Shown: piece by piece, positions 1 to 58,767 of the stretch
Position numbering within the stretch: position 1 is the stretch's first letter
Layout: each line of letters opens with the position of its first letter
Assembly: GCA_027459665.1 (NCBI GenBank)
Contig: DAIDHN010000023.1
Coordinates: 1 to 58,767, forward strand
Source: Chthonomonadaceae bacterium
GTDB lineage: Bacteria; Armatimonadota; Chthonomonadetes; Chthonomonadales; Chthonomonadaceae
DNA length: 58,767 nt
Direction of reading: 5' to 3'
Program-made: the position numbers and the translations under genes
Notes under the pieces: model-generated
The model's database searches: none
The model's input: only the letters and a program-made list of their open reading frames with translations
What the model was told of the DNA's origin: nothing

Positions 1-718
1 CTTCTGGTAAAAGAGGATAGCACAAAATACCCTGTTCAGCATTGGCAGGCAGCCCTGCTGATGGCTGAAACAAAAATGGAATCTTTGAAACGTTCCTCAT
101 ACGGCAGGCAATCTCAACCGCCTGAGCAGGTATAGAGCCGCAGTTTGCACCAATCATCACTGCGCCCCATGCCTGCAGAGCCTCTGCAGCGTCTTCTGGC
201 GCCGCCCCGTCCTGCATGCTAACATGCTCATTGAAATGGCAGGTCACTGCTACAGGCGTGTCACAATATCTGTGTACTTTCTGCAAAGCAGCACGCGTTT
301 GCTGCAGGGTTAGGCAGGTCTCAAGCAGCAGAATAAATCTGGTCTCTTTCAATTCTGAAAATTCCTCAGAGTTGAACCAGCAGTCCACCGCTTCAGGATA
401 CAGTGAGAAGAGTACTGCGCACCCCTCCTGGCTCTCAGAGGCGCAGTGAATGCAATGCTCCAGCCCAAGTTTTATTTCTCTCCCCCAATGTGATCCCGCA
501 GGCATGCCAAATGTATTGGAAGTTAAAAACATGGCGCCGGCTGCCAAATACCTGCGGTGCATATCACACACCATCGATGGGAAAATACGATTGCACGCGG
601 TAGAACTTTCTTTGTGAGATGTTTCTGCGGCAAGAAGGGAGCCAGACGCTCCATCTCCCAGATAGTGCAACCCTGAAAGCATGTTTCTGCAAAATTGATA
701 TGGGTCAATTAGCGTCAT
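1..718 (-). CDS. Homocysteine S-methyltransferase-like protein (3' end outside window)
   Basis: The frame is open from an ATG at 718 to the left edge (239 codons seen), so the C-terminus is missing. The translation resembles the N-terminal homocysteine-binding barrel of MetH/BHMT enzymes: GDGASGSLL near residue 21 matches Met[15 protein letters not shown] matches ETNTF, LLLETC matches LLCETT, and GANCG supplies the first zinc-ligand Cys. The second ligand motif (GGCCG in MetH) would lie beyond the edge. By family it would transfer a methyl group to homocysteine in the cytosol. It is clearly divergent from the full-length MetH elsewhere in this window, so it is a second, non-identical Hcy-type enzyme and its methyl donor is unknown. 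Its ATG overlaps the TGA of the CBS gene by ATGA, suggesting translational coupling. Confidence 0.75.
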   Translation of the reverse strand, partial: MTLIDPYQFCRNMLSGLHYLGDGASGSLLAAETSHKESSTACNRIFPSMVCDMHRRYLAAGAMFLTSNTFGMPAGSHWGREIKLGLEHCIHCASESQEGCAVLFSLYPEAVDCWFNSEEFSELKETRFILLLETCLTLQQTRAALQKVHRYCDTPVAVTCHFNEHVSMQDGAAPEDAAEALQAWGAVMIGANCGSIPAQAVEIACRMRNVSKIPFLFQPSAGLPANAEQGILCYPLLPE

Positions 719-1125
719 GCTGTTTTACGCTCCAATACGCAGCGTGCTGCCGCAACACAGGTCACTATGCCAGCCAGCTGCCTCAAATCATTGGTAACAG
801 CTACCCACTCAAGGCTTTCTGATACCATTCTCTGCAATACCGCTTCCACTGTTAAGTTTTCATTCACAGATGGAGCAGCGGTCATCCAATCGGAACAGGA
901 AGTGGTGAGATGCGATTCACACTCAACATCAACCTGCCCAGTAAGTAGATGGGCGCATATCAAACGAATTTGCTGCAGGTTTATACATCCAAGCAGCTGC
1001 TTATCCCTGTCTGTTACCGCGAGTGCCGACAAATGGTAAATATCCATCATATCCAGCACCTCCAGTAATTTCATATCGGGAGAGGCAGTAACAATGTGGG
1101 ACTCCATCACTTCTTTAAGCGTCAT
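715..1125 (-). CDS. CBS-domain pair protein
   Basis: About 136 residues made almost entirely of two CBS motifs. The first starts at LKEVMESHIVTASPD and runs through LSALAVTDRD and LLGCIN; the second starts at CSDWMTAAPSVNENLTVEA and ends in LAGIVT. CBS pairs bind adenosyl ligands (AMP, ATP, SAM) and gate partner proteins. The start is uncertain: I chose the ATG at 1125 because it begins at the usual first strand of a CBS domain, but no Shine-Dalgarno precedes it. A TTG at 1179 in frame would add 18 residues, and a GGGGGG run lies between the two. The gene sits 8 nt after the upstream glycosyltransferase stop if the TTG is used, and it overlaps the Hcy methyltransferase-like start by ATGA. That coupling suggests it may sense a sulfur or adenosyl metabolite for that enzyme, which is inference. 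Confidence 0.75.
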   Translation of the reverse strand: MTLKEVMESHIVTASPDMKLLEVLDMMDIYHLSALAVTDRDKQLLGCINLQQIRLICAHLLTGQVDVECESHLTTSCSDWMTAAPSVNENLTVEAVLQRMVSESLEWVAVTNDLRQLAGIVTCVAAARCVLERKTA

Positions 1126-1187
1126 GATAGAGTACAGAATAGCATATTTTCTCGCGAGATTTCTATCCCCCCTTGTCAAACTCTAGG

Positions 1188-2693
1188 TCAGTTTTCACTC
1201 AGCGAACTCTTCTCCTGCCAGTTTGCAGGCACCCGGTAAACGCCAATGTAAAACGATTTGCGCAGTATGTGATCAAAGGTGTGTATTCTGTATTGCCGCG
1301 ACACAAGCAATGGATAATGCTTCACCCACCAGCGTTCTTTCCATCTGCCGTCAAGTATCAGAATGTATTCAGGTTTCCCGGCAAATTTCTTTACCGGATC
1401 ATGGTAGTTGCAAAGCTTGTCTATCATATTCACTGCCTCAAAATGATTGTTCATGCACAAGCCGGGGGCCACTGCTCCCAGCAAAACCGAATTGGAAGGC
1501 AGGTTTTTTGCAAGCCACTTGTCAGCTTTCCACTGCTTCCATGTCAGATGTGTTATCCAATCCTGATACCAGTAAATATTTACCCCGCACCATAACACAA
1601 TAGTAAATAGTACAAACTGTCTGGCATGCCGAATATTGCTCACTTTAAGTAGGTAATGAAACATGCAGCCTGCCAACCCCATAACAGCAGGGTAATACAA
1701 AACATAGTAACGGCTGGGAGCATAATCTACAAACGCGAAAAATAGCAGCATTATAATCAGCCAGCCTGTCAGGTATCCAGCAGAGGCGTCCAATTGCATA
1801 CGCCGCCAATTTCGGCATGCTAGATAAATAAAGCCCAGTGCAAGTACAATCTCCACAGGCATATGCTTCAACAAATAGCCTGCTTCTCCGCGTTCCCAGC
1901 TAAACAGTGCATTGTAACCATTGTGCAAAAACACGCCGAGGCTGTGAGGCAGCAGCTGACTGCCAATGTAATATTTATCGACTCGTGCAAGTTCAGCGTG
2001 ATGCGGCAGCCACCAGAGAATAAAATAGGGAACAAGTGCCGCTGCCAAACCAGCGAAATACACTAAAATACTCACTTGCTTTTCTTTTTTAGCATGGTGA
2101 GAGTTCATCCACAGCAAAACTGGCGGCACAGGCCAAATCAGCGCTCCCAATCCTCTCACGCCATATACAATACCCAAAATGAAGCCGCAGGCAAAAAGCC
2201 ATTTAAGGCGGTTTAATTCATCTTTTTCTGCTCTCACCCATGCCCACCAAGCTGCCGTCAATATGAAAGCGCCGGGGGTATCCATCAAGCCCAGCCTGTT
2301 ATACAGCAATATGCTGTGCCCAAGCCCTAAAAAAATAGTGGTTATCCAGGCAATCTCCCTGCTGGCAGTACGCTTCATAGCGTCATAAAAGAAAGGAAGT
2401 GTAAACAGACTGAATAGAATAGAGATAATGCGTGTCTGCACCACCCCTGCTCCATAAACCTTGAATACTGCAATTTGCAGATAGTTCAGCCAGGGCATGA
2501 TCATTCTGTTGTCAAACCCATCAGTATGTTCCCTGCCAAACAGCACCACGTTGCGTGCATTGTGCATATAAAAGCCCTCATCGGTCAACAGTGCGCTCGA
2601 CCATGTAAGCCGCGGATATGCATCGCTTCGCATGTGAATAAATCTCAGCACAATCATGAGTATGCAGGCGCATACAATCAGAATAGTACACAT
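1188..2693 (-). CDS. GT-C family glycosyltransferase, ArnT/PMT-like membrane protein
   Basis: A multi-spanning membrane protein of about 501 residues. After the first membrane segment it has the acidic LTDEGFYMHNARN loop typical of the catalytic first periplasmic loop of dolichyl-phosphate-mannose and undecaprenyl-sugar transferases (DE motif), followed by roughly ten hydrophobic helices and a short soluble tail. By family it moves a sugar from a polyprenyl-phosphate carrier onto lipid, glycan or protein at the outer face of the inner membrane; the substrate cannot be read. I chose the ATG at 2693, which has AAGG nine bases upstream. An in-frame TTG at 2714 overlaps the upstream stop (TTGA) and is preceded by a GGAAGGAAGAGAG tract, so it is a good alternative. 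The gene directly follows the YfhO-like gene, implying one operon. Confidence 0.8.
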   Translation of the reverse strand: MCTILIVCACILMIVLRFIHMRSDAYPRLTWSSALLTDEGFYMHNARNVVLFGREHTDGFDNRMIMPWLNYLQIAVFKVYGAGVVQTRIISILFSLFTLPFFYDAMKRTASREIAWITTIFLGLGHSILLYNRLGLMDTPGAFILTAAWWAWVRAEKDELNRLKWLFACGFILGIVYGVRGLGALIWPVPPVLLWMNSHHAKKEKQVSILVYFAGLAAALVPYFILWWLPHHAELARVDKYYIGSQLLPHSLGVFLHNGYNALFSWERGEAGYLLKHMPVEIVLALGFIYLACRNWRRMQLDASAGYLTGWLIIMLLFFAFVDYAPSRYYVLYYPAVMGLAGCMFHYLLKVSNIRHARQFVLFTIVLWCGVNIYWYQDWITHLTWKQWKADKWLAKNLPSNSVLLGAVAPGLCMNNHFEAVNMIDKLCNYHDPVKKFAGKPEYILILDGRWKERWWVKHYPLLVSRQYRIHTFDHILRKSFYIGVYRVPANWQEKSSLSEN

Positions 2694-2710
2694 ACGCGAG
2701 TACCTTGAAT

Positions 2711-4882
2711 TCAATTTACTCTCTTCCTTCCAAAACGGTTGTATACATAACTTCCCGCGGTGACGCTCATCGACAGGCAGCTTATATATAAACCAAACAA
2801 AAACGTTATGGGGTGGTACATCAGCAAGATATGATGAAAGCCTTTGGATAAAAAACAACCTAAACAATTAATATCTGTCCGATAAAGTTTTATCCGGTGA
2901 TTATTGTCAATGAGATGCCAGCCCGGATACGCCGACTGCGAAAGAACGAGAAAACCTGTGCCGCCGGAAACCGACAAGTTCAAGACTCGCTGGGTACTAT
3001 ACTCTTGCTGCTTGTCATCTAATATGTGAATCTTCCCTGGCAGCCGGTCTGAAGCTGACAGTTCATCTGTAAAGGTACTCGTAAACACAACTGCCTCCTT
3101 GTTGGTGTCAAAACCGGCAGATGTCATACTGGCAAGCGCACGCAAATCATTGGGAACATACTCTATACGTCTCACCCCCCAGGCCAACCCGGAATATGAA
3201 CTTGCATGAGACACATTGAGCATTTTGAAATGCTTCTTATTTCTCAACAAAACGGGCTGCAGGCCTGGTTGTGAAATATGGTAAAGGCGTGGATAAAGCA
3301 GGTATTCCACCCCCATTACCCGAAGAAGAGAAGGCATTTCAGGGTCGTTGCGTATCAAAGCCTGTCTTACCATTCCATCCAGTACGGCAGCGCCAAGCAA
3401 AGGGACTGGCTCATACCCTGAGGCAGACCTGATTTGATACATCAGGTTGGTATTAGGGTCGAGCGTATCTTCTTCACCATGCAGCGCGCGCAATGAATAA
3501 GACCCATAATCTCTGTACCCCTCAGAGATAAACTGATCAGAATAATAGCTGTGTACCGGGGTATACACCCTGCTGTACGGGTGATGCTGCAGCAGTTGTG
3601 CAACGCTGGGAGTATGTGTTAAATGAGTTTGCGAGGTTGCAGGCAGCCAGTCCGGGCTGTACACCCACAACGGAACGATCAGTCCGGCAAAGAGTAACGA
3701 CAGTGCAAGTATTTTATGTTGTTTCACTCGTAGCAGCCAGGCTTCAACACCATATGATGCAACAATTGCGAATGCCAATGTAGCTGGTATCAAATACCTG
3801 CCCGCATCATGAAAACGGGAAATGCCAGGTACGCAGTAGAAAGCAATATAATACAGCCCCCCCTTTACTCCAAAACTCATCCAGAAAAAAAAGAGTGAGA
3901 GCGCAGTCCATATTCTGGCATAAGGCGAAAACTGCCTGTTTATCCAAAGATACAACACGAAAATAATGGGCAGCCATCCCATAAAAAGAGCAGGTTCCCA
4001 GGCATTTCCCTGCCCCCAGTAATCTGCCATAACAGGGCTGCCCACATAATGGGGTATTAGCAGCGTAACTGCCTGGTACCAGCGAAGATGAAATCTGTTT
4101 GCCTGCAGCGGCGACAACGTTTGCCGAGAGCTGTTCAATGCCAATTCAATCACCGGCAGTAACTGCACAGCAGAAAGCCCAATGCCAAGCAGCAGTGATA
4201 ACATCACTGCTTTCAATTTTCCCCCTCCCCTGCCGCTTCTATTCCAGTACCACATCCCATACGGAGCAAGTAAAAGAAAGCTGATATACGCAACCTGTGG
4301 GTGCGCAGCCAGCAGCATGAGGGTGATAGACAGGGCGAGCGTGAGAGCATTGGCAGGTGTGGGCAAATCCAGCACTTTTTCAAGCATTAGCAAAAGCAGT
4401 GGAATACAGGCGATCGAGCAAAACATGGGAGGGAACTGCATACGTCCCAAAACTGCACCGCCGCCCGTCCAGCAGATCGCGCCAGCAACTGCTGCCCAAT
4501 CGTGTTGTACATGGCGTTTCAAGTAGCAGTACAAAAATACACCTGCGGTATACAGCATCAACCCGCTTTGTATAACCACCGCATTCCAGCTGGAAAAAAA
4601 AGGGAGAAGCCAAAAGCCAGGGAAAAACAGACCTATTTGCGGATTACCTGCATAGGGCTGCCCCATCAGCATATAAGGGTTCCACAGAGGCAGTCTGCCT
4701 CGTACCAGCAGAACACGGGCATAATGGTACATAGGGACAAAATAAAGCATAAGATCGCCCCAGTACAGTTTTTTTCCTGTAAACAGCGGAGCGATGATTC
4801 CTAGCTCAAACATTGCCAGCAGTGCAAAAGGAAGACAAGAGCGCAGTATTTTTTTTGACTTTGCTTTGCTGCTCAGGCTCAT
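2711..4882 (-). CDS. YfhO-family membrane protein
   Basis: About 723 residues with a dozen or more hydrophobic segments. The N-terminal part contains the family hallmark around LYWGDLMLYFVPMYHY and GRLPLWNPYMLMGQPYAGNP. The C-terminal soluble part holds the YPGWHLIDNN...IKLYRTDI pattern, and a final membrane helix follows. YfhO proteins are GT-C-fold enzymes; Bacillus YfhO glycosylates lipoteichoic acid, but most homologues have no assigned substrate. Here it probably modifies an exported glycan or lipid together with the glycosyltransferase downstream, which it overlaps or abuts. The start is ambiguous: the ATG at 4882 and a TTG at 4915 both lack a clear Shine-Dalgarno. The promoter is expected between 4916 and 4980, shared with the divergent phosphorylase gene. 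Confidence 0.82.
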   Translation of the reverse strand: MSLSSKAKSKKILRSCLPFALLAMFELGIIAPLFTGKKLYWGDLMLYFVPMYHYARVLLVRGRLPLWNPYMLMGQPYAGNPQIGLFFPGFWLLPFFSSWNAVVIQSGLMLYTAGVFLYCYLKRHVQHDWAAVAGAICWTGGGAVLGRMQFPPMFCSIACIPLLLLMLEKVLDLPTPANALTLALSITLMLLAAHPQVAYISFLLLAPYGMWYWNRSGRGGGKLKAVMLSLLLGIGLSAVQLLPVIELALNSSRQTLSPLQANRFHLRWYQAVTLLIPHYVGSPVMADYWGQGNAWEPALFMGWLPIIFVLYLWINRQFSPYARIWTALSLFFFWMSFGVKGGLYYIAFYCVPGISRFHDAGRYLIPATLAFAIVASYGVEAWLLRVKQHKILALSLLFAGLIVPLWVYSPDWLPATSQTHLTHTPSVAQLLQHHPYSRVYTPVHSYYSDQFISEGYRDYGSYSLRALHGEEDTLDPNTNLMYQIRSASGYEPVPLLGAAVLDGMVRQALIRNDPEMPSLLRVMGVEYLLYPRLYHISQPGLQPVLLRNKKHFKMLNVSHASSYSGLAWGVRRIEYVPNDLRALASMTSAGFDTNKEAVVFTSTFTDELSASDRLPGKIHILDDKQQEYSTQRVLNLSVSGGTGFLVLSQSAYPGWHLIDNNHRIKLYRTDINCLGCFLSKGFHHILLMYHPITFLFGLYISCLSMSVTAGSYVYNRFGRKRVN

Positions 4883-5025
4883 AAGGTCGGCAGGATCTAC
4901 TTTCAATGGCAACAAGAGTCCCGGGAGTTTCGAAGTGCTTCCGATGAAGATAAGGTAAAATACCTCATATTAGAGTAATTGTGTACCACTTTTTTGTTTA
5001 CTGCACAAGAAAGGTCTTCTTCAAC

Positions 5026-5796
5026 ATGAACGGCAGCAACAAGCCCCCGCAGGGAAATATCGCCCTCATCGGCGGCACAGGTTTTGAAAAACTGCCCCCA
5101 GACATATTTGCAGAAAAGCTCATTGTGCAAACTTCCTGTGGTGAAGTTGAACTGCTCTCTGTAAGCGATAACTATACAGAGCCGAACAGTCTTTACTTTC
5201 TATCTCGACATGGAGGCAGCCACCAGCTGGCACCGCACCAGGTGAATTACAGGGCCAACATTCTTGCCTTGAAACAATGTAATGTAACACACATTATCGC
5301 CTGTAATGCAGTTGGTTCGCTTCGCACAGACTGGAAACCGGGCGCTTTTGTACTGCTGTCAGACTTCATAGACTTCACACATCACCGTACTGCACTCCTT
5401 CATGATGAACAATGGAGTCACACCGATTTCAGCATCCCATACAGTCATCAGGTAAGAACTGCGCTCCACTCAGCGGCTCTTGAGATGGATGTATCTGTGC
5501 ATATGAATGCAGTATATCTCTGTTGTGACGGCCCTCGCTTTGAAACTCCCTCAGAAGTTAAATTGTTTCGTGCATGGGGGGCAGACGTAGTAGGAATGAC
5601 TGGTTTGCCAGAAGGAATTCTAGCCAAAGAAGCTGGCATTGAGTATGGAGCCATAGCGCTTGTAACAAATTTAGGGGCTGGTTTGGCAGAGGAGAGTATC
5701 AATCATGAGCAGGTTTCCCGAAAAATGGCTGAATACCTTCCCCTGCTGCAAAGTATGATGTTCCGGGCAGCAGCTCTTTTGTGCGTATCAAACTAA
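5026..5796 (+). CDS. MTAP/PNP-family phosphorylase, probably 5'-methylthioinosine or 6-oxopurine type
   Basis: A 256-residue member of the purine nucleoside/methylthioadenosine phosphorylase family 2. Visible motifs are the phosphate-binding GGTGFEKLP, SRHGGSHQLAPHQVNYRAN, the CDGPRFETPSE loop and GADVVGMTGLPEGILAKE. The base-specificity strand reads VTNLGAGL. In 6-aminopurine enzymes (MTAP) this position carries Asp (TDYD), whereas 6-oxopurine enzymes (PNP, Pseudomonas MTI phosphorylase) carry Asn. I therefore infer methylthioinosine or inosine/guanosine rather than methylthioadenosine as substrate. The ATG at 5026 is chosen because it has AAAGG upstream and begins the conserved fold; a GTG at 4981 gives an odd hydrophobic extension. 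The product feeds purine and methylthio salvage. Its stop overlaps the convergent KdsC-like stop by 4 bases. Confidence 0.88.
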   Translation: MNGSNKPPQGNIALIGGTGFEKLPPDIFAEKLIVQTSCGEVELLSVSDNYTEPNSLYFLSRHGGSHQLAPHQVNYRANILALKQCNVTHIIACNAVGSLRTDWKPGAFVLLSDFIDFTHHRTALLHDEQWSHTDFSIPYSHQVRTALHSAALEMDVSVHMNAVYLCCDGPRFETPSEVKLFRAWGADVVGMTGLPEGILAKEAGIEYGAIALVTNLGAGLAEESINHEQVSRKMAEYLPLLQSMMFRAAALLCVSN

Positions 5797-6341
5797 TTTC
5801 TCCCCCACCCTTCGGGCAGTTTCTCATAAAAAGAAAGAGCTTCTTTCATTTTACCCTGCGCGGTAAAAAGCGCCTCGCATACCTCTCGTACTGCGCCATG
5901 CCCACCACAACACGCAGTGGTGTAGTGAACTCGTTTTCGTACTTCTGGCACCGCATTTGCAGGGGCGGCAGAGACACCTGCAAACTGTAGCGCCGCAATA
6001 TCATTCCAGTCATCCCCCATATAAAGAACTTCAAAAGGGGGGATCCCTTCGGCTTCGCATAACTCCTTCAATACCAATACCTTGTCAGATACCTCCTGCA
6101 CAATGTGTTTCACTCTTAATTCCCTGGCGCGCCGCACGCTCCCCTCATGGCTTCTGCCTGTAATCCAGGCAAGTGTAATCCCAAGTCTCGCTGCGGCTGC
6201 TATCCCCAGACCGTCCTGTACATGAAACCGCTTGTACTCATCGCCATTGTTTCCGTAGATAATGCTGCCGTCTGTCAGCACACCGTCTATATCCATGGCA
6301 AACATGCGAACTTGTTTCAAAAGAGAATGAAACTCAGTCAT
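5793..6341 (-). CDS. KdsC-like HAD phosphatase (3-deoxy-D-manno-octulosonate 8-phosphate phosphatase family)
   Basis: A 182-residue capless HAD phosphatase of the KdsC type. The nucleophile motif FAMDIDGVLTDG gives D17 and D19, motif II is WITGRS, motif III contributes the Lys in VSDKVLVLKEL, and motif IV is MGDDWNDIAAL. Length matches KdsC (about 170-190) and the VLTDG signature is typical. The enzyme would dephosphorylate KDO-8-phosphate or a related ulosonic acid phosphate for LPS or capsule. No kdsA/kdsB neighbour is present here, so the sugar is not proven. The start at 6341 is supported by GGAGG seven bases upstream. It converges on the phosphorylase gene with a 4-base stop overlap. Confidence 0.85.
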   Translation of the reverse strand: MTEFHSLLKQVRMFAMDIDGVLTDGSIIYGNNGDEYKRFHVQDGLGIAAAARLGITLAWITGRSHEGSVRRARELRVKHIVQEVSDKVLVLKELCEAEGIPPFEVLYMGDDWNDIAALQFAGVSAAPANAVPEVRKRVHYTTACCGGHGAVREVCEALFTAQGKMKEALSFYEKLPEGWGRN

Positions 6342-6420
6342 CTGGTATCCTCCAAGCCGTACAATGGAATAGGGTATATTTTAACCACACAATATTACTA
6401 CACAATAAGGAGGATTACCG

Positions 6421-7144
6421 ATGTCTTTTGCGGCGCCACCGGATATTACCTATTTAGGACACTCTACTTTCCTCATGCACACTTCAGATGGAATACGCAT
6501 ATTGCTTGATCCCTGGCTAAAAAACAATCCCTCCTGTCCTAGCCAGTATAAATCTGCAGAAATGCTGGGGAAAATAGACATTCTGCTCATCACACACATG
6601 CACAGCGATAATTTTAGCAAATCCTGAAGTGGTTATTTATTGTATCGCTGAAATTGCTGGTATCGCTGCTGAAATGGGTGCATCCAGTATTCAGCCAATG
6701 AATAAGGGCGGCACAGTAAGCACAGCCAGAATATCTGTCACCATGACTGAGGCAATTCACAGCAGTAGCTATCCCTCGCAGGTGAATGGTGAGGATGTTG
6801 TAGTTTACGGCGGTGAACCTGCAGGTTTCATACTAAAATTCAACAACGGCTTCACCCTCTATTGTGCTGGGGATACTGGTCTTTTTGGTGATATGGCGCT
6901 TCTCAAGCTGCTCTACCAACCTGATATGGCAATACTTCCCATAGGAGACAGATTTACCATGGGGCCGCTGCAGGCTGCCCACGCTGTAAAATTATTGGGG
7001 ATAAACAGTGTGATTCCATGCCACTTCGCAACCTTTCCAATTCTTTCAGGCACTCCAGAGAGCTTTGAACAGGAACTGAAGAATGCTGAGCTTGGTCACG
7101 TGAAAGTTCATACCTTGATGCCAGGGCAGAAATTCTCTCTATGA
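6421..7144 (+). pseudogene. UPF0173-type metallo-beta-lactamase-fold hydrolase, inactivated by an internal deletion/frameshift
   Basis: Two reading frames together match one metal-dependent hydrolase of the UPF0173/YtkL type. The 5' part (6421-6627) has ITYLGHSTFLMHTSDG, ILLDPWLKNNP and THMHSDN, then stops at TGA 6625. The 3' part resumes in the +1 frame with ILANPEVVIYC from about 6611 and carries MNKGGT, HSSSYPSQ, GGEPAGFIL, CAGDTGLFGDM, LPIGDRFTMGP and IPCHFATFP to the stop at 7144. The zinc motif should read HxHxDH followed by about 15 residues before the next strand. Here the His after the Asp and about nine residues are gone, so a deletion of roughly 20-30 bases (3n+2) fits better than a one-base error. 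A strong AAGGAGG precedes the ATG, and it is the first frame of the miaA-hfq-dapF-selB run, so its promoter probably still matters. Confidence 0.85.
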
Positions 7145-7169
7145 AGAGGAATTTTGGCGTGTACAAAGT

Positions 7170-8120
7170 ATGACTAAACCACTGCTTGTACTTGCCGGGC
7201 CAACAGCCGCTGGCAAAACAGAGCTTGCTGTTCTGGCTGCCGAAAGGTTGAATGGAGAAATTCTGAATGCAGATGCCTTTCAGGTATACAAAGGGATGGA
7301 TATTGGAACGGCTAAACCAGAAGCTGAACTGCAGCAGCGAGTTCAATTTCATTTAATTGATCTGGTTGACCCAGATCAGCCCTACAATGCCTCTCTTTGG
7401 AAGAAGCAAGCCTTGAAAGCTCTTGATGACATACAAAAAAAACACAAAACGCCTGTTTTGTGTGGTGGAGCTGGGATGTATATTCGATCACTGCTCTACA
7501 ACTGGTCGATGTCAACTACACCTCAGCAAAGCGAAGTTCGTAAACAATTAAAAGAGATCGCCAACACTCAGGGCAGCAGCATGCTTCATAAAATGCTGGA
7601 GAAGTCAGACCCTGAATCGGCGGCACGCATACACCCCAATGATCTGGTGAGATTAATCAGAGCGCTGGAGGTTTATCAAACCACTGGCATCACTCAAAGC
7701 CAGTATTTCGAGGAAGACAAACAACAAAAGCACACTGTCAATTCAGTGTTTTGGGGTTTGCATCATGAAAGAGAGGTGCTGTACCAAAGAATTGAACACA
7801 GATGTCTGCGCATGATTAATCAGGGGCTGGAAGAGGAAGTGAGAAACCTGTTGGCAAAAGGATACTCGCCTCAGTTAAATTCCATGTCTAGTGTAGGCTA
7901 CAGGGAAATGTGCATGCATCTCAACAGACAGATAACAAAAGACGAAGCAGTTAAACTCATCATAACAAATACTAGGCGTTATGCCAAAAGACAGCTGACC
8001 TGGTTTAGGGCTGAACAAAAAATTTGCTGGCTAAACATGGCAGACTTTTCATCTGCAGAACATGCCGCTGATTATATTTCACAACAATACCAGGATACTA
8101 TATCTCAGTGCACACATTGA
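7170..8120 (+). CDS. miaA: tRNA dimethylallyltransferase
   Basis: 316 residues, the normal length for MiaA. The P-loop LAGPTAAGKTEL is near residue 7, followed by the family signature LNADAFQVYKGMDIGTAKP, then HLIDLVDPDQPYNAS and GGAGMYIRSLLY. The C-terminal part has SVGYREM and TRRYAKRQLTWFR. The enzyme transfers dimethylallyl from DMAPP to A37 of tRNAs reading UNN codons; the isoprenoid donor comes from the pathway that includes IspE in this same window. The gene begins 25 bases after the pseudogene stop, with GAGGA about 20 bases upstream (a long spacing). The miaA-hfq order is a classical arrangement in proteobacteria and also occurs elsewhere. Confidence 0.97.
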   Translation: MTKPLLVLAGPTAAGKTELAVLAAERLNGEILNADAFQVYKGMDIGTAKPEAELQQRVQFHLIDLVDPDQPYNASLWKKQALKALDDIQKKHKTPVLCGGAGMYIRSLLYNWSMSTTPQQSEVRKQLKEIANTQGSSMLHKMLEKSDPESAARIHPNDLVRLIRALEVYQTTGITQSQYFEEDKQQKHTVNSVFWGLHHEREVLYQRIEHRCLRMINQGLEEEVRNLLAKGYSPQLNSMSSVGYREMCMHLNRQITKDEAVKLIITNTRRYAKRQLTWFRAEQKICWLNMADFSSAEHAADYISQQYQDTISQCTH

Positions 8121-8177
8121 TGTGTGCCATTGCGCAATGCGCATTTGCCCTGATTATTTTTACAGGGAGGATACATC

Positions 8178-8489
8178 ATGAATAAGCCACAACTCAACCT
8201 GCAGGATATTTTTCTGAACCAGGTGCGCAAGGAAAATATCGGAGTAACCATCTATCTGATTGGCGGCGTACAACTGAGAGGGATGGTACGAGGATTCGAT
8301 GCCTTCACTATTCTTCTTGACTCGGTAGGCAAGCCAACTCAACTTGTCTACAAGCATGCAGTTTCTTCTATTGTACCTGCCAGACCGGTTTCAACCTTCA
8401 ACCCGGAAATGCCAAGAGACAACACTTTTGACAGAGAAGTGAGAGAGCCAAGAGAAACAAGACCTGGACAGGTAAACGAACCCAATTAA
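8178..8489 (+). CDS. hfq: RNA chaperone Hfq
   Basis: 103 residues. The Sm1 region runs from [20 protein letters not shown] to FDAFTILLD and the Sm2 signature is [10 protein letters not shown], the usual KH motif for RNA binding at the proximal face. The C-terminal tail of about 35 residues is acidic/basic mixed and disordered-looking. Hfq forms a hexameric ring that pairs sRNAs with mRNAs. GGGAGG lies seven bases before the ATG. In the 57-base gap after miaA the sequence TTGCGCAATGCGCAT contains two overlapping palindromes, and a TATTTT follows, so an extra promoter is possible but weakly supported. Confidence 0.97.
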
Positions 8490-8512
8490 TTACATTGAAA
8501 GAGGCATGAGTT

Positions 8513-9355
8513 ATGAGATTCACGAAAATGCATGGAATCGGCAACGATTTCATCGTTGTGAATGCACTTGATGATACACCGGAGGAAAGCACTCTGCCAG
8601 AATTGAGCAGACGCATGAACGATAGAAAATTTGGCGTTGGCGGCGATGGCTTGATTCTTGTACTCCCTTCCAAAACCGCCGACTACAAAATGCGCATGTT
8701 CAACCCGGATGGCAGCGAGGCTGAAATGTGCGGCAATGGCATTCGCTGCTTTGCAAGGTACATTTACGATAGAACTCCAAGTATAGATCAGCAGCTAAAG
8801 GTGGAAACAAAAGCCGGCACAAAAAACTTGCGCATTCACCTGCGCGGAGGCGTGGTCGAATCGGTGAAAGTGGATATGGGCATGCCAGGTCTGCTTCGAG
8901 ATGAAATACCTATGAAGGGTGAAGACAACAACAGGGTGATTGCAGAGGTAATAAAGGTCGATGGTAAACGAATGGAAATTACTGCCGTTTCTATGGGGAA
9001 TCCTCATGTTGTAATATTTGAAGATCATTTAGAAAGCTTTCCGGTAGCAAAAATCGGTCCACTCATAGAAAACCACCGCCTCTTTCCAGAAAGAACCAAT
9101 GTACATTTCGTTCATGTATGCAACAACAGCGAAATCATTGTACGCACCTGGGAAAGAGGTGCGGGAGAAACTCTTGCATGTGGAACCGGAGCCTGCGCCT
9201 GTGTGGTTGCTGGTGTATTAAACAATAAGACTGCCAGAAACGTTCTAGTGCATCTTCCGGGAGGCGATCTGCGAATTGAGTGGCTGGGTGATCAGAGAGT
9301 GGTAATGACTGGGCCGGCGGAGGAAGTGTTTGAGGGAGATTATAAACTCAAATGA
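8513..9355 (+). CDS. dapF: Diaminopimelate epimerase
   Basis: 280 residues, standard for DapF. The N-terminal KMHGIGNDFIVV, the first catalytic Cys in EMCGNGIRCF (C73) and the second in LACGTGACA (C222) are all intact, as are GNPH and RGAGET. It interconverts LL- and meso-diaminopimelate in lysine and peptidoglycan synthesis, so the cell wall probably uses meso-DAP. An AAGAGG tract precedes the ATG. Its TGA overlaps the start of the next gene by ATGA, placing it firmly inside the miaA-selB operon. Confidence 0.97.
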   Translation: MRFTKMHGIGNDFIVVNALDDTPEESTLPELSRRMNDRKFGVGGDGLILVLPSKTADYKMRMFNPDGSEAEMCGNGIRCFARYIYDRTPSIDQQLKVETKAGTKNLRIHLRGGVVESVKVDMGMPGLLRDEIPMKGEDNNRVIAEVIKVDGKRMEITAVSMGNPHVVIFEDHLESFPVAKIGPLIENHRLFPERTNVHFVHVCNNSEIIVRTWERGAGETLACGTGACACVVAGVLNNKTARNVLVHLPGGDLRIEWLGDQRVVMTGPAEEVFEGDYKLK

Positions 9356-10308
9356 ACAGCCCTGTGTTTATTGCAACCTGGCCATTTGGCTTGGAAGCAG
9401 CAAGAGTAGGCTATCAGTGCCTGCAGCAAAATGAATCTTCGCTCGACGCCATTGAAAAAGCAGCCAATACCATAGAGTTAGACCGTACGGTAACGTCGGT
9501 GGGAGCAGGCGGTATGCCAAATGCGGAAGGCGTTCTTGAACTGGATGCGGCTATAATGGATGGTAAAACCCATAGCGCAGGCTCAGTCGCTGGTCTTATT
9601 GGTATCTCTCGCCCTATTTCAGTGGCACGAAAGATCATGGAAACTACTCCCCACGTAATGCTTGTTGGCAGCAATGCTTTGCGATTTGCACTGAAACACG
9701 GCTTTCAGGAAGAAGAACTGCGTACCGAAGAATCTATTCAAAGCTGGCTTAACTGGAAGAAAAAACATATTTCTCAAGCAGAAGTTGCCCACTTTGAAGA
9801 CCTTGCTACACCCCAAAACCATGACACCATTGGCCTGTGCGCACTGGATGCCTCTGGTACTCTTTCGGCAGGCTGTACCACCAGCGGGCTGGCCTGGAAG
9901 CTGCCAGGCAGAGTCGGCGACTCGCCCCTCATTGGTTCTGGGTTGTATGTAGACAACGAAGTAGGTGCGGCGGCGGCAACTGGCGATGGTGATGAAATGA
10001 TGAAGGTTACCATCTCTTCCAGAGTAGTAGCTCTCATGGCGGCAGGTGCATCTCCACAAGCGGCATGTGAAACAGCCCTGCGCTACCTGCTGCGCAAGCG
10101 GCCGGCCTCTCAGCATAAGTACGGGGCAGCGGTAATTGCACTGAATACGCAAGGAGAAACTGCCGGGGCCGCTACTCTTTCAGGCTTCTCACAAAACCAC
10201 CTCTGGCAGTGGGCTGTCGCCAGCAGGCAGCATCCTGGCGGCCGCCTGCTGGAAGGCCCCTACATTACTCCCGACAGTTCTATTACCTCACTTCTTGATA
10301 AAGCATGA
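9352..10308 (+). CDS. Glycosylasparaginase/isoaspartyl peptidase-type Ntn hydrolase
   Basis: 318 residues of the asparaginase-2 (N-terminal nucleophile) family. The HDTIG motif places the autocatalytic nucleophile at T159, and downstream GRVGDSPLIGSGLYVDNEVGA and AAATGDGDEMM match aspartylglucosaminidase more closely than IaaA/EcAIII. The precursor should cleave before T159 into alpha and beta chains. No signal peptide is apparent, so a cytosolic role on isoaspartyl peptides, Asn or glyco-Asn is likely; the exact substrate is open. It is coupled to dapF (ATGA) and to selB (ATGA). Confidence 0.9.
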   Translation: MNSPVFIATWPFGLEAARVGYQCLQQNESSLDAIEKAANTIELDRTVTSVGAGGMPNAEGVLELDAAIMDGKTHSAGSVAGLIGISRPISVARKIMETTPHVMLVGSNALRFALKHGFQEEELRTEESIQSWLNWKKKHISQAEVAHFEDLATPQNHDTIGLCALDASGTLSAGCTTSGLAWKLPGRVGDSPLIGSGLYVDNEVGAAAATGDGDEMMKVTISSRVVALMAAGASPQAACETALRYLLRKRPASQHKYGAAVIALNTQGETAGAATLSGFSQNHLWQWAVASRQHPGGRLLEGPYITPDSSITSLLDKA

Positions 10309-12209
10309 AACATGTCCTGGTTGGCACAGCAGGGCATGTTGATCATGGCAAGACAACGCTCATCCATGCGCTCACCGGCACTGATACCGACAGGCTGCAG
10401 GAAGAAAAAGAAAGAGGCATGTCGATTGACCTCGGCTTTGCCTGTCTGACGCTGCCGGATGGGAACCGTGTGAGTGTCGTCGATGTACCTGGGCACGAAA
10501 AGTTTTTGAAGAATATGCTGGCTGGTGCTGGCGGAGTAGACGTGGCTTTGCTGGTGGTTGCGGCAGATGAAGGTATGATGCCGCAAACTTGGGAGCATTT
10601 GAATATACTGAAGCTTCTGCAAGTGAAAAGAGGAGTGGTCGCTATTACCCGGGCCGATCTTGCAGACAAGGAAACACTGGCCGTGTGCAGGCAAAATTTA
10701 GTGCAGCAGCTGGCAGGTTCTTTTCTGGAAAAAGCCCCGGTTGTAGTGGTCTCTGCTGTTACAGGAAGAGGCTTGAATGCATTGAAACATGCCATCATGA
10801 CAGAAGTGAGTAAAACCACCGCACGTGCTGCACAAACTCCTTTTCGCATGTATATAGACAGAGTATTTGTACGCAGCGGATATGGAACCGTAGTCACTGG
10901 CACACTGGTTTCAGGTACACTGCACAAAGGTGACAAGGCACAGCTTGTCCCTTCCAGTATGGCAGTAAAAGTAAGATACCTGCAAATTCATGGCCAGCAG
11001 GTGCCCTTTGCAGAGGCTGGCAATAGAGTTGCTGTAAATATTGCAGGTGAAAGCCTTGAGACAATACGACGCGGTGAACAGCTTGCCCTGCCGGGCGCTG
11101 TGTCAGTTACCGCAAGGGCGGATGTCTGCATCACTCTGCTTCCCGATACAAAAGTAAATCACAACCAGCGCTTAAGAATGTACATTGGTTCTGCTGAAGT
11201 GATCGGCAGGATGCATCTGCTCGAAAAAAATATCGACCAGGCAGATGGCGTGCTGTGCCAGTTCATTGCAGATAAAGAATTTGCCTGCCAGAAAGGAGAC
11301 AAGGTGGTTTTTCGTTCATTAAGTCCCCTTCACACCCTTGCTGGCGGCATTGTACTTGACCCAATGCCAAAGCCGCACAAAAAGGGAGAGGACAGCGTAC
11401 TCGCATTCCTAAAAGGGCTGATGGCAAATGACACGGTTTCTGTATTCAATGAACAACTCAAAGCCAGACTATTTATAGAGGCAGATGCAGTGCATCTGCT
11501 GCTTAAATGCAGCGCAGAAGAAGCCGACAGTATTCTGCAGTCTATGATCGAAAAAGAAGAGGTAGCGCTGCTCGATAACACAATAGTTATTCACACTGCA
11601 CAAATACAGAATCTCATCAATAGGGTTGTGAGTATCCTTGATGACTATCACCATAGATTTCCACTCCGGCAGGGTATCCCCAGAGATGAATTGAAAACAT
11701 TGTTGCAGCTAAAAGCAACTGGCAGACAAACACAGTCGATACTGCAGTACCTGCGCAGCCGCCAAATAGTAGAGTTGGACGGGTTATTTGTTCGTCTTCC
11801 AGATTTCAGGGTGTCTCTTTCTGAAACACAGCAGGCACAAATAGCTGCCGTAGCAGATTATTATACTTCTTGCGGGGTCAACATACCAGAAATCAGTATT
11901 GTGAGCCGAGAACTGAAAATGCCGCCAGATACTCTTTTCGCACTCATCAAGGCAGGTGTGCAGCTGGGTAAATTCATCTCTGTTTCAGATGGGTGTTATT
12001 ATTCTGCAGAAACCTTTCAAACTCTGCAGAAAACTGTAGAAGCCTACAGTTTGAAAAAGGGAGGAATTACAGTAGCTGAATTGAGAGATGAGCTGCATAC
12101 AAACAGAAAAATGGCGCTGATTGCGCTGGAGTTTCTTGATTCCAAACGGATAACTGTAAGGCAGGAGAACTGCCATGTATTCATACAAAACAACAGAACA
12201 CTGCAATGA
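10305..12209 (+). CDS. selB: Selenocysteine-specific elongation factor SelB
   Basis: 634 residues. GTPase motifs are G1 GTAGHVDHGKTTL at the N-terminus, the switch ERGMSIDLGFA, G3 VDVPGHEKF and a TRAD G4 equivalent, followed by EF-Tu-like domains II-III. A C-terminal half of winged-helix repeats (from about residue 400, with HRFPLRQGIPRDELK and similar segments) is diagnostic of SelB and binds the SECIS hairpin. It delivers Sec-tRNA to in-frame UGA codons, so selenoproteins should exist in this genome, though none and no selA/selC are in this window. It is coupled by ATGA overlaps on both sides. Confidence 0.95.
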   Translation: MKHVLVGTAGHVDHGKTTLIHALTGTDTDRLQEEKERGMSIDLGFACLTLPDGNRVSVVDVPGHEKFLKNMLAGAGGVDVALLVVAADEGMMPQTWEHLNILKLLQVKRGVVAITRADLADKETLAVCRQNLVQQLAGSFLEKAPVVVVSAVTGRGLNALKHAIMTEVSKTTARAAQTPFRMYIDRVFVRSGYGTVVTGTLVSGTLHKGDKAQLVPSSMAVKVRYLQIHGQQVPFAEAGNRVAVNIAGESLETIRRGEQLALPGAVSVTARADVCITLLPDTKVNHNQRLRMYIGSAEVIGRMHLLEKNIDQADGVLCQFIADKEFACQKGDKVVFRSLSPLHTLAGGIVLDPMPKPHKKGEDSVLAFLKGLMANDTVSVFNEQLKARLFIEADAVHLLLKCSAEEADSILQSMIEKEEVALLDNTIVIHTAQIQNLINRVVSILDDYHHRFPLRQGIPRDELKTLLQLKATGRQTQSILQYLRSRQIVELDGLFVRLPDFRVSLSETQQAQIAAVADYYTSCGVNIPEISIVSRELKMPPDTLFALIKAGVQLGKFISVSDGCYYSAETFQTLQKTVEAYSLKKGGITVAELRDELHTNRKMALIALEFLDSKRITVRQENCHVFIQNNRTLQ

Positions 12210-12493
12210 GAGTTCATATCAATATTCAAAAAGAGGGCTTGACCATAGACAGAAGTTTCACAGCAGATGATGCTGAGGGAATAGTACAGCAGCTGCAGGA
12301 TGACATTGCTGTACAAATTGGGCCGCCTCTATCAATGCTCATACGCTCACTGCCCGCAACAGTCTTTGTGAAAGAAATTGTTGCACAGATCAATCTTGGT
12401 AAAAGAACTGGGTTTCCCCTGCCCAACTCATGTGACGATTTTTTAGATTTGGTAGTTGAACAGGGGTATGCTGCCTACATTCCAGATGAGTGA
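12206..12493 (+). CDS. Hypothetical protein coupled to selB
   Basis: A 95-residue protein with no family I recognise. It has no signal peptide or membrane segment. The start ATG overlaps the selB stop by ATGA, which argues that it is a real gene and translated with selB. The sequence begins with a strand-like RVHINIQKEGLTI and an acidic SFTADDAEGIVQQLQDDIA helix, then a helix with KEIVAQIN, and ends acidic (IPDE), suggesting a small alpha/beta cytosolic domain. Its last 19 bases overlap the end of the convergent TPR gene. Confidence 0.7.
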   Translation: MRVHINIQKEGLTIDRSFTADDAEGIVQQLQDDIAVQIGPPLSMLIRSLPATVFVKEIVAQINLGKRTGFPLPNSCDDFLDLVVEQGYAAYIPDE

Positions 12494-13725
12494 TTAAAAT
12501 CGCTCAGTACAGCGTGTTCGTGCGCTGCAACCAAAAGTTTCAGTGCCTCTTTCAGAGTACTATTTGCGGGCTGGCGCTTTAGAGCGTTGCGCAAATCGTG
12601 TATTCCTGCAGCAATATCAAACGGGGCAGCGGTAGATGCCGCCTCTGAATAAATCTGCCTCGACTGCCCCCAATTACCCTGTACTGCATAAAAAAGCCCA
12701 AGATTGAACTTCACATAAGAAAGTGTTTTGTTGAATGACAATGCCTTATAGCTCGATTGAAAGGCACTTTTCAAATCTCCCGCTTCATATTGTGACCAAC
12801 CCAGATTTCCCCAGGTAATAGCATCTTTCGGCTTGGTCTGCAGCAGCTTCTGATACTGTGCAATGGCAGCTGCATGTTCTCCTTTCTGGTCATTGATTTG
12901 CGCGAGTGCAGAGAGTGTGTTGGCTGTATTCTGTACACTCGTTGGCAAACTCTGCAAAACAAGCATGGCTTTGCTGTATTGCTTCGCATTTGAGTATGCA
13001 GTAGCCTCATCGGTTACTATCTGGTACCTAATCTGGGTGGCAGCTGCACTGGCAGCAGTGGGAAGCTGATCAAGCAGGTTCAGAGCAGCACTATATTCAT
13101 TCAACGCTTTTTCGTTTTCATTCAGTTGTGTAAAAGCATCGCCCAGCGCCATATGCCCCACTATATTCGCTTGGTCTAGGCCAATACTGTTTTGAAAGTA
13201 CCTTGCAGCTTCGTCATAATGGTCTGTCTGCATGGCAAACTGGCCGGCATCCATCTGCATTTGGGCATTATCCGGGGAAAGTACAATGGCTTTCTTTTCA
13301 GCTGCAAGAGCTCCGCTGTAATTGTTCAACCCATTTTGAGCAGCAGCTAGCACTTCGTACGCCCTGGCAGAGTTTTCGTTCAGGGCTGCTGCACTTTGTG
13401 CTGCATCGGCGCTCATCTTGTAATTACCGGTTTGCAGTGAAACAGCTGCCAAAGTGATCTGAGCCTCAAAACTGTAAGGATACAATGCTGCAGCATTCTG
13501 AAAAACCTGCAATGCCTGTGCAGTCTGCTTTTTTTGCAGCAAGGCAATTCCCTTCTGCATCAGCTCTGGCAGGGGGATAAGTTGCGGCGAGCCAATCGGC
13601 ACATCTGCATGCCCCGGCACTAAAGACTTTGGCACTCCACTCTGTGCATTCGCCTGAGACCTACCCCACATGAAAACAAGGCCCAGTACAGCGAAACTAA
13701 CAGTAACTATTTTTCTCCAATTCAT
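12475..13725 (-). CDS. Secreted or periplasmic TPR-repeat protein
   Basis: About 416 residues from the ATG at 13725, which has GGAG seven bases upstream and opens with a clear signal peptide (MNWRKIVTVSFAVLGLVFMW, then SQANAQS). A longer open frame to 14151 is a non-coding extension across the divergent promoter. After a short linker it contains eight or more tetratricopeptide repeats (for example GIALLQKKQTAQALQVFQNAAALYP, GDAFTQLNENEKALNEYSAAL, WGNLGWSQYEAGDLKSAF). TPR arrays are scaffolds for protein assembly; here it would act outside the cytoplasm. No catalytic domain is attached. It is similar in design to the secreted TPR protein at 45.2 kb. Confidence 0.85.
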   Translation of the reverse strand: MNWRKIVTVSFAVLGLVFMWGRSQANAQSGVPKSLVPGHADVPIGSPQLIPLPELMQKGIALLQKKQTAQALQVFQNAAALYPYSFEAQITLAAVSLQTGNYKMSADAAQSAAALNENSARAYEVLAAAQNGLNNYSGALAAEKKAIVLSPDNAQMQMDAGQFAMQTDHYDEAARYFQNSIGLDQANIVGHMALGDAFTQLNENEKALNEYSAALNLLDQLPTAASAAATQIRYQIVTDEATAYSNAKQYSKAMLVLQSLPTSVQNTANTLSALAQINDQKGEHAAAIAQYQKLLQTKPKDAITWGNLGWSQYEAGDLKSAFQSSYKALSFNKTLSYVKFNLGLFYAVQGNWGQSRQIYSEAASTAAPFDIAAGIHDLRNALKRQPANSTLKEALKLLVAAHEHAVLSDFNHSSGM

Positions 13726-13830
13726 GCTAGAACTCCATTTTACGCATTCTGAAGGAATATAGACAATATTGACGTATAAATGAGATAGGAAGTTTCTTCC
13801 ATGTTTCTCACCAGTTCTTACAGATAAAGA

Positions 13831-14949
13831 ATGGAAAATATGAGCATACCACATCACACGCGTGCCTCCGTTATACCAGAACCCCATTCCCATCCGGTTA
13901 TTCAAACCTACCCCATTCCGCAGCTGGCTCCCGGAGAGGCTCTCCTGCGTGTCGTTGCCTCTGAAGTTTGCGGCACCGATGTACACCTCAAGGAGGGCAG
14001 GCTGAGCGGTGTGCCATTCCCGCTCATACCCGGTCATGTAAGCGTTGGTGAAATTGTAGCTGTCTCCTCCCCTCTCTACTCTCCAGAAGGCACTGCTATT
14101 CTGCCAGGTATGCAGGTTGCTTTCCTCGATGTATTTGATACATGCCACCACTGTCTCTACTGTACCGTTTGGAAGACATCAACAAGATGCCCTCACAGAA
14201 AGGTATATGGCATAACGGTAGGAGCAAACGAAACTCCAGGCTTGGGCGGAGGCTGGTCAGAGTACATGATACTTCGGGCAGGTACTCTTATTCTCCCGCT
14301 CGCCCCTAAAGTTACACCGGATATTTGGATAGGAGCCGGCTGCGGACTGCCAACCGCCATGCATGCAATAGAACTTGCATCTATACGCATAGGAGACCGA
14401 GTGCTGATACAGGGCAGCGGCCCGGTTGGATTATCGGCATGCGCTCTTGCTCTGCTTAGTGGCGCAGGCTGGGTAGGTGTTATTGGGGCGCCTGCCGAGA
14501 GGCTTGCCGAAGCACAGAGAATGGGAGCCGATTTCACCATCGATGTTACGGCCACAACCCCGCAGGAACGCAGGGAAAGGCTTTACGAGGCTCTGAATGG
14601 TTACGGACCAGACATTGTGATAGAAGCCAGTGGCAGCACTGCAGCTATACAGGAAGGATGTGAACTCATTAGGGACTGCGGCAGATACGTTGTAGTTGGT
14701 CAATATACCGACAACGGCAGCATCTCACTCAACCCTCACCTGCACATCAACAAAAAGCACCTGTCTATTCAAGGCTGCTGGGGCTGCGATTTTTCACATG
14801 TATTCAGAGCCATGCAAACCCTAGACAGATTCAACGAGAGAATACGTTGGGATAAGTTTATTTCCCACAGATATTCTCTTGAAGAAACCGGTCAGGCGCT
14901 GATTGATGTAGAGCAGAGGAGTGTTGTAAAGGCTGTGATCATTCCTTAG
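13831..14949 (+). CDS. Zinc-dependent medium-chain alcohol/polyol dehydrogenase family
   Basis: 372 residues. EVCGTDVH supplies the first catalytic-zinc Cys, and the structural zinc site is the four-Cys run CHHCLYC...C near residues 110-125. The Rossmann motif is GSGPVGLSACALA. The usual GHE of the catalytic loop reads GHVSVGE here, with Val in place of Glu, while the His is kept and a Cys in GAGCGLPTA is available as third ligand. The protein therefore probably binds zinc, but detailed chemistry may differ. Substrate unknown (polyol, threonine-like or alcohol). An ATG at 13840 is an alternative start; neither has a strong Shine-Dalgarno. It is divergent from the TPR gene and convergent with galM, 4 bases apart. 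Confidence 0.85.
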   Translation: MENMSIPHHTRASVIPEPHSHPVIQTYPIPQLAPGEALLRVVASEVCGTDVHLKEGRLSGVPFPLIPGHVSVGEIVAVSSPLYSPEGTAILPGMQVAFLDVFDTCHHCLYCTVWKTSTRCPHRKVYGITVGANETPGLGGGWSEYMILRAGTLILPLAPKVTPDIWIGAGCGLPTAMHAIELASIRIGDRVLIQGSGPVGLSACALALLSGAGWVGVIGAPAERLAEAQRMGADFTIDVTATTPQERRERLYEALNGYGPDIVIEASGSTAAIQEGCELIRDCGRYVVVGQYTDNGSISLNPHLHINKKHLSIQGCWGCDFSHVFRAMQTLDRFNERIRWDKFISHRYSLEETGQALIDVEQRSVVKAVIIP

Positions 14950-14953
14950 CAGA

Positions 14954-15997
14954 TCAATGCACTGAAAAACAGTACACGGTGCGCTGCCTGTAAACCCTGC
15001 CTGGCGTAAGTATGGTATTTGGAAAGTGAGGGTGATGCACCGAGTCAGGGAAATGCTGTGCCTCCAGGCAAAACCCCGAATGCTTATGGTATACCTGCCC
15101 CTGTTTGCCGGTGTGGCTGCCATCCAGAAAGTTTCCAGTGTAAAACTGAAAGCCAGGTTCGGTGGTGCGCATTTCCATTACTCTTCCACTGGCGGCATGA
15201 TACACCCTGGCTGCAAGTTTTATCCCGCTGCCATATCCTCGTACCAGAAAGTTATGGTCGTAGCCCCCCGGAACATCATGTATACGCTCGCCTATTTTCA
15301 TAGCCGTACGAAAATCCATAGGACTATCGGCAACAGAGCACACTTCTCCGGTTGGTATCAGGGTGGAATCTGATGGAGTGTATGAGTCTGATGAGAACGT
15401 AATATCATGCCCCAGTATATCGCCGCTGCCAGCCAGGTTAAAATAGGCATGATTGGTTAGATTCACAGGGGTTGGCCGGTTCGCTTCTGCACTGTAACTG
15501 ATGTGCAGGCAGTTTGCATCTGTCAGAGTGTACACCACTCTAACATCCATATCACCCGGATACCCTTCTTCACCATCTGGACTAAGGTATGAAAATTGTA
15601 CGGCGACGCCCTTCACCCTCTGAACTTTGCGGCTCCTCCACAGGGCTTTGTCAAACCCGCTCATGCCACCATGCAAATGATTTGGGCCATTATTAACTGC
15701 CAACACAAAATGGTCTCCTGCAAGAGTAAAATGCCCCCCTGCAATTCGATTGGCCACTCTGCCAATGACTGCTCCCATATAAGGCTGGCCGGTCAAGTAG
15801 CCTTCCAGTGTGTCGAACCCCAACAGAACGTCCCGGTACACCCCATTTCTGTCGGGAGCTGTCAAACTGATCAGTGTAGCGCCATAATTCATAATGCGCG
15901 CCTGCATCCCATTTCTATTCGTGAGGGTATATACATACACCTCTCTGCCATCTGGCAAACCGCCGAAACGAGCGCGTTCTACAGTGTTTACCGACAT
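14954..15997 (-). CDS. galM: Aldose 1-epimerase (mutarotase)
   Basis: 347 residues matching GalM in length and order of motifs: NYGATLISL, GRVANRI, NGPNHLHGG with the first catalytic His, NLTNHAYFNLAG with the second, and the catalytic Glu in FCLEAQHFPD. It interconverts alpha and beta anomers of glucose/galactose. No signal peptide, so cytosolic. AAAGGGGG precedes the ATG at good spacing. It lies 18 bases downstream of metH on the same strand and is likely the last gene of the mutL-SDR-metH-galM operon, although there is no functional link to the others. Confidence 0.95.
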   Translation of the reverse strand: MSVNTVERARFGGLPDGREVYVYTLTNRNGMQARIMNYGATLISLTAPDRNGVYRDVLLGFDTLEGYLTGQPYMGAVIGRVANRIAGGHFTLAGDHFVLAVNNGPNHLHGGMSGFDKALWRSRKVQRVKGVAVQFSYLSPDGEEGYPGDMDVRVVYTLTDANCLHISYSAEANRPTPVNLTNHAYFNLAGSGDILGHDITFSSDSYTPSDSTLIPTGEVCSVADSPMDFRTAMKIGERIHDVPGGYDHNFLVRGYGSGIKLAARVYHAASGRVMEMRTTEPGFQFYTGNFLDGSHTGKQGQVYHKHSGFCLEAQHFPDSVHHPHFPNTILTPGRVYRQRTVYCFSVH

Positions 15998-16015
15998 AGC
16001 ACCCCCTTTGTATCC

Positions 16016-19000
16016 CTATGAATAGTTTAGTGACGCAGCAAGCCATTGTTCTGCTTGTTCCAGTGAAATACCTCTTCTGGATGCATAATCCGCAACCTGA
16101 TCTTTATTCAGCTTGCCAACCGGAAAATACCGCGCTGCCGGATGTGCAAAGTAAAAACCGCACACCGAGCTGCCCGGTATCATGGCGAAATTTTCGGTGA
16201 GGCATATCCCTGCATTTTTCTCTACTCCCAATAACTCAAACATCTCTAGTTTTTCGCTGTGGTCTGGGCAGGCAGGATACCCCGGTGCAGGTCGTATACC
16301 ACGGTACTTCTCCCGTATCAGGTCTTGCGGGGTAAGGTTCTCGTCTCTCCCATAACCCCATACTTTTCTTACCTCGCGATGCAAAGCCTCGGCATATGCT
16401 TCAGCCAGTCTGTCGGCAAGCGCCTCCAGTAAAATGGCGCTGTAATCATCCAGATCAGCATAAAAGCGCTGTAGCGCACTGCTCAGACCATGCCCGCTGG
16501 TTACTGCAAACATGCCGATCCAGTCTGTAAGGCCAGATTCCAAAGGTGCTATAAAATCTGCCAGCGAGTAATTGTACTGACCTTCTGATTTTTCCTTTTG
16601 CTGACGCAAAAAGTGAAAGCGCCTAAGTTCTCTCTGCCGGGATGTATCCGCATAGAGTATTACATCCTCGCCTGCCGAATTGGCGGGATATAAACCGTAC
16701 ACTCCCGCAGGCTGCAGTATATTCTCTTCAATTACCTTGTCAAGCAACTGCTGAGCATCCTCAAAAACCTTTGAGGCGCTTTCACCCACCACAGGGTCTT
16801 CCAAAATTGCAGGAAAGCGGCCATGCAAATCCCATACATGAAAAAAAGGCGTCCAGTCTATATAGTCTCTGAGCATTTTCAAATCAGCATGGTGCTCAAC
16901 AGGTATGCCATACTGGTCGGGGCAGGCAATATCTTCTGCTTTCCATTCAATAGGATATTTGCGTCGTCTTGCTTCCTCAATACTCAGCATGGCTGTTTCA
17001 CGATTGCGGCGCGAGTAAATATCTCTTTGTTCTTCCTGTTCCTTTTTAACTGCTTCTATAAAAGAGGCATGTTCTGCGCTTAGCAAATTGCTCACCACCC
17101 CCACTGCACGCGAGGCATCGAGAACATGAACCACTGGCCCCGAGTAACAGGGAGCTATTTTGATGGCTGTATGCGCCCGGCTGGTCGTAGCGCCTCCAAT
17201 GAGAAGGGGAACCTGAAATCCCTCGCGCTCCATCTCTTTCGCTACATGGCTCATTTCATCCAGTGAAGGGGTGATCAGGCCGCTCAAACCTATTACATCC
17301 ACCCCGTTCTCTCTGGCAGCACGCAGAATTTTCTCAGCAGAAACCATTACCCCCAGATCTATGATTTCATAATTGTTGCACGACAGCACAACCCCAACAA
17401 TGTTTTTGCCTATATCATGCACATCGCCTTTTACTGTGGCCAGCAGTATCTTGCCGGCAGCAGACTGCCCGCCTGCTTTTTCCTGCTCCATATATGGAAG
17501 CAATACTGCCACTGCTTTTTTCATTACTCTGGCGCTTTTTACTACCTGTGGCAGAAACATCTTGCCCATACCAAACAAGTCTCCCACCACATTCATGCCA
17601 TCCATCAATGGGCCTTCTATCACCTGAAGCGGCCGGTCATATTTTTGCCGTGCTTCTTCTGTATCGGCCTCTATGTAATCGGTGATGCCCTGCACCAATG
17701 CATGCCGCAGTCTCTCCTCAACGCTAGCCTGGCGCCATTCATTGTTTTTCGCCAGTTGCACCCCCTTCTGCCCTTTCACGCCCTCTGCATACTCCAGCAA
17801 ACGTTCGGTGCTGTCTGGGCGTCTGTTCAGAAGCACGTCTTCCACCCTCTCCAGTAAATCTGCAGGAATGTCTTCATATACCGCCAGCTGCCCTGCATTC
17901 ACAATTCCCATATCAAGGCCAGCTCGTATCGCATGGTAAAGAAAGGCTGCATGCATTGCTTCCCTCACCACATTGTTGCCTCTAAATGAGAAAGAAAGAT
18001 TGCTTACTCCACCCGATATCCGGCAGCCGGGGCACAACTCCTTGATCTGTCTAACAGCCTCTATAAAATCTACGGCATAATTGTTGTGGGCCTCTATTCC
18101 GGTTGCAACAGTAAGTATATTGGGGTCGAATATTATATCCTCCGCCGAAAAACCAACCTCTCTTGTCAATATATTGAATGCTCTCACACACACATCTACT
18201 CTGCGCTGCAGAGTGTCTGCCTGCCCCTGCTCATCAAAAGCCATCACGACTACTGCTGCACCGTACCTTGCAATGAGATGGGCTGTTTTTCTAAAAGCTT
18301 CCTCCCCTTCTTTCAAGCTGATAGAGTTAACAACACCCTTACCAGGCAAACATTTCAAGCCTGCCTCCAGTACACTCCACTTCGAGCTGTCAATCATAAT
18401 GGGAACTCGATTGATGTTCGGTTCGCCTTGAATCAGGGTGAGAAACTCAGTCATGGCTTCCTCCCCATTCAGCAAACCTTCATCCATATTCACATCAATA
18501 ATCTGGGCGCCGTTTTCTACCTGCTGCTGGGCAACAGAAAGCGCCTCTTCGTAGTTGCCGCTTAATATCAGTTTTGCAAACCTGGGCGATCCCGTCACAT
18601 TGGTTCTTTCGCCAATGTTTACAAAATTTGTTTCTTTGCGAAAAACTAAAGGCTGCGTACCGCTTAGTCTGAGTGTTTTCGGCAGGGTAGGTATTTGCCT
18701 CGGTGTATATTTCTTCACGCTTTCTGCCATAGCAGCAATATGCTCTGGGGTAGTGCCGCAGCAGCCGCCAACAATGTTCAGCCAGCCATTCTCCATCCAT
18801 TCGCAAATCATGGGGTTCATCTGTTCAGCGGTAAGGTCATAACCTGTTTCTGAAAGCGGATTGGGTAAACCGGCATTTGGATAGGCGCTCACATAGCATG
18901 AGGCAAGAGAAGAAAGCTCTTCAATAAATGGGCGCATCAAGTCTGGTCCAAATGAACAGTTCAAGCCAATGCTCAACAAGGGAACATGTGAGATAGATGT

Positions 19001-19684
19001 CCAGATTGCTTCCAGGTTCTGCCCTGTCAGGTTGCCGCCAGCCTGATCTATAAACAGTGAGACCATTACTGGTAAACTTGTCCCCATCTCTGCAAACAAG
19101 GTCTCAATGGCAAACAAAGCCGCCTTCAAATTCAGGGTATCAAAGGTTGTCTCACACAGCAGAATATCTACCCCAGCCTCAACAAGTGCCCGCGCCTGCT
19201 CGTAGTAGGCAGACATCAACTTATCCCAGACAACAGCTCGGTAGGCTGGCCGGTTTGCATCTGCCACCACAGAGGCACTTCTGGTGCATGGGCCGATAGA
19301 ACCGGCAACCCAGCACTTGCGCCCTGGGGTTTTAAGCATGGCATCTCTGGCCGCCTCTAATGCGAGGTGTGCAGCAGCGGTATTCATTTCGACTACTAAA
19401 TCTGTCATGTCAAAATCTGCCATGCTCACTGCATTTGCATTGAAGGTATTGGTCTCAATTATATCTGCCCCGGCTGCCAGATAATCGGCATGAATAGACC
19501 GGATAACCTCTGGCTTTACAAGCATCAAGGCTTCATTATTATTCTTCAACTCACAGGTATGGTTAGCAAAGCGTTTCCCTCTGTAGTCTGCCTCTTCAAA
19601 ATGATAACGCTGTATCATGGTGCCCATTGCACCGTCCAGAACGAGTATGCGCTTTTCCAGCTCCTGCCTGAGTTCTTTGTTCAT
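16016..19684 (-). CDS. metH: Cobalamin-dependent methionine synthase
   Basis: 1222 residues, essentially the E. coli length (1227), with all four modules. The homocysteine barrel has [10 protein letters not shown] at 16-25 and zinc ligands C243 (LNC) and C308/C309 (GGCCG). The pterin-binding barrel follows from about residue 350 ([14 protein letters not shown]). The B12 module carries the cobalt-ligand motif GDVHDIGKN with H756, and the C-terminal part is the SAM-dependent reactivation domain (about 890-1222, including [12 protein letters not shown]). It methylates homocysteine from methyl-tetrahydrofolate. AAGGA is 11 bases before the ATG. It follows the SDR gene by 14 bases. I see no cobalamin or SAM riboswitch directly upstream, because mutL and the SDR gene occupy that space. 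Confidence 0.98.
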
Positions 19685-19698
19685 CTTTCAATCAGTCC

Positions 19699-20454
19699 TT
19701 ACACCCCAGCCTGGGTAATGCGTCCGCCCGTTACAGGCAGATAGGTGCCTGTTATGTACCCAGCCAAGCGGCTTATATAAAAAACACAAGCGTTGCCGAT
19801 CTCATCAGCACTGCCGTGTACCCCCAGAGGGATTGAACGCGCAAAATTTTTCGATCCTTCAGAATCTGGATTCACTTTCTCATCTACCATCCAGCCGGGT
19901 GCAACCATGTTCACAGTAATATTATCAGAGCCAAGTTCTTTTGCCAGCGAACGACTGATACCCACCATGGCTCCTTTGCCTGACATGTATACCGACCAGT
20001 TTTCAGGGGCAAGGTTCCAAAGCTCGGTCACAATATTCACAATTCTCCCGCCGCCCTGTTTCTGCATGATTGGGCGAACAGCCCGCACCATATGAATTAC
20101 GCCCATACAGCCATATTGAAAAGCATTCAGGTAATCTTCATCGCTCGACTTTTCAATAGAGCCTTCCTGCCTGCCGTTTATTGCATTATTCACCACGCCG
20201 TCAATTCTGCCAAACATACTGTGTACCTGTTCTACCATCCTGCTTACCTCAGCAGCACTGGTCACATCAGCCTGAAATGCAGCGGCTTTGCCGCCCAAAT
20301 CTGTGATTTCTGCCACAACCTTCTCAGCCTTGTCACGGCTGTGAGCATAGTTCACTGCAACCACTGCTCCCTCTTTGGCCAGCACCCTCGATATAGAGGC
20401 TCCTATGCCCCTGCCTGCTCCTGTTACAAGCACTACTTTGCCTTCAATCAACAT
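19699..20454 (-). CDS. Short-chain dehydrogenase/reductase (FabG-like)
   Basis: About 251 residues from the ATG at 20454, chosen for GGAG seven bases upstream and because it begins one strand before the dinucleotide motif TGAGRGIG; the longer open frame runs into mutL. Other SDR marks are NNA near residue 90 and YMSGK (Tyr-x3-Lys). Counting 13 residues back from the Tyr gives Thr where most SDRs have the catalytic Ser (IVTEL instead of ISS), a tolerated but less common variant. It is probably an NADPH-dependent 3-oxoacyl or small-molecule reductase; the substrate is not evident. It is the middle gene between mutL and metH. Confidence 0.85.
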   Translation of the reverse strand: MLIEGKVVLVTGAGRGIGASISRVLAKEGAVVAVNYAHSRDKAEKVVAEITDLGGKAAAFQADVTSAAEVSRMVEQVHSMFGRIDGVVNNAINGRQEGSIEKSSDEDYLNAFQYGCMGVIHMVRAVRPIMQKQGGGRIVNIVTELWNLAPENWSVYMSGKGAMVGISRSLAKELGSDNITVNMVAPGWMVDEKVNPDSEGSKNFARSIPLGVHGSADEIGNACVFYISRLAGYITGTYLPVTGGRITQAGV

Positions 20455-20467
20455 GTCGGTTCTCCTC

Positions 20468-22261
20468 TCATATTCGTTTGAATTGTTTGTCCAGTTCATT
20501 CAGTGTAATCTGAACTACTATCGGTCTGCCATGCGGACACAAATATGGGTTTTCTGTCTCTGAAAGCTGCTCAAGCAAACCCTGCATCTCTGGCATGGTA
20601 AGCGGATCGCCAGCCTTCACAGCCATTTTGCAGGCATTGGTAACAGTCACCAAATCTTGCTGCAAAAGCAGTCTTCTTGATACTGTGTGGTTCACAAGCT
20701 CATCTATCATATCACGAAGAATCTGTTCATACGGTTTGCGTGACAGCAGGGCAGGCACGGCACGAATCACAAAGGCATCAGCGCCAAAGGGTTCTATTTC
20801 CCAGCCTGCCTTCTGAAACTCTGCACAGTTCTCTGCCAGAGCCAGTGCTTCTCTGCGTTCCAAAGAAAAAGTTGCTGGTGTGGCCAATTGCTGAGAGGCA
20901 ATACCGTTTTGCGCTCTTTTCAGCGTGAGACGTTCATACAGTACCCGTTCATGGGCTACGTGCTGATCTATCACAGCCAGTCCATCCGATGTCATAGCCA
21001 CTATGTAGGTGTTGCGCATCTGGCCCAGCACCTGAAACTCTCTCAGCATCTCGCCAAACGGTCTGGCCAGCGGCATCCGCGATTCTAGCATGCCTGAAAC
21101 AACCGCAGGTTCAACTGCTGCACTTCCCGCTACTGTGCTAAATAGGGGTTTTTCTACAACAGCTGAGGGTGCAAAATCTGCAAATGCATCCAAGGGCGAT
21201 TGCCGCAGAGTGCTGTCTGCAGTTGGTTCTGCATTGTGAGGCACGGTAAGATTGGGGGCAGGCAGTATGCCTACCTCCATCAAGCTTTTCTTTACTGCCT
21301 GACTCACTGCATGATGCACATCGCCGTCTCGGGTGAATTTCACCTCGGTTTTGGTCGGATGCACGTTCACATCCACGCACTCGGCAGGCATATCTATAAT
21401 CAACGCGGCCAGCGGATACCGCATGTCTGGCGTAAGAGACCGAAACGCATCCTCCAAAGCATGGCTAATCAGCCGGCTCTTCACTGGCCTGCCATTCACA
21501 AAGAAAAGCTCATGAGTTCTGCCAGGGCGCGTAACCTCAGGGGTAGATATATACCCGCGCACCTGCACACTTCCTCCGTCATGGCTTACCGGCGCCAAAC
21601 GCCGGGCAACTTCTCTCCCCCACACCACTGCCAGCACAGAAAGCAATTGCCCATCTCCAGGTGTAGAAAGCAGTTCCTGGCTGCCATGTTTCAACTGGAA
21701 TGATATGTGAGGATACCCAATGGCCAGCTGGCCTGCTATATCCAGTGCGCGGGAAGACTCTGCTCCATCAGATTTTAGAAACTTTAAACGTGCAGGGGTA
21801 TTAAAAAATAAATTCCGCACCTCAACACGAGTGCCGCGCGGCGTTACGGTTTGTGATAGGTTTACAATCTCTCCCCCCTCAACCTCCAGCACAATTCCTC
21901 CCTCGCTCTCCTCCACGCAGGTACTAAGAGTAAAATTTGATACCGAGGCGATAGAGGGAAGAGCTTCCCCCCGAAAACCAAGCGTTTGCAGTGCAAAAAG
22001 ATCATCTGCCGAGTTGATTTTGCTGGTAGCATGCCGCTGCATTGCCAGTATCGCATCATTCCTGCTCATACCGCAGCCATTGTCAAACACGCTGATGAGT
22101 CTTTTCCCCCCTTCTTCAAGTAGAATTTGTATTCGGGTTGCGCCGGCATCTATGGCATTTTCCACCAATTCTTTCAAAGCACTGGAAGGGCGCTCCACTA
22201 CTTCGCCCGCTGCTATTCTATTGGCCGTGTTTTCATCCAGCAAAATTACTTTGTCAGCCAC
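20468..22261 (-). CDS. mutL: DNA mismatch repair protein MutL (endonuclease type)
   Basis: About 597 residues from a GTG at 22261, which has GGGAGG nine bases upstream and gives the standard N-terminus before ILLDENTANRIAAGEV; a longer in-frame extension overlaps pilT and is rejected. GHKL ATPase motifs are ELVENAIDAGA, DNGCGM and GFRGEAL. The C-terminal domain carries the metal/endonuclease motif DQHVAHERVLYE (Val at the usual Ala), ACKMAVKAGD and CPHGRP, so this is the nicking type found in bacteria without MutH. It couples MutS recognition to strand incision. Its stop lies 13 bases before the SDR start. Transcription must start in the 22.26-22.32 kb gap after the pilT terminator. Confidence 0.96.
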   Translation of the reverse strand: MADKVILLDENTANRIAAGEVVERPSSALKELVENAIDAGATRIQILLEEGGKRLISVFDNGCGMSRNDAILAMQRHATSKINSADDLFALQTLGFRGEALPSIASVSNFTLSTCVEESEGGIVLEVEGGEIVNLSQTVTPRGTRVEVRNLFFNTPARLKFLKSDGAESSRALDIAGQLAIGYPHISFQLKHGSQELLSTPGDGQLLSVLAVVWGREVARRLAPVSHDGGSVQVRGYISTPEVTRPGRTHELFFVNGRPVKSRLISHALEDAFRSLTPDMRYPLAALIIDMPAECVDVNVHPTKTEVKFTRDGDVHHAVSQAVKKSLMEVGILPAPNLTVPHNAEPTADSTLRQSPLDAFADFAPSAVVEKPLFSTVAGSAAVEPAVVSGMLESRMPLARPFGEMLREFQVLGQMRNTYIVAMTSDGLAVIDQHVAHERVLYERLTLKRAQNGIASQQLATPATFSLERREALALAENCAEFQKAGWEIEPFGADAFVIRAVPALLSRKPYEQILRDMIDELVNHTVSRRLLLQQDLVTVTNACKMAVKAGDPLTMPEMQGLLEQLSETENPYLCPHGRPIVVQITLNELDKQFKRI

Positions 22262-22318
22262 ATGGATAATCCTCCCATATCTACTGTACCCTATATACCT
22301 TTTTCTCATAAGAGAAAC

Positions 22319-22353
22319 AAAAACAGCCTGCAGCAAAACTGCAGGCTGTTTTT
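22319..22353 (-). terminator. Intrinsic terminator after pilT
   Basis: A perfect 11-bp stem, ACAGCCTGCAG at 22323-22333 and CTGCAGGCTGT at 22339-22349 with a 5-base loop, lies just after the pilT stop. Read on the minus strand it is followed by TTTTTG, a classic T-tract; the plus strand also has a T-run, so it could act in both directions. It separates pilT from mutL. Confidence 0.85.
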
Positions 22354-22370
22354 GCTGTAAGTGCAGAAAT

Positions 22371-23492
22371 TTAGCGATGCACATGCGCAGACTGCGGCTG
22401 CTTTACTTCCCCTTTGTTGTAGGCCATGCGTATCATCTGTTTCAATTCTGTAAATACCCCTGCATTGCTCATGGCAATATCTTCAGTGATAATGCCTGCT
22501 TTATAGTAGCGCAGAAGGCACTGATTCATGGTCTGCATGCCCCAGTATGCTTCTGTACCAGCCTGTCGAATAGCAGTATAGATGTCATCAGATCGGCCTT
22601 CTTCAAGCATTTTCACAATGGTTGGGGTAACATCCATCACTTCGATGCCGGCAACTCTTCCCGAACCATCCGCTCTCGGCAGAAGCTTTTGTGAAAGCAC
22701 GCCGCGAAGAGATACCGACAAACGAAGCCACAGCATGGGACGTTCATGGGGCTGGAACATATTGGATACACGGTCCAGGGTTTCTGCTGCACTTGCGGTA
22801 TGCACGGTTGCAAACACAAGGTGCCCGGTTTCAGCAGCCTGCAGTGCAACGTTCATGGTTTCAATATCACGCATTTCACCAATAAGAATAACATCTGGTG
22901 CCTGGCGCAGCACATGCCTCAAGGCCATGCTAAAGTTATCTGTGTCTATACCTATTTCACGCTGGCTTACAATAGCAAGCTTGTCTTTGTGTACAAACTC
23001 AATGGGGTCTTCTATGGTGATGATGTTTACGCGGCGATTCTGATTGATCAAATCTATCATGGCCGCAAGAGTTGTCGTCTTGCCCGATCCGGTAGGCCCT
23101 GTAACCAGTACAAGCCCATTGCGGTGCTGGGTAAATTCCTTCACTTTCGGCGGAATACCCAACTCATCCAGTGATTTGATATTGGTAGGAATAAGGCGGC
23201 ATACAGTAGCTACTCCTCCCCTCTGATTGTAAACATTCATTCGAATGCGAAGTGCATCTCCTACAGAAAATGCAAGGTCCATCTCATGATGCTGCTCGAA
23301 CTGTGCCTGCATTCGGGGCGACATCTTGCTGTAACAGAGTTGTCTGACCATATCCGAACTCAGAGAAGGAAAATCTGTTTGAGCAATGTATCCATTCATA
23401 CGAACAGATGGAATAGAGTCAGCTTTCACAAACAAGTCAGAAGCGTTGCGCTCGGCAGCCCATAATATCATCTCATCCAATGTAAGCGACAT
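22371..23492 (-). CDS. pilT: Type IV pilus retraction ATPase PilT
   Basis: 373 residues with the PilT layout: N-terminal PAS-like domain starting LDEMILWAAERNASDLFV, Walker A TGPTGSGKTTTLAAMID, Asp box, Walker B LIGEMRD, and the His box HLVFATVHTASAAETLDR. The ends of secretion ATPases such as GspE/PilB (zinc Cys tetrad) are absent, and the AIRQAGTEAYWGMQTMNQ segment matches PilT more than PilB. It powers pilus retraction at the inner membrane for twitching or DNA uptake. No pilB/pilC neighbour is in the window. AGAGGA precedes the ATG. Confidence 0.93.
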   Translation of the reverse strand: MSLTLDEMILWAAERNASDLFVKADSIPSVRMNGYIAQTDFPSLSSDMVRQLCYSKMSPRMQAQFEQHHEMDLAFSVGDALRIRMNVYNQRGGVATVCRLIPTNIKSLDELGIPPKVKEFTQHRNGLVLVTGPTGSGKTTTLAAMIDLINQNRRVNIITIEDPIEFVHKDKLAIVSQREIGIDTDNFSMALRHVLRQAPDVILIGEMRDIETMNVALQAAETGHLVFATVHTASAAETLDRVSNMFQPHERPMLWLRLSVSLRGVLSQKLLPRADGSGRVAGIEVMDVTPTIVKMLEEGRSDDIYTAIRQAGTEAYWGMQTMNQCLLRYYKAGIITEDIAMSNAGVFTELKQMIRMAYNKGEVKQPQSAHVHR

Positions 23493-23595
23493 GGTATTTT
23501 CCTCTCATCAGGTCAGTGATGTGTATATGTACAGAAGCATTATTTCATAAACCATTTATTCTTGCAAATGGTTCCCAAACTAAATCGATACCCCG

Positions 23596-24396
23596 CTACG
23601 TTTTTTTAACAGTTCTAATGCGAATAAACAAGATAATTGCCAGTAAAAACCCCAGAAGGGCAATGGCCAGCAGGGAAATGCCTGTTTCTTCAAAAGGGCT
23701 TCTCCGCCTTGCAGTATTCATTTGTACAGTCGTTGTGCCCATGCCGACAACATCGGGAAGCGAACCATTGCTCAAAGGTGTGCCCATGCTGTCAACATCA
23801 GGAAGTGAACCCTTGTGATCTTTTATTACAACATCAAAACTGCATCTGCCTTTGTCTTCTATTCTATGCACCCACAAAGCTTTGCTGTTGTAGTATTCCT
23901 GGTTTGCAGCACCGTTTGCAGAACCAATTGCATAATCAATTTCAATGTGGTTCAAACGCTGCAGAGCCTGTAGCAACGGCATTACCAACGGTCTTCCATT
24001 CATAAACTGGGGGGCATTGCTCACCATAAGGTCGACAGCAGTAGTAATCGGAAAATGCTTGCTGTCGCCAGCAGAAGCGCTAGCATCTGTTATGCGGATG
24101 TTGCTTGACGGGCGCCAGCCGCTTACCCGAAATAGACGTGATATATCCTGTGCAACCAAAGCATGGCTCTCAACACGATTGTAGGCGATAACTATACGAG
24201 CGGCATTTGGACCAGGAAAAACAAACACAACTGCATCTACTTTACCAGTGGCCGATGTAGAGGCGCTTTTATGCATGGGAGCAGCAAACGACTTTGTGCA
24301 GGCAATACTGAAAATGAGAAGAAAAGCAGCACAAAAATAATGCAGATAGTAAAGTGGAGCTGAGGAGGCTCGAACTCCTGACCCCTTCAATGCCAT
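23596..24396 (-). CDS. Hypothetical membrane-anchored protein whose frame begins inside tRNA-Ala
   Basis: No family recognised. From the ATG at 24396 it would be 266 residues: a basic n-region (K4, R9), a hydrophobic core LHYFCAAFLLIFSIAC and SFAA give a well-formed signal peptide, then an extracytoplasmic domain, a tandem 15-residue repeat at about 196-225 and one C-terminal membrane helix (ISLLAIALLGFLLAIILFI) with a basic RIRTVKK tail, a type I membrane topology. The problem is that this ATG is in the anticodon loop of tRNA-Ala(GGC) on the same strand. The only in-frame alternative near it is a TTG also in the tRNA; the next ATG (24276) would remove the signal peptide. A GGGAGAG from the tRNA D-arm sits 9 bases upstream and could act as a ribosome site. 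Start therefore uncertain; body of the gene credible. Confidence 0.6.
   Translation of the reverse strand: MALKGSGVRASSAPLYYLHYFCAAFLLIFSIACTKSFAAPMHKSASTSATGKVDAVVFVFPGPNAARIVIAYNRVESHALVAQDISRLFRVSGWRPSSNIRITDASASAGDSKHFPITTAVDLMVSNAPQFMNGRPLVMPLLQALQRLNHIEIDYAIGSANGAANQEYYNSKALWVHRIEDKGRCSFDVVIKDHKGSLPDVDSMGTPLSNGSLPDVVGMGTTTVQMNTARRRSPFEETGISLLAIALLGFLLAIILFIRIRTVKKT
23722..23811 (-). repeat. Two-copy 45-bp tandem repeat inside the membrane-protein gene
   Basis: Two adjacent 45-base units (23767-23811 and 23722-23766) encode GSLPDVDSMGTPLSN and GSLPDVVGMGTTTVQ. They are in frame and highly similar, indicating a tandem duplication in the juxtamembrane linker of the encoded protein. Confidence 0.8.
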
Positions 24397-24427
24397 TGAA
24401 GTGCTCTCCCAACTGAGCTACAGCCCC
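24355..24427 (-). tRNA. tRNA-Ala (anticodon GGC)
   Basis: Read on the minus strand, the 73 bases fold as a full cloverleaf. The acceptor stem pairs GGGGCTG with CAGCTCC (one G-U), the D-arm is GCTCAGTTGGGAGAGC, the anticodon stem CTTCA/TGAAG encloses the loop ATGGCAT giving anticodon GGC, and the T-arm is AGGAG TTCGAGC CTCCT. The discriminator is A and CCA is not encoded. It would read GCC/GCU alanine codons. Confidence 0.95.
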
Positions 24428-24434
24428 GAATTGA

Positions 24435-24481
24435 AAGCAGTGTACTACTTTCATAACTTCTGATAAAAGTGTACACTGCTT
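24435..24481. repeat. Long inverted repeat just upstream of tRNA-Ala
   Basis: Arms AAGCAGTGTAC (24435-24445) and GTACACTGCTT (24471-24481) are perfectly complementary over 11 bases. After a one-base bulge the stem continues with ACTTT/AAAGT. It lies between the end of the secreted-protein gene (stop near 24557) and the tRNA 5' end. It could terminate the former or form a hairpin at the tRNA leader. The T-tract after it on the minus strand is short (TTTC). Confidence 0.6.
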
Positions 24482-24497
24482 CTCTGTCTTCTGTCAA
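24468..24497 (-). promoter_or_regulatory. Candidate promoter for tRNA-Ala
   Basis: On the minus strand a perfect -35 TTGACA (24492-24497) is followed after 18 bases by TACACT (24468-24473), a fair -10. Transcription would begin about 30 bases before the tRNA, within the inverted repeat. Confidence 0.4.
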
Positions 24498-24556
24498 GTG
24501 CAAAAACATACCCATACACTTACGCATAAAACCGGTGAGTCAATGTATGCACAGGT

Positions 24557-25636
24557 TTAATGCACCAGCACCGTTTGACTTCCATTGTCAAAAGTTACAC
24601 GCCTGCCGGTAAGCAGAGCAAAGAACCGTACTGGCACGTAAAATGTGTTATGCAAAACGCGTGCAGCAGCATCAAGCAAAACCCTGCGCGAATTGTTTAC
24701 CACTGCAATACGGCTGTTTGCTGCCAGGCGCACAGTGCCTGCCTGCCCTCTGGCCATGATGTAGGAACCGTTTTTATGGTAGGTATACGATGCCTGCAGG
24801 TCGCGCATAACTGCAGCGGCAGGCACCAGTATCGCTCCCCCAATGCGCACAGGCGGGGTATTTGAACCGAACTGTACATTCTGGCTGCCCACCATCACTC
24901 CAATTCCCGCAGCATCACTAGCAGACCCACTGTTCTGAAGCGAGGTGCTGCGGTGGAAGTTGTTTTGAGAAACTCTATACCCGCTGCTTCCGCCGCTGCC
25001 AAACACTACTTCTCTATCTAAACGCACCCCCATCTGTGTGCCAGTCTTCAAAACAACATCTCTGGGAACTGGTTTATGCCCTTTTTGCAGCGAACCAAAC
25101 AAAAATCCTAACCCGCCGCCCAGCAGGGTGTCACGCAGTGCGCTCCCCTTGGTAAGAGCGCTGATCAGCAATCCTGCACCTGCTCCATAGCCTATGTAAG
25201 TAAGGCGCTCATTGCTCTTGTTCGGGGTTGCAATCAATCGCCCGTCAGACTGGCGAATTACGCTCTTGTTATCCAGTCCTATCAACGAACCATTGATCGG
25301 ATAGGATTCTCCATCTGGCAAACGTATTCTGCGAAATGCCAGGTTAAGCATACCAGGGTGACTGCCATGTTTGGCGCTCACTGCACTCACATAACCGTCT
25401 ACGCGAGTACCTGCCGGCAAACCATATTCGCTTGCCGTGTTTTTAGTGATTTCAGCGATAAATGAATCGCCACGCGCAGCAGTTTTTGAACTGATCGAAC
25501 TGGTGATGCGTACGGGAAGCACTGTGCCGCTTGGAAGGCGCACCTGGTTTGCCAAAGCTGCTCCCTGCAGCGCTATAAGCAACACCACTCCAGATACTAT
25601 TCTATACCCCTCTGCATAGAAGAATTCTTTCTTCAT
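24557..25636 (-). CDS. Secreted protein with VirB10/TrbI-like segment and C-terminal stalk-type domain
   Basis: 359 residues with a signal peptide (hydrophobic core VVLLIALQGAALA, cleavage likely before NQV). Residues about 33-130 (LPSGTVLPVRITSSISSKTAARGDSF, then LPAGTRVDGYV) resemble the beta domain seen in TrbI/VirB10-type and related envelope proteins. A glycine-rich middle with GYGAGAGLL and GGGLGFLFGSLQKG could be a membrane-active or glycine-zipper hairpin. The C-terminal 90 residues (VRIGGAILVPAAAVM, LDAAARVLHNTFYVPVRFFALLTGRRV) resemble the copper-amine-oxidase-N-like stalk domain. No conjugation genes surround it, so an envelope structural role is inferred. AGGGAGA precedes the ATG; a candidate promoter lies at 25763-25790. 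Confidence 0.75.
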   Translation of the reverse strand: MKKEFFYAEGYRIVSGVVLLIALQGAALANQVRLPSGTVLPVRITSSISSKTAARGDSFIAEITKNTASEYGLPAGTRVDGYVSAVSAKHGSHPGMLNLAFRRIRLPDGESYPINGSLIGLDNKSVIRQSDGRLIATPNKSNERLTYIGYGAGAGLLISALTKGSALRDTLLGGGLGFLFGSLQKGHKPVPRDVVLKTGTQMGVRLDREVVFGSGGSSGYRVSQNNFHRSTSLQNSGSASDAAGIGVMVGSQNVQFGSNTPPVRIGGAILVPAAAVMRDLQASYTYHKNGSYIMARGQAGTVRLAANSRIAVVNNSRRVLLDAAARVLHNTFYVPVRFFALLTGRRVTFDNGSQTVLVH

Positions 25637-25931
25637 GAACCTATCTCCCTTCTGTCATTTCTGTATGCATGTTGTACAGTATCAACTATCAGACAGCTTC
25701 ATAAAACGGCAATGTTCCATGTGCTGTGACCTTTCATACAATACATGCGTTGAGATATAACCCATATACTCATACGTTTATTCTGCGCAAAAATAGTCTT
25801 TCGTATGCATTGTAGTAATTATCTCGGCAAGCAGCCAGCTTTGGGACACTTCATCTGAACTCACCCTTTTTTGCTACCAGGGTGTAGGTATACTAATGCA
25901 ATTCTGCAACTGTGAGGGTATATTCTGAAAT
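25637..25931. other. Divergent intergenic region between secreted-protein gene and hslV
   Basis: 295 bases without a credible gene. It holds a minus-strand promoter candidate (separate entry), a small hairpin CACCCT/AGGGTG at 25862-25867 and 25879-25884, and a plus-strand TATATT at 25919-25924 only seven bases before the hslV ATG, which would make a leaderless or nearly leaderless hslV transcript. The plus-strand -35 is weak (ATGCAA at 17 bases). Confidence 0.5.
25763..25790 (-). promoter_or_regulatory. Candidate promoter for the 24.6-25.6 kb secreted-protein gene
   Basis: On the minus strand TTGCGC (25785-25790) and TATATG (25763-25768) are separated by 16 bases. The predicted 5' leader is about 120 bases. 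The same -35 hexamer occurs in the promoter candidate at 27976. Confidence 0.4.
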
Positions 25932-26474
25932 ATGAATAATATTAAAATACGTTCTACCACCATTGTAGGCGTTTTGCGTAACGGCAGGGTCGCAATGGCA
26001 GGCGATGGGCAGGTTACTCTGCAAACTACAGTGCTGAAACATGGAGCGCGAAAAATACGCAAACTCTATCATGGCAAAGTCGTGGCCGGATTTGCAGGCT
26101 CTGTTGCAGATGCGCAGTCTCTGGCAGATACATTTGAACAGAAACTGGAAGCCTCTGGAGGTAATTTAACACGGGCAGCCGTGGAGTTTGCACGTGAATG
26201 GCGCACCGACAGGGTGCTTAGAAAACTGGAAGCAATGATGCTTGTTTCCGATGGACACCTGCTCTACATCTTATCTGGCGATGGTAATGTAGTTGAACCT
26301 GATGATGGTGCAGCTGCCATAGGTTCGGGGGGGGCTTACGCGCTGGCAGCTGCAAGAGCAATGCTTGCTCACTCTGCACTGGAGGCAGACGCCATTGCAG
26401 AGGAAGCGTTGAAAATAGCTTCGGAAATATGTATCTACACAAACGACAGAATTATTCTGGAGACTCTGCCCTGA
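25932..26474 (+). CDS. hslV: ATP-dependent protease peptidase subunit HslV
   Basis: 180 residues of the proteasome-like HslV/ClpQ family. The N-terminal threonine nucleophile is at T9 (MNNIKIRS then [10 protein letters not shown]), so an eight-residue propeptide should be removed. [17 protein letters not shown], the [10 protein letters not shown] segment and [14 protein letters not shown] are conserved. HslV forms a double hexamer activated by the AAA+ unfoldase HslU. Unusually the expected hslU does not follow; the next gene is an opposite-strand epimerase with a 23-base stop overlap. HslU may be encoded elsewhere. No good Shine-Dalgarno is seen. Confidence 0.95.
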
Positions 26475-27195
26475 CTGCGGACCTCAGAAGCGGCTCCCAG
26501 CCTAAAATACGCTTAGCCCGGGAAAGATTTACAATGCGCTCATGGTAGTCTCCAGAAATGGTACAAACCTGATAGCCACCCCCTGCATACCCCAGGGCAA
26601 GGTGCATTGCTCTGGCTGTATCGCTGGCGCCGGTTTCCAATGTATTTGTGCCTGCCTCGCATTTCTCCAGCCACATTTCATCCGAAATTGGATAGCACAA
26701 TCGAAGAGCAACCACCGACATTCCCCAGCTTCGCACTGCATGTCTGCATACCTCTTCGCCCAGCCATTTGGTGAAACCATAAACACTGCGAGAATCGGGT
26801 GCAAGGTCCTCATCACTAAAGTAGCGGTCTACAAGTTTGCCTTCATATACAGAAAGGCTGCTGGTATATACAGCATGATTCACTCCTGCTCTGTGCGCTG
26901 CTTCCAAAGCCATGTACAAACCTTTTACACTCGCATCTACTGCATCACTCACAAGTTCTGCCCGGTTCTGATTATGCCTGCCCATCGCCATATACAAAAG
27001 CGCTTCACACCCCGCAATTGCTTCATCCATTGCATTGGGCTGGCAGGCGCTGCCGGTAAAACTATCGATTCCCGCCTCCCGAATCCAGGCTTTCTCTGTA
27101 TTCAGGTCAAATACCTTCATCATATGATGAGGCCTCAAATAAGGCAGCGTCAAACGCCCAACGTGTCCCGCACCACCTACTACCAGAGTGCGCAT
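26452..27195 (-). CDS. NAD-dependent epimerase/dehydratase family protein
   Basis: 247 residues of extended SDR type. The dinucleotide motif is [11 protein letters not shown] at the N-terminus, [10 protein letters not shown] corresponds to the catalytic Ser/Thr strand, and YGFTKWLGE supplies Tyr-x3-Lys. A sugar-nucleotide substrate is usual for the family, but at this short length it could be another small-molecule reductase. It is convergent with hslV and divergent from the ANTAR regulator. Confidence 0.8.
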
Positions 27196-27308
27196 AACTA
27201 CTCCCTTCTATCAGATAAATCGTAATACTTCTAGACTCTGCCCACACACATTCGCATTCACCAACAGAAATACCTTCATTCTGCAGCGATCAGAGGAGAT
27301 TGAATATT

Positions 27309-27917
27309 ATGCAGATAGTTCGAATACTCATAGCCGATGATGACCCGCTGATAAGGCTGGACTTGAAAACTATGCTCAAAAGCATAGGTTTCTCAGTGAT
27401 TGGAGAGGCAGAAAACGGTGAGCAAGCGTTTCGTATGGCACAGACTTTCAAACCAGACCTGCTCATTCTCGATGTTAATATGCCCGTATGGGATGGTATT
27501 CAAGCAGCACAGGCCATCTCGCGCGAGCGCATAGCCCCAGTGATTCTTCTAACCGCCTATTCAGATACCCCGCTCATAGAAAAAGCCATTCAGGCAGGCG
27601 TAGTTGGTTTTCTTGTCAAACCATTCAGAGAGATTGAAATGCTGCCTGCCATCACTGTCGGAATGGCGAGATACAAGGAAATGCTTGCACTCGAAGGGGC
27701 ACTGCAATATATGCAGCAGGAAAAAGAAGTGGAGCAGATAGTTGCAAAGGCACAAAAAATACTCATGAACCGCGATTGTCTTACAGAACGCGAAGCCGAT
27801 AGACGAATGCAGGCGATCAGGCTCTCTACTGGAAAATCGCTACAGGCAATCAGTGAGGCAATCATTCTTACAGAGGAAATGTCGCTGGGCACGAAAAAAA
27901 ACAACAATCCTAGCTAA
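27309..27917 (+). CDS. Response regulator with ANTAR RNA-binding output domain
   Basis: About 202 residues from the ATG at 27309 (GAGGAG ten bases upstream; a TTG at 27300 is too close to it). The receiver domain has the acidic DDD near residue 10-12, phospho-acceptor D55 in LLILDVNMP, Thr in LLTAYSD and Lys in VGFLVKPF. A coiled linker leads to a C-terminal three-helix ANTAR domain (KAQKILMNRDCLTEREADRRM). ANTAR proteins bind tandem hairpins in nascent mRNA and prevent termination, often for nitrogen or ethanolamine genes. No partner kinase is adjacent. Confidence 0.9.
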   Translation: MQIVRILIADDDPLIRLDLKTMLKSIGFSVIGEAENGEQAFRMAQTFKPDLLILDVNMPVWDGIQAAQAISRERIAPVILLTAYSDTPLIEKAIQAGVVGFLVKPFREIEMLPAITVGMARYKEMLALEGALQYMQQEKEVEQIVAKAQKILMNRDCLTEREADRRMQAIRLSTGKSLQAISEAIILTEEMSLGTKKNNNPS

Positions 27918-27975
27918 AAAATTGAGAATAATGTGTAAAAAAGTACAAATGAACTAATATCGTCACAAAATCAGA

Positions 27976-28004
27976 TTGCGCGGGTAATCAAAGTGTGGTA
28001 AAAT
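27976..28004 (+). promoter_or_regulatory. Promoter upstream of the first Gfo/Idh/MocA gene
   Basis: TTGCGC (27976-27981), 17-base spacer, TAAAAT (27999-28004). Predicted start near 28011, leaving a leader of about 45 bases that includes the GGAGG before the ATG at 28055. Confidence 0.55.
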
Positions 28005-28054
28005 TTGCTGTATGATATTTCATGCCCGGCTCTGTGCGGACGGAGGTTTCAGTG

Positions 28055-29104
28055 ATGCGTATCATTCAATCTGGAGTAGGCGGATTTGGCAGTACATGGA
28101 TTTATACTGTACGTGATACTCCTGGTTTTCAACACGTTGCATTAGTAGACCCTAATCCTGATGCCCTGCGCAATGCTGGAGAAATCGCACAGGTGCCGCC
28201 CGAAAGACGGTTTGCATGCATAGAAGATGCGCTCGCATCGGTTGAGGCAGACGGCCTCATAGACTGTTCCCCTGCCCCATGTCACTTTGAAACCAGCAGC
28301 GCCGCGCTTTGCGCAGGTCTGCCGGTTCTCGTTGAAAAACCTATCAGTGATACCATGAAACAGGCAAAAGAACTCGTGAAATTAGCTGCCAAAAGAAAAC
28401 TGGCTCTCATGGTTACACAGCAGTACCGATACCAGGACCAGCCCCGCGCAATTCGCAAACTCATTGCAGAAGGCGCCATCGGGGAGATTGACCATGTAGT
28501 AGCTGAATTTCAAATTCAAGGGCTTTTATTTGGGTGGAGACAGCAAATGTGTCATCCATTCCTCATGGACATGGGTATTCATCACTTCGATCTCATGCGC
28601 TATCTGCTCGGTAGCAATGCAGCGCGTGTGATGGCGCATACATGGAACCCGGCAGTCTCTAATACAAAGGGAGACATGAGCGCATTCGCATACATAGAGT
28701 TTGAAAATGGAGCAAAAGTAAACTATACAGGCAGCTTTGCTTCGCCAGGAACCGATACAGGGTGGAATGGAAGATGGGTAATCACTGGTACAACAGGGTC
28801 TATTGTGTGGAACCAGAGAGATGAATGGGGGCCAGTGCGCATATTCAGACAAAACGCAGACCGTTCCCAATACCAGGAAATGCACTTCTTTACCCCGCTG
28901 CCAGAAGTTTGGGGGGAAACCGTGTGGGCAGACCCAATTGGCCCAACCGGTCATCAGTACGATCTATACCATTGGCAGGCATGCATACAAAGCAAAACAG
29001 AGCCTGAAACAAGTGGTGCAGACAATTTGCATACCCTGGCGCTCACACTGGCTGCTACCCATTCTGCAGATACTGGCAAAATGGTTGATGTCTCCTGGTT
29101 CTAA
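28055..29104 (+). CDS. Gfo/Idh/MocA family oxidoreductase
   Basis: About 349 residues from the ATG at 28055 (CGGAGG eight bases upstream). The N-terminal Rossmann motif is GVGGFGSTW, the family signature VEKPIS follows strand five (about residue 95), and the conserved HH of the catalytic region is in GIHHFDLMRYLLG. The C-terminal beta-sheet domain is complete. Family members oxidise or reduce sugars, inositols and their derivatives with NAD(P); the substrate is not evident. It converges on the H-x9-DG gene with a 3-base gap. Confidence 0.88.
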   Translation: MRIIQSGVGGFGSTWIYTVRDTPGFQHVALVDPNPDALRNAGEIAQVPPERRFACIEDALASVEADGLIDCSPAPCHFETSSAALCAGLPVLVEKPISDTMKQAKELVKLAAKRKLALMVTQQYRYQDQPRAIRKLIAEGAIGEIDHVVAEFQIQGLLFGWRQQMCHPFLMDMGIHHFDLMRYLLGSNAARVMAHTWNPAVSNTKGDMSAFAYIEFENGAKVNYTGSFASPGTDTGWNGRWVITGTTGSIVWNQRDEWGPVRIFRQNADRSQYQEMHFFTPLPEVWGETVWADPIGPTGHQYDLYHWQACIQSKTEPETSGADNLHTLALTLAATHSADTGKMVDVSWF

Positions 29105-29107
29105 GGG

Positions 29108-29719
29108 CTAATTACGCAAAATATTTGCCTGTTTTCTGCTCATCCAGTCTACATGTCCATCTACAAAGGCAATGTTCGCACGATCAAGATGGCGATTCCA
29201 GGCAATCCCGCTCTTGTCTTCTACAGCATTTCTCTGCACCTGCTTGCTGTCTGAAAAAAGCAGCGTCTGTTCTGGCACAAGTATGCTTGAGGTTGCCAGA
29301 GAATTTGTATGCTTATTCATGGCATAGCCGTATACCTGTTTCATTGCGCTTCTGTAAGGCAGCTGTGCAGCAGGACAGTGCAAGGCATTCGGATTCATTC
29401 TGCTTCCCTTTTTTCCTGCTGTAATGTACACCGCTGCCATATCCATCCAGTGCACTGCCGGAGGCAGTTTCTCATCCCAGTCCAGTGAATACAAACGCAT
29501 TGCCACACCTACAGTGTGTTCATTGCTCATGCAGCGTTCTCTTAATAAATCTGATGGCAGTTTTATGAGCGCTGTATACAGCCAGAAAATAAAGCCAGAT
29601 GTTAAAACGAGAAACACGCCGCCGCAGCTCCATATAATTGCAGAACGCTTTCGGCGAACGGGCTTATCTGCAGCAGCAGTTCCTGTATCCTGAGCATGAG
29701 TTATTGCTTTTTTTGACAT
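29108..29719 (-). CDS. Membrane-anchored H-x9-DG (DUF1559-like) protein
   Basis: About 203 residues from the ATG at 29719. A single N-terminal membrane helix (AIIWSCGGVFLVLTSGFIFWLY) is preceded by basic residues; there is no classical prepilin leader cleavage site. The C-terminal RHLDRANIAFVDGHVDW contains His, nine residues, then Asp-Gly, the H-x9-DG signature of pseudopilin-like proteins abundant in Planctomycetes, Verrucomicrobia and Armatimonadota. Middle segments (HCPAAQLPYRS, GYAMNKHT) match that family. It likely faces the periplasm. The function of these proteins is not established. Confidence 0.8.
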   Translation of the reverse strand: MSKKAITHAQDTGTAAADKPVRRKRSAIIWSCGGVFLVLTSGFIFWLYTALIKLPSDLLRERCMSNEHTVGVAMRLYSLDWDEKLPPAVHWMDMAAVYITAGKKGSRMNPNALHCPAAQLPYRSAMKQVYGYAMNKHTNSLATSSILVPEQTLLFSDSKQVQRNAVEDKSGIAWNRHLDRANIAFVDGHVDWMSRKQANILRN

Positions 29720-29837
29720 GTGCTTTTCCGGTATTCTCCTTTTCGCACTAGATATTACGAAAAAAAACAGCGAACCTGGCCTTTTCAAGCACGCTTTCTG
29801 CAGCAAATTCGTAATAAACCACGGAAAGAGGAAACAG

Positions 29838-30647
29838 ATGAAACAAAAACTTAGAATAGGCTCAGTTCCTTACCTAAATGCAAAACCTATGGTCGACTGG
29901 TTTCACACTGGTGAATGCACTGTAGAAGCTGAAATCATTTACGATGTGCCTTCACACCTGGCTGCAATGCTGCGCCGCGGAGAGTTGGATGTCGCAAATG
30001 TATCGCTGTTTGAGGGCTTGCAAAACCCTTCTCTCATCATTGTGCCTCACGTATCTATCTCGGCAGACGGAGCGGTAAAAAGCGTCCGTCTCTTCTCTCG
30101 CGTACCGCTCAACGAGATAAAATCGGTGGCGCTCGATACCTCTTCCCTCACCTCATCGGCGCTTATGCGCATTCTGCTGCAAGAACACCTGAAAGTAAAG
30201 GCTGAGTGCATACACCACAAGCCAGACATAGAAGAGATGCTGCAGATATGCGACGCCGGCCTTATTATAGGTGATCTGAAACTCTTTCAGCTGCCAGCCA
30301 ATACAATCGTATACGATCTGGGGCAGGCATGGAAAGAACTGACAGACATGCCATTTATGTACGCCGCATGGCTTGCCAGAGAAGAAAGCTACTCACCAGA
30401 ACTCGCGGCAGTTCTTCAGGCGGCACGCAACTGGGGAATGCAGCGGCTGCCTGAACTGGCATTGCTCTGGTCGCAAAGAATGAACCTGCCGCTCGATTTG
30501 TGCAGTGACTATCTCTGCAATGTAATGGATTACACTCTCACTGCAAAGCATCTGAAAGCGGCGGAACTGTACCAGAGAAAGTGCTGTGAACATGGCCTGC
30601 TGCAATCGCTCATACCAATTCGCATGGGTGCTGCCCCTCAGATATGA
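29838..30647 (+). CDS. mqnA: Chorismate dehydratase (futalosine menaquinone pathway)
   Basis: About 269 residues from the ATG at 29838, with AGAGG a few bases upstream; the longer open frame is an artefact. RIGSVPYLNAKPM at the N-terminus, then LRRGELDVANVSLFEG and LIIGDLKLFQL, are characteristic of the MqnA periplasmic-binding-protein-like fold. It dehydrates chorismate to 3-enolpyruvylbenzoate, the first step of the futalosine route to menaquinone, implying menaquinone respiration. No other mqn gene is adjacent. It overlaps the convergent PLP gene by 10 bases. Confidence 0.93.
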   Translation: MKQKLRIGSVPYLNAKPMVDWFHTGECTVEAEIIYDVPSHLAAMLRRGELDVANVSLFEGLQNPSLIIVPHVSISADGAVKSVRLFSRVPLNEIKSVALDTSSLTSSALMRILLQEHLKVKAECIHHKPDIEEMLQICDAGLIIGDLKLFQLPANTIVYDLGQAWKELTDMPFMYAAWLAREESYSPELAAVLQAARNWGMQRLPELALLWSQRMNLPLDLCSDYLCNVMDYTLTAKHLKAAELYQRKCCEHGLLQSLIPIRMGAAPQI

Positions 30648-31900
30648 GCAAGTGTCTCCATGAGATAATCAATCTCCTCTATAGTGTTCAAATGCGTCAT
30701 GCCAATGCGTACTGCACCCCCCGATTCTTCCAGCCCTAATCGCTGCATCAGGCGAAGAGCGTAGTAGTTTCCGCTCCAGCAGTATATGCCTCTTTCTGCC
30801 AAATGGGCTGCAATGCTGCGGGGAGATATGCCCTCTATGGTAAAGGCAAAGGTTGGTGTTCGCATGCCTGCTGTGTTTTCGTCAGTCAGTCCGTACAAGT
30901 GTATCTGAGGCAATTCTTTTATTCGCTGCAAAAAATATTTGCTCAAATACTGTTCATACCGCCCAATCGCGTCCATCGCAGCAATAAGGTGCATCCGGGT
31001 CTCGCTTGCACCTGTCTCTGCAGCAGATGATGCGATGCCATAGTTTTTGCCAATATCTGCAAGGTACTCTATTGCGGCGCTTGTTCCTGCCATAGCCTCA
31101 TGGCTCTGTGTGCCGGTCTCCCAGCGATAAGGAACCTGATTTTTTGCAGGTGCTACCTTATGGGGACGCAGACGCTCCAAATGTTCTCGTTTGCCATAGA
31201 GCATGCCCTGATGCGGACCAAAAAACTTGTATGCCGAACAGACTAAAAAATCACAATCGAGTTTGCTTACATCAACCATAACATGCGGAACATACTGCAC
31301 CGCATCCAGAAAAACCATAGCGCCCGCCCTGTGTGCACTCTTGGTGAGTCGTGCTGCATCTGTTATGCTCCCCAAAGCATTTGAGGCACAGGTAAAAGCT
31401 GCCAATTTAGTGCGCCTGTTCAACAGGCTTTCAAAATGCCCCTCATCCAATGTTCCATCCTGCTCGCGCAATCTTGCAAAACGTATTACCGCTCCCCTTT
31501 CCTCCAGGTCTTTCCAGGGGGCTATATTGGCATCATGATCCAGCTCGGTAACAACTATCTCATCACCGGGTTGTATCTCCTCGCCAAGTGAGCGGGCCAG
31601 ATGAAAAGTAAGGCTGGTCATATTCTGACCAAACACAATGGTTTCAGGGTCGCCGGCTCCCAGCAAATCAGCCACAAGTCTCCTGGCGGTTCCAATTGTC
31701 TCATCTGTTTTCTTGCTTGCAGCAAACTCCCCGCCAGTATTGGCATTGCGCTCACGATAGTACGATGCAATCGCTTCTATCACCCTGACTGGAACCTGAG
31801 TGCCGCCGGGAGCATCCATAAATACTGTGCGATTACCTCGATGGTTCATAACAAATGCTGGAAATTCTTCCCGCAGCGGCAATGGATCAAATGGTATCAT
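30638..31900 (-). CDS. Cysteine desulfurase-like class V aminotransferase
   Basis: 420 residues. FMDAPGGTQVP near the N-terminus, VTELDHDANIAPW, FLDAVQYVPH (PLP-binding Asp) and SAYKFFGPHQG with the Schiff-base Lys define a class V PLP fold of the SufS-like subgroup (VC1184-type) rather than IscS. The active-site Cys loop of true SufS (RxGHHCA) is replaced by a region around YCWSGNYYA, so desulfurase activity is not certain. No suf/isc partner genes are nearby. Confidence 0.85.
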   Translation of the reverse strand: MIPFDPLPLREEFPAFVMNHRGNRTVFMDAPGGTQVPVRVIEAIASYYRERNANTGGEFAASKKTDETIGTARRLVADLLGAGDPETIVFGQNMTSLTFHLARSLGEEIQPGDEIVVTELDHDANIAPWKDLEERGAVIRFARLREQDGTLDEGHFESLLNRRTKLAAFTCASNALGSITDAARLTKSAHRAGAMVFLDAVQYVPHVMVDVSKLDCDFLVCSAYKFFGPHQGMLYGKREHLERLRPHKVAPAKNQVPYRWETGTQSHEAMAGTSAAIEYLADIGKNYGIASSAAETGASETRMHLIAAMDAIGRYEQYLSKYFLQRIKELPQIHLYGLTDENTAGMRTPTFAFTIEGISPRSIAAHLAERGIYCWSGNYYALRLMQRLGLEESGGAVRIGMTHLNTIEEIDYLMETLAHI

Positions 31901-31950
31901 AAATGCACTCTTTCCTCAGGAAATATACAAAAGTACAGGATCATTAAACC

Positions 31951-32745
31951 GTGGCATACATCTCTTCTATAAAGCATACCGCATACCTGCATGCAGAAAG
32001 TTTGCTAAAACCCTCAGTCAGACAGGAAACAGGTTTGTATCTGGTGGAGAGTGAACGCCTGGTGCTGCAGGCTCTGCAAGTGCCAAATGCTGTACACAGC
32101 ATCTACTGCACCCGGGAACAGGAAGAAACTTTTTTGCCCGCCTGCACAAAATCAGAAACACCTCTTTATACGCTCGGAAAAGGACTGCTGCAGCGTCTTA
32201 CCGGCACAAGTTATGAAACTGTAGTCACCTCATTTGCCGTGGTGCATCAAAAACTGCTCACAGAGGCCGAAATACTCTCAAACAGCAATGGTTTCATCCT
32301 GATCGGCGAGCATATACAAGACCCTCGCAACATAGGTGTGCTTATACGCACTGCAGAGGCCGCAGGCTGCAGTGCTGTCGTACTTGATAAACCTTCAGCC
32401 GACCTGTTTTCACGTGCTGCTGTACGTTCATCTACTGGCTCTATCTTGCGAATGCCTGTTCACATCTGCAGCAATCTGGGTGAGCTGGCTCAAAAAATGC
32501 ATGCAAACAGCTTTCAGATAATTGCCTCTTCTGCACACGCAGAGTTGCCGCTTTATCAGGCACCGCTGCACCACAGACCTGTCGCGATTATGGTTGGCAA
32601 CGAAAGCAGCGGTTTGAGCCAGCAGGCATACCAACAGGCAGATTGTGCTGTTGCCATTCCGATGTCAAGCTGCGGTCCATCTTCACTGAATGTTACGGTA
32701 GCTGCAGGAATATTATTATTTGAAATAAAAAAAAGTGTCCGATAA
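31951..32745 (+). CDS. SpoU/TrmH-family RNA 2'-O-methyltransferase
   Basis: 264 residues starting at a GTG with AGGA ten bases upstream. An N-terminal substrate-binding domain (LLKPSVRQETGLYLVESERLVLQAL) precedes the SPOUT knot. The three motifs are DPRNIGVLIRTAEA (motif 1, catalytic Arg), VGNESSGLS (motif 2) and IPMSSCGPSSLNVTVAAGILLFE (motif 3). It uses SAM to methylate ribose in rRNA or tRNA; the exact site cannot be read. The stop is 2 bases from the convergent mobA stop. Confidence 0.93.
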   Translation: MAYISSIKHTAYLHAESLLKPSVRQETGLYLVESERLVLQALQVPNAVHSIYCTREQEETFLPACTKSETPLYTLGKGLLQRLTGTSYETVVTSFAVVHQKLLTEAEILSNSNGFILIGEHIQDPRNIGVLIRTAEAAGCSAVVLDKPSADLFSRAAVRSSTGSILRMPVHICSNLGELAQKMHANSFQIIASSAHAELPLYQAPLHHRPVAIMVGNESSGLSQQAYQQADCAVAIPMSSCGPSSLNVTVAAGILLFEIKKSVR

Positions 32746-32747
32746 AG

Positions 32748-33335
32748 TTAACCACGCGTGTATTCTTGCCAATCAGAATACTCATTCACACTCCGAAATA
32801 AACGCGGCTCATGGCATACGCGGCACAACTCTTCACGCGATATGTACAATGTGTGTAAATCTTTCACCATTCCCCTGGCAGAACGCCTGCCCGCAGCAAA
32901 ATATCTCTCAATCTGCTGCAGGGCATGATGAGAATACAGGGCACACAAGGGTTCGCCTTCATCTGCACTGCCAGGCAGAATCACCTCAACATCGCCACTT
33001 ATCTGATGCATCATATACTCTACTGCCTCTTTCTTTAACCAGGGCATGTCACAGGCTGTAACTAAATGCCAGCCCTCCCCCGCCAGGCGCATACCTGTGA
33101 TTATCCCAGATACAGGGCCGCTCTCAGGGTAAACATCTGCAACGATATCAACACCAGCACAGGTATATCTGTCTAATTTATCTGTAACTATCAGCACGTC
33201 ACGGGCAACTTCTCTTGCCAGATGCACCGTCCACTCAAGCAGCGTTTTACCTCCCATATCCAGCAGGGCCTTGTCCTGACCCATTCTGCTGCTTTTTCCG
33301 CCTGCCAGCACTATTCCGCTCTTCAGTTTATTCAT
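32748..33335 (-). CDS. mobA: Molybdenum cofactor guanylyltransferase
   Basis: 195 residues. The nucleotide-binding loop LAGGKSSRMGQDKALL, DVYPESGPVSGI and TACDMPWL are intact and typical of MobA. It attaches GMP to Mo-molybdopterin to make the bis-MGD type cofactor used by formate dehydrogenases and DMSO-reductase-family enzymes. The presence of SelB in the same window would fit a selenocysteine-containing formate dehydrogenase elsewhere, which is inference. Note that a second MobA-like nucleotidyltransferase occurs at 48.9 kb. Confidence 0.92.
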   Translation of the reverse strand: MNKLKSGIVLAGGKSSRMGQDKALLDMGGKTLLEWTVHLAREVARDVLIVTDKLDRYTCAGVDIVADVYPESGPVSGIITGMRLAGEGWHLVTACDMPWLKKEAVEYMMHQISGDVEVILPGSADEGEPLCALYSHHALQQIERYFAAGRRSARGMVKDLHTLYISREELCRVCHEPRLFRSVNEYSDWQEYTRG

Positions 33336-33438
33336 AAATCTATCTTATTCCCCAGTCTTCAGAAGGATTGTCTCAAACTAATCTCGTATCATACCGCAAT
33401 AGAAGTAATACAGCAGTTCACTTGAAAGGAAAACAATA

Positions 33439-34182
33439 GTGTCATCTACTTTACGTGTAACGGTTTGGGGAGAAAACCTGCACGACAGAACCAGTGAGGC
33501 AGTGAAGGCTGTCTACCCTGAAGGCATGCACAATACAATCGCTCATGCGCTGCGGGCCACACTGCCAGAGGGCGCTGTAGTTAAAACAGCAACACAAGAT
33601 CAACCCGAACACGGGCTGACAGACGAGATTCTTGAAAATACTGATGTGCTTACCTGGTGGGGGCACATGGCTCATCATCAGGTAGAGGACGCTGTGGTAG
33701 CAAGGGTGCATCAGCGGGTTTTGTCGGGCATGGGGCTTATTGTACTCCATTCTGGGCACTGGTCTAAAATCTTTGTGAGGCTGATGGGTACAACCTGTGC
33801 TCTCAGATGGAGAGATGACGACTGCGAAACTGTATACACCGTAAATCCTTCTCATCCAATTGCGTACAATGTACCTCCTGTATTCACTATTCCTCAGCAG
33901 GAAATGTATGGTGAATACTTCGATATCCCTCAGCCCGATGAACTGGTTTTTCTGAGCAGTTTTCAAGGGGGAGAGGTATTCAGAAGCGGCTGTTGTTTTG
34001 TAAGAGGCCAGGGAAGAATATTCTACTTCTCACCAGGTCATGAAACATATCCAGTTTACCATCAGGCTGAAATTCAGCAAATCATCGCAAACGCTGTGCA
34101 ATGGGCCAGCCAGCCGCCCCGTCCTAGATATGCAACATCCACATGTATCCATTCACCCCTTGGCTGGATGAACCAAAAGTAG
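33439..34182 (+). CDS. ThuA-like domain protein
   Basis: 247 residues starting at GTG with AAGGA eight bases before. It belongs to the ThuA family of class I glutamine-amidotransferase-like folds: VTVWGENLHD at the first strand, DVLTWWGHMAHH, LIVLHSGHWSKIF and GRIFYFSPGHETYP. ThuA acts in trehalose and related disaccharide catabolism and 3-keto-glycoside metabolism. It lies 14 bases before a Gfo/Idh/MocA gene, the same pairing as thuAB, so the two probably process a common sugar. Confidence 0.9.
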   Translation: MSSTLRVTVWGENLHDRTSEAVKAVYPEGMHNTIAHALRATLPEGAVVKTATQDQPEHGLTDEILENTDVLTWWGHMAHHQVEDAVVARVHQRVLSGMGLIVLHSGHWSKIFVRLMGTTCALRWRDDDCETVYTVNPSHPIAYNVPPVFTIPQQEMYGEYFDIPQPDELVFLSSFQGGEVFRSGCCFVRGQGRIFYFSPGHETYPVYHQAEIQQIIANAVQWASQPPRPRYATSTCIHSPLGWMNQK

Positions 34183-34196
34183 GGAGCTAAATTCTC

Positions 34197-35210
34197 ATGT
34201 TCAAGGCATTGTTGGTTGGAGCAGGTGGAATGGGAAACGCCTGGGCACGAAACCTTCAGGCAAATTCTGATATGGTGAACATGGTTGGCTGGGTTGATAT
34301 TCGTGAAAACGCCGCAGCAGAATCTGCCGAGGCCATGAAACTGACGCTACAGTACACCGGTACAGACTTGCAAAAAGCGTTGAGAGTAACTCAGCCCGAC
34401 TTTTTGGTAGATGTTACTATCCCCGAAGCACATCGTGATGTTACTATCACTGCATTGAATGCAGGAGTGCATGTAATCGGAGAAAAACCGATGGCACATT
34501 CCATGCAGGCTGCCAGAGAAATGGTGCAGGCATCTGAAAAATCTGGCAAATTGTACATGGTGAGTCAGAGCCGCAGATACGATGGACGTCTGCATGCCTA
34601 TAAGAAACTTATAGTAGATCATATTGGAGACCTGGGCATTTTGAAGTCTGACTTTTATATCGGCGCACATTTTGGTGGTTTTCGAGACATCATGCCCCAT
34701 GTACTGGTTCTCGATATGGCAATACACACCTTTGACGCTGCCCGTTTTTTATGTGACCGAAACCCTCTGAATGTGTATTGCGAAGAGTTTAACCCTGCCT
34801 GGAGCTGGTACAAACAAGATTCAAGTGCTACTGCTCTGTTTGAAATGGATGGCGGTCTGCGTTATACCTACTGCGGTTCATGGAGCAGCGAAGGCAAAAA
34901 TACTTCATGGGAATCTGAATGGAGAGCCGTGGGAGCAGCGGGCACAGCCCTCTGGGATGGTGGGGATGACATTGTTGCAGACAGAGTAACTTCCAGCAAT
35001 GGATTCACCTCCAGCACCGCCGCTGAAACAGCACAGCCCATCCAGATAAAAGGCGGCATCAATGGCTCCCTGCATGACTTTCTCAATGCACTGCAAACGG
35101 GTTCTGTGCCAATGGGTGAATGCCATGACAATATCAAAAGCCTTGCCATGGTGTTTGCTGCCATCGAATCGGCTTCTACAGGCAGGCGAACGCCGGTTAC
35201 AGTTTGGTAA
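34197..35210 (+). CDS. Gfo/Idh/MocA family oxidoreductase (ThuB-like)
   Basis: 337 residues. GAGGMGNAW is the dinucleotide motif, GEKPMAHS the family signature, and MAIHTFDAARFL holds the conserved His-x3-Asp. GGGAG precedes the ATG. By analogy with ThuB it could oxidise a sugar to a 3-keto form while ThuA acts on the same pathway. Its end overlaps the convergent protease gene by 14 bases. It is only distantly similar to the Gfo/Idh/MocA protein at 28 kb. Confidence 0.9.
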   Translation: MFKALLVGAGGMGNAWARNLQANSDMVNMVGWVDIRENAAAESAEAMKLTLQYTGTDLQKALRVTQPDFLVDVTIPEAHRDVTITALNAGVHVIGEKPMAHSMQAAREMVQASEKSGKLYMVSQSRRYDGRLHAYKKLIVDHIGDLGILKSDFYIGAHFGGFRDIMPHVLVLDMAIHTFDAARFLCDRNPLNVYCEEFNPAWSWYKQDSSATALFEMDGGLRYTYCGSWSSEGKNTSWESEWRAVGAAGTALWDGGDDIVADRVTSSNGFTSSTAAETAQPIQIKGGINGSLHDFLNALQTGSVPMGECHDNIKSLAMVFAAIESASTGRRTPVTVW

Positions 35211-36732
35211 GGTTGTCTGTGTTCCATGCAGGGGCTTGCGGAAGCAGCGGAACATCCTCTGCTTTTTGCAGTGCCTTAAAACGCTCCTGCATGGACTGGG
35301 CATCCCCCTGCATAAGGTGCATGGTAAGTACTATAGTTTTGAAAAGGCGCAGGTATCTAAGCTTGGCAGACACTAACTCTCTTTGCTTTTCTTCTTGCGA
35401 AATAGCAGATTGTAAATCTTTATACTTTTGAAGGCAGGGTGAAAGCAGTTTTTTTCCGGTACTTGTTTGCAGCCACGCTGTAGCCTGCTGTACCGCTGCG
35501 TCATACGCTGTAGTGTTTGAGTTAAGCGAAGGGTATTTCTGTAGCAAGTGCTGTTTAGCCACTTTTCTGGCTGCCTCAAACAAGCTGTACTTCTCATCAA
35601 CCAGGGGAGAATCGGTATCAACTTTTTTCTGCTGAATAAACTGCTGATACAGAGAGTAAGCTGATCGCTCTCCATGCAAACCAAGCCTGGCAGCAAGCCC
35701 CTTCAGTGCTGCTTTCTGGGCCGGATCGGCATAAGCATATACTTTTTTTTCATCGGTCTGAAAAATATCGCTGTCTCGCAGCCCTGTCACATATCTGCGT
35801 AAAAAAAAGTCACTGGTACAGCAGGGAACATCTATTGATGGATCGTGAATAAGTGCATAGCAATAAGCTTCGTGCATGCTCACAACACCATTGTTGTCGT
35901 AATCAGCTCCTGTTACCTTCCTTCCAAGTCTGTCGCGGCCTCCAAGGGCGGCAAAAAAATAGCTTGTAAAATCATGATAATCAGCCTGATTGATTTCAGG
36001 GGTGCAGCCTGCGGCTTCCATGGTATTCACCGTGGCAAAAAAACCTGCCAGGTTTCTGCTGGCAAGTTCAGCGCCTGCATCGCCGTGCTTAAAAATCAGG
36101 TTGCCAAAAGCACCCGAAAAACATTGAACCATCACCACCACCAAGGGCACTCTCCGAGGCACAGCCTGTATGTCAGCAGATAACTGCTGCACGCTTAAAC
36201 CACCATGCTGTTTCCACAGATCGTAGTAATTGTTGTTTTGCCGGGAATTGTCGGGGCTGCCATGCCCTGTAAAATAAAGAAGCAGAGTTCCTGTCTGTTT
36301 GCCGGTTCTATACTGCTCTCCCAGCATGCCAAGCGCGTTTGCAATGCTTTTGTGGGTAGATGGACCATTCAGCACAGACCCTACAGAGGGTTTTCTAAAA
36401 CGTCTCGCATTCTTGCCCGAAAGGCTTCCGCTCCAAATCAAATTCAGATACTGTTCTCCTTTGCCAATGCCCTTCACGCCTGTATCATACAAAACAATGG
36501 GCTTTGCGGTTGATCCATTGGCAAACAGCACCTGTCGCACATCATTGAGAGGCAGCAGATGATTTAGATACCGCAAATTGCTTTCTATAGCTACCTGATT
36601 GTAATTGGGCTGCGGCCCTCCACCTACCAGCAAGGCAGTAACTGCAGGGTAAACAGAGGGTGTTTGCTGTGCATTTGCAATGCTGCAAACGCTGCCAAAC
36701 AGCAATGCCGCGGCAAGTTTATTGAACTTCAT
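35197..36732 (-). CDS. Secreted caspase/legumain-like (clan CD) cysteine protease with EF-hand loop
   Basis: 511 residues with a signal peptide (residues 1-21, ending IANA). The caspase-fold catalytic pair is visible: YFTGHGSPD gives His157 and VVVMVQCFSGAFG gives Cys204, each after a hydrophobic strand, as in legumain (C13) and metacaspases. ADYDNNGVVSMHEAY at about 276-290 has D277, D279, N281, G282, S285 and E288 in the exact spacing of a 12-residue EF-hand calcium loop. The C-terminal 200 residues are helical and of unknown fold. By family it would cleave after Asn/Asp, Arg or Lys; calcium control is plausible by analogy with metacaspases. ATGA overlap with the BrkB gene upstream; the row is rph, rdgB, yihY, then this gene. 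Confidence 0.82.
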   Translation of the reverse strand: MKFNKLAAALLFGSVCSIANAQQTPSVYPAVTALLVGGGPQPNYNQVAIESNLRYLNHLLPLNDVRQVLFANGSTAKPIVLYDTGVKGIGKGEQYLNLIWSGSLSGKNARRFRKPSVGSVLNGPSTHKSIANALGMLGEQYRTGKQTGTLLLYFTGHGSPDNSRQNNNYYDLWKQHGGLSVQQLSADIQAVPRRVPLVVVMVQCFSGAFGNLIFKHGDAGAELASRNLAGFFATVNTMEAAGCTPEINQADYHDFTSYFFAALGGRDRLGRKVTGADYDNNGVVSMHEAYCYALIHDPSIDVPCCTSDFFLRRYVTGLRDSDIFQTDEKKVYAYADPAQKAALKGLAARLGLHGERSAYSLYQQFIQQKKVDTDSPLVDEKYSLFEAARKVAKQHLLQKYPSLNSNTTAYDAAVQQATAWLQTSTGKKLLSPCLQKYKDLQSAISQEEKQRELVSAKLRYLRLFKTIVLTMHLMQGDAQSMQERFKALQKAEDVPLLPQAPAWNTDNLTKL

Positions 36733-37595
36733 AACGTCTTTCCTGTATTCATTCGTTTTTGCAGATCGGCGCTAAACTCAGCGCCAAACAGCAAAACGAC
36801 CATGCTGAAGTAAACCCATACAAACAAAACCATCACACTGCTTAACGAACCATATAGAAAGTTATACGCATTGGTGCGGCTAATGTAATACTCAAACATC
36901 CGTTTGGATATCTCCCATAAAACAGAGGCGGTCAGCGATCCATACATCGCTGGCCACGGCTCCACTTCACAACAGGGTAGAACCCGGTAAAGCCAGTTGA
37001 ACAAAACAAGCGACAGCAGCAGTGGAAGAAGCACTTCAGCGAAAAGGTGCAGCGTACTTTCCAGCAGCGGCGGCATGCCTGCATGAAAAAGATGGGAGGC
37101 AAATGCGCTCAGTAATATATTTGCTCCTATCAATAAAATAGCTGCAAGTGAGCATTCCAGTGCCTTCAGCCGCCTTGTCCACCACCTTCGTCTCTCTGGC
37201 ACCTCCCAAACCCCATTCATGGCAGGAAACAGAGCCATAAAAGTAGTCTGGGCGCTGTACAGCAATCCAGCCGCTCCTATTCCTCCCAGCACACCGCTGT
37301 GCGCAAGCACTCTTTCCAGGTTTGTTCTCATAAAACCTGTTTGAAGCGGAATAAACATGCTGATAGAGTGCATCACTCCATTCAGTGCTGTCTCAGTGCC
37401 GCCAGTAACATATCCCAGCAGAGATATGCCGGCAACCAGCAGCGGTACAAACGATAGAATAACGCCATATGCACAGGCGCTCGCCATCAAGGCATCCTGA
37501 TGAACCAGAAAAGCTCGCACAACCCGTACCAATCGGGCAAGAAAACTCCTCGCATGCTTCAGTTCCACATATTCCCGGTGTTTTTCTCTTGCCAT
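36729..37595 (-). CDS. YihY/BrkB-family inner-membrane protein
   Basis: 288 residues with six hydrophobic segments. Family signatures include DALMASACAYGVILSFVPLL in the first helix region, YSAQTTFMALFPAMNGVW and the C-terminal helix YGSLSSVMVLFVWVYFSMVVLLFGAEFS. Annotated variously as ribonuclease BN/BrkB, but it is an integral membrane protein and RNase activity is not supported. A transport or envelope role is likely. Its TGA overlaps the protease ATG; a 38-base gap separates it from rdgB upstream. Confidence 0.9.
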   Translation of the reverse strand: MAREKHREYVELKHARSFLARLVRVVRAFLVHQDALMASACAYGVILSFVPLLVAGISLLGYVTGGTETALNGVMHSISMFIPLQTGFMRTNLERVLAHSGVLGGIGAAGLLYSAQTTFMALFPAMNGVWEVPERRRWWTRRLKALECSLAAILLIGANILLSAFASHLFHAGMPPLLESTLHLFAEVLLPLLLSLVLFNWLYRVLPCCEVEPWPAMYGSLTASVLWEISKRMFEYYISRTNAYNFLYGSLSSVMVLFVWVYFSMVVLLFGAEFSADLQKRMNTGKTL

Positions 37596-37633
37596 AATAT
37601 TAAGATCATCTCCGGGTTTGTATGGTCTTGAAC

Positions 37634-38233
37634 TCAGTCCCTCAGTTTCTCAATAATGCAGGCAAGGGCTTTGCCGCGGTGACTGATGCGATGTTTTTCT
37701 TCTGGGCTAAGTTCTGCCATGCAGCATTGCAGGTCTGGCAGCCAGAATACAGGATCATAGCCAAAACCACCCTGCCCGCGTTTTTCAGATGCAATTACTC
37801 CCTCACAGCTGCCCAGGCATTCAAATAAGCTGCCATCACGGTATGCCAGCGCCACTGCACATTGAAACCGGCAGGTTCTCTGTTTTACATCTAGACCATG
37901 CAGCTCTTTCAGAATGTAATCCATTTTTACATCAAACGAAGTCTCCGCCCCAAGAAATCTGTGCGAATGCACCCCTGGCGCCCCGCCTAAAGCATCTACA
38001 ACCAGCCCTCCGTCATCTGCAAGCGAAGCCAAACCGGTTTGCTTCAGAGCTGCGAGAGCTTTTAAACGTGCATTCTCCTCAAAGGTTTCCCCGGTTTCCT
38101 CAACCTCAACCCAGTTGGAAAAGTCAGCCAGTGTAACCAGCTTTATACCAGGCAGGGCAGCACTTAATATCTGCATCATCTCCCTGCCTTTTTTCTGGTT
38201 TGTGGTTGCAATCAAAAGTTCCGAAAGCGTCAT
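37634..38233 (-). CDS. rdgB: XTP/dITP pyrophosphatase (HAM1/RdgB)
   Basis: 199 residues. [13 protein letters not shown] at the N-terminus, [32 protein letters not shown] and GFGYDPVFW are family motifs. In place of the common ADDSGL the metal/phosphate loop reads ADDGGL, which retains the acidic pair. It removes deaminated purine triphosphates. It overlaps the rph stop by ATGA, a widespread rph-rdgB pairing. Confidence 0.94.
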
Positions 38234-38955
38234 ATGTTTTTTTCCAGGGCATTTCGCTGCAGTTTGAACAACGCATCCAGGCCAAGCTGAGCAATATCCA
38301 GCAGCCTGTTCAGCCTGTTTCTATCATACGGAGAACCCTCTGCAGTGCCCTGCACTTCTACATAACGCCCCTTATCTGTGGCCACTACATTCATGTCTAC
38401 TGCGCACCGATGATCTTCTTCATAACAAAGGTCAAGCAGTTCATCCGAACCAACTACACCAACGCTAATGGCAGCAACTTGCGCAGTAAGCGGTATGCGT
38501 GCAATATGACCCTGTTTTACCAATAGGCGGCAGCATTCAGCAAGGGCTACATAGGCTCCTGTAATGGCAGCACAGCGTGTTCCGCCATCCGCCTGCAGCA
38601 CATCGCAGTCTATCCATATCGTACGTTCGCCAAGCACAGGCATTTCCAGTACGGCGCGCAGGCTCCGGCCAATCAAACGCTGTATCTCCATGGTGCGGCC
38701 GCCAGGTCCGCTCCTGTTTTCTCTGGGGGTGCGCGTGTTGGTAGAACGAGGAAGCATGCTGTACTCAGCGGTCAGCCAGCCCATCTCCCCCTCCTGCTTG
38801 CGAAATGGAGGCAGTTTCTCTTCAACTGATGCAGTACAGATAACACGGGTCTTTCCCATCTCAATCAAACATGACCCCTCAGCATTGGGCATAAAACCTG
38901 CAGTTATCTTTGCACTTCGCATCTGATTACTGCCACGCCCATCAAACCTCGACAT
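38230..38955 (-). CDS. rph: Ribonuclease PH
   Basis: 241 residues, full length. The N-terminal [23 protein letters not shown], the EYSMLPRST segment, [10 protein letters not shown] and [20 protein letters not shown] are RNase PH motifs. It is a phosphorolytic 3'-5' exoribonuclease trimming tRNA ends, acting as a hexamer. An AGGAGAAAGC tract lies before the ATG. It is the first gene of the four-gene minus-strand row ending with the caspase-like protease. Confidence 0.96.
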
Positions 38956-39256
38956 AAGCTTTCTCCTTTTACATCACTCTTTACTCATAGTATAGTTTCT
39001 TCATCGCAAAATGTTTCTCCTGCTGTTTCAGGCAGACACAAAGGCAATAAATCTACTCATATGCCGCTTGCACCAATCTCTGCCCGCAAACTCGGGCTGT
39101 AATGATAAACATGCGCAGCGCTCAAAACAGTCTGACTGTATACCAGGTTGTAAACTTATTTGCACTCTGCCCATTGAATCTATTGACAATCTATCAGTAG
39201 TATGTTATCCTGTACTTGTCACTGTATGTAGTAAATCTTCCAATGAGATTGAAACA
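38956..39256. other. Divergent intergenic region rph / nrdR
   Basis: About 300 bases. A longer open frame extends nrdR upstream through it but has no protein-like conservation. The only element I can support is the nrdR promoter at 39183-39211. I do not see a convincing NrdR box (paired 16-mers near the -10) or a cobalamin riboswitch. Confidence 0.5.
39183..39211 (+). promoter_or_regulatory. Sigma-70-type promoter for nrdR-nrdJ
   Basis: Perfect -35 TTGACA (39183-39188), 17-base spacer, -10 TATCCT (39206-39211). Predicted start near 39218, leader about 40 bases before the nrdR ATG. This is one of the clearest promoters in the window. Confidence 0.7.
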
Positions 39257-39727
39257 ATGAAATGTCCGTTTTGTGGTCAGCAAAACCGTGATCGCGTACT
39301 TGAAACCCGCACCCTCCATGAGGGGGCAGCCATCAAACGCCGACGGGAATGCGAAGCGTGCAAACGACGTTTCACAACTCTGGAAGAAATCGAAGAGATG
39401 CAGCTCTATGTCGTTAAAAACGACTCCAGGCGAGAACCCTTTGACCGAAAAAAAATTATCCACGGCATGCAGCTCGCATGCAAGGGAAGAAGCATCAGCC
39501 TGGAAACTCTGGACGAGGCAGCGCAGGAATTGGAAAGAATGCTTTACAATCGCCTGCAGCGAGAAGTCTCCTCAAGAGAAGTAGGCGAAATGGTTATGGA
39601 AAGCCTGCGCGCACTCGATCAGGTGGCTTACGTACGCTTCGCATCTGTTTACCGACAATTTGAAGACGCAACACAGTTCAGAGAGATTGTAAACCTTCTT
39701 CGGCGCAAAGACTCTAGAAAAGTCTGA
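39257..39727 (+). CDS. nrdR: Transcriptional repressor NrdR
   Basis: About 156 residues from the ATG at 39257. The zinc ribbon is MKCPFCGQQNRD...CEACKRRFTT (Cys pairs at both ends) and the ATP-cone follows from VVKNDSRREPFDRKKIIHGM. NrdR senses ATP/dATP and represses ribonucleotide reductase operons. It lies 42 bases before nrdJ under the same promoter, so it would control its own and the reductase's expression. The Shine-Dalgarno is weak (GAGATTG). Confidence 0.96.
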   Translation: MKCPFCGQQNRDRVLETRTLHEGAAIKRRRECEACKRRFTTLEEIEEMQLYVVKNDSRREPFDRKKIIHGMQLACKGRSISLETLDEAAQELERMLYNRLQREVSSREVGEMVMESLRALDQVAYVRFASVYRQFEDATQFREIVNLLRRKDSRKV

Positions 39728-39769
39728 AGGTTTACACATCTTCATCATTTCATCCAGGAGGGATTAGTA

Positions 39770-42622
39770 GTGAGCCAGGAACCCACTCCAAACCAAATCA
39801 ACCTAGATACCGTACTGCAGCAAACTGAAAACAATACTGCCGAACAACCCAAAGTTGCAGTCAGAACCAAAATCGTACCCGCTAAAAAGAAAAGTGCCCG
39901 AGGCGAAGGCGCGCCTGGTCTCACTGTAATACGCCGCTACACAAAACCTGGAGAAGACATCTATGGCACCGTGGAATGGGAACTTCGGGATGCAGTGATC
40001 AGCAACGAGAGGGGAGAAAAAGTATTCGAACAGCACAACTGTGAAATCCCCAAATCGTGGTCGCAGCTTGCCACCAATGTAGTCGTCTCCAAGTACTTCA
40101 GAGGGCATGTTGGTACACCCGAAAGAGAAACAAGCGTTCGCCAGCTCATACACCGGGTAGCCGATACCATGGCTGATTGGGGACGCAATATGGACTACTT
40201 TGCCACCCCGGAAGATGCACAAGCCTTTCAGGATGAACTTTCATACATTCTGCTGAACCAGATGGCGGCTTTCAACTCACCGGTCTGGTTCAATGTAGGC
40301 CTGCCCGACCAGCCCAGCCCACAATGCTCTGCATGCTTCATAAACAGCGTCGAAGACACCATGGAGTCGATACTCACTCTCGCGAAAACAGAAGGAATGC
40401 TGTTCAAATTTGGCTCGGGCACAGGCACAAACCTGTCTACTATACGTTCTTCCCGCGAACCCCTGCAGGGAGGCGGCACTGCATCTGGCCCAATTTCGTT
40501 TATGAGAGGGTTCGATCAGTTTGCAGGCGCCATCAAAAGCGGTGGTAAAACGCGCCGTGCTGCAAAAATGGTAATTCTCAACATAGACCACCCAGATGTA
40601 GAAGATTTTATTGTGTGCAAAAGCCAGGAAGAAAAAAAGGCATGGGCGCTCATTGAAGCAGGATACAGCGGCATGTTCAATGTGCCAGGAGGCGCATACG
40701 ACAGCGTTAATTTTCAAAACGCAAACCATTCTGTGCGCGTAAGCGACGCTTTCATGAGAGCGGTAGAGGAAGACTCACACTGGAAAACACGCAATGTTCT
40801 GACAGGCAAAACCGCACATGATTACAAAGCCCGCAGCTTGATGCACAGCATTGCCGAGGCAGCATGGGTATGCGGCGACCCAGGCATGCAGTATGACACA
40901 ACCATCAACAGATGGCACACCTGCAAAACCACAGACCGCATACATGCTTCCAATCCCTGTTCTGAATACATGTTCCTCAATGACAGTGCATGCAACCTGG
41001 CTTCTCTCAACCTGATGAAATTTCGAACTCCAGATGGAGAATTCGATATAGAGAGCTTTCAGCACGCATGCAGAATACTCATCACTGCACAGGAAATCAT
41101 TGTAGACAATGCCTCTTACCCAACAGAACGTATAGGGGAAAACAGTCACGACTACAGACCACTCGGTCTGGGATATGCCAACCTGGGAGCGCTGCTGATG
41201 GCGCGAGGGCTTCCCTACGACAGCCCAGCTGGCAGAGCTTACTGTGCAGCCATTACTGCCATAATGACTGGCACTGCCTATGACCAGTCGAGCATTATTG
41301 CCAGAGACCACGGCTGGACTTTCAACGGCTATGCTAAAAACAGAGAATCTTTCCTTGAAGTAATGCGAATGCATCGTACAGCCGTAGAAGACATTGCTCA
41401 AGACCTTACCCCTGCCTATATGCTGAAAGCGGCCAGGCAGTGCTGGGATGAAGCGATTGCATCTGGCGAACTGCACGGCTATAGAAACGCACAGGCTACC
41501 GTACTCGCCCCTACTGGCACTATAGGGTTTCTGATGGACTGCGATACCACTGGCATAGAACCAGATATTGCCATTGTAAAGTACAAAAACCTTGTTGGCG
41601 GCGGGGTGATGAAAATTGTAAACAATACCATCTCAGAAGCCCTGCTCAGACTGAAATATACCGGCGAACAAATCACCGAAATAGTCGCTTACATCGACGA
41701 ACAGGATACTATAGAGGGCGCACTTCATCTGAAACCAGAACACCTGGAGGTATTTGACTGCGCATTCAAGCCTGCAAACGGCAGCCGCTCTATTCACTAT
41801 ATGGGCCATGTGCGTATGATGGCGGCAGCACAACCCTTTATTTCCGGCGCAATTTCCAAAACAGTCAACATGCCGCACGAAGCCACCTCACAGGAAATAA
41901 TGAGTGTATACCAGGAAGGCTGGAGGCTGGGTCTCAAAGCGATTGCAATCTATCGCGATGGCTCAAAACGCACTCAGCCGCTCACTACAAAGCGAAGTGA
42001 TTCACCTGCAGAGGCTGCAGCATTACAGCAGCCTGCTTCTCAGGAAGCAGCCTCCGATAACCGCCAGCCTCTGCGCAAAAAACTGCCGGATGAAAGACAG
42101 GCGGTAACCCATAAATTCAGTATTGCAGGCCATGAAGGATACATCACAGTGGGCCTCTATCCTGACGGGCAGCCCGGAGAGATATTCCTTACCATGAGCA
42201 AGGAAGGTTCTACTATCTCTGGTCTGATGGATTCTTTCGCCACTGCCATTTCGCTGGCTCTTCAATACGGTGTGCCGCTGCAAACCCTGGTTGATAAATT
42301 TGCCCATACACGCTATGAGCCATCTGGCTTTACAAACAATCCAGATGTGCGCATTGCACGCTCACTCTCAGATTACATATTCAGATGGCTGGGTATAAAA
42401 TTTCTCAACCGTGAACTTTCGCCAGAGCCGCCCACACTGTCAAAGGTGCCCGTAAACGAAACAACCTCTGCAGGCGCACAGGAAACCAGTCTGGAAGACA
42501 ACCTGAGTACATTTCAAAATCAGTCTGATGCGCCTATCTGTACAGACTGTGGAAGCCTTATGGTACGCAATGGAGCATGCTATAAATGTCTCAACTGCGG
42601 ATCTGTGTTCGGCTGCTCCTAA
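39770..42622 (+). CDS. nrdJ: Adenosylcobalamin-dependent (class II) ribonucleoside-diphosphate reductase
   Basis: 950 residues starting at a GTG with AGGAGGG seven bases upstream. The alpha/beta barrel contains MAAFNSPVWFNVG, CSACFIN (first redox Cys), the NPCSEYMFLNDSACNLASLNL radical-Cys loop, and APTGTIGF. The C-terminus ends in a CxxC-x9-CxxC zinc ribbon (CTDCGSLMVRNGACYKCLNC) that re-reduces the active site. It makes deoxyribonucleotides from NDPs using adenosylcobalamin and needs no oxygen, which suits an organism meeting varying oxygen. Together with MetH it makes this genome strongly B12-dependent. Confidence 0.97.
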   Translation: MSQEPTPNQINLDTVLQQTENNTAEQPKVAVRTKIVPAKKKSARGEGAPGLTVIRRYTKPGEDIYGTVEWELRDAVISNERGEKVFEQHNCEIPKSWSQLATNVVVSKYFRGHVGTPERETSVRQLIHRVADTMADWGRNMDYFATPEDAQAFQDELSYILLNQMAAFNSPVWFNVGLPDQPSPQCSACFINSVEDTMESILTLAKTEGMLFKFGSGTGTNLSTIRSSREPLQGGGTASGPISFMRGFDQFAGAIKSGGKTRRAAKMVILNIDHPDVEDFIVCKSQEEKKAWALIEAGYSGMFNVPGGAYDSVNFQNANHSVRVSDAFMRAVEEDSHWKTRNVLTGKTAHDYKARSLMHSIAEAAWVCGDPGMQYDTTINRWHTCKTTDRIHASNPCSEYMFLNDSACNLASLNLMKFRTPDGEFDIESFQHACRILITAQEIIVDNASYPTERIGENSHDYRPLGLGYANLGALLMARGLPYDSPAGRAYCAAITAIMTGTAYDQSSIIARDHGWTFNGYAKNRESFLEVMRMHRTAVEDIAQDLTPAYMLKAARQCWDEAIASGELHGYRNAQATVLAPTGTIGFLMDCDTTGIEPDIAIVKYKNLVGGGVMKIVNNTISEALLRLKYTGEQITEIVAYIDEQDTIEGALHLKPEHLEVFDCAFKPANGSRSIHYMGHVRMMAAAQPFISGAISKTVNMPHEATSQEIMSVYQEGWRLGLKAIAIYRDGSKRTQPLTTKRSDSPAEAAALQQPASQEAASDNRQPLRKKLPDERQAVTHKFSIAGHEGYITVGLYPDGQPGEIFLTMSKEGSTISGLMDSFATAISLALQYGVPLQTLVDKFAHTRYEPSGFTNNPDVRIARSLSDYIFRWLGIKFLNRELSPEPPTLSKVPVNETTSAGAQETSLEDNLSTFQNQSDAPICTDCGSLMVRNGACYKCLNCGSVFGCS

Positions 42623-42632
42623 ATCTTCGTCC

Positions 42633-42678
42633 TGGCATGCATGCTTCTTCATTCTCATGCAGATAAGCATGCATGCCA
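42633..42678. terminator. 14-bp inverted repeat between convergent nrdJ and the GGDEF gene
   Basis: TGGCATGCATGCTT (42633-42646) and AAGCATGCATGCCA (42665-42678) are perfectly complementary, with an 18-base loop. It is positioned to end transcription from both sides, but neither side has a T-tract, so a conventional intrinsic terminator is doubtful. Confidence 0.55.
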
Positions 42679-42686
42679 CACCAGTT

Positions 42687-44402
42687 TCATGCGGCACGAC
42701 GATGATTTTTTCTGCTCCGTTTGTCGTGGTACATGGCGGCATCAGAGTAACGCAGCAGCAGGTTCAAATCAGTACCGTTTTCCGGGTACACAGCAATTCC
42801 TACGCTCAAGCCTACCTTGGGAAAATCTTCGTACTGCTGCCTGTGCCTTGCCACCAGGCTGTCTATTCCCAGTTTTATTTTTTCTGCCGCTCCCTCAGCA
42901 GCAGACCGGCTGGAATGGCAGAGAACTATTACAAATTCATCGCCACCATGCCTGGCTACCAAATCATAGTTTCTTACATGCGTACGAAGCACATCTGCTA
43001 TATCACGCAGCAATTCATCGCCTTTGCTGTGACCATAGGTATCATTCACCTGCTTAAAACAGTCTACATCCAAATTCATCAACACAAAACTCTGGCTGTC
43101 ACGTACTGCTCTGCTTATTTCTTTCTCCAGAAATTCCCGCAGGTAACGCCCATTCTTTAACTCGGTAAGTGCATCTGTGTAAGCAGACTGCTCATACTCT
43201 CTGAAGCAGTTAGCCATTTCCAGCGCTTTTCCGGCGTGCGAGGCAATGCTGCGCAGCATTCGACAGGTTTCACCGCTAAAAGCATCGGGCTGGCTTGAAT
43301 AGATATTCAATACTCCGCATGTGCCCGCGCCTCCAGGCAGCGGCACCGAGAGAGTCGAACGGAGAGGCGTCCATTCATCGCTCACTGTCCATAGCTGAAT
43401 ATCAGCCGGTAGAAAAGAGGCATGCGCTGCCTCACCGCGTTCGTAAACCCTGCCGGTAATATAACAGCCTATACGTGCCAGACTGCCATAAAAAAAACGC
43501 TCATTCAGCCCTAAGGCTCCATGAGCGCACAAATACTCGCTGCTTCCCTCTGGTAAATACAAAACGCAGGTATCGCAGCTGCTCAGCAGCTGTGTGTAAT
43601 GCAAAATATTTTCTACCACTTTCTCCAAATGCAGGCTGCCAGAAAGAGCACGGGTAAATTCATACAATATTTGCGATTCCCGGCGGGCAACAGAGATGGC
43701 ATGCAATACACTGTTTTCATGCCCCTCGGCCAGTGGTGTATCATTGTCTGCTTCATGTGCCGATCCACCAGACTTGCACAAAGCCTCTGCAAACTTCTCT
43801 ACCAGCACAGGGTCAAACTGCACTCCCTTGCCAGCCTCAATTGTATGAACTGCCTCCTCCAGAGAGTAGGCATCCCTGTAGGGGCGCTTTCGCCGCAAAG
43901 CGCTGTAGGTAATCGCTATATTCAATATGCGCGCGCCTATAGGAATGGCCTCGCCGCGCAGACCATCCGGGTAGCCGCTTCCATTCCAGTTCTCCGAATG
44001 GTGTTTTACTATTTCCGTCACCGGCCAGGGAAATGGAATCGATTCTAGTATGCGTGCACCAAGTTCAGGGTGCGATCGAAGTTTATCATACTCATCAGTA
44101 CTCAGGGTATCAGACCGGGTATACAAATGCTCGGGTACTCCAAGCCTCCCAATGTTATGCAGCAGAGCCGCTGCTCGCAAGGCATTCATGCTCATATTAT
44201 CCAAACCAGATTCCCTGCCCAGCGCCAGCGACAAAAGAAGAACCATTTCCAGATGCCCGCCACCATACGGGTCAGCTGCATCAAGCGCAAAGCAAAGCGC
44301 CTCCAGGGTTGCGAAGTAGAGAGAATCGTTCTCTCTGCTATCTGTCTTTGCAAACGAAGCTGACATGCTCTTTCTCAAGATCGAGAGTATGGTTTCTTTC
44401 AT
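42687..44402 (-). CDS. Diguanylate cyclase with degenerate HD-GYP and GAF domains
   Basis: 571 residues. N-terminal HD-GYP-type domain (about 30-205): GYP box HHSENWNGSGYPDGLRGE is intact at 134-150, but the catalytic HD reads HN (H82-N83, in LLHNIGRLG) and the following Lys is Arg, so c-di-GMP hydrolysis is doubtful. A GAF-like sensor domain spans about 245-395. The C-terminal GGDEF domain has RHGGDEF at 484-490 and an RNYD inhibitory I-site at 477-480, the normal five residues upstream, so it should make c-di-GMP with product inhibition. Cytosolic, no membrane segment. It is coupled by ATGA to the PilZ gene upstream. Confidence 0.88.
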   Translation of the reverse strand: MKETILSILRKSMSASFAKTDSRENDSLYFATLEALCFALDAADPYGGGHLEMVLLLSLALGRESGLDNMSMNALRAAALLHNIGRLGVPEHLYTRSDTLSTDEYDKLRSHPELGARILESIPFPWPVTEIVKHHSENWNGSGYPDGLRGEAIPIGARILNIAITYSALRRKRPYRDAYSLEEAVHTIEAGKGVQFDPVLVEKFAEALCKSGGSAHEADNDTPLAEGHENSVLHAISVARRESQILYEFTRALSGSLHLEKVVENILHYTQLLSSCDTCVLYLPEGSSEYLCAHGALGLNERFFYGSLARIGCYITGRVYERGEAAHASFLPADIQLWTVSDEWTPLRSTLSVPLPGGAGTCGVLNIYSSQPDAFSGETCRMLRSIASHAGKALEMANCFREYEQSAYTDALTELKNGRYLREFLEKEISRAVRDSQSFVLMNLDVDCFKQVNDTYGHSKGDELLRDIADVLRTHVRNYDLVARHGGDEFVIVLCHSSRSAAEGAAEKIKLGIDSLVARHRQQYEDFPKVGLSVGIAVYPENGTDLNLLLRYSDAAMYHDKRSRKNHRRAA

Positions 44403-45046
44403 CTGTCCAGCCTATTCTCCTGGATGGATGCCTGCTGTTCCTGAATGAAACGAGACAGCAGCATCTGGTCGGTACGTGCCATATGTTCAAACCGCAATGC
44501 ACTTACATAGAGAAAAGATTGCGACTGATCATGTTTGGGCTGCAGAGTGCATCGCAGCATCATGCATTCAGCCAGAATCGCCTTACCCGGTTCTGAAAGT
44601 TGAAATTGAACTATCAGAGGAACGCTGCTCAGCAGCAAATGGTCTGAGAGCATACGCATCCCTCCCAGGCTAATGTCTAGTGTTCGACCGCATTCTCCTA
44701 ACACTGGTATTTTTTGCGGGGCTTCTTCAAGTGATATGCCGGGAACATATAAAACCTGCAAGTCTATACTAATGCGAACCGATCGGCGGCGCTGTATAAC
44801 GCAAACTGGTGCCGCCCTAATCAAAACCACTCTCTCTTTTCTGGAAATAACCTCTGTATGCATCTCATATTTTTTGTCAGGAGTATAACAGCAAAGTGAG
44901 ATTTTACTTCCAGGCTCAAACAGAGATTCATCACTCTCTGGCAGCTGAAGCATTATGCGCTGCGCATCGCTGTGTAGAATCACTCCAAAAAAATAGGAGA
45001 CGTGCTTTTCTATACTGATCTGAACCTGCTCTCCACAAGAGAACAT
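44399..45046 (-). CDS. PilZ-domain c-di-GMP receptor
   Basis: About 215 residues from the ATG at 45046 with GAGAGG six bases upstream (GTG one codon earlier is possible). An N-terminal YcgR-like beta domain precedes the PilZ domain, whose motif QRRRSVRIS (RxxxR type) and DISLGGM (D/N-x-S-x2-G) are intact, so c-di-GMP binding is expected. It overlaps the diguanylate cyclase by ATGA, making a producer/receptor pair. Output is probably motility (PilT and flagellin are in the window) but this is inference. A palindrome CCTCCT-ctatac-AGGAGG at about 45069-45086 precedes it. Confidence 0.85.
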   Translation of the reverse strand: MFSCGEQVQISIEKHVSYFFGVILHSDAQRIMLQLPESDESLFEPGSKISLCCYTPDKKYEMHTEVISRKERVVLIRAAPVCVIQRRRSVRISIDLQVLYVPGISLEEAPQKIPVLGECGRTLDISLGGMRMLSDHLLLSSVPLIVQFQLSEPGKAILAECMMLRCTLQPKHDQSQSFLYVSALRFEHMARTDQMLLSRFIQEQQASIQENRLDR

Positions 45047-45227
45047 CACAAGCCTCTCAATCTTTTTCCTCCTCTATACAGGAGGGCATTGAACAACAAT
45101 TCCAGGTGTTGCACCATTATCGGGTAGTAACTGTGGTAAATTCATATTTTGCGCACACTTTTTTTCAAGAAACTGCATGCAATCAGGTACACTCAATTAG
45201 TCAATTAGTAGATATGATGGGGAGCAT

Positions 45228-46766
45228 ATGGTGAGGTTACGTGTAAATTCGATGCTGTCTGCCCTGGCGTTGTTTTTTGTGGCAGCATCCTCTTTGTGCT
45301 CAAACGCACAGCATGCACAGTCAGGGCAAACAGGTAAAACATCACTCTACAACAGAGGAGTAAGGCTGTTCAATCAAGACAGGTTAGATGCGGCAAGAAC
45401 AGTATTTCTCAAGCTCCTTGCGAAAAACCCGCACGATTTATCCACACTCTCTTATCTGGGGCTGATTGCACTGCGACAAACCAGATATGCCGACGCTGTT
45501 TCTCCGCTTGAGCAAATAGTACAGGCTAAACCAAATCTAGTCTCCTCTCATATCAATTTGGGCAACGCATACCAGGGGCTGAAAAGATACTCTGATGCAG
45601 AACACCAATTCGAACTGGCTCTGCATATTCAACCCAATTCTGTGAGTGCCGGGTATGATCTTGCCAGCGTATATTTTCAAACAAAACAATACCACAAGGC
45701 AGTTGCACAGTATAGAAAAGTCGCAGCGCAGTCACCAAAAGACCCCGATATTCAAAACAATCTGGGGGTAGCCCTGCAGGCGGCAGGCAACCTCACAGGT
45801 GCAGAACGGGCCTATGCAAAAGCGGCTGCACTGGCGCCCCGCAACAGCTCATATCAAATCAACCTTGCGCTTGCCTTGCAACAGCTGGCTCTGAAAAAGA
45901 AAAGCCTGGGGCAGACAAGACAATACATGGCCTATCAAAAAAATTCACTCACAGCGCTGCACCAGGCTGTTGAATACGCTCCTTCAGATTACCGCATCTC
46001 TGAAATATATGCAGAAGCACTCGAAAATTCGGGGGCATTCTCAATGGCACTCGCACAATATCAGCACACACATGCTCTAGAACCCACCCTGTTTGAGCCT
46101 GTTTACCGCACCGCACTTCTGCAGGCACGCATGGGGCAGATGCAAACTGCCTCCTCTACCATTCAGAATGCGCTGTTGATACGTCCTACCGACATCAATG
46201 CTCTTCAGCTTGCAGGCTACCTGCAGTATTCACTCCACCGCTATTCACAAGCTGTTAAAACGTACGACAAACTGATAACTCTCGCACCAGACAACACCGC
46301 AGCATGGATCAACCTGGGCGCCGCCCTGCAGGAAAATGGAGACCTTGCTACAGTGCTTTCTGTGTTGCAAGCTGCAAAACAGCATGATATAAAAGGCGCC
46401 AGCATCGCATCACTCTACCTGGCAGCTGCCACACTCTATCTGAACAAAGGCGACAACGCATCCCTCAAGCTCGCACTCGATAATCTGCAAAATGCAATTG
46501 TACAATCTCCAAACAACGCCTCAGCATACAACACAATCGGACTGGTGCAAAAAAAACTGGGAATGCTCAATGCTGCGCTTACTTCATTTCTGAGGGCTAC
46601 CGCTCTTAGCCCAAGAAACTCAGATTTCTACAACAACCTGGGCGTGGTCTATGAGGCAAGAGGAGACTATCACCTTGCCAGAGTTGCCTACAAAAAAGCA
46701 TTGGCACTCAACAAAGGCAATCAGCAGGCAGCCATCAATATCAAAAAACTGGGGAACCTTCATTGA
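45228..46766 (+). CDS. Secreted TPR-repeat protein
   Basis: 512 residues. The signal peptide (MLSALALFFVAASSLCSNAQ) is followed by about twelve TPR units covering the rest of the protein (for example YNRGVRLFNQDRLDAARTVFLKLLAKNP and YNNLGVVYEARGDYHLARVAYKKALALN). GGGGAG lies close before the ATG. It is probably a periplasmic or outer-envelope scaffold. Its stop overlaps the next gene start (TTGA), and it begins the run that includes ispE and panD, perhaps only by transcriptional linkage. The region 45050-45227 in front holds a repeated AATTAGT. Confidence 0.85.
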   Translation: MVRLRVNSMLSALALFFVAASSLCSNAQHAQSGQTGKTSLYNRGVRLFNQDRLDAARTVFLKLLAKNPHDLSTLSYLGLIALRQTRYADAVSPLEQIVQAKPNLVSSHINLGNAYQGLKRYSDAEHQFELALHIQPNSVSAGYDLASVYFQTKQYHKAVAQYRKVAAQSPKDPDIQNNLGVALQAAGNLTGAERAYAKAAALAPRNSSYQINLALALQQLALKKKSLGQTRQYMAYQKNSLTALHQAVEYAPSDYRISEIYAEALENSGAFSMALAQYQHTHALEPTLFEPVYRTALLQARMGQMQTASSTIQNALLIRPTDINALQLAGYLQYSLHRYSQAVKTYDKLITLAPDNTAAWINLGAALQENGDLATVLSVLQAAKQHDIKGASIASLYLAAATLYLNKGDNASLKLALDNLQNAIVQSPNNASAYNTIGLVQKKLGMLNAALTSFLRATALSPRNSDFYNNLGVVYEARGDYHLARVAYKKALALNKGNQQAAINIKKLGNLH

Positions 46767-47956
46767 GAGCTGCCTATGCATTCATCGCAGCCCTGCTCGT
46801 CGGGTTGGCAGTACAGTGCAGCGCTCAAACACAGTCTCCTCCCTCTCTTAAAGTACTCTACTTTGGGCCGCCGGGTGGATACTCTGTTGTCAACCAGGCA
46901 CTTCAGTTACTCTGCGTATTGGAAAACAATGGCAGCACACCGCTCAACGCTTCTGCCATTCAGCTGCAATGCATTCCATTAACCGGCCTTGCCTATGCCA
47001 GCGGCAATACTCTGCCTGTCTTACCCGCACTACAGCCGGGGCAGGAGGCTGTAAGCATGTGGTCATTTCCACCTATCTCTGGCGGAGGTTATCCCAATGC
47101 TGCTCTTTTGCTTAAACCGCTCTCGAAACAGCCTCCAGTAAACATTCTTACTCCTGCGCTTATCTCAGCGCCGCTGCTGCTCAACTCAGCTCCTCACTTT
47201 GGCACCTCTATACCAGATACTTCAAAAAATCCAGATGCAAACATACTGCAGCATTCAGCGATTATCGCAGACAATCTGATTGCCCTACATATATCACCCT
47301 GTACCAACAATACGCCATTCGCCCTAATCGCGTTAAAACCTGCAGCACTATGGCAGACATCTGCACATCTCGCCCCTTTGCTGCGAATGAAAACGGCAAG
47401 AAGAGGGCAGATAACATGGTGGCATTTGTTTGTTTGGCACAGCACAAAAGTTCAACACTCCGCCAGTGAGGCAGACCTTGTATTGAATGGCAAAATTGGA
47501 CGCCTGTGGAAAGCACACATCGTTTTTAAGGTAATTCAGAACAGTTCTGTACTGCGCTGCAAAATATTGCTTGAAACACTCAAAAACGTTCAGTGCAGTT
47601 CTATCGAACTGCCGGTACTATGGAATGATGCTGCCAGCACGTCACTGCCTCCATCAAACGGTACTCTTCAGGTGAAACAGAAAAAAGTCATCAGCTTCCC
47701 AGCCAGTGCACGCATGGCGGTTTCTACCTGTAATTCAACCTGGCAGGCACTTGCATGGGGTGCAACGCCTCCTGCAAGTGGCTGGCAGTGGAAGCGCATA
47801 CCATCTCTGCAGCAACAAAGAGCCGGTGTGCGATGGAATGCACTGCCGGGCACACAGTTTTTTCCAAAAGGTTCTCGTATTACATTGGCTTTTCATATCA
47901 TCACACGCCCTGCAGCTTTGCCCCTGCAAGATATTCTCGCCCTTCAAATACCCTGA
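46763..47956 (+). CDS. Secreted hypothetical protein with CARDB-like N-terminal domain
   Basis: 397 residues if it starts at the TTG at 46763, which overlaps the TPR stop. The signal peptide is AFIAALLVGLAVQCSAQ. Residues about 28-120 (LKVLYFGPPGGY, VLENNGSTPLNASAIQLQC, LQPGQEAVSMWSF) look like an Ig-type CARDB or NPCBM-associated beta-sandwich. The remainder (IADNLIALHISPC, NGKIGRLWKAHIVFK, LRCKILLETLKNVQCSSIELP) is a beta-rich domain I cannot assign. It is translationally coupled to the secreted TPR protein, so the two may work together at the cell surface. Confidence 0.75.
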   Translation: MRAAYAFIAALLVGLAVQCSAQTQSPPSLKVLYFGPPGGYSVVNQALQLLCVLENNGSTPLNASAIQLQCIPLTGLAYASGNTLPVLPALQPGQEAVSMWSFPPISGGGYPNAALLLKPLSKQPPVNILTPALISAPLLLNSAPHFGTSIPDTSKNPDANILQHSAIIADNLIALHISPCTNNTPFALIALKPAALWQTSAHLAPLLRMKTARRGQITWWHLFVWHSTKVQHSASEADLVLNGKIGRLWKAHIVFKVIQNSSVLRCKILLETLKNVQCSSIELPVLWNDAASTSLPPSNGTLQVKQKKVISFPASARMAVSTCNSTWQALAWGATPPASGWQWKRIPSLQQQRAGVRWNALPGTQFFPKGSRITLAFHIITRPAALPLQDILALQIP

Positions 47957-48856
47957 ATGAATATAACTGCAAAAGCCTGTGCCAAAATAAACCTTACTCT
48001 TGATGTGTATAGCAAAAGAGAAGACGGATACCACTCACTTTCCAGCATCATGCAAAGCATCTCACTGCATGACATACTGCAGGTGTGTCTTGCAGAGAAA
48101 CCAGGCATTCATTTCAAGTGCGAAGCGCCAAACCAGCCAAACGTACCATCCGGTGAAGATAACCTGGCAGTGAAAGCAGCTCTGCTCGTATTAGAGTGGG
48201 CGCAAAACAGACACATACACATTCAGGGGGGGATAGACATAATGCTGCATAAAAACATCCCTTCACAGGCGGGTCTGGGGGGAGGAAGCAGCGATGCCGC
48301 TGCCGCAATTGCTGCAGTAAATTCTCTGCTTCATCTGCAAATGCCCCAGACAGACCTGCTGCAAACTGCTGCATTGCTCGGTTCAGATGTACCTTTTTTT
48401 CTATTGTCGGGTACTGTACTGGCGCAGGGCAGAGGTGAGAAACTTACTCCCCTGCCAGATCTGCCTGTACTCAATCTGGTAGTTGTTAAGCCAGATAACA
48501 ATGTGCCTACGGCATGGGCCTATCAGCAGCTGGATGCCGTGCCGCAGCGATACTCACACAGAGCAACAGCACGTGCCGAAAAAGCAATCAATGAGCAGAA
48601 CATAATACGCCTGCTTCAGTGTATGAGCAATGATTTCGAACAACCTGTTTTCACCCACATGCCGGCGCTTGCCATTGTACAGGATGATATGAGAATGGCC
48701 GGGCTGCAGCCTGTACATCTTTGCGGCAGCGGCAGCGCCTTGTTTGGAATAGCTGCAGACCAGGCAGCGGCAGAAAAAAGCGCCGCTCTGCTGCAGAAAC
48801 GATATGCTCAGGTGTACACCGCACATACGCTCACACGTGAACAGGCATCTGTATGA
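47957..48856 (+). CDS. ispE: 4-diphosphocytidyl-2-C-methyl-D-erythritol kinase
   Basis: 299 residues of the GHMP kinase family. CAKINLTLDVYSKREDGYH at the N-terminus, the ATP loop IPSQAGLGGGSSDAAAA and the C-terminal LCGSGSALFGI are diagnostic of IspE. It phosphorylates CDP-methylerythritol in the MEP isoprenoid pathway, which also supplies MiaA's donor and the menaquinone tail. The ATG follows the previous stop directly (TGAATG). Confidence 0.96.
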   Translation: MNITAKACAKINLTLDVYSKREDGYHSLSSIMQSISLHDILQVCLAEKPGIHFKCEAPNQPNVPSGEDNLAVKAALLVLEWAQNRHIHIQGGIDIMLHKNIPSQAGLGGGSSDAAAAIAAVNSLLHLQMPQTDLLQTAALLGSDVPFFLLSGTVLAQGRGEKLTPLPDLPVLNLVVVKPDNNVPTAWAYQQLDAVPQRYSHRATARAEKAINEQNIIRLLQCMSNDFEQPVFTHMPALAIVQDDMRMAGLQPVHLCGSGSALFGIAADQAAAEKSAALLQKRYAQVYTAHTLTREQASV

Positions 48857-49620
48857 CGCAAACTTGCAATATTCCGGTCATAGTTCTAGCAGGAGGTACA
48901 GCCAAGCCCGAACTGCAGCAGGTTATAGGCGTGCCTGTCAGGGCGCTTGCTCAATTTCAGGGCAAAACCCTCATTCAGGCTGTGCTGGATGCATTGCAGC
49001 CTTATTTCAGCAATATATTCGTCATAGGCAGCCTGCCAGACATGCCAGGGTGTACAATGCTTCCAGACCTCGGCAGCTTTACCGAAAATCTATTCGAGGG
49101 GTTGCTTGCAGCGCAAGAAGCACCTTATTGCATTATTGCAACCGCCGATCTGCCATTTCTGCAGCAAGAAATGGTACAGCAGTTTCTGCATGACAGCCTT
49201 GCGCTCGCCCAGGCAAATAATGCTGCGCTAGTTTGGCCAATTGTACCGGTAGAACTCTGTCAACAGCGTTTCCCAGGCATAAGGCGCACTTCACTCAAGC
49301 TAAAAGAAGGCAGATTTACGGGAGGTAACCTGGCGCTGATAAAAACAAGCGAGATGTTGCAGTGTCGAAGCATAGTAACACAGGCTTACCAGGCGCGTAA
49401 AAGCCCTCTGCGACTCGCTTCTATGCTCGGGGGCAAAACTGTACTGCAGCTTATCCTCAGCCAGTGTCTTGCCCCTCGCATAATGAGTATAATCTCGCTT
49501 GAAAAGGCAGTTTCCAGGCTCATTGGCGCAAACTCATCTGCATTACTTTCTGCACACCCTGAAATTGCAACTGATCTGGATCGACCGTCTGACTTTCAGG
49601 CTTTTAGGCTAAAACCATGA
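48853..49620 (+). CDS. MobA-like nucleotidyltransferase family protein
   Basis: 255 residues with the NTP-transferase start VIVLAGGTAKPELQQV, FIIGSL-like strand VIGSLPDMPG, the metal-site IIATADLPFLQ and a TGGNLALIKT region. The glycine-rich loop is atypical of MobA (no SSRMG), so cofactor guanylylation is uncertain and other activities (MEP-pathway or lipid-linked sugar nucleotide) are possible. Overlaps ispE by ATGA and the next gene by ATGA. No signal peptide. Confidence 0.75.
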   Translation: MTQTCNIPVIVLAGGTAKPELQQVIGVPVRALAQFQGKTLIQAVLDALQPYFSNIFVIGSLPDMPGCTMLPDLGSFTENLFEGLLAAQEAPYCIIATADLPFLQQEMVQQFLHDSLALAQANNAALVWPIVPVELCQQRFPGIRRTSLKLKEGRFTGGNLALIKTSEMLQCRSIVTQAYQARKSPLRLASMLGGKTVLQLILSQCLAPRIMSIISLEKAVSRLIGANSSALLSAHPEIATDLDRPSDFQAFRLKP

Positions 49621-50453
49621 ACCTAATACCACAACACAACAACGCTGCAAAAACAATCTCTTCTATCGTCAGTGAATTGGAACAACAGTTTTGCTTAACT
49701 CTCTGCTTTGCTATGAAAAATCTGCAAACTGGAACCGTGCTTCAACACAATCCGCATGAACCTTGTAAATCTGCCAGCATCATCAAACTTCCCATACTCG
49801 TTCACATCGCTATGGCGGTATATGAAGGGGAACTGAACTGGTATCAGCCTATTCTGCTCAATGAAGCTGAAAAAGTAGCGGGGTCTGGAGTTCTTTCTCA
49901 ACTTTGCGCCGGCCTCGAACTTACACTGAAAGATGTCTGCATGCTGATGACGATCGTTTCAGACAATACTGCTACGAATATGCTGATTGAACTGCTGGGT
50001 AAATCCGTTGTCAACCAGCGCATGAGAAAGCTGGGACTGCAAAAAACTACTCTCTTCAGAAAGGCTTACAGTCCTGACAACGAGGAAAGCAAACTTTTCG
50101 GTCTCGGCGTAACTACACCAGATGAGATGATACGATTACTCACCCTGCTGCACAGCAGCGACCATATCCCTGCAGCAGCCGCAATGTCTGTGGTTGAATT
50201 TCTAAAAAGACAACAGTGTCGAGATTCTATCCCGCGCTTTCTGTCTGATACATGGGGCTACGCAGGGAAAACAGGCGCGCTAGACAGCGTACGCAATGAT
50301 GTGGCAATAGTGACTAGCCCAGAAGGCGTCAATTATGCATTGGCGGTATTCACCCAGGACATCAAGGAGATACTCTGGACGCCTGAAAACGCTGGAGAAC
50401 TTGCCATCGCACATCTGGCACATATCCTGCTGAATGAGTTTGCCAACCTGTAA
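49617..50453 (+). CDS. Cytosolic-looking class A beta-lactamase-fold serine hydrolase
   Basis: 278 residues. SIIK (S54-K57) is the active-site SxxK, SDN is at 115-117 and KTG at 218-220, the three elements of penicillin-recognising enzymes. The class A Glu166 omega-loop (ExxN) is not obvious; the region reads SPDNEESK. No signal peptide is seen, so it is either intracellular or exported by another route. Its likely job is peptidase/esterase activity related to cell-wall peptides rather than drug resistance. ATGA overlap with the gene before it. Confidence 0.82.
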   Translation: MNLIPQHNNAAKTISSIVSELEQQFCLTLCFAMKNLQTGTVLQHNPHEPCKSASIIKLPILVHIAMAVYEGELNWYQPILLNEAEKVAGSGVLSQLCAGLELTLKDVCMLMTIVSDNTATNMLIELLGKSVVNQRMRKLGLQKTTLFRKAYSPDNEESKLFGLGVTTPDEMIRLLTLLHSSDHIPAAAAMSVVEFLKRQQCRDSIPRFLSDTWGYAGKTGALDSVRNDVAIVTSPEGVNYALAVFTQDIKEILWTPENAGELAIAHLAHILLNEFANL

Positions 50454-50489
50454 CTCTGATAATAATGAAAAGGATGTACTCGTCTTATG

Positions 50490-50834
50490 ATGCTCAGAAC
50501 CATGATGAAAAGCAAAATACACAGGGCTACTATTACAGATGCAAATGTAAATTATGTAGGCAGTATTTCCATAGATGCACTTCTGCTGGAAAAAGCAGAC
50601 CTGCTGCCTGGGGAACTTGTACACGTCTGGAATGTTAATAATGGAGAGAGATTTGAAACCTATATACTCGAAGGTGCCCCAGATTCAGGGCAGGTTGTAG
50701 TGAATGGAGCAGCTGCACGCAAGGTAAGCACTGGCGACATTGTAATCATAACCGCCTTCTGCCTGACAGATCAACCTGTGACACCTCAATCTATTCTTGT
50801 GGATGAAAACAATAAATATGTCCGCTATCTCTGA
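50490..50834 (+). CDS. panD: Aspartate 1-decarboxylase
   Basis: About 114 residues. An ATG-ATG pair starts it; taking the second Met puts the self-cleavage site at G24-S25 (YVGSISID), exactly as in E. coli, so I chose 50490. WNVNNGERFETY and VVNGAAARKVSTGDIVIITAF are conserved. The pyruvoyl enzyme makes beta-alanine for pantothenate/CoA. AAAAGGATG lies about 12 bases upstream of the first ATG. Confidence 0.96.
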   Translation: MLRTMMKSKIHRATITDANVNYVGSISIDALLLEKADLLPGELVHVWNVNNGERFETYILEGAPDSGQVVVNGAAARKVSTGDIVIITAFCLTDQPVTPQSILVDENNKYVRYL

Positions 50835-51570
50835 TATGAACTACAACGGTCCTCTTCTTTACGCAATCGGTGATATTCACGGACAGTATAACCAGCTGAG
50901 AGTGCTGCTTGCAACCCTGCTCAAAAAAATCAAGCCGGAAGACCAGTTGATCTTCCTGGGAGACTATATCGACCGCGGGGGGGAAACTGCTCAGGTGCTG
51001 GAGTGCCTGATTGAGCTGCAGCAGAATCGACCGGAAACTATATTCCTGCGAGGTAACCATGAACAGCTTATGCTGGATGCTATGGAGTGCATTGCAGACA
51101 ACGGCGACATTCAGTTGAATATAGAACTGATGCACTGGCTGCAAAACGGCGGGCTTGATACTCTGAAGTCATACAGCATAGAAAATATAGACAGACTGCC
51201 GCGCCTTATCCCTTTACACCACCTCTCTTTTCTCAAAGAAACTGCTTTTGAATACGAAACACGCTACTTTCACTTTGTTCATGCCGGATTGCTGCCGCCA
51301 GGTGCATCCTGGAGCGGTGAAGAAGATGGATTAGACCCCAGACTATGGATTAGAGAACCTTTTCTTTCTTACCGCCCACTGTTCAAAGGGAGAACGGTTG
51401 TATTTGGCCATACCCCTCAGCTTTCAGGGAAACCGCTGGTTGAACACAACAAAATCGGCATAGATACAGCAGCTGTCTTTGGCGGGCCGCTCACCGCAGT
51501 CGCCCTTCCAGATGAAGGCCTGAAAAGCGCCAAATGCAAACCTCTTTTCTATCAAACACCGCACTGCTAA
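50818..51570 (+). CDS. PPP-family serine/threonine protein phosphatase
   Basis: About 250 residues from the ATG at 50818, which overlaps the panD end by 17 bases; the ATG at 50836 is another option. All metal motifs are present: GDIHG, GDYIDRGG, RGNHEQ, FVHAGL and FGHTPQ, as in PrpA/PrpE bacterial phosphoprotein phosphatases (or Ap4A hydrolases). It is cytosolic. The last gene of the 45.2-51.6 kb row; a hairpin region follows. Confidence 0.9.
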   Translation: MSAISDMNYNGPLLYAIGDIHGQYNQLRVLLATLLKKIKPEDQLIFLGDYIDRGGETAQVLECLIELQQNRPETIFLRGNHEQLMLDAMECIADNGDIQLNIELMHWLQNGGLDTLKSYSIENIDRLPRLIPLHHLSFLKETAFEYETRYFHFVHAGLLPPGASWSGEEDGLDPRLWIREPFLSYRPLFKGRTVVFGHTPQLSGKPLVEHNKIGIDTAAVFGGPLTAVALPDEGLKSAKCKPLFYQTPHC

Positions 51571-51590
51571 CACATTGATTTCATCTCGCA

Positions 51591-51669
51591 GCACAGCAAG
51601 GCGCTGCCTCGCAGATGCTGTGCATAAAAGAATGCCCGCCACACTGCTCAGTATATGACAGGCATTCTT
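51591..51669. terminator. Two hairpins between convergent phosphatase and epimerase genes
   Basis: First hairpin: GCACAGCA (51591-51598) pairs with TGCTGTGC (51616-51623). Second: AAGAATGCC (51628-51636) pairs with GGCATTCTT (51661-51669), 9 bp, with TTCTT or TTCTTTTAT on the two strands. Together they probably end transcription from both directions. Confidence 0.65.
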
Positions 51670-51704
51670 CTTAGATAACTGCCCCAAACTAAGAAGCAAT
51701 TTTG

Positions 51705-52598
51705 CTACTTTGCCGAAAAATAGCCAGACTGTTCCATGTCAGCAAGCAAACCAATCTGTTTCGCATTCCAACCCAGTTCTCTCTGGGTCCATACGCTGCT
51801 TGCAGGCGAATCTATGCCGGCAAATAGCGAGAACCAGCCAAAATACTCAGAAACTGCTTCGCCCTGCAGACTTCGAACCGGCAAATTCAAATGCCTGCCA
51901 ATCATGCCGGCAATTTCTCTAAAGGGTATTCCTTCCTCACCCACTGCATGGTAGATCGCACCAGGCGTTCCTTTCTCAAGCGCCAGCCTATAGAGGTGTG
52001 CTGCATCCAGACGATGCACCGCAGGCCATCGATTGTTGCCATTTTCTATAAAAGCTGCCACCCCTTTCTCTCTGGCCAGCTGTATCAAAATCGGCACAAA
52101 ACCATGGTCCCCCTGCCCGTGAACTGTGGGAGGCAGTCGCAAAACCATGGTGTACACCCCCAGTTCACTTAGAAGAGCAGCAGATATTTCGGGTGTTCTT
52201 GGCAATGCGAGAGCAGAGTTGGTGGTGGTTTGTTCTACTGCCAATTCGCCCTGTGAAACCATAGCCAGTCCCGATGTGATCATAATAGGGCGTGCAGTGC
52301 CCTGCAGTACCTCACCCATCGCTGCAATAGCCTTGCGCTCGACTTCTCCATTTTCAACCATTTTCGAAAAATTATGATTGAATGCAGTATGAATCACCCC
52401 GTCTGTACTTTCAACCCCTCTGCGCAGTGCTTCAGTATCTTCCAATGATCCCCTCAGTACATCAACGCCCTGTGCAGCCAGCATAGAAGCAGATGCATCT
52501 GACCTGGCAAGTCCAAGTACACTGTGTCCAGACTGAATCAGCTCAGATACCACTGCAGAACCTACAAAACCAGTGGCGCCAGTAACAAATATTCTCAT
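51705..52598 (-). CDS. NAD-dependent epimerase/dehydratase (NmrA/extended SDR)
   Basis: 297 residues. The dinucleotide motif VTGATGFVGSAV is at the N-terminus, then LEDTEALRRGVESTDGVIHTAFNH, MITSGLAMV and the C-terminal IYHAVGEEGIPFREIA. Canonical YxxxK is missing (no Tyr-x3-Lys after TSGLAM), as in atypical SDRs. GAGGAG precedes the ATG. The gene is divergent from a TetR regulator and shares its repeated operator, so it is likely the regulated target: a small-molecule or xenobiotic reductase. Confidence 0.85.
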   Translation of the reverse strand: MRIFVTGATGFVGSAVVSELIQSGHSVLGLARSDASASMLAAQGVDVLRGSLEDTEALRRGVESTDGVIHTAFNHNFSKMVENGEVERKAIAAMGEVLQGTARPIMITSGLAMVSQGELAVEQTTTNSALALPRTPEISAALLSELGVYTMVLRLPPTVHGQGDHGFVPILIQLAREKGVAAFIENGNNRWPAVHRLDAAHLYRLALEKGTPGAIYHAVGEEGIPFREIAGMIGRHLNLPVRSLQGEAVSEYFGWFSLFAGIDSPASSVWTQRELGWNAKQIGLLADMEQSGYFSAK

Positions 52599-52665
52599 TT
52601 TTTTCTCCTCATGCCTCAGTGAATTTTGTATTCACCAGCAGCGTCTTCTTCAGACATATCTATTC

Positions 52666-52738
52666 AGTAAAGGTATACTCACCTTCAAACAATTCTACGT
52701 GTAAAGTATACCTTTACTTTACCGTAAAGTAAAGGTAT
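52666..52738. promoter_or_regulatory. Array of TetR-type operator half-sites
   Basis: The motif AGTAAAGGTATACT occurs at 52666-52679. Its reverse complement AGTATACCTTTACT is at 52705-52718, and AGTAAAGGTAT is again at 52728-52738. The last two form a perfect 31-base inverted repeat (arms 52708-52722 and 52724-52738, centre 52723). All lie in the divergent gap between the epimerase and the TetR gene. Confidence 0.8.
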
Positions 52739-52745
52739 TGAGGAA

Positions 52746-53396
52746 ATGTTTTCTGATAATGTACCATTCCGTTCGCTCTCAAAAGAAGATAGAAGAACAC
52801 GCATCATATGGGCTGCAAAAAAAGTCTTTCTGAATAAAGGCATTGAAGAGGCTAGCATGGAGGATATTGCACTATCTGCCGGCACCACTAAGCCCACGGT
52901 GTATGCCCATTTCAAATCGAAGGATGAGTTGTTTACCGCCATGCTTGATTTAACCCGGGAAGGCTTTCGGGGATTACTCAGCAGTCCAGCCAAATATTCA
53001 GATGAGCCTGTTGAGGCTGTCACACTCTATTGCGCACGTGTAATAGAGCTTTCAAGTTGGCAGGAGGCAGTAGCATACCAGCGCTTCATGCTAAAAATAC
53101 TAAATCAGATGCCTGAAGCGGTTTGTAACTTCTACCATATACTGTTTGGCCAGGCTGTTACCACCCTCGCAGAATACCTTGACGCGCAAATAATATCGAA
53201 CAATACCTGCCGCGAGGCAGAGCTTCTGCTTTCAGCTACTGCAGGCTGGCAGCTGCTTCGTACATTATACGGCGTAGATTCATCTCATACAGAGCAGCCA
53301 GGCGATTCCCTGCACGAAGGTGCCACCGACATTCAGACTATTCGCGAGGTTGTGCATCGTATTGCCGTAAACTGGAAGCTGAAAAATAAAACATAA
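52746..53396 (+). CDS. TetR-family transcriptional regulator
   Basis: 216 residues. N-terminal helix-turn-helix DRRTRIIWAAKKVFLNKG and ISCAG-type ALSAGTTKPTVYAHFKSKDELF, then a ligand domain. The GAGGAA Shine-Dalgarno is only two bases from the ATG, so either a leaderless mRNA or inefficient initiation; no better in-frame start is close. The adjacent operator array suggests autorepression and repression of the divergent epimerase. Confidence 0.9.
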   Translation: MFSDNVPFRSLSKEDRRTRIIWAAKKVFLNKGIEEASMEDIALSAGTTKPTVYAHFKSKDELFTAMLDLTREGFRGLLSSPAKYSDEPVEAVTLYCARVIELSSWQEAVAYQRFMLKILNQMPEAVCNFYHILFGQAVTTLAEYLDAQIISNNTCREAELLLSATAGWQLLRTLYGVDSSHTEQPGDSLHEGATDIQTIREVVHRIAVNWKLKNKT

Positions 53397-53417
53397 CTGC
53401 CTGCCTGCTGCGTGGTA

Positions 53418-54722
53418 TCAATCGGCAGAGACACGGGCTGCGATTTTTCTTTTTACAGCGGGCAGGGTATTCACCACTCGCATGGCTGTTTTGACTACCG
53501 TAAATCCCAACCCTTTTTCGCCTGTTGCATGTTCCATTGCCTGCAGGGAGGAATGAACTGCAGCAAATGCATATTGCCGCATACATGCCTCATATTCTGC
53601 AATCGCCTCAAGTGTATTCATCTCTCCAGACTCTGCTGCTGCAAGAAACCTGGATAACTGCGCAGCATCTTTCAATGCGATATTCGCTCCTATCCCCCGA
53701 AACGGGGTCATGCTGTGAATCGCATCCCCAAGCAGGGTAACCCGATTAGTCTGCCATGCTTCCACTTTTCTAGAACTCTTCAGTACTGTACATCCAAGCG
53801 ATTTCGTGTCGAGCAGTTCCACAAGTTTTCTCACATTTGGGTGCCAGTCGGCTGTTAACTTGCGAAGAAGATTATGCATTTCATCCTGGGAGAGCTGGCT
53901 GAGAGGCACGGGCACTTCAAAATGAGTATGACGGGCTGCGTAGCCAAAAATAACGTAATCTGTTTCCGCCTGTTCATCAGCACCCCGCCACTCCCCACCA
54001 TATAGCTTGTCAAGCATTGCATCCTTGCTTCGGTCTCGTTTCCAAAGCCCCATAAACAAGCTCGCAGGCTGATTGGCGGCAATAAGCACTGGCCCCTGAA
54101 GCATCTGAACCGGTAGCAGCGCAACAACCCCGGCAGTGAGCGGGATGCTGCCGCCTATCGTAGTTACACCAGTATCATAGGGTTCGGCATTGGGAAGAAA
54201 CTGCCTGCGAATGGCGGAATTCACCCCATCCGCTCCCACCAGCACATCCCCTGTAGCAGAAGTGCCGTCTGCAAACAGTGCGGTAACTGACTCTCCATTC
54301 AACTCAAATCCGGTGCATTTCCTGCCAAAATGAACACGGTCTTCTAGCCCGGTTAAAAGAAGCCTGCGAAGGGTTACTCGACTCACAGACCTGTGAAGCG
54401 CGACTGGATCAATTGGCGGCTCACCAACATCCTGAAAGGAAAGCAGTTCACCTAGGTCCTGGGTCATCATAGAAAAACCCTGACCAAACTCTCCGCACGT
54501 TTCATCAAACACACTAAACAGGGAAGAAGGCAAACTGTCTCTCAATGCAACACTGCCCGCAGGAGAGATATGTATGCGATAACCTTGTGGGCGAGAAAAA
54601 GCAGCGGTATCTCTCTCATAAACCTCACAGTTTATACCCTGTTTGCTCAGCCCCTGTGCAAGGCACAAACCTCCCAGTCCCCCTCCTGCTATAATTACGT
54701 TAAGCGATGTCTTCTGTCTCAC
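53418..54722 (-). CDS. FAD-dependent monooxygenase (UbiH/PHBH-like)
   Basis: 434 residues starting at GTG, overlapping the upstream TetR stop by GTGA. FAD motifs: IIAGGGLGGLCLAQGL, VLVGADGVNSAIRRQ (DG) and LLGDAIHSMTPFRGIGANIALKDA (GD). Group A flavin hydroxylases insert one oxygen into aromatic or polyketide substrates with NAD(P)H. The substrate is unknown. It is co-transcribed with a TetR regulator, which probably senses that substrate. Confidence 0.9.
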   Translation of the reverse strand: MRQKTSLNVIIAGGGLGGLCLAQGLSKQGINCEVYERDTAAFSRPQGYRIHISPAGSVALRDSLPSSLFSVFDETCGEFGQGFSMMTQDLGELLSFQDVGEPPIDPVALHRSVSRVTLRRLLLTGLEDRVHFGRKCTGFELNGESVTALFADGTSATGDVLVGADGVNSAIRRQFLPNAEPYDTGVTTIGGSIPLTAGVVALLPVQMLQGPVLIAANQPASLFMGLWKRDRSKDAMLDKLYGGEWRGADEQAETDYVIFGYAARHTHFEVPVPLSQLSQDEMHNLLRKLTADWHPNVRKLVELLDTKSLGCTVLKSSRKVEAWQTNRVTLLGDAIHSMTPFRGIGANIALKDAAQLSRFLAAAESGEMNTLEAIAEYEACMRQYAFAAVHSSLQAMEHATGEKGLGFTVVKTAMRVVNTLPAVKRKIAARVSAD

Positions 54723-55354
54723 TGTTTCACCTCTCCCAAACTCTCGGTCTGGGCTGGTTTCAAAATAGTCATCCAGTTCAATATAATTTCACAAACTGGC
54801 TGAATGGTGTCTGGAGATGCTGTCGCAAGCCCTCTCAACAATGCAATGAGTGCATCGGCTGCTGCTGTCAAATTTGTACTCGCATCAATAAGATGTTCGT
54901 CTCTCGCCAGTAGCAGAGTGTCTAGCAAACTCAATTTCCAATGTGCTGTCAGAGTTGAAAAAATTCGCGCAACAGTTGTGTCTCGTTCAGAACGATTGGC
55001 AAATTCTCTCATTACCTTCAACAAATCAGGGCATTCGCGAACATAAAACTCTGTGTCTGCAAACTCTTGCCGCAGTTTGTCCAATGCTCTTGATCCTGAA
55101 GGTGGCACAGGGGGTGCATGCCTGGAAATAAACTGCATTGAAACATAGTCAGCCAGTGCATCAATCAGGTTCTCCTTACCTGAAAAGTAGTAGTGAAGAG
55201 TAGCAATGTTTACCCCTGCGCGTATTGCCACAGTTCGGGTTCTCAAGCCTTCAAACCCCTCTTCTGCTACTACATCGAATGCTGCCCTCATTAACTGCTC
55301 TCTCCTTGTACAGGCTTGAGTCTCATCTCTGGTTTTACTGTCTGATTCTTCCAT
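54719..55354 (-). CDS. TetR-family transcriptional regulator
   Basis: About 211 residues from the ATG at 55354 (AAGGAG a few bases upstream; a TTG at 55369 is an alternative). HTH region RREQLMRAAFDVVAEEGFEGLRTRTVAIRAGVNIATLHYYFSGKENL. It is the first gene of an operon with the flavin monooxygenase. A small palindrome AATCA-CT-TGATT at 55373-55384, just upstream, is a possible operator. Confidence 0.9.
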   Translation of the reverse strand: MEESDSKTRDETQACTRREQLMRAAFDVVAEEGFEGLRTRTVAIRAGVNIATLHYYFSGKENLIDALADYVSMQFISRHAPPVPPSGSRALDKLRQEFADTEFYVRECPDLLKVMREFANRSERDTTVARIFSTLTAHWKLSLLDTLLLARDEHLIDASTNLTAAADALIALLRGLATASPDTIQPVCEIILNWMTILKPAQTESLGEVKQ

Positions 55355-55619
55355 AGAACTCCTTATCAATCAATCACTTGATTAATACGTCATTCAAGCT
55401 GACATCGTTTCAATAATTTTTATGCAGGCAGTACACTCACAGCTGCTAGCTTCCAAATAAACTTTCTGCAGCTGTACAAAGACTGTAGAGCCGCCTGCTC
55501 TCAGCTGAAATGCGTAATGCAAATTAGCCGGCCTCTCTCCCCTCGCCTATCGGGTACACTGATAGAGTGAAATACAGGCAAAATGCATTTGTGCCTGACC
55601 AAGCATGGGGATATGCAAC
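55355..55619. other. Intergenic region before the right-hand unknown genes
   Basis: 265 bases without a recognisable gene. Besides the TetR palindrome at 55373-55384, it holds a hairpin CAGGCA (55575-55580) / TGCCTG (55592-55597) enclosing the self-complementary AAATGCATTT. Situated about 20 bases before the ATG at 55620, it could affect translation. I found no convincing -35/-10 pair. Confidence 0.4.
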
Positions 55620-56201
55620 ATGTCAGCAAGTACTGAGGCAAATATTGATGCCTTTTATCTGATGGGAATTCGAGTCAACAGTCAGCGATCTACTCCAGAA
55701 TTCTATACGTTTCTCATAGAGCAGCAAAACAAACTGCGACCTCTCATCTCAAATGGAAGGGTAATTCTCTTCTGCAACAGTATGCAGGCTGAAGAAGCGC
55801 TGGCAAAGGCAGGTATTCATACAAAACTGAAAAGCTTTTCAGATGAACGAAACCTCTATTTGCTTGATATAGCCGGCGCACTCTATCTGCTCAATCAAGA
55901 GAATCAGGATCATAATCAGAAAATTGTGAATCTGCTTGATTATCTCGCCAGAACTCTCACTGCGCTTGGCATACCCCTGCCTCCTACTTTCCAGATTCTA
56001 TCAGAATTGGGAGAACATCTCGATCAAAACCCCTACTTTGCAGATTTTCTCTCAAAAAAACCTTTTCAAAGAGAACAGGCAATCGATGGCATACGCTGGT
56101 GCATAGGCACCCTGTTTTCACTCTCGCTGATTCTGTTTCCCTCAGAAAATACACCCACTCTTGCATCTCAGTCCGAACAGGAGCCTTCCATCATCAAATG
56201 A
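55620..56201 (+). CDS. Hypothetical protein with C-terminal membrane segment
   Basis: About 193 residues from the ATG at 55620, which follows GGGGAT; an ATG at 55605 has no ribosome site. No family recognised. The helical N-terminal part contains NIDAFYLMGIRVNSQRSTPEFYTFLIEQQNKL, a central alpha/beta LLDIAGALYLLNQEN, and a likely hydrophobic segment CIGTLFSLSLILFP near the end. The TGA overlaps the next gene by ATGA, so the two are coupled. Confidence 0.65.
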   Translation: MSASTEANIDAFYLMGIRVNSQRSTPEFYTFLIEQQNKLRPLISNGRVILFCNSMQAEEALAKAGIHTKLKSFSDERNLYLLDIAGALYLLNQENQDHNQKIVNLLDYLARTLTALGIPLPPTFQILSELGEHLDQNPYFADFLSKKPFQREQAIDGIRWCIGTLFSLSLILFPSENTPTLASQSEQEPSIIK

Positions 56202-57121
56202 AAAACATTCTCTGCCTGCTGTTGGTGCCCTTGCTGCTACAACCTCATACAGCAAGTGCAAAACCACAAAACGCTGCTCATTCTATCGTCTATGCATTTT
56301 CAGCCACGCCCCGCCTCTATCACATCACCGCCTATGTTGATGGGCATTTCCCCCCTTTTGACCAGCCAGGCAACCCTGAAGTGCATCTGCTTGCTTCTAT
56401 TACCGCTAAAGTCACTGCGCGGAAATTGAAAAATGGAGATGCAAAAATTTCTTTCCAGGTACAAAAAGCTGACCTGGGGCTGGTACAAAACAGATTGAAA
56501 ACTGGCGTTATACCAGATGCCAACTCTCTTATTCCCTACCCTATTGATCTCTATACAGTACAGTCTGCTCTAGATACCAATGTGCTGGTAGACCCGCACG
56601 GGCAGGTAATTCACATTGACACTGCCCCTTCAAAACTGATTCGCATCAATATTGGCTTCGATCTCAGGTCATTATATATGCTTGCATTCCCGGTTATTTT
56701 CCCCACACGCCCGCTGTCTGATCGGGCACAATGGTACAGCCGTTCGGGGTTAATAGGGTCTCATTTGCCGCAAAAAGCATACAATGCCAGAATCACGGCT
56801 TTCAATGCAAACTCAAATTCCATGCAACTGCAGCAAACGGCTCTCAACATGATTTCAGATGAATTGAATCAGTCTGGCGAGCATACCTCATCCCCTGCCA
56901 AAGCAGTTACTAGTCTTAAGGGAAGCATTGCACTGCAGGGTAACATGTCATTCGAACTGCAAAATGCTGTAAATTACGACAAGGCTTCTCTGTCAAGCGC
57001 TTTATTTCGCCTCAATGCAAATCTGAATAGAAAAGCCATTGGTAAAGTTACACCCGATTCAGACATGCAAACCGGCCCGATACAAGTCGCCATAAGATTG
57101 CTCATCAAACCCAACAATTAA
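56198..57121 (+). CDS. Secreted hypothetical protein
   Basis: 307 residues from an ATG overlapping the previous stop; the longer frame upstream is not used. Signal peptide ILCLLLVPLLLQPHTASA. The rest is beta-rich with no known domain: a first part ending near LQSAL, LVDPHGQVIHIDT, then PTRPLSDRAQWYSRSG and a C-terminal strand-rich part. The order 'DPxG strand, then PxSxxxQW' is shared with the next protein, suggesting distant paralogy. Probably an envelope or extracellular protein. Confidence 0.75.
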   Translation: MKNILCLLLVPLLLQPHTASAKPQNAAHSIVYAFSATPRLYHITAYVDGHFPPFDQPGNPEVHLLASITAKVTARKLKNGDAKISFQVQKADLGLVQNRLKTGVIPDANSLIPYPIDLYTVQSALDTNVLVDPHGQVIHIDTAPSKLIRINIGFDLRSLYMLAFPVIFPTRPLSDRAQWYSRSGLIGSHLPQKAYNARITAFNANSNSMQLQQTALNMISDELNQSGEHTSSPAKAVTSLKGSIALQGNMSFELQNAVNYDKASLSSALFRLNANLNRKAIGKVTPDSDMQTGPIQVAIRLLIKPNN

Positions 57122-57140
57122 GAGAACCTGGTATCCAATC

Positions 57141-57989
57141 ATGCTCAGACAAACACTCAAAGCTTTTTGCATATTATTGCTACTGGCTGCTCTTGTATCC
57201 TCTGCTCTGGCTCTGCCGAGTCAAAAAGGCTATAGCCTCAAACTCATTTTTCATCCCGGTCTCACCTACTTGTACCGCCTGGATATGAGCATGACAGCCT
57301 GGGTGCCAGGGAGCAAGACCAATGAAAAAATTGCTGTCTATAACGCCAGCGAAGACATGGTGATGGCGCAAAAGGTGCTGCGCATACTGCCAAACCACAA
57401 TGCTGTTTTATCTATACACACAAATGAAGGCAGAGGGCTAAACAATGGGCAGGTCTTCAAAGCGAATACCACTGCGAAACCTGCTATTCTCACTTTTGCA
57501 CCCAATGGAGACATGATTTCATTTGAGCATTTGCCACGTGCAGATGCAAATGCCCCCCTGCTCGGCAATGTTCTTCACTCTGGCGCATTTAGTTTTTACG
57601 GTGTTTTCCTGCCCCGTCACAAGGTTTCTATTGGGCAGGCTTGGGTTCGCAAGGTACATATCAATGGTATTACGGGAAAAAAGAGCGCTATTGTAAAATC
57701 GAAACTGATTGGCTGGGAAAAAGTTGGGTTGTATCATACACTGCATATTCATGCCGTACTCACTGCCCCTATCAAGGTGCAGCTGCCTGCCTCATCCAAA
57801 AACAAAAATCAGCAGGATGAAATGCATGGCACCATGAATACTGTATACGATACCGATCTTGCAATGCCGCAGGGCATTATTATCCGAACGTCTTCCCTCA
57901 GTTCTGTTATTGTCTACATTCGTTCAAAACACAGCATTACCCCGCTGCACCTCACTATGCAAATGGGAAATACGCTGGTAAACAACTGA
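57141..57989 (+). CDS. Secreted hypothetical protein, possible paralogue of the preceding one
   Basis: 282 residues, signal peptide AFCILLLLAALVSSALA. The mature part begins YSLKLIFHPGLTYLYRLDMSMTAW and contains LTFAPNGDMISFEHL and LPRHKVSIGQAWVRKV, recalling VDPHGQVIHID and PLSDRAQW of the gene before. Resemblance to the DUF6263-type fold (long beta strands, 'vGdtW') is possible but unproven. It starts 19 bases after the preceding stop, so it is in the same operon. Confidence 0.75.
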   Translation: MLRQTLKAFCILLLLAALVSSALALPSQKGYSLKLIFHPGLTYLYRLDMSMTAWVPGSKTNEKIAVYNASEDMVMAQKVLRILPNHNAVLSIHTNEGRGLNNGQVFKANTTAKPAILTFAPNGDMISFEHLPRADANAPLLGNVLHSGAFSFYGVFLPRHKVSIGQAWVRKVHINGITGKKSAIVKSKLIGWEKVGLYHTLHIHAVLTAPIKVQLPASSKNKNQQDEMHGTMNTVYDTDLAMPQGIIIRTSSLSSVIVYIRSKHSITPLHLTMQMGNTLVNN

Positions 57990-58017
57990 ATTGGCATGCT
58001 GCTGCAGTAAATAAAGC

Positions 58018-58056
58018 AAAAAGGCGGTTAACTCTATATTGTGAGCTAACCGCCTT
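58018..58056 (-). terminator. Intrinsic terminator of the flagellin gene
   Basis: AAGGCGGTTA (58021-58030) and TAACCGCCTT (58047-58056) form a perfect 10-bp stem. Read on the minus strand it is followed by TTTTTG, so it serves the flagellin gene that ends at 58075. Confidence 0.88.
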
Positions 58057-58074
58057 AAGCCAAACCTGTTCCTG

Positions 58075-58767
58075 TTACGGAATGAGTTTGAGTACGTTCT
58101 GCGGTTCAGTGTTGGCTTGTGCCAGTACAGAGGTGGCTGCCTGCTCGATGATCTGATTCTTCGTCAGGTTCACTACTTCAGCTGCCACGTTGGTGTCAGC
58201 AATCTGGCTGTTGGATGCCGAAAGGTTCTCTGCCCCTACCCCAAGGTACTGAATGGTGGGGTTGAGAGTCTCTGCTTCAAAGGCGCCCAGATTTGCGCGA
58301 AGCTGAGACACCTGCTGTATGGCATTGTCTGTGATCTGTATGGCGTTGTTGGCGCCCTGAGCAGTTGTCACATCGACCATGGCCAGGTTCTGACCAGAAA
58401 TCACCGTGTTGCCCAGCTGAGTTGTTCGTATGTTGCCCAGGCTGGCAAATACTGTCTGCCCTGCATTCGCACCTACCTGAAACTGCAGGCTGCCAGAGGT
58501 TATCTGGCCTACTGCAATGCTGCTGCCCGACGCATCGTTGAGTGCGGCCTCGGTAAGCAGAAGGCTGTTGCCATTGGCATCTGTTACCTTCAAGCCACTG
58601 TCGCCTGTGCCAACACCGCCTGTAAACAGGGCGGAGGTGAGCACCGATGTGCCGTTTACCAGAGCATAGGCAGAAACGCTTACCACAGCATTGGTGCCTT
58701 TTGCAGAACCAGAGGAACCAGTGATGAGCGCACTGCTCTCGTTTTCAATCACAGCAAAGTTGCTGCC
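58075..58767 (-). CDS. Flagellin (5' part outside window)
   Basis: The frame is open from the right edge to a stop at 58075, 230 residues seen. The C-terminal D0/D1 signature is clear: QLRANLGAFEAETLN, GAENLSASNSQIADTNVAAEVVNLTKNQI and the end AQANTEPQNVLKLIP. The upstream part is a variable, Gly/Ser/Ala-rich domain (TGGVGTGDSGLKVTDANG). An internal GTG near 58752 is not the start; the coding frame continues past the edge. It indicates a polar flagellum filament protein secreted by the flagellar type III apparatus. Confidence 0.92.
   Translation of the reverse strand, partial: GSNFAVIENESSALITGSSGSAKGTNAVVSVSAYALVNGTSVLTSALFTGGVGTGDSGLKVTDANGNSLLLTEAALNDASGSSIAVGQITSGSLQFQVGANAGQTVFASLGNIRTTQLGNTVISGQNLAMVDVTTAQGANNAIQITDNAIQQVSQLRANLGAFEAETLNPTIQYLGVGAENLSASNSQIADTNVAAEVVNLTKNQIIEQAATSVLAQANTEPQNVLKLIP

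Follow-up and report, generated by a model that had tools for sequence, protein, structure and literature searches.

The gene analysed here lies on the minus strand at positions 35197-36732 of the window, by which we mean the whole 58,767-nt stretch of Chthonomonadaceae DNA under study, and it encodes a 511-residue protein assigned by its open reading frame, fold and family to the clan-CD (legumain/caspase-fold) cysteine peptidases. These coordinates agree exactly with those given in an earlier note made from the sequence alone. The row in which the gene stands, all on the minus strand, is headed by rph, encoding RNase PH (38230-38955; PF01138 and PF03725), followed by rdgB, encoding a Ham1 NTP pyrophosphatase (37634-38233; PF01725, E 1.8e-59), and a gene for a BrkB/YihY membrane protein (36729-37595; PF03631, E 1.8e-48), so that the proposed rph-rdgB-BrkB order is borne out by Pfam matches. 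The protease ATG and the BrkB stop codon share 4 bp (ATGA), and the source genome contains a single copy of the protease family. Elsewhere in the window, the plus strand carries nrdR with a class II (B12-dependent) ribonucleotide reductase immediately after it (39011-42622), an ordinary regulator-target pair, and a VitK2_biosynth family protein of menaquinone biosynthesis (29718-30647).

Conservation was assessed in a set of 81 sequences comprising the window protein and 80 relatives, the latter retained from 172 relatives confirmed by an alignment query of GTDB contigs. The window protein begins with a predicted Sec signal peptide, read from the sequence itself (residues 1-21, MKFNKLAAALLFGSVCSIANA; 36670-36732), and a hydrophobic N-terminal stretch is found in 76 of the 78 sequences with a readable N-terminus; the protease is thus probably exported by a Sec-type leader, as the earlier note had held. 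The catalytic domain spans residues 29-318 (35779-36648), as delimited by alignment and by fold matches that start at residues 28-30. Within it, His157 (YFTGHG; 36262-36264) is present in 80/80 covered sequences and Cys204 (MVQCFSG; 36121-36123) in 81/81; both are in register with the catalytic residues of GSU0716 and metacaspase-4, and in the model each comes after a predicted strand (residues 149-156 and 197-202, respectively). The dyad suggested previously is therefore real, and this conservation points to His157 and Cys204 as the catalytic residues. A second invariant cysteine, Cys243 (AAGCT; 36004-36006; 81/81), sits beside a poorly ordered loop of the model, with pLDDT below 50 at residues 237-242. 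Shortly after this motif, residue 249 (35986-35988) is Glu in 77/81 sequences and Gln in the window protein, a difference that may alter specificity provided that the residue lines the S1 pocket. The remaining features are a DxDxDG (EF-hand-type) loop at residues 277-288 (35869-35904) with an exit helix at residues 286-296, defined by conservation, the model and a shared C13 alignment column; a variable helical insert at about residues 361-440 (35413-35652), recognized by length differences among members; and a conserved terminal helix pair at about residues 455-495 (35248-35370), which includes R459 and E492 and is delimited by conservation and fold alignments. The residues invariant across all 81 sequences are C204, C243, R268, D277, E288, A289, D301 and T306.

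The AlphaFold2 model of the protease (pLDDT 87.6, pTM 0.87) shows the caspase-type alpha/beta fold of clan CD (Z 15-18) with the His-Gly...Cys order of that clan, and the dyad in register with known enzymes, which upholds the caspase-fold context proposed for it. The closest fold is that of legumain (4n6o; Z 18.4 over 219 residues, 3.3 A), followed by metacaspase-4 (6w8r; Z 17.4), GPI-transamidase subunit K, PIG-K (7w72; Z 16.4), GSU0716 (Z 15.6) and caspase-8 (Z 15.3); plant ligases scored Z about 18. Foldseek alone was marginal, with a best E of 1.1e-3. When the PDB was searched with a profile of the catalytic domain, GSU0716 (E 0.0017) and metacaspase-4 (E 0.027) were recovered with His and Cys in register; a phmmer search of the PDB with the single window sequence returned only noise.

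No Pfam or NCBIfam model matches the window protein above its cut-off. For family C13 (PF01650) it has no hit at E<=1, and 24 of 40 family members match this model at E<=0.1 (best 2.2e-7). For C14 (PF00656) the window protein likewise has no hit, and matches elsewhere in the family are weak (13/40 members, best 6e-5). The best curated match is to NF047832 (caspase, EACC1-associated), which covers the His-Cys half in 15/19 members (best 1.2e-8), with the window protein scoring 22.7 bits against a cut-off of 140 bits. Profile homology does connect the family to C13: hhalign against five bacterial C13-type proteins, several of which exceed the Pfam C13 curated cut-off, gave 99.6% at E 1.2e-23. 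The best reading is that the protease lineage adjoins family C13 (legumain) within clan CD. With legumain and PIG-K it shares the clan-CD fold (Z 16-18) and the HG and QC-x-SG motifs, and with the bacterial C13-type proteins (L152-L154 and L167-L169) it also shares the DxDxDG loop in the same column. It differs from legumain in being only about 12-14% identical, and from C13 in its own N-terminal part, its GGGP-N-IESN motif, the invariant Cys243, the variable insert and the terminal helix pair. The C14 orthocaspases and metacaspases (GSU0716, AtMCA4 and Yca1) resemble it in fold and in the register of the dyad, but have DSC or DAC at the catalytic cysteine where the family of the window protein has VQC. 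A PADLOC match to LmuB (E 0.0099) was rejected as below any credible level, and a role in a defence system was dropped, there being no conserved defence neighbour.

The family is widespread in bacteria yet so far undescribed; no paper on it or its biochemistry was found in the open-access literature searched. Matches, mostly full length and about 40% identical, occur in 26 of 61 genomes of relatives of the source organism, and a broader draw of Armatimonadota gave profile matches in 36/151 genomes. Judged from record titles, members occur in Armatimonadota (Chthonomonas and others), Verrucomicrobiota, Planctomycetota, Cyanobacteria (Calothrix and Chamaesiphon), Sorangium and an acidobacterium. 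In a quick tree of 40 catalytic domains, one half is rich in Armatimonadota and the other belongs to Planctomycetota, Verrucomicrobiota and Cyanobacteria, the phyla being mixed in places. No match came from a plasmid search. Two genomes of one Armatimonadota family (G087 and G152, family f24) have several copies each, compared to the one copy in the window genome. Capsulimonas-type members (L158, 1433-3451, and L156, 1440-3668) have a C-terminal extension, which in L158 is a Pfam BSP domain (peptidase of plants and bacteria; E 1.7e-18) and in L156 is near-identical; by their domain matches these members are legumain-like proteases fused to a putative metallopeptidase.

The earlier note described a 12-residue EF-hand loop after the dyad, and this loop is present with the residues listed there, conserved, and not a product of chance. 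Residues 277-288 (DYDNNGVVSMHE) read D277-x-D279-x-N281-G282-x-V284-S285-xx-E288, a motif that arose in 3 of 20,000 random shuffles of the protein. D277 and E288 are found in 81/81 sequences and the whole canonical loop in 65/81. In the 16 non-canonical loops it is mostly the position 6 glycine or the position 3 ligand that is missing, and never the first Asp or the twelfth Glu; the glycine is absent in Sorangium and most cyanobacterial members and the position 3 ligand in a few members. Judged from these substitutions, Ca2+ binding may not be universal in the family. In the model, which holds no metal, the loop lies outside any buried strand, as a coil of pLDDT about 93-95 that ends at the exit helix.

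Compared with a canonical EF-hand, the protein has the 12-residue DxDxDG loop with Glu12, but not the flanking helix-loop-helix, which is usually paired. Here there is a single loop with an exit helix only, and no helix adjoins its entering side, the previous helix (residues 255-264) ending 12 residues upstream. Among PDB entries, a true EF-hand protein is weakly matched by the loop region (1jfj, E 0.08). It resembles isolated DxDxDG or EF-hand-like loops in having D1, D/N3, D/N5, G6, a hydrophobic residue at position 8 and E12, and differs from them in being single and inside an enzyme core. The same loop occurs at the same place in other peptidases. Among distant Armatimonadota relatives recruited by the family profile, several of which are C13 proteins above the curated Pfam cut-off, all five of the distinct C13 relatives inspected have D-x-[NS]-x-[DN]-G with a conserved Glu after it. 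The segment that precedes the loop in these relatives is F-xx-(A)AL, as in the protease family, and hhalign of the family against the C13-type group places HG, QC and DxDxDG in shared columns. Immediately behind the FT helix, three Armatimonadota C14 proteins (L147, L150 and L162) have a loop of the D-x-[DN]-x-[DN]-G type, the strict loop being found in 2/18 local C14 proteins, and EF-hand motifs have been reported in seven archaeal orthocaspases (PMC6426788). Because bacterial C13 and some C14 proteins carry it likewise, the loop does not stand as an extra EF-hand domain; on these alignments it is best seen as an old, integral metal site of the second half of the catalytic domain.

The C-terminus had been described as 200 helical residues with no known domain. 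No domain was indeed recognized: folded alone the region is predicted with pLDDT 91.5, and its comparison to known structures gave no convincing relative (best Foldseek E 0.58, best Z 7.3). A Z of 7.3 between long helices reflects a common arrangement only, and no fold was therefore assigned; a Pfam HOASN match (E 0.029) was rejected as below a credible level. The description does not hold for a uniform tail, as the middle part (residues ~361-440) is variable and the last two helices are conserved. The insert is 80 residues in long members and 10-15 in the Sorangium, cyanobacterial and acidobacterial members, and matches to short Armatimonadota members jump profile positions of about 382-456. 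These short members (Sorangium, cyanobacteria, an acidobacterium and several Armatimonadota) retain the terminal helix pair, and R459 and E492 are present in 79/81 sequences, the remaining two being gaps. Fold alignments to clan-CD structures extend to residues 496-506, which would fit terminal helices that pack with the core.

Taken together, we consider it probable that the gene encodes an exported legumain-like clan-CD cysteine endopeptidase, of a lineage next to C13, with a p10-like half held by Ca2+. After removal of the signal peptide, Cys204 would attack the peptide bond of the substrate with His157 as its general base/acid. The D277-E288 loop, between helices 255-264 and 286-296 of the p10-like half, would bind one Ca2+ that fixes this half, such that activity would depend on envelope or environmental Ca2+ chiefly for stability. 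The terminal helix pair would pack on the core, and the insert before it, which bears a loose resemblance to the C-terminal helical domain of legumain, may be a cap, zymogen or docking element specific to its lineage. What the analysis shows directly is the predicted fold, the conserved dyad and loop, the homology to bacterial C13 proteins that have this loop, the hydrophobic leader and the modular C-terminus; we infer catalysis, export, Ca2+ binding and its effect, and how the C-terminal parts pack and act. A Ca2+ requirement is plausible by analogy, as several clan-CD families are Ca2+-dependent: such dependence is documented for C11 and metacaspases, and for gingipains as Ca2+ in all active forms (PMC4357240).

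This dependence of metacaspases and C11 (PMC4357240) would also suit a Ca2+-gated protease, the reading behind the calcium-controlled processing suggested in the earlier note, in which the loop is a regulatory switch and Ca2+ triggers autoprocessing or frees the helical C-terminus. The endpoints of the loop are conserved as strongly as the dyad, and the helical C-terminal region is placed like the inhibitory domain of legumain. However, the protein has one site with no adjacent entering helix, unlike paired EF-hand sensors, and no processing site was identified. Short members without the helical insert also keep the loop, which is hence not tied to that insert; that the loop is invariant whether members are short or long speaks for a structural role rather than for gating of the C-terminal part. 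A structural Ca2+ site accounts for such invariance no less well than a regulatory site does, and we regard gating as unlikely. A broader proposal, in which a phylum-spanning group of exported, Ca2+-switched legumain relatives would use DxDxDG to couple envelope Ca2+ sensing to limited proteolysis, with the insert as a removable inhibitor that evolved independently of the legumain C-terminal domain, is in our view distinctly doubtful.

The likeness of the fold to PIG-K (Z 16.4) and plant ligases (Z about 18), together with probable export, could also point to a transpeptidase or ligase like GPI-transamidase or the plant asparaginyl ligases, which would join exported proteins to a surface acceptor rather than degrade them. 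Since rank by clan-CD fold does not split hydrolases from ligases, and no conserved partner or acceptor genes lie nearby, we think such an activity very unlikely.

Translational coupling to BrkB had been put forward as an unusual pairing. The 4-bp overlap itself is present in the window, but most homologues are without BrkB, an outcome that the earlier note had itself named as counting against its proposal, and no meaningful partnership emerges. A search for the pair in other genomes found BrkB upstream of the protease in 5/24 Armatimonadota loci and no BrkB relative beside the protease in loci from other phyla, where no neighbour recurs beyond close relatives and the neighbours are unrelated. 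rdgB is a commoner neighbour (8/24 Armatimonadota loci). The BrkB pairing is local gene order. That the protease and BrkB work together as a single functional unit in the rph-rdgB-BrkB operon, with BrkB as membrane partner, substrate or exporter, is extremely improbable: the ATGA overlap recurs in L050 and L068, but rdgB directly adjoins the protease without BrkB in L034, L041 and L045, and the protease family is far wider than the pair.

In conclusion, the window protein lies outside the Pfam C13 and C14 and NCBIfam models, yet its relatives in at least six bacterial phyla show equal constraint on their catalytic and calcium-loop residues. The shared position of the loop suggests that the DxDxDG site is early and integral to bacterial legumain-type peptidases, which bears on the frequent Ca2+-dependence of clan CD.
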